DNA from: Desulfobacteraceae bacterium
GTDB lineage: Bacteria; Desulfobacterota; DSM-4660; Desulfatiglandales; Desulfatiglandaceae
Reading direction: 5' to 3'
NCBI GenBank assembly: GCA_013203065.1
Contig: JABMQV010000284.1
Location: 1 to 14,705, forward strand
DNA: 14,705 nt
Shown here: positions 1-14,705 of the stretch, one piece after another
How the letters are laid out: every line of letters begins with the position of its first letter
Numbering within the stretch: position 1 is the stretch's first letter
The notes under the pieces: generated by a model
What the model saw: only the letters and a program-made list of their open reading frames with translations
Database searches by the model: none
Told to the model about the DNA's origin: nothing
Made by a program: the position numbers and the translations under genes

Positions 1-335
1 CCAAAAAAATGATAGGCTTCATTACCAAATGAAAAGTCTGGATAATTCCAAGTTAACATAGCTGAAGTAATTTTCTAGGCTTATCCCTATCTTGTTCATC
101 TTGCCCAGTATCGAACACTGGCGCCAAATTGTGATCTGCAATGGATATTCAACGCCAACGGTTAATATGTAAAATGTCCGATTTAATCGAAACCTCTTAT
201 CGATAACCATAAGGTCGGGTTTCAGCAACGACACTTCAAGCCTTAATAAACTCGGGCCCATGGGGTTCGGCCATTTCTTTCCACCGCTCACCAAACCTAT
301 TGAAAACCTGGAATTTCTTCCGGAACCTCCAGGTC
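1..335. other. Intergenic stretch, no supportable gene
   Basis: This A+T-richer stretch lies downstream of the TRAP large permease gene. The only open frame of any length is on the minus strand (294-22, GTG start). It has no ribosome binding site, no recognisable domain and an unconvincing composition, so I do not call it. Another minus-strand frame has short protein-like segments broken by stops, which could be a decayed gene but is too weak to name. The one supportable element is the hairpin at 306-334, listed separately. Confidence 0.5.
306..334 (-). terminator. Terminator-like hairpin after TRAP large permease gene
   Basis: Two nucleotides beyond the TAA stop of the large permease gene, the minus strand can form a 7-bp perfect stem (ACCTGGA paired with TCCAGGT). 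The 15-nt loop contains the self-complementary TTCCGGAA, and the stem is followed by TTTTC. The position fits a factor-independent terminator for the TRAP operon. The T tract is short, so efficiency may be modest. Confidence 0.5.
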
Positions 336-1646
336 TTACAATAACTTGTTTGGGAGCCAGATGGCGATCTGAGGGAAGATCATGACGATGGCCAGCCCCA
401 GTGATTCGACAAGGGTATAGGGAATGACCGAGCGGTAGATGTCGGCCATGGTTATGTTGGGAGGGACAATCCCTTTGAGGTAAAACAGGTTAAAGCCAAA
501 GGGCGGTGTCATATATCCGATTTCCATATTGATCACAAACAGGATCCCGAACCACAGAGGGTCAAATCCGTGGGCCTTGATCACGGGCAAGAATACGGGA
601 ACACAAATCATCATGATACCCGCCGGGTCAAGCAACATGGCCAGAACGAATATGACGAGTTGAATAAATATGATGGTTCCCCAGGGACCGCCGGGGATAT
701 GTGTCAAAATATTTTCTATCAGTTTGTTGGCTCCCATCCCGTGATAGGCCGCGCTAAAGCAATAAGCACCAAAAAGAATCCACATAATCATGCTCGTCAG
801 CCTTAAGGTACGGTGTGCGGCCTCCTTCATCAAAGCCCAACTGAACTGTTTGTAAACCAGCGAAGAGATTAGGGCTCCCAGAACGCCCATGGCCGCGGCC
901 TCTGTGGGCGTCGTAACCCCGCCGATAATAGAACCCAGGACCATGATAACGATGACGATGGGCAGCAAGACCGCCTTGAGCGCTGCCATTTTTCTCTTCC
1001 AGTCCCCCCGTTCTTCCCGGGGAAGGGCCGGTCCCAAATGGGGTTGAAAAATACATCGAATGGTAATGTAACTGGAAACGAGGACAAGAAGAAGAAGACC
1101 CGGAAAAACGCCTCCCGCAAAAAGCCTTCCCACGGATTCCCCCGAGATGAGAGCGTAGAGGATCATAATGATACTTGGGGGAATGAGAATGCCCCAGCCC
1201 CCTCCGGAGTTGATGCATCCCAGGGCCAGCTCTTTGTTATAGTTGCGTCTCAACATGGAGGGGAGCGCAATGGTTCCCATACTCACCACTGCCGCTCCGC
1301 TGATCCCGCACATGGCTGAAAAAATGGCGCATATGATCACTGTGCCGATGGCCAATCCTCCCCCTATGCCCCCAAACCAGAGATACATCATCTCATAGAG
1401 GTCCCTGGCCACTCCGGACCTCTCCAGGATCATGGCCATAAAAATAAACAGCGGTATGGCCACCAGGGTAAATTTATTCATGGCCCCCCAGGTCTGCGCG
1501 GCGACCATGTAAAAGGATTCGGGGCCCCAGGTGAAATAAAGAAAAATCATGGACACCCCGCCCAAGACAAAAGCAAGAGGAAGCCCTGCCAAAAGCAATA
1601 TGAGAAGTGAACCGAAAAACATGATGGTCAATAATTCAATGCTCAT
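336..1646 (-). CDS. dctM: TRAP transporter large permease subunit (DctM family)
   Basis: This is the large membrane subunit of a tripartite ATP-independent periplasmic (TRAP) transporter, the part that uses the ion gradient to import a solute delivered by the binding protein. The 436-residue product has the usual family length and about a dozen hydrophobic segments. Family-type stretches include GISGAAVVSMGTIALPSM (about residues 114-131), a Gly/Pro-rich GGGWGILIPPSI segment (about 148-159), and a late EIGYMTPPFGFNLFYLKG segment near the C-terminus. The ATG overlaps the TGA of the small permease gene by 4 nt (ATGA), so the two are almost certainly translationally coupled. A terminator-like hairpin follows. 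The transported substrate cannot be read from this subunit; in the family it is usually an organic acid. Confidence 0.95.
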   Translation of the reverse strand: MSIELLTIMFFGSLLILLLAGLPLAFVLGGVSMIFLYFTWGPESFYMVAAQTWGAMNKFTLVAIPLFIFMAMILERSGVARDLYEMMYLWFGGIGGGLAIGTVIICAIFSAMCGISGAAVVSMGTIALPSMLRRNYNKELALGCINSGGGWGILIPPSIIMILYALISGESVGRLFAGGVFPGLLLLVLVSSYITIRCIFQPHLGPALPREERGDWKRKMAALKAVLLPIVIVIMVLGSIIGGVTTPTEAAAMGVLGALISSLVYKQFSWALMKEAAHRTLRLTSMIMWILFGAYCFSAAYHGMGANKLIENILTHIPGGPWGTIIFIQLVIFVLAMLLDPAGIMMICVPVFLPVIKAHGFDPLWFGILFVINMEIGYMTPPFGFNLFYLKGIVPPNITMADIYRSVIPYTLVESLGLAIVMIFPQIAIWLPNKLL

Positions 1647-2185
1647 ATCGATTCTGCCTCCTCGGTTTCTTGAGTTACAGGGGGGGGCACATCAAAAAGG
1701 ATAAAGAAATCCAGGATGAGCTTGGCCAGGCCCTGGAGTATGAGCAAAAGGGCGCCTAAGGGGATCATCAATTTGACGATATAAATCGGCGGGTTCCATG
1801 CGGATTCGGAGTGCTCGAATTGAGCCAGAGACTCCCACGCCAGGGAGCCCCCATAGATCAGCAGCATCCCGCAAAACAGAAAAAAGAGGAAAGAGGTGGC
1901 GATATCGAGTGCTGCCTTTGTTTTTGGAGAAAACCGAGAAAAGAGGATGTCCACGTTAACATGCCCTCCGCCAAGCAGGATGTATCCCCCTGAAAGGACC
2001 ACATAGGACCCAAAAAGCATCTGGGTCAGTTCATTTGCCCATACGGTCGGGGCGTTAAAGAAATATCTTCGTATGACCTCCATCATAAGCAACACAAAGA
2101 TAACAAACAAAAAATAGGACAAGATCTCGCCCAACCATCTATTGATCGCGTAAATGACCCCTATGATACCTTTGAAGATAGACAT
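1643..2185 (-). CDS. dctQ: TRAP transporter small permease subunit (DctQ family)
   Basis: The 180-residue small membrane subunit of the TRAP system, which pairs with the large permease and helps dock the binding protein. Four hydrophobic segments are visible (about residues 18-38, 50-72, 90-113 and 131-157). Family-type features include EVIRRYFFNAPTVWANEL after the first segment, a GHVNVDIL stretch, and WNPPIYIVKLMIPLGALL before the last segment. The last pattern is common in the keto-acid/mannitol-chloroaromatic-type TRAP branch. The tail is acidic. The ATG at 2185 is preceded on the minus strand by AAGGAAAGGGACAA, an acceptable ribosome binding site. It lies 232 nt downstream of the binding-protein gene across a highly structured gap and overlaps dctM by 4 nt. 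Confidence 0.93.
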   Translation of the reverse strand: MSIFKGIIGVIYAINRWLGEILSYFLFVIFVLLMMEVIRRYFFNAPTVWANELTQMLFGSYVVLSGGYILLGGGHVNVDILFSRFSPKTKAALDIATSFLFFLFCGMLLIYGGSLAWESLAQFEHSESAWNPPIYIVKLMIPLGALLLILQGLAKLILDFFILFDVPPPVTQETEEAESI

Positions 2186-2195
2186 TTGTCCCTTT

Positions 2196-2351
2196 CCTTA
2201 GTGAATTGGGTCACGCCTCAATCGCAAAATCCTCGAAATAGTACTACTATTCCTATGGTTTTGCTCAATCGGCACAGCCAAATCTGGCCTAAATCCGGGC
2301 GCCAATTCTGCGAAGTTGTTTTTGCGCAGACCCTTAATGAATTGGGTCACG
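2196..2351. repeat. 20-nt direct repeat pair in the dctP-dctQ gap
   Basis: CCTTAGTGAATTGGGTCACG at 2196-2215 recurs as CCTTAATGAATTGGGTCACG at 2332-2351, one mismatch in 20, with starts 136 nt apart. A shorter direct repeat, CTCAATCG (2217-2224 and 2264-2271), lies just inside the first copy. The second long copy runs straight into the left arm of the 12-bp hairpin. This could be a duplicated regulatory or processing site, or the scar of a small insertion. Nothing here resembles a known insertion sequence. Confidence 0.6.
2229..2263. repeat. Palindrome within an imperfect hairpin, dctP-dctQ gap
   Basis: AATAGTA-C-TACTATT (2237-2251) is a perfect 7-bp palindrome around one central base. It is flanked by partly complementary arms: GCAAAATCC on the left and GGTTTTGC on the right, which pair apart from one bulged T. 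A protein-binding operator or an RNA hairpin are both possible. The symmetry alone does not decide between them. Confidence 0.45.
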
Positions 2352-2392
2352 AGACCCGAGCGGTCACCCGCCTCCTTGGTTCGGGTCTCGTG
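2348..2392 (-). promoter_or_regulatory. Strong 12-bp hairpin between dctP and dctQ
   Basis: CACGAGACCCGA (2348-2359) and TCGGGTCTCGTG (2381-2392) are perfectly complementary and enclose a 21-nt loop with its own small GCGG/CCGC stem. On the minus strand the hairpin begins 25 nt after the dctP stop codon and has no T tract. By analogy with binding-protein operons, it may protect the 3' end of the dctP message or partly stop transcription, giving more binding protein than permease. That role is an inference. Confidence 0.55.
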
Positions 2393-2417
2393 TTCCCGGT
2401 TAATCCAGGGTGCCTGA

Positions 2418-3461
2418 TTAAATGTAGCCCAATGTCTTCAAAAATTTCTTCAGGATCTCCAGGGCCTTCGCAGCCTCGGGACCTTTCTGTCCCTCTTTTT
2501 CCCACTGTTTCATGGCTGCCTGGGTCAATTTTTTCTGCTCCTCGGCCGGGAGCAAGATCACTTTCACATTTTTTTCCTTTATGGCCTTGGCCAGGGTGTT
2601 TGCTTCCTGGAATATGTATTGATTGCTGCGTTTCCAGACGTGCTCTTCGATGGTCAAGTAAAAGATCTTTCGGACATCTTCGGGCAGTTTGTCAATGGCC
2701 TTTTGATTCACCAGCCAGCAGTCGGTCCCCGCGATGTTGAGGGGCGGCTTCAGGCTATATTTAGCGACCTCATATAACCCCATCTTGTAAGCGCCCTGTA
2801 CGGCACCCCAGTGGGCGCCGTCCACCACTCCTGATGCCAGGGCCGGATAGAGCTCGGGCCCGGGGATATAGGAGGCAGCCGCTCCTATATTGGTAAACAT
2901 GAGTTGGAGAACGCCTGAAGAACGAAGCTTTAATCCCTTAAAATCCTCAAAGGTCTTAATCGGTTTTTTGAGAACGAGTTCGGTTGGATAGACCTTTTCA
3001 GTGGAGTAGAAGATTCCATGTTTCGCAGCTTCTTTTCTGATCATTTGTTCGAAGCCAAGAAAATAGTGGAAATAGAGTGCCTGCCAGGTTTCCCGGAATG
3101 AAAAGGGAAGACCGTAGGCGATACCTGCCAGGGTGAGCTGGGCTCGAAAATAGGCGGGTGAACTGGAGCCCATCTGGATCATCCCCCGCTTTACGGCATT
3201 GAAAATCTCCTTTGCGGGGACCAGGGAACCAGCCGGAAAAGGCTCAATGATCAGCCGTCCATCGGTCCGTTCCTTAATCTCTTTTACGATATCGAGCAGG
3301 CTGTCCTTGTATGAAGGACTCGCACTCGGCCAATGGGATTGACATTTCCATTTGATGACCTTTTCCGCTGCATAGGATGCATCATTGGTTAGAGGTAGAA
3401 GGATCATGCAGAGGGCCAATGAACACAATAAAACCGCGCTGAAAACACCTTTCATACTCAT
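2418..3461 (-). CDS. dctP: TRAP transporter substrate-binding protein (DctP family)
   Basis: The periplasmic solute-binding protein that captures the substrate and delivers it to the DctQM permease. The 347-residue product starts with a clear Sec signal peptide: MSMK, a hydrophobic core to about residue 24, and a likely cleavage near ASYA-AEK at 31-32. The mature protein opens with the family-type KWKCQSHWPSASPSYK. It has PFPAGSLVPAKEIFNAVKRG at about 74-93. GLKLRSSG at about 176-183 carries Arg180, which corresponds to the carboxylate-binding arginine of TRAP binding proteins. ELYPALASGVVDGAHWG follows at about 203-219. These features argue for an organic-acid ligand, perhaps a keto acid, but the ligand is not determined. 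ATG 3461 is chosen over the Met two codons later because AAGGAGG lies 7 nt upstream of it. Confidence 0.94.
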   Translation of the reverse strand: MSMKGVFSAVLLCSLALCMILLPLTNDASYAAEKVIKWKCQSHWPSASPSYKDSLLDIVKEIKERTDGRLIIEPFPAGSLVPAKEIFNAVKRGMIQMGSSSPAYFRAQLTLAGIAYGLPFSFRETWQALYFHYFLGFEQMIRKEAAKHGIFYSTEKVYPTELVLKKPIKTFEDFKGLKLRSSGVLQLMFTNIGAAASYIPGPELYPALASGVVDGAHWGAVQGAYKMGLYEVAKYSLKPPLNIAGTDCWLVNQKAIDKLPEDVRKIFYLTIEEHVWKRSNQYIFQEANTLAKAIKEKNVKVILLPAEEQKKLTQAAMKQWEKEGQKGPEAAKALEILKKFLKTLGYI

Positions 3462-3933
3462 AACACGACCTCCTTAATTCTTAGGGTTAAACGATTTTTA
3501 CGGCATGAATTGATTCCTTTAAACCTCCTTTCTCTTGGTGTTATAAGGGGCTTCCAACCCGATCGCCTGTCTTTGGAACATCCCTTCAAAGGCGCCCGAT
3601 GCGGCCCCAAGTTTAAAACTGTCCCTGTGGCAAAAAACGCCCTATTTGAGACGATGTGTCACAAGAATCAATAGGGAAACATCATTATGGTGGAGACCTT
3701 AAGAAAAAACTTTGGAAGATGTCAAGAAAAAACAGACATGAATTGGGGGACCTCCGCGTTGCCGCCGGGCGGTTGGAGAACTGGGAATTGCATAGGAGAG
3801 ATCCAAAATTCCGACCTCCAGTCAAATTGCTCATTGCACAGACTGCGTGAAGTGTTATAAGTACCGATCTCATACTAATTTCAAGAAAGGCCGGCGGGGT
3901 GCTGTTTCTGACCGCCGGGGACCTGGAGAGACA
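3462..3933. other. Divergent intergenic region between dctP and the MFS gene
   Basis: This 472-nt gap separates divergently transcribed genes and should hold both promoters. On the minus strand an AAGGAGG serves dctP. A second AAAGGAGG about 50 nt further upstream precedes a minimal ATG-CCG-TAA frame, and TATAAC (3544-3539) is a possible -10, but no convincing -35 accompanies it. A small palindrome, AGTTT-A-AAACT, sits at 3610-3620. On the plus strand a GC-rich hairpin (3891-3918) lies just before the MFS ribosome binding site. I found no sigma-54 (GG-N10-GC) promoter that I would defend. Overlapping short open frames around 3656-3942 on both strands show no domain or ribosome binding site. 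Confidence 0.5.
3891..3918 (+). promoter_or_regulatory. GC-rich hairpin in the MFS leader
   Basis: CCGGCGG (3891-3897) and CCGCCGG (3912-3918) form a perfect 7-bp all-GC stem with a 14-nt loop. The stem ends 6 nt before the GGAGAG ribosome binding site (3925-3930) of the MFS gene. Such placement could influence initiation or mark the end of a leader RNA. No riboswitch class was recognised. Confidence 0.4.
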
Positions 3934-5211
3934 ATGAATCAATATTTTTCAAGACTGACAAGAAAGAGCGCAGACATATATTGGGGGTGGTTTGTGGTTT
4001 TTGGTGCCTTTGGAATGCTCAGTCTCACATATGGCGCCCGCTATTGCTTTGGCGTATTTACAAGACCGATGTTCGTTGAATACAACTGGCCCATGTCTGT
4101 TATTTCCTTGGGGGCTTCCATCAATCTTTTCGTGTATGCGTTGATCGGGATTTTCACCGGCAGACTCCTTGATAAGGTTGCACCCCGATGGATTCTGACG
4201 GTTGGCGCTATCATTACCGCACTCGGTTTTGCCTCAATAAATTTCATCCGAACCCCGATGGGTCTATTTTTCTCCTATGGTCTCTTGTGTGGAATTGGCA
4301 CAGCCTGCGCTGGCGTCGTGGTCAACAACGCCGCAGTGGGAAAGTGGTTTTTGAGGAAAAGAGGACTGGCCATGGGGATTTCCAGCATGGGGATCGGATT
4401 TGGAACGATGATTTTGACCCCCTTGGCGGGTTATATTGTGAAACATTATCCCTGGCGGATTGGCTTTATCTTTATAAGTGCGTTGATATTTGTTTTCGGA
4501 ATTCTAATTTCTCAGGCCTTTATGGGCAAACCCAACCCGGAATCGCTCGGCCTGTTGCCCGATGGAAAAAGGGCCGATAAGAAGCTGATAAGGTCGGACA
4601 CTTTGCCCAGTAAGGCCGAAAAGATATCCATCAAACCCCTCTTGAAAAACACACGCTTTTGGATCTTGGCCCTGTGCAACATTGTGGGTGCGATGACCTC
4701 GATGATGACCTTTGTCCATCAAGTCACCTATGCCATAAACCAGGATATCGGAAAGATTGCCGCAGCTTTTTCACTGGGTATCATCGGCATTAGTGGTGGT
4801 TTCGGGAAATTTTTCTTTGGATGGCTGAGCGATAGGATCAAAGATGCCAAGTATTCGGCCTCTCTGGGTTACTTACTTATGGCATTGGGCATGTTTGCCT
4901 TATTGAAGGTCAAGACGGTGATGGGACTAACTCTTTTTGCCCTTATCTTCGGATTTGGGTATGGCTCCATGGCACCCCTGATGCCGTATTTACTTTCAGA
5001 CAGATTCGGGCGCCATATGCTGGGAACTGCCTTTGGACTGCTAATATTCTTTGTGGCCGGAATCGGCGGCGCCATGGGACCTCTTTTGGGGGGTATCATA
5101 TTTGATGCTACGGGAACCTATGCATATGCCTGGCAACTAAACATGATCGCCCTGCTGGCGGTGTCGCTTGTCATATTGGTTTTAAAACCGAGAGAAAAGC
5201 CCCTTGCATAG
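3934..5211 (+). CDS. MFS transporter, OFA/monocarboxylate type
   Basis: A 425-residue major facilitator superfamily permease with about twelve hydrophobic segments in two halves. The loop between helices 2 and 3 reads GRLLDKVAPRW, the place of MFS motif A. NNAAVGKWFLRKRGLAMG (about residues 130-147) is characteristic of the oxalate/formate antiporter and monocarboxylate-porter-like branch, and GFGKFFFGWLSDRIKD repeats the motif-A pattern in the second half. A likely substrate is a small organic acid, but this is inference. The frame is open back to 3847, but the upstream residues are basic and unlike the family. ATG 3934 has GGAGAG 3 nt upstream (rather close) and places the first helix correctly. 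It is divergent from the TRAP operon, so both may serve uptake or exchange of organic acids. Confidence 0.88.
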   Translation: MNQYFSRLTRKSADIYWGWFVVFGAFGMLSLTYGARYCFGVFTRPMFVEYNWPMSVISLGASINLFVYALIGIFTGRLLDKVAPRWILTVGAIITALGFASINFIRTPMGLFFSYGLLCGIGTACAGVVVNNAAVGKWFLRKRGLAMGISSMGIGFGTMILTPLAGYIVKHYPWRIGFIFISALIFVFGILISQAFMGKPNPESLGLLPDGKRADKKLIRSDTLPSKAEKISIKPLLKNTRFWILALCNIVGAMTSMMTFVHQVTYAINQDIGKIAAAFSLGIIGISGGFGKFFFGWLSDRIKDAKYSASLGYLLMALGMFALLKVKTVMGLTLFALIFGFGYGSMAPLMPYLLSDRFGRHMLGTAFGLLIFFVAGIGGAMGPLLGGIIFDATGTYAYAWQLNMIALLAVSLVILVLKPREKPLA

Positions 5212-5302
5212 AGTTTTTTTGGCGTTCACGGGGGCTTATATCAGGCGTGGTTCAACCCATGCAGCACGGCACAAAAAAAGAAATCGCTCAAATTTGGACT
5301 AT

Positions 5303-5327
5303 CCACGGCCAGGGGGCGTGGCCTTTT
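5303..5327 (+). terminator. Weak terminator-like hairpin after the MFS gene
   Basis: CCACG (5303-5307) pairs with CGTGG (5317-5321) around a 9-nt loop and is followed by CCTTTT. It lies about 90 nt after the MFS stop codon. The stem is short and the T tract only four bases, so this is a tentative call. Confidence 0.3.
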
Positions 5328-5378
5328 GTCCGATTCATGGCCTTCGGCAACCGCGGTTTCAAAAACATTTTTCAGGCA

Positions 5379-5412
5379 GAGCCAAATGACTCTGGCTCCG
5401 CCCAAAGGGCGG
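5379..5412 (+). promoter_or_regulatory. Tandem hairpins in the MscS leader
   Basis: Two adjacent inverted repeats end about 10 nt before the MscS ribosome binding site: GAGCCA/TGGCTC (5379-5384 and 5393-5398), then CCGCCC-AAA-GGGCGG (5398-5412), a perfect 6-bp GC stem with a 3-nt loop. They share base 5398, so they cannot both form in full. That could be a trivial coincidence or a two-state leader. Confidence 0.35.
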
Positions 5413-5437
5413 GATTTCATTAAGGAGAGTACCGTTC

Positions 5438-7243
5438 ATGAGATGGATAAACTCAGGAACCTGGCTGACGATTTCGGCCTTAATAGCTAATCTTCTTTTG
5501 GGCGCTGGCGTGTCCATTGGTTCGACCCAGCCCACCCCACCCCTTAGCGAGGGGCGAGGCGGATCAAAAGCTTCGGTCCAACTGCCTACTGTCGAGATGA
5601 CAAACAGGTATCCGCTGGCGCGTCTCAATACCGGAAGTCCGAGGGCAACCATCAAAGACTTCATAGAAACGATGACCCGTTCATATCAGGTTCAGCTGCG
5701 AGAAGGCTATAGAAGCAGAAAAGCGATCGATCTCTTAAACCGGTCCGTACGCTGTCTCGATCTGAACAAGGTCCCACCCACCCTTGTAAATAGCGTGGGG
5801 CTTGAATCCGCGCTGCTCCTCAAAGAGGTCTTCGATCGGATTGAGATGCCCCCTTACGAGGAGATCCCTGATCAACACACCATGGAGGCCAAGAAATCGT
5901 CCAGCTGGACACTACCACACACTGAAATCACCATCGAACGGATCGTTGATGGCCCCCGTAAGGGTGAGTTTCTCTTCACTGCAGAGACGGTGGCCAGGCT
6001 ACCGGCGTTTTACAAACGGGTACGGGATCTCCCTTACAGACCTGCCGCATCGCAGAAAGCCTATGAGTCGTATATTGTCGCTCCCGGATGGATGATTCCG
6101 CACCAGTGGATCCAGGGTTTGCCGAATTGGGCTGGTTTCCACTTCCTTGGACAGGCTGTATGGCAGTGGGTCGGTCTTGCGCTTTCCCTGTCAGTGGGTA
6201 GTTGGGTGATATGGGCGATTTACCGGCGGACAGGCCGACGGTTTTCAATGGGTGATGATCACGTTGCTTCGCGCTGGCAGTTTGGCAAATTGTTGTTTCC
6301 CTTGGGCGGCATGGTTGTCACACTGTTGGTTGATTATTTCGTTGATGAGCAGATCAACATAACAGGACCGGTTCTTAAGGTCATTTTACTGGGATCGAAG
6401 CTGATTTTATATGTTTTCGCTGTGCTGGCCATCGTCGCATTCGGTAATATCTTTGCACACGGTATCATGTCCTCGGAGCGCCTCAACCCCAAGAGCGTTG
6501 ACGCCAACCTGATAGCGCTGAGCTTTCGCGTTCTCACCTTGATCCTGATATTCGCGCTTTTCTGGTATGCAGCCGCCCATTTCGGCCTCCCAGTAACCGC
6601 GGTCTTTGCATCGGCGGGAGTTGCAGGTGTGGCCATAGCCTTTGCAGCAAGGGAGACGGTTGCCAATTTCTTCGGCGGTATGAGTATCCTGTTCGACCGA
6701 CCATTCAAGACTGGAGATTTTGTCGTTCTCGACTCAGGCGAACGTGGCGAGGTGATCCAAATAGGTCTGCGCAGCACCCGTATTTTGACGCGAGATGAAA
6801 TTCTCATTTGTATACCCAACTCCGTTATTACCAATGCCAAGATCGTAAACGAAAGCGCCCCCAACCCCCGTTTCAGGATAAGAATCAAGGTGGGAGTGGC
6901 CTACGGTACCGACATAAACCAGGTAGAAGACATTCTTATTCGTCTGGCCAGAAACAATCCTCTGGTGGCGAATGAACCGGAGCCTCGGGTACGTTTTCGG
7001 AATTTTGGTGATTCGTCCCTTGATTTTGAACTTCTGTGCTGGGCTCAACGGCCCCATGACAAAGGCAGACTTACTCACCAGTTAAATAAAGACATCTACA
7101 AGACCTTCCATGCTGCTGGGATTCTCATTCCATTTCCCCAGCGTGACATCCACATGTACTCCTATCCGGAAAAACCACCGGAACCGTTTGAGAAAGGGGA
7201 TAAAGAGAAAGAAGAGAGCGGTTCGATAGACCAAAAGCAATAA
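5438..7243 (+). CDS. MscS-family mechanosensitive ion channel with large N-terminal extension
   Basis: A 601-residue inner-membrane channel protein that would open on membrane tension and release solutes during osmotic downshift. A signal-peptide-like segment covers residues 6-28. A roughly 200-residue soluble, probably periplasmic region without a recognised domain follows. Then come hydrophobic segments at about 236-262, 283-302, 312-340 and 358-380. The pore helix reads ASAGVAGVAIAFAARETVANF (391-411), the Gly/Ala-packed TM3 signature of MscS. The beta domain starts at GGMSILFDRPFKTGDFV and contains GEVIQIGLRSTRI. The vestibule region runs to about 575, and the tail is charged and disordered. 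It is about twice the length of E. coli MscS. ATG 5438 has AAGGAGAG about 8 nt upstream. Confidence 0.92.
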   Translation: MRWINSGTWLTISALIANLLLGAGVSIGSTQPTPPLSEGRGGSKASVQLPTVEMTNRYPLARLNTGSPRATIKDFIETMTRSYQVQLREGYRSRKAIDLLNRSVRCLDLNKVPPTLVNSVGLESALLLKEVFDRIEMPPYEEIPDQHTMEAKKSSSWTLPHTEITIERIVDGPRKGEFLFTAETVARLPAFYKRVRDLPYRPAASQKAYESYIVAPGWMIPHQWIQGLPNWAGFHFLGQAVWQWVGLALSLSVGSWVIWAIYRRTGRRFSMGDDHVASRWQFGKLLFPLGGMVVTLLVDYFVDEQINITGPVLKVILLGSKLILYVFAVLAIVAFGNIFAHGIMSSERLNPKSVDANLIALSFRVLTLILIFALFWYAAAHFGLPVTAVFASAGVAGVAIAFAARETVANFFGGMSILFDRPFKTGDFVVLDSGERGEVIQIGLRSTRILTRDEILICIPNSVITNAKIVNESAPNPRFRIRIKVGVAYGTDINQVEDILIRLARNNPLVANEPEPRVRFRNFGDSSLDFELLCWAQRPHDKGRLTHQLNKDIYKTFHAAGILIPFPQRDIHMYSYPEKPPEPFEKGDKEKEESGSIDQKQ

Positions 7244-7380
7244 TCCGAAATCAAATTCAGGACATCCATCCTTGACTCTCGTCCTTGACGCACTCACCCC
7301 ATTTCTCTATACTCCTTTGGAGAAGAGCCGTTTGCAGGAAAATCTTCCTAGTGATTTCAAGAAAAGAGAGGAGATATGCC

Positions 7381-8469
7381 ATGTCGCTTAGACTTATTGG
7401 AATTGGTGGAATGGGATTGATGCTGAGTCCTTCAGCAAGGCATTTAAGAACCGACGGTCCCACGCGTTTTATACGTATTCACGATCGGGGCACAAAAGAT
7501 GAGAGGCGGGAAGCCTGCAGACAGGCCTGGAGAAAGCATGGCGCTGAGATCGTCTATGACTATGAGAGCCTTATTGGAGATGGGGATTTTGACGGTGTCG
7601 TCATATGTGCGGGAAAAAACGGGGATGACTGCGATATCTTCCGCGCTATTGTCAGCCTCATGAACAAGAACAAAAAGGGAAATCCGTTCATCCTTCAGCT
7701 ATCAACCGTTAGCGCAGGGTTTGCCCGGGCCGCCAGTGAATACCTGAGCTCCATGGGCATCGAATATGCCAATTATCCATTAACCGGGGGCCCAGCCGGT
7801 GCTGATTCGGCATCCATGCTCATCCTTGCCAGCGGGAGCAAATCTCTTTATGAAAGGCTTGAGCCCACACTTGAGTTGATCGGCAAGCCCAAATTCTTCG
7901 GAACAAGTGTCACGGCCGGCGCAGAGGTGAAGCTGATCGGTCAGCTCATGGTTTTCAACGGATTGGTTGGAATCTGTTCGGCAGCCGCATTAAAGGCCGC
8001 GTGCTTTGGAGAAAATCTGGTGGGCCCTGAACAATCCGCTTTTTTCGACTTCCTGAACGGAGGTGCCGGGGGAACACGCCAGTGGGACGTTGCCCTCAGC
8101 AAAGGGATCCGTGATGATGTATGGGACCAGGGCTTCATGCTTCACCACGCGGTTGTGGATGCCATATACGCTGCAGAGCTTTGTCGTGTGGAAGGACTGC
8201 CTTCGGTGGCCATCATCCCTATGGTGGCAACAGCCCTTTCCTTTGCCTACCTGCTTATTAACTATGAAGGAACCCCTCTTGCCACACACGCCATCGTAAG
8301 AGAAATGATTCGGGAAAACGCAGAAGGAATCGACGCATTTTTGAACAAACAGATCCGCTACCCAGACGTTGATTCGAGCATCAAAAACAGCATCGCGGTT
8401 CTACCCGACCGCGTCAAGGATACTGTGATGCTGGATATCAAGAAAGAAAGCTTCATCGTAGATGCCTGA
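7381..8469 (+). CDS. NAD(P)-binding beta-hydroxyacid dehydrogenase-like protein
   Basis: A 362-residue protein resembling the 3-hydroxyisobutyrate dehydrogenase/tartronate-semialdehyde reductase superfamily. The N-terminal Rossmann loop is GIGGMG (7-12). NYPLTGGPAGADSA (131-144) matches the substrate-binding DAPVSGG-type motif. GAEVKLIGQ (180-188) carries the presumed catalytic Lys184. The Asn normally found three to four residues after this lysine is absent (Gly-Gln here), and the protein is some 60-70 residues longer than typical members, so the substrate or even the activity may differ. The frame extends upstream to 7285, but ATG 7381 places the Rossmann motif correctly and has GAGGAGA just upstream. 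It lies 137 nt after the MscS gene, so common transcription is possible but not shown. Confidence 0.8.
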   Translation: MSLRLIGIGGMGLMLSPSARHLRTDGPTRFIRIHDRGTKDERREACRQAWRKHGAEIVYDYESLIGDGDFDGVVICAGKNGDDCDIFRAIVSLMNKNKKGNPFILQLSTVSAGFARAASEYLSSMGIEYANYPLTGGPAGADSASMLILASGSKSLYERLEPTLELIGKPKFFGTSVTAGAEVKLIGQLMVFNGLVGICSAAALKAACFGENLVGPEQSAFFDFLNGGAGGTRQWDVALSKGIRDDVWDQGFMLHHAVVDAIYAAELCRVEGLPSVAIIPMVATALSFAYLLINYEGTPLATHAIVREMIRENAEGIDAFLNKQIRYPDVDSSIKNSIAVLPDRVKDTVMLDIKKESFIVDA

Positions 8470-8494
8470 TGTCCATAGGCCGCCTCTTCCCGCA

Positions 8495-8525
8495 GAGCGG
8501 CTCATACCTGCCAGGTAAACCGCTC
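8495..8525. terminator. Nested hairpin between convergent genes
   Basis: GAGCGG (8495-8500) pairs with CCGCTC (8520-8525), and inside it TACCT (8505-8509) pairs with AGGTA (8513-8517) around a 3-nt loop. The structure fills most of the 57-nt gap between two stop codons facing each other. It could end transcription in both directions, but there is no T tract on either side, so it may instead act as an mRNA 3'-end stabiliser. Confidence 0.45.
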
Positions 8526-8526
8526 C

Positions 8527-10392
8527 TCAATCAGCGGCTGAGATGAGTTCCGCCACAGGCTCCTTATGGAAGACCTGATAGATAGCAACAGGCCTTTCTC
8601 TGCCTTTAACTGCAACCACATCCAGCACCCTCATTGGGTAGGCTTCCCGTAGCATATCCTTCGTCTGCTTGCTTATGAGTATGTATGAATTGAACTCCTT
8701 GGTGAGTCCCTGGATTCGGCTTGCAAGGTTTACGGTATCGCCCAGGGCAGTGTAATTCATCCTGCTGGCTGTACCCATGGTTCCAACCACTGCAACCCCG
8801 CTGTGTATCCCCACACCTATCTTAATCCCTTCCATATTTTCCATAAGATTTATCATCTCAATGGCACTCTTCACGGCCCTATCCGCATGGTCCTCAACCT
8901 CCAAAGGAGCATTAAAAATGGCCATGATGGCGTCTCCGATGAATTTGTCCACCAGACCGCGTTGGTTCATAATTGTCTCGGTCAAGGGCCCCAGTGTATC
9001 ATTTAATATGGTGATCACCTGTGCCGGGGGCAGACGTTCGGACAGCTTGGTGAAATCCCAAATATCGCTGAAGAGACACGTCACAATCCTCTCCTCGCCA
9101 CCAAGATTCAGGCCATGAGATCTGCTGACAATCGTATCCAGAACTTCCTTCGAAACATAGGTTTGAAAACATCTCCTGATAAATTTGGCATCTTTGTCCA
9201 CTACAAAGAGTCGATATCCTCTTGTTCCCAAAACGGCCAAAAGCAACGCCAAGGTTGGCGTGGACATATTGACGAGTATGGACCATCTGGAAAATAGATA
9301 TAGATTCACCCCCAGAAAGGTAGCCAGCAATGCAACCCAGAAAATTGTTGACCATAGGGGGGACAGTCGGCTTTCAGCAACTCCCACCAGAAGGGGGAAA
9401 ATGATCACGAGAAACAGCGCGAGCAATTTGGTGCTTACACCTTCAACGATAAAATCTTTTGCAACAATATTGGCCGTAATGGTGGCGAGGACTTCGTTCC
9501 CCGGTATTAACGGCGAGGTGGGGGTGGGTTTGAAATCTCCGATGACCCTGTCCGTCAACCCAAGGAAGACAATCTTGCCGTGCATATCCCATTTTCCGGT
9601 CATGAGATCCGTGACCCCGATGTGAGGGACAGTGAATTCCGGCCCATAGAAATTGATCCTCAGGCTCCCATCCGGACCAACGGGAATCTCAATTTCTCCT
9701 ACCTTCAAGGATAGAACTCCGATACCGTCAACTACACATGAACCCCTCTCTCCTTCGAATTTCTCGACCGCGGCAAGGCTTATAAAGGGGACTGCGTACC
9801 CATTCAAAATGCCTACCAGGTGGCTCCTCCTTATGATACCGTCCCGGTCCGGAAACACGGTGAAAAAACCCTGGTGAGCTTTTGAGCGGGAAATCTCCTG
9901 GCTGGACGCTTCCACTCGGTTAAATTCGGATAATAATTGAATGTGCTCTACCCCCTGGAGTGGGGTTTTTAGGTCCAAAGCTACCTGACGCAGTTCAAAG
10001 GGAGGCATTGTTCCACCGGGGGAAGATTCCTTCAGAAACCGATAACCCAGGACAATCTTCTTCCCTTTCAATACGTAAGATAAATCTTTGTCATGGGCTG
10101 TGGGGTTTGACATGACCATGTCGAGAACGATGACCTCTGCCCCGGCCTCATGGATTTTTCGTATAACGGACGCGACAAAGTCCCTACGCCAGGGCCATTG
10201 CCCATAGGCTTCAATGTCCTTGGGGCCAACCGTGACCATCATCACCTCATCAGGACACAAACGGTTGCCCCTTAAGCGAAATTTCAGGTCTGTGATGTCT
10301 TCTTCAAGGTACGTGAGAAAGGATAAACCGCTGAAATGAATTGCCAGAGAAACAAGAGAGGCAAGAAAGGAGATAATAATCAGCCTTTTCAT
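8527..10392 (-). CDS. CHASE2-domain class III adenylate cyclase
   Basis: A 621-residue membrane protein that senses something outside the cytoplasm and makes cAMP inside. An N-terminal membrane segment (4-26) is followed by a periplasmic CHASE2 domain (about 28-318, with the family-type DIEAYGQWPWRRD at 59-71). Three membrane helices follow (about 321-340, 344-366, 371-390), then a class III cyclase catalytic domain (about 430-608). Metal-binding Asp443 (FSDIWDF) and Asp487 (GDAIM) are present. Lys483 and Thr548 sit at the purine-specifying positions, arguing for ATP rather than GTP. The transition-state pair Asn555 and Arg559 (VNLASR) is intact, so the enzyme should be active. The start codon overlaps the fecR stop by 4 nt, implying coupled translation and a shared signalling role. 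Confidence 0.95.
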   Translation of the reverse strand: MKRLIIISFLASLVSLAIHFSGLSFLTYLEEDITDLKFRLRGNRLCPDEVMMVTVGPKDIEAYGQWPWRRDFVASVIRKIHEAGAEVIVLDMVMSNPTAHDKDLSYVLKGKKIVLGYRFLKESSPGGTMPPFELRQVALDLKTPLQGVEHIQLLSEFNRVEASSQEISRSKAHQGFFTVFPDRDGIIRRSHLVGILNGYAVPFISLAAVEKFEGERGSCVVDGIGVLSLKVGEIEIPVGPDGSLRINFYGPEFTVPHIGVTDLMTGKWDMHGKIVFLGLTDRVIGDFKPTPTSPLIPGNEVLATITANIVAKDFIVEGVSTKLLALFLVIIFPLLVGVAESRLSPLWSTIFWVALLATFLGVNLYLFSRWSILVNMSTPTLALLLAVLGTRGYRLFVVDKDAKFIRRCFQTYVSKEVLDTIVSRSHGLNLGGEERIVTCLFSDIWDFTKLSERLPPAQVITILNDTLGPLTETIMNQRGLVDKFIGDAIMAIFNAPLEVEDHADRAVKSAIEMINLMENMEGIKIGVGIHSGVAVVGTMGTASRMNYTALGDTVNLASRIQGLTKEFNSYILISKQTKDMLREAYPMRVLDVVAVKGRERPVAIYQVFHKEPVAELISAAD

Positions 10393-11450
10393 TGGCCGGG
10401 CAATTTTTTGAGGATAGACAGGACATTTTCCCTGAACTTGCCGTGGGGGTAAAGCTGCAGGTATTGTTCCAAGGTCCTCTTTGCGTTATCAGAGGCATTC
10501 AAATGGTAATATATGAGCCCCATATAGTACAGGGCCGGTTCTGCAAACTTCGTCTCACCGTATTTGCTGACGATGGCTTCAAAATCTTTTAGGGCAACCC
10601 TTTGTTCTCCCATGAACGTAAAAGAGATCATGCCTCTATTGAGCAGACATTCCCCTTTGATGCGTTTCAGGCTTGCGACGAAGTATCCCAAAGAGCATAA
10701 TTTCCGTGCTTCTTGAAACTCTCCCCTATCAACCATATAGCTGGCGTAGTTTAGGTTCCAACGAGCGACGATGTTGTTGAGATCTTTCTTTTTTGAAAAG
10801 CCAGGCGGAATTGTAAGATCGCAAAATTGCTCAACGTCTTTTACCAGGCGTGTTAGTTCCTCATTTGATTCTATGGCCTCGGGCGCCAATGGGGCAATCC
10901 CTTCACCACCCTGGCTCATCATCACTTGGTCCAGTCGGATTGTATCTCCACCAGCGGTGAAGGAAATAGTGCCTTCCTTGACAAAGACCGCGCTTGCCTT
11001 TGGCGTGGCAAGGAGCAGGAGATCAGTGCCTCTCACCCCTAAAACGGCATTTTGTGTCATCACTGAAAAACCGCCGTGAAGAAGCCTTCGTATGATGCTT
11101 CTGAGGGTTCCCTTTTGCACATGGATGTTTGAACGTTTTTTGCCCGGAGGAGGCCCAAGCTTGATTTCGCTGGAAGGACCTATCAAAATGCTGGCTTCTT
11201 CTGCCGTGATCTCAATTTTCCCCTCTCTCGTTACAACGTAGTCTCCCTGAAACACCCTCATCCCGGGGCGGGCCGGCTGGCCGTTTACGCTAACCTCTCC
11301 ATTGATTTGGGTTATGGTTCCAAAGGGAATCTGAATTGGAGGACCTTTATCGGACGTGCCCTGAGATTCGCTTGCATGAAACAGAATCACAATAAGAAGG
11401 GTTACGAGAAAGGGCTTAAGCTTCCAGAATAACGGCCGAAAAAAAGACAT
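10389..11450 (-). CDS. Secreted FecR-domain protein with C-terminal TPR-like repeats
   Basis: A 353-residue exported protein. An N-terminal signal peptide or anchor (hydrophobic 13-25) is followed by a FecR-type beta-rich domain (about 45-185). It includes GEVSVNGQPARPGMRVFQGD and the hallmark TQNAVLGVRGTDLL (132-145). The C-terminal third (about 225-350) is helical with tetratricopeptide-like units, best seen in FAEPALYYMGLIYYHLNASD and the following helix pair. It has no anti-sigma part, so it is not a classical FecR regulator of iron uptake. FecR-like proteins next to CHASE2 cyclases suggest a periplasmic partner that presents or gates the signal, which is an inference. The start at 11450 has GGAGGGG close upstream. 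The stop overlaps the cyclase start. Confidence 0.88.
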   Translation of the reverse strand: MSFFRPLFWKLKPFLVTLLIVILFHASESQGTSDKGPPIQIPFGTITQINGEVSVNGQPARPGMRVFQGDYVVTREGKIEITAEEASILIGPSSEIKLGPPPGKKRSNIHVQKGTLRSIIRRLLHGGFSVMTQNAVLGVRGTDLLLLATPKASAVFVKEGTISFTAGGDTIRLDQVMMSQGGEGIAPLAPEAIESNEELTRLVKDVEQFCDLTIPPGFSKKKDLNNIVARWNLNYASYMVDRGEFQEARKLCSLGYFVASLKRIKGECLLNRGMISFTFMGEQRVALKDFEAIVSKYGETKFAEPALYYMGLIYYHLNASDNAKRTLEQYLQLYPHGKFRENVLSILKKLPGQ

Positions 11451-11471
11451 CTCCCCTCCGACAGAATGGAA

Positions 11472-11510
11472 AAAATTCTCTTTTTGTGGAAAAAAAGCAT
11501 AGAGAATTTT
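11472..11510 (-). promoter_or_regulatory. Perfect 10-bp inverted repeat upstream of fecR
   Basis: AAAATTCTCT (11472-11481) and AGAGAATTTT (11501-11510) are perfectly complementary around a 19-nt spacer. The spacer can itself pair through T-rich and A-rich runs. On the minus strand the second arm runs into TTTTTTCC, so the hairpin could be a weak terminator for the upstream oxidoreductase gene, an attenuator for fecR, or an operator. It lies 22 nt before the fecR start. Confidence 0.45.
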
Positions 11511-11513
11511 GTT

Positions 11514-11546
11514 TTAGGTGTCAATGATTGATTTTCTCCGTGACAT
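11514..11546 (-). CDS. Possible leader peptide of fecR (10 codons)
   Basis: A very strong ribosome binding site, AAAGGAGGGG (about 11566-11557, minus strand), stands in the gap after the oxidoreductase gene with no long gene behind it. An ATG 10 nt later opens a 10-residue frame, MSRRKSIIDT. An alternative TTG 6 nt after the site gives MNVTEKINH. Either frame ends just before the 10-bp inverted repeat, the layout of a translated leader followed by an attenuator. The peptide shows no run of one amino acid that would name a regulator, so the call is tentative. Confidence 0.25.
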   Translation of the reverse strand: MSRRKSIIDT

Positions 11547-11588
11547 TCAATAGCTACCCCTCCTTTCACGTGATTTATTTTCAAGGGT

Positions 11589-12815
11589 TTACACCTCATA
11601 CCTTTTTGGGATCTCAATTCTTTGACCCGTCTCTGCCGATAAATAGGCGGCATACATTGTCTTGGCACACCAAATCGCAAGCTCAAGGTTGGATTCCGGC
11701 TGTCTGTTTTCAGATGCAGATTCGATAAAATCCTGCATTTCAAAAGGAAATCCGGTCATCCAATCCTCATCAGGTTGCGCAGTTGACCAACCCGCCTTTG
11801 TTTCCGTTTTTTCAATTGTGTATGCATTTTTAAATTCATGCTCGGTGGGAGCGTAGGCCATTACTGAATCATTATTGGAGATTTTTCCTTCAATACGGCA
11901 GTTACTTGCGTATATATTGATCCAATTTTCAATACCACCCAAAGTGACATCGGAGGCAATGACGGTTGCATTTGACCCATCTTCGAATGTGATAATCCCG
12001 GTTGACCAATCCTCAACATCAAGAGGCCGGCTCACAATCCTATCCTGTTCAGGTGGGAGATCCTTCAAAAAGTCACGGCATTTGGCGGTAGTTGCAATGA
12101 CAGATTCTGGAACTATAGGTTTTCCACCCCGCATCATACCTTCCCATAATTTGAGATGAATTGCTGCGCCGTAAGGATGCGCACCCATGCGGATGAGGGC
12201 CCCGCCACCGGTATATTTCCATTCCGCAGCAAATTTTGAATGAGAACCGCTATGGGACTCTCCACATCTTATTTCAAGGATCTTACCTTTAGCAGACGCT
12301 ATGAGACGTTTTGCCTTCCAGACTGGCCTTGCGTAGCACCAGTTCTCCGCATAACAGAAAGTTGTTCCTGACTTCTTGAAAGCATCCTCAATTCGGTTGC
12401 AGTCTTTTAGGCACTCCCGAAGCATTAATTTCTTATCAGTTGACCCAACATCCTTTCTCTCACCTATGGGCACTGAAGGATCTCCAAAATATCCAGTAAG
12501 GGGTTTTTCACAAATAACATGTTTACCTGCTTTTGCGGCCTCAATGGCAAAGGGAACGTGGAGAAATGTGGGTACAACCAAATCGATGATTTGCGCGTCA
12601 GTTTCTTGAATCATTTTCTCTGCATCTGTATAGATTGATGCCTTGAACCCATTGCGGGCACAGAATTCTTCAGCCATCCCTTTATCTTGCGGCGCAACCG
12701 CTACTGCAACAACTTCCACACCAATACCCACAACTTTTTTGTATGCCTCTGCATGCAGGTTTGCGGCAAATCCCGATCCAATCATTGCAATCTTAACCGA
12801 TTTGTTGTCTTTCAT
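11589..12815 (-). CDS. Gfo/Idh/MocA family oxidoreductase with altered active-site motif
   Basis: A 408-residue NAD(P)-dependent oxidoreductase-like protein. The Rossmann fold starts at residue 8, with IGSGFAANLH as the dinucleotide loop (12-21), and CEKPLTG (102-108) provides the family Glu-Lys-Pro motif with Lys104. About 25 extra residues (roughly 109-134) follow that motif. In the second domain, GGGALIRMGAHPYG (203-216) occupies the position of the usual GGALLDxGxH motif. The His (213) is kept, but the conserved Asp is replaced by Arg209, so catalysis may differ from sugar dehydrogenases. The substrate is unknown. ATG 12815 has GGAG 7 nt upstream. The gene follows sir2 by 19 nt, so the two are probably co-transcribed. 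Its codons look more A+T-rich than those of its neighbours. Confidence 0.88.
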   Translation of the reverse strand: MKDNKSVKIAMIGSGFAANLHAEAYKKVVGIGVEVVAVAVAPQDKGMAEEFCARNGFKASIYTDAEKMIQETDAQIIDLVVPTFLHVPFAIEAAKAGKHVICEKPLTGYFGDPSVPIGERKDVGSTDKKLMLRECLKDCNRIEDAFKKSGTTFCYAENWCYARPVWKAKRLIASAKGKILEIRCGESHSGSHSKFAAEWKYTGGGALIRMGAHPYGAAIHLKLWEGMMRGGKPIVPESVIATTAKCRDFLKDLPPEQDRIVSRPLDVEDWSTGIITFEDGSNATVIASDVTLGGIENWINIYASNCRIEGKISNNDSVMAYAPTEHEFKNAYTIEKTETKAGWSTAQPDEDWMTGFPFEMQDFIESASENRQPESNLELAIWCAKTMYAAYLSAETGQRIEIPKRYEV

Positions 12816-12834
12816 ATTTGCTCCATCAGCCCCA

Positions 12835-13599
12835 CTATCTTTCCTTCAACTGCTTTATTTTACTCACTATATCGGGAAGCACTTCACCCGCTTTTCCCTG
12901 AATCAGCACGTCGCTCTCTTCATCATAGGGGGTCTCTGACAGATTGACGATGGCCAGAAATGAACCATTTTTTCTGGCATAGCCGGGCATGGCTGCAGCA
13001 GGGTGAACAAGCAGGGTAGACCCCACAACCATGAAGAATTCCGAATTCCGGGATAAGGCCGTTGCTCTTTCCACCTCATCCACGGGCATGGCCTGCCCGA
13101 ATGAAATGGTATCCGATTTGAGATAGCCGCCGCAGTCACATTCCGGGGCCGAATCTCCTTCCCCTATGCGTTTCTGCACATCATGTATGGATATGATTCT
13201 TCCACAACTCATACAGCGTGTCCTTCGGGTATTGCCATGGAGTTCAATGACCTTCTCGCTCGGAACTCCGGACTCCTGATGCAGGCCATCAACGTTCTGG
13301 GTGATTACTGCCTCCAGCAAGCCCATTTCATGGAGTTCAGCAACCGACAGATGAGCGGGGTTTGGTTTGGCCTTCATAAGATCGGGATAAAACGCCGCTT
13401 TCCGACGCCAATATTCTATCCGAGCCTCCCGTGAGGACATGAATTCGTCAAAATACACGGGCCGGTATCTATCCCATATACCGCCCTTGCTCCGGAAGTC
13501 CGGAATCCCGCTTTCCGTTGATATACCGGCACCGGTAAATACAACGTTTTTTCCACCTTTTACAATTTCCCGGGCAAGGACGGAAATCTTCTCTTCCAT
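12835..13599 (-). CDS. Sir2-family NAD-dependent protein deacylase (sirtuin)
   Basis: A 254-residue sirtuin that would remove acyl groups from protein lysines using NAD, releasing nicotinamide and O-acyl-ADP-ribose. All core motifs are visible: GAGISTESGIPDFR (23-36) for NAD, TQNVDGLH (100-107), ELHGN (119-123) with catalytic His121, and VGSTLLVHPAA (192-202) in place of the usual GTS loop. A zinc ribbon is formed by Cys129, Cys132, Cys154 and Cys156, with a tight C-x-C second pair. Tyr and Arg two helix turns after the NAD loop (WRDRYRP-like region near 42-47) could suit longer or acidic acyl groups, but this is uncertain. An in-frame start at 13647 is possible, but ATG 13599 is preferred: GGAAAGGTGG precedes it and the N-terminus then matches the family. 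Confidence 0.93.
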   Translation of the reverse strand: MEEKISVLAREIVKGGKNVVFTGAGISTESGIPDFRSKGGIWDRYRPVYFDEFMSSREARIEYWRRKAAFYPDLMKAKPNPAHLSVAELHEMGLLEAVITQNVDGLHQESGVPSEKVIELHGNTRRTRCMSCGRIISIHDVQKRIGEGDSAPECDCGGYLKSDTISFGQAMPVDEVERATALSRNSEFFMVVGSTLLVHPAAAMPGYARKNGSFLAIVNLSETPYDEESDVLIQGKAGEVLPDIVSKIKQLKER

Positions 13600-13717
13600 G
13601 ATGTTTACCACCTTTCCTAAGCCGTTCGAGTCAACCACTACCCCCAAAAGGATCTCTTGAACAGATTACTTCACCCCGATGTTGCATTAGAATTTACCTG
13701 GATTCACGAAATATGCT

Positions 13718-13752
13718 ATTATACAAGCCTGAAGTCTGGCAATTGATGCCAA
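13718..13752 (-). promoter_or_regulatory. Possible sir2 promoter with a small palindrome
   Basis: On the minus strand TATAAT (13723-13718) is a perfect -10 box about 119 nt before the sir2 start. No -35 hexamer stands at the ideal distance; TTGCCA is only 13 nt away. A palindrome TGGCA-ATTGA-TGCCA (13737-13751) covers that region and could be an operator, with an activator compensating for the poor -35. Confidence 0.35.
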
Positions 13753-13863
13753 CAGAGGACTTCGCTGAATGTGAATTCGTCTAACGTGATCAATCGACGC
13801 ATTTCATGCTGTAATATCAGGTTGTTCTCCAGGAAGCGCCAGTATTTTCTGCAACATCGGGGT

Positions 13864-14550
13864 TCACTTTGCAGTGTCCAACTTGGCGGCAGCGTGGGTC
13901 TCACGATATATCAAATTTTCTTTGAATACCTTGTCAAAATCGGGCGGCAGCGAATTCTTGACAAATTCATTTTCCATCAATGCGTCGGACCAGGTCTTGA
14001 CCAGCGGAAACTCCCTGAGGAGACCCGAATTGACTAATTTCTCAACCATACCAAATCGTTGCAGAAAGGGTGCATAGGCTGCATCAACAAGGCACAACGT
14101 ATCTCCGTTGAAATAAGGGCCATCATTACCGCGCTCCCTGTCGATCGCCCCTTCCAGTTTCGCTACCATCTCGGATAGCTTCTTCAGGGCGACAGTTTGT
14201 GATTCTTTGCTCTTGGCGTAATTGAACTGGCCAAAGACCCGTGAGCACTCAGGCACGAAGTCGGTCCACGCCCGGTTGTGGGCCCGTTTGATGGGGTCTT
14301 TGGGGTGCAGTTGGGGCTCGATAGTTTCGTCAAGATACTCAACGATGGCGTTAGATTCAAACAACGCGTCATCGTCCACCTTCAGCACCGGCACCAATCC
14401 ATGGGGGGAAATTGCCAGCAACCAATCCGGCGTTTCACCACGTTCCAAATAGGTTACCTCGAATTCCATCTCCTTTGCACGCATAACGATCACGGCGCGC
14501 TGAACCCAAGGTCAAACCTTGAGGCTGATCAAATGAAATTTTTTGGCCAT
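13864..14550 (-). CDS. Glutathione S-transferase-like selenoprotein (Sec at residue 13)
   Basis: The 228-residue product has a thioredoxin-fold N-terminal domain (about 1-80) and an all-helical C-terminal domain (about 88-215), the normal GST size. Codon 13 is TGA (14514-14512), in the sequence SLKV-U-PWVQRAV. Relatives carry the catalytic cysteine of a CPWVQR/CPFVQR motif here, so the codon should encode selenocysteine. Further GST features: GLVPVL with cis-Pro54, ESNAI (Glu65-Ser66) for the glutathione gamma-glutamyl group, and LVDAAYAPF with Asp156 in the helix-capping box. ATG 14550 has AAAGGAG 9 nt upstream. An in-frame ATG at 14580 lacks such a site, and starts after the TGA (GTG 14493, ATG 14484) lack both a site and the first beta strand. 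The final stop is also TGA but falls at the family's normal end. A sequencing error or decay of Cys to stop is the alternative. Expected role: thiol/selenol conjugation, reduction or peroxide removal. Confidence 0.82.
14472..14511 (-). promoter_or_regulatory. Candidate bacterial SECIS element
   Basis: Immediately after the in-frame TGA the message can form a hairpin. GCGCGC (14500-14495) pairs with GCGTGC (14482-14477), six pairs with one G-U, enclosing a 12-nt loop that begins CG. CCTT right after the TGA (14511-14508) can pair with AAGG (14475-14472) to lengthen the structure. The loop begins 18 nt after the TGA and has G among its first two bases. Both fit the known rule for bacterial SECIS elements, which bind SelB with Sec-tRNA. 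The fold was found by eye. Confidence 0.6.
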
Positions 14551-14559
14551 TATTCGATT

Positions 14560-14566
14560 CTCCTTT
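14560..14566 (-). promoter_or_regulatory. Ribosome binding site fixing the GST selenoprotein start
   Basis: AAAGGAG on the minus strand ends 9 nt before ATG 14550. This site decides the start codon. It shows that translation is set up to begin upstream of the in-frame TGA, which would be pointless if the TGA were an ordinary stop after 12 codons. Confidence 0.8.
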
Positions 14567-14623
14567 CGTAACTTCTCCATAAATTCGAGAGAAATAACGG
14601 GATTTCTGGAGTGGGGTTCGGGT

Positions 14624-14697
14624 GTTTCTTCAAGGCGCTCTCTCAAGTGGATTTACTTCTCAATTTCGCACTGGTTTAGAGAGCGCCGGAAAGAAAC
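14624..14697. repeat. Long interrupted inverted repeat upstream of the GST gene
   Basis: GTTTCTT (14624-14630) plus GGCGCTCTCT (14634-14643) are matched by AGAGAGCGCC (14678-14687) plus AAGAAAC (14691-14697). This gives 17 paired bases with a symmetric 3-by-3 internal loop and a 34-nt central loop. No T tract flanks it on either strand. It may be the end of a transcript from a gene outside the window, a leader structure of the GST gene, or a copy of a dispersed palindromic repeat. The window edge prevents a decision. Confidence 0.55.
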
Positions 14698-14705
14698 GGC
14701 TGAAC

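Follow-up and report, generated by a model that had tools for sequence, protein, structure and literature searches.

A glutathione S-transferase gene with a predicted selenocysteine codon at the catalytic position and a candidate SECIS hairpin downstream

The gene and its reading frame

The window (the whole stretch of DNA that was analysed, 14,705 nucleotides) contains on its minus strand a glutathione S-transferase (GST) gene encoding 228 residues (13864..14550), running from an ATG at 14550 to a TGA at 13866-13864. The frame from 14550 to 13864 translates as MAKKFHLISLKV*PWVQRAVIVMRAKEM..., and its sole internal stop is a TGA at codon 13 (14512..14514, minus strand), predicted to be a selenocysteine (Sec) codon from the column of TGA and Cys codons found in its relatives. 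The motif around residue 13 is then MAKKFHLISLKV-U-PWVQR. A Shine-Dalgarno-like AAGGAG (14560..14565, minus strand) lies 9 nt 5' of the ATG. We could confirm the coherent N-terminal frame with a ribosome binding site and a single TGA break that a preliminary description of this DNA had reported. Translated with C for the internal TGA, the protein matched PF13409 (GST_N_2) over residues 12-76 with an E value of 1.2e-16, and the same protein, again with C for U, matched PF13410 (GST_C_2) with an E value of 5.7e-7. Sec13 lies inside the GST_N_2 domain, and the UPWVQR motif has no second Cys, i.e. there is no UxxC. The TGA had been placed at the redox-active Cys position, and in an alignment with a GSTO1 chain (8qll) it does fall on the Cys of the CPFAQR motif.

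Under translation table 11 the open reading frame starts only at a GTG at 14493, codon 20, which gives an N-terminally shortened GST. The expectation that an ordinary annotation would drop the active site is borne out by this start and by database relatives, which also start past the TGA.

TGA and cysteine codons at position 13 in related genes

Two sets of related genes were read as DNA. The first set, drawn from one genome per GTDB species by a scan with six exact peptides, gave 54 loci, 53 of which reach codon 13 (L053 stops short); 28 have TGA and 25 have TGC or TGT. The second set comprised 199 genomes from the order of G002, which was chosen since G002 is a TGA host; there were 38 matches at E <= 1e-40, and the 30 loci read out of these had TGA in 17 and a Cys codon in 13. 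When both sets and the window were combined and duplicates taken out, 76 distinct genes remained, with TGA at codon 13 in 44, TGC or TGT in 32 and no other codon in any. Cys had been expected in this column of GST homologues, and a TGA or a Cys codon was indeed found there in 76 of the 76 genes. The final stops of the 43 TGA genes other than that of the window were TAA in 20, TAG in 20 and TGA in three.

Among the 120 listed of 5097 database homologues, 88 have Cys at this position, two have Trp and 30 begin past the motif. The nearest listed relatives are P0002 (99% identity), P0003 (87%), P0006 (80%), P0005 (78%), P0004 (76%) and P0007 (75%). Five of these six (P0002, P0003 and P0005-P0007) are annotated from ten residues past the TGA, while P0004 carries Trp at the Sec column. 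The preliminary description had named close homologues starting past codon 13 as evidence against Sec. Such homologues do exist, but we see no refutation in them, because gene callers take the first start codon after a TGA and the late starts are an effect of gene calling.

These late starts do bear on a different possibility, namely that a shorter GST-like protein without the catalytic residue is made from GTG 14493 or later. The table 11 frame and the gene calls in databases begin at this GTG or further on, and 30 of the 120 listed homologues start past the motif. We regard such a short protein as very improbable. Judging from the model described below, such a product would be without the strand at residues 5-10 and the start of the helix at 14-25, and the AAGGAG stands 9 nt before ATG 14550, whereas none was seen at the usual distance before GTG 14493. 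Furthermore, residues 5-8, ahead of the TGA, are YHLI or a close variant in all 44 TGA genes (exactly YHLI in 34), a conservation that would be unexpected if this peptide were untranslated.

A conserved hairpin downstream of the TGA

A putative bacterial SECIS hairpin with a six-pair stem (GCGCGC / GCGUGC) was located at 14477..14500 on the minus strand; its apical region CGUGAUCGUUAU (14494-14483, minus strand) begins 17 nt past the UGA. The codons CAG CGC GCC GTG, counted +4 to +7 from the Sec codon (14491..14502, minus strand), form a stretch that is frozen in the TGA genes and that makes up the 5' side of the stem, with the partner GCGYGC eighteen bases downstream. These four codons were present in 44, 43, 44 and 44 of the 44 TGA genes, respectively, and in all 29 of a smaller, initial group of TGA genes. 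In the 29 TGA genes, codons +4 to +7 alone were single-codon among 44 near-invariant degenerate columns; in the 44 TGA genes, three of 42 such columns were single-codon, and all three lay inside the +4 to +7 stretch. The same columns in the 32 Cys genes had CAG in 23, CGC in 23, GCC in 19 and GTG in two. Part of the variation in the Cys genes is amino-acid change (18 have Ala at +7 and five have Ser at +6), and codons also vary where the residue is kept, with Val at +7 encoded by GTC in 12 and GTG in two, and Ala at +6 by GCC in 19, GCG in six and GCA in two. All six pairs of the stem were complete in 42 of 44 TGA genes vs five of 32 Cys genes (Fisher p ~2e-13, a value that ignores kinship). 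The AT-rich TGA genes L073 and L074 retain the GC-rich stretch, which would be hard to explain other than by a role of the RNA. One TGA gene (L069) deviates at two of the hairpin codons. Two Cys genes, L019 (5001-5669) and L045 (5001-5564), keep CGC GCC, with GTG changed to GCG and CGT changed to CGG.

The loop starts with C-G-U, 17 nt past the UGA, in agreement with the bacterial SECIS model as outlined in a review, in which one of the first two loop bases is a G and the loop lies 16-37 nt from the UGA (PMC13188914). The numeric limits quoted there, with which the window hairpin agrees only in part, are a loop of 3-9 nt, a stem of 4-16 bp and a minimum free energy of <= -7.5 (PMC13188914). 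The window hairpin folds with a 12-nt open loop at -7.2 or with a 7-nt loop and a bulged C at -6.4, and the best fold of the 24-nt hairpin, at -8.5 kcal/mol, has the 3-nt loop UCG, whose first two bases include no G. A strict, bulge-free scan with these limits found no match in the window; it matched 33 of 44 TGA genes and 27 of 32 Cys genes, and so does not discriminate between them. Folding against synonymous shuffles gave mean z values of +0.1 to +0.45 for 29 TGA genes and -0.3 to -0.5 for 25 Cys genes, so that the TGA genes were not the more stable, and the window against dinucleotide shuffles was unremarkable (z of -1.65, -1.25 and +0.58 for three cuts). Rfam at its gathering thresholds gave no match in the window. 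Since the energy tests do not single out the TGA genes, the case for a SECIS element rests on codon conservation.

This conservation also bears on whether the gene is a pseudogene or contains a sequencing error, with a Cys codon mutated or misread to TGA. TGA is one base from TGC and TGT, and in a lone sequence such a change would be indistinguishable from a Sec codon. We consider it extremely unlikely here, given that TGA occupies this codon in 43 more distinct genes, that relatives on other contigs (99, 87, 78, 80 and 75% identical) are annotated from just past the TGA, that the remaining frame is intact and that the downstream hairpin is frozen in the TGA genes only. In spite of its apparent stop, the gene is almost certainly intact.

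Selenocysteine machinery in host genomes

The genomes that carry these genes were searched for SelA, SelB, SelD and tRNA-Sec. For the first set, 49 hosts were counted, 27 with TGA and 22 with Cys (the hosts of L014, L041, L048 and L049 are outside the count). SelB was over the cut-off in 26 of 27 TGA hosts vs 11 of 22 Cys hosts, SelA in 24 vs 13 and SelD in 24 vs 12, while a tRNA-Sec of at least 64 bits was found in 24 vs 12. All four components were present in 19 of 27 TGA hosts vs eight of 22 Cys hosts, and at least three were present in 26 vs 12. The 64-bit line for tRNA-Sec is one that we drew ourselves, in a gap in the scores, with other matches reaching at most 54 bits; at the Rfam cut-off of 47 bits 43 of the 49 genomes pass, and weaker matches occurred everywhere in 14 control genomes. 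In the second set, SelB was found in ten of 15 TGA hosts, two of seven Cys hosts and three of 18 genomes without a match, and either SelB or tRNA-Sec in 13 of 15, two of seven and four of 18, respectively. Because Sec machinery is also present in at least half of the Cys hosts, the host data alone are no proof of how the codon is read, and they bear on the window gene only indirectly.

Several hosts depart from the general pattern. The TGA host G040 was without SelB, SelA and tRNA-Sec, but had a SelD with an in-frame TGA; since its SelD itself has this TGA, the absence of the other genes more likely reflects an incomplete draft. In two further TGA hosts, G181 (L063) and G235, both tRNA-Sec and an above-cut-off SelB were missing, and such genomes are mostly drafts. 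G146, the host of L069 with its altered hairpin, had a clear tRNA-Sec and no SelB over the cut-off. L063 and L069 are a pair of TGA genes, and their hosts, G181 and G146, are both without SelB over the cut-off. Of the Cys hosts, G018 (L019) had tRNA-Sec, SelA and SelD, with SelB not over the cut-off, and G043 (L045) had SelA together with a SelB whose frame contains a TAG. Together with these hosts, L019 and L045 look like genes in which Sec is in the process of being lost. Of the 41 above-cut-off SelD places listed, 15 contained one in-frame TGA (G002, G011-G014, G025, G027, G028, G031, G037, G038, G040, G041, G044 and G047), so that SelD is itself a selenoprotein in those genomes.

Decoding of the UGA as some residue other than Sec, e.g. 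tryptophan, is also barely credible: two proteins within the Sec clade of the tree described below (P0004 and P0029) have W at the Sec column, but TGG was found in none of the 76 genes read as DNA, the W in those two proteins would fit code-4 gene calling on a TGA (a true TGG is also possible), the window gene uses TGA as its final stop, though just three of the 43 other TGA genes do so, and the hosts possess tRNA-Sec and SelB. The pseudogene, tryptophan and short-start readings were rejected on the conservation of the TGA, the absence of TGG and the kept N-terminal peptide.

The earlier proposal of Sec at the catalytic position is supported by the pairing of TGA with Cys at codon 13, by hairpin codon conservation confined to the TGA genes and by the Sec machinery of the TGA hosts. 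Taken at the level of sequence, these data make it highly probable that the UGA at codon 13 is decoded as Sec by SelB and tRNA-Sec, directed by the hairpin, giving a full-length GST.

Phylogeny and neighbouring genes

A GST tree was produced with IQ-TREE from 92 rows, using the residues after codon 13. The window gene and P0002-P0007 form a clade (100/99) nested within a clade of 31 rows (100/96). This larger clade consists of 17 TGA genes (the window included), 12 late-start proteins, two Trp proteins and no Cys genes. The Cys labels require five changes on the tree, at least three of which are forced by well-supported branches, and the Cys genes L019 and L045 group with the TGA genes L071 and L017. 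Under a provisional midpoint rooting, the topology would suggest a single gain of Sec and several reversions to Cys. More tentatively, and with somewhat less confidence than we would need to call it probable, Sec might be ancestral in the whole of this proteobacterial GST subfamily, with a single origin, spread between phyla with the SECIS element as a unit (into an uncultured deltaproteobacterium among others), repeated reversion to Cys and decaying SECIS remnants in some of the Cys genes. The 28 TGA genes of the first set, which was obtained with the exact-peptide scan, come from genomes that are by title Alphaproteobacteria, Gammaproteobacteria or plain Proteobacteria. L035 and L041 come from drafts titled Bordetella parapertussis, and their GST groups with environmental Betaproteobacteria; these titles look doubtful.

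Next to the GST gene lies a gene for a Sir2 deacylase (12835..13647, minus strand; PF02146, 1.3e-40). Its relatives were searched with 12835-13602, and the 11 organism-named among 120 listed comprise eight from Deltaproteobacteria, Desulfobacterales, Desulfobacteraceae or Thermodesulfobacteriota, two from Pseudomonadota and one from Proteobacteria. Further along the window (8527-11450, minus strand), a FecR/TPR-like protein is followed by a CHASE2 adenylate/guanylate cyclase with a 4-base overlap. The cyclase has few close relatives among the listed matches (92%, 63%, then 37%), the closest organism-named of which are from Deferribacter (37%) and Thermodesulfobacteriota (34%). Plausibly, then, the neighbouring genes fit a Desulfobacterota-like host, probably an uncultured deltaproteobacterium, and transfer of the Sec-GST gene between lineages appears likely. 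When ten window neighbours were sought in the 54 first-set loci (flanks of up to 5 kb), only weak cyclase matches were found, in five loci, and thus the surroundings of the GST gene are not common to its relatives. ARAGORN found no tRNA in the window.

Structure and proposed mechanism

An AlphaFold2 model, made with Cys for Sec, had the GST fold with a mean pLDDT of 92.6 and a pTM of 0.90. In this model residue 13 is immediately N-terminal to a helix at 14-25 and is preceded by a strand at 5-10. A fold search gave the best E values to Tau GSTs, followed by Omega GSTs and dehydroascorbate reductases (DHAR); the TM-scores of the Tau and Omega matches were alike. The plant Tau GSTs share with the window protein 24-28% identity and a TM-score (query) of 0.76-0.83. 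Tau enzymes use Ser at the catalytic position, and Ser is opposite residue 13 in the alignment with PdGSTU1. Omega GSTO1 and plant DHAR, which appear among both the sequence and the fold matches, resemble the window GST in a Cys-type site where helix 1 begins (CPFAQR vs UPWVQR), and differ from it in having Cys in the place of Sec. An N-terminal extension before strand 1 is a hallmark of the Omega class. The window GST is without some 20 residues that GSTO1 has ahead of that strand, with residue 6 of the query aligning to residue 24-31 of the GSTO1 chains, some of which may carry tags. Membership of the Omega class was set aside on the absence of this extension.

The Omega GSTs run a cycle in which the catalytic Cys is first bound to glutathione in a mixed disulfide, and a second glutathione then regenerates it (PMC3621891); because their Cys is at the same place we propose a selenenyl-sulfide cycle for the window protein. 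SelB and tRNA-Sec would read the UGA as Sec, guided by the hairpin beginning 11 nt past it, and Sec13 would be placed at the N-terminus of helix 1 in the thioredoxin-like domain, the place of the catalytic Cys in Omega GSTs and DHAR. The substrate that the selenolate attacks could be glutathionylated, peroxidic or electrophilic in some other way; Sec13 and glutathione would then be joined in a selenenyl-sulfide, from which a second glutathione would free GSSG. By this analogy the Sec-GST would be a glutathione-dependent reductase or thiol transferase with a selenolate cycle and not a classical conjugating GST, an assignment that we favour with modest confidence. A peroxidase has been made from a Tau GST scaffold through directed evolution and chemical modification (PMC10812501).

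Relation to known selenoproteins

The Sargasso Sea study of 2005 counted GST, with four sequences, as a new selenoprotein family (PMC1088965), and GST-like selenoproteins appeared again in the GOS data in 2008, where the table gives the figures 12, 8 and 1,036 beside GST (PMC2398784); we take 12 and 1,036 to be the Sec and Cys sequences. GST is also in the selenoprotein lists of reviews from 2022 and 2026 (PMC9312934, PMC13188914), the latter placing it among selenoproteins whose functions are largely uncharacterized. As early as 2004, E. coli was used to produce a GST into which Sec had been engineered (cited in PMC10778597). By title and abstract, a literature search with most subscription journals outside its range returned no biochemistry of a natural bacterial Sec-GST. 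The window protein shares with the GST-like family (COG0625 / PF13409) a GST domain, Sec in place of Cys, the absence of a listed UxxC partner, a bacterial SECIS element past the UGA and widespread Cys homologues (PMC1088965, PMC2398784, PMC13188914). The likeness is one of description, and the available portions of these sources name no deltaproteobacterial host for the family. The window gene therefore belongs to an already known bacterial selenoprotein family.

The preliminary description had also held that Sec-GSTs have been noted only rarely. This view did not stand, as GST is a listed family and as 17 of the 30 loci read in the survey of 199 genomes from a single order carried the TGA; Sec-GSTs are thus not rare. 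Databases store such enzymes without their active site, as in 30 of the 120 listed homologues, and the consensus CAGCGCGCCGUGAUY followed by GCGYGC provides a handle for finding seleno-GST members. Containing both Sec and Cys forms, the subfamily is suited to testing the benefit of selenium in a Cys-type GST.
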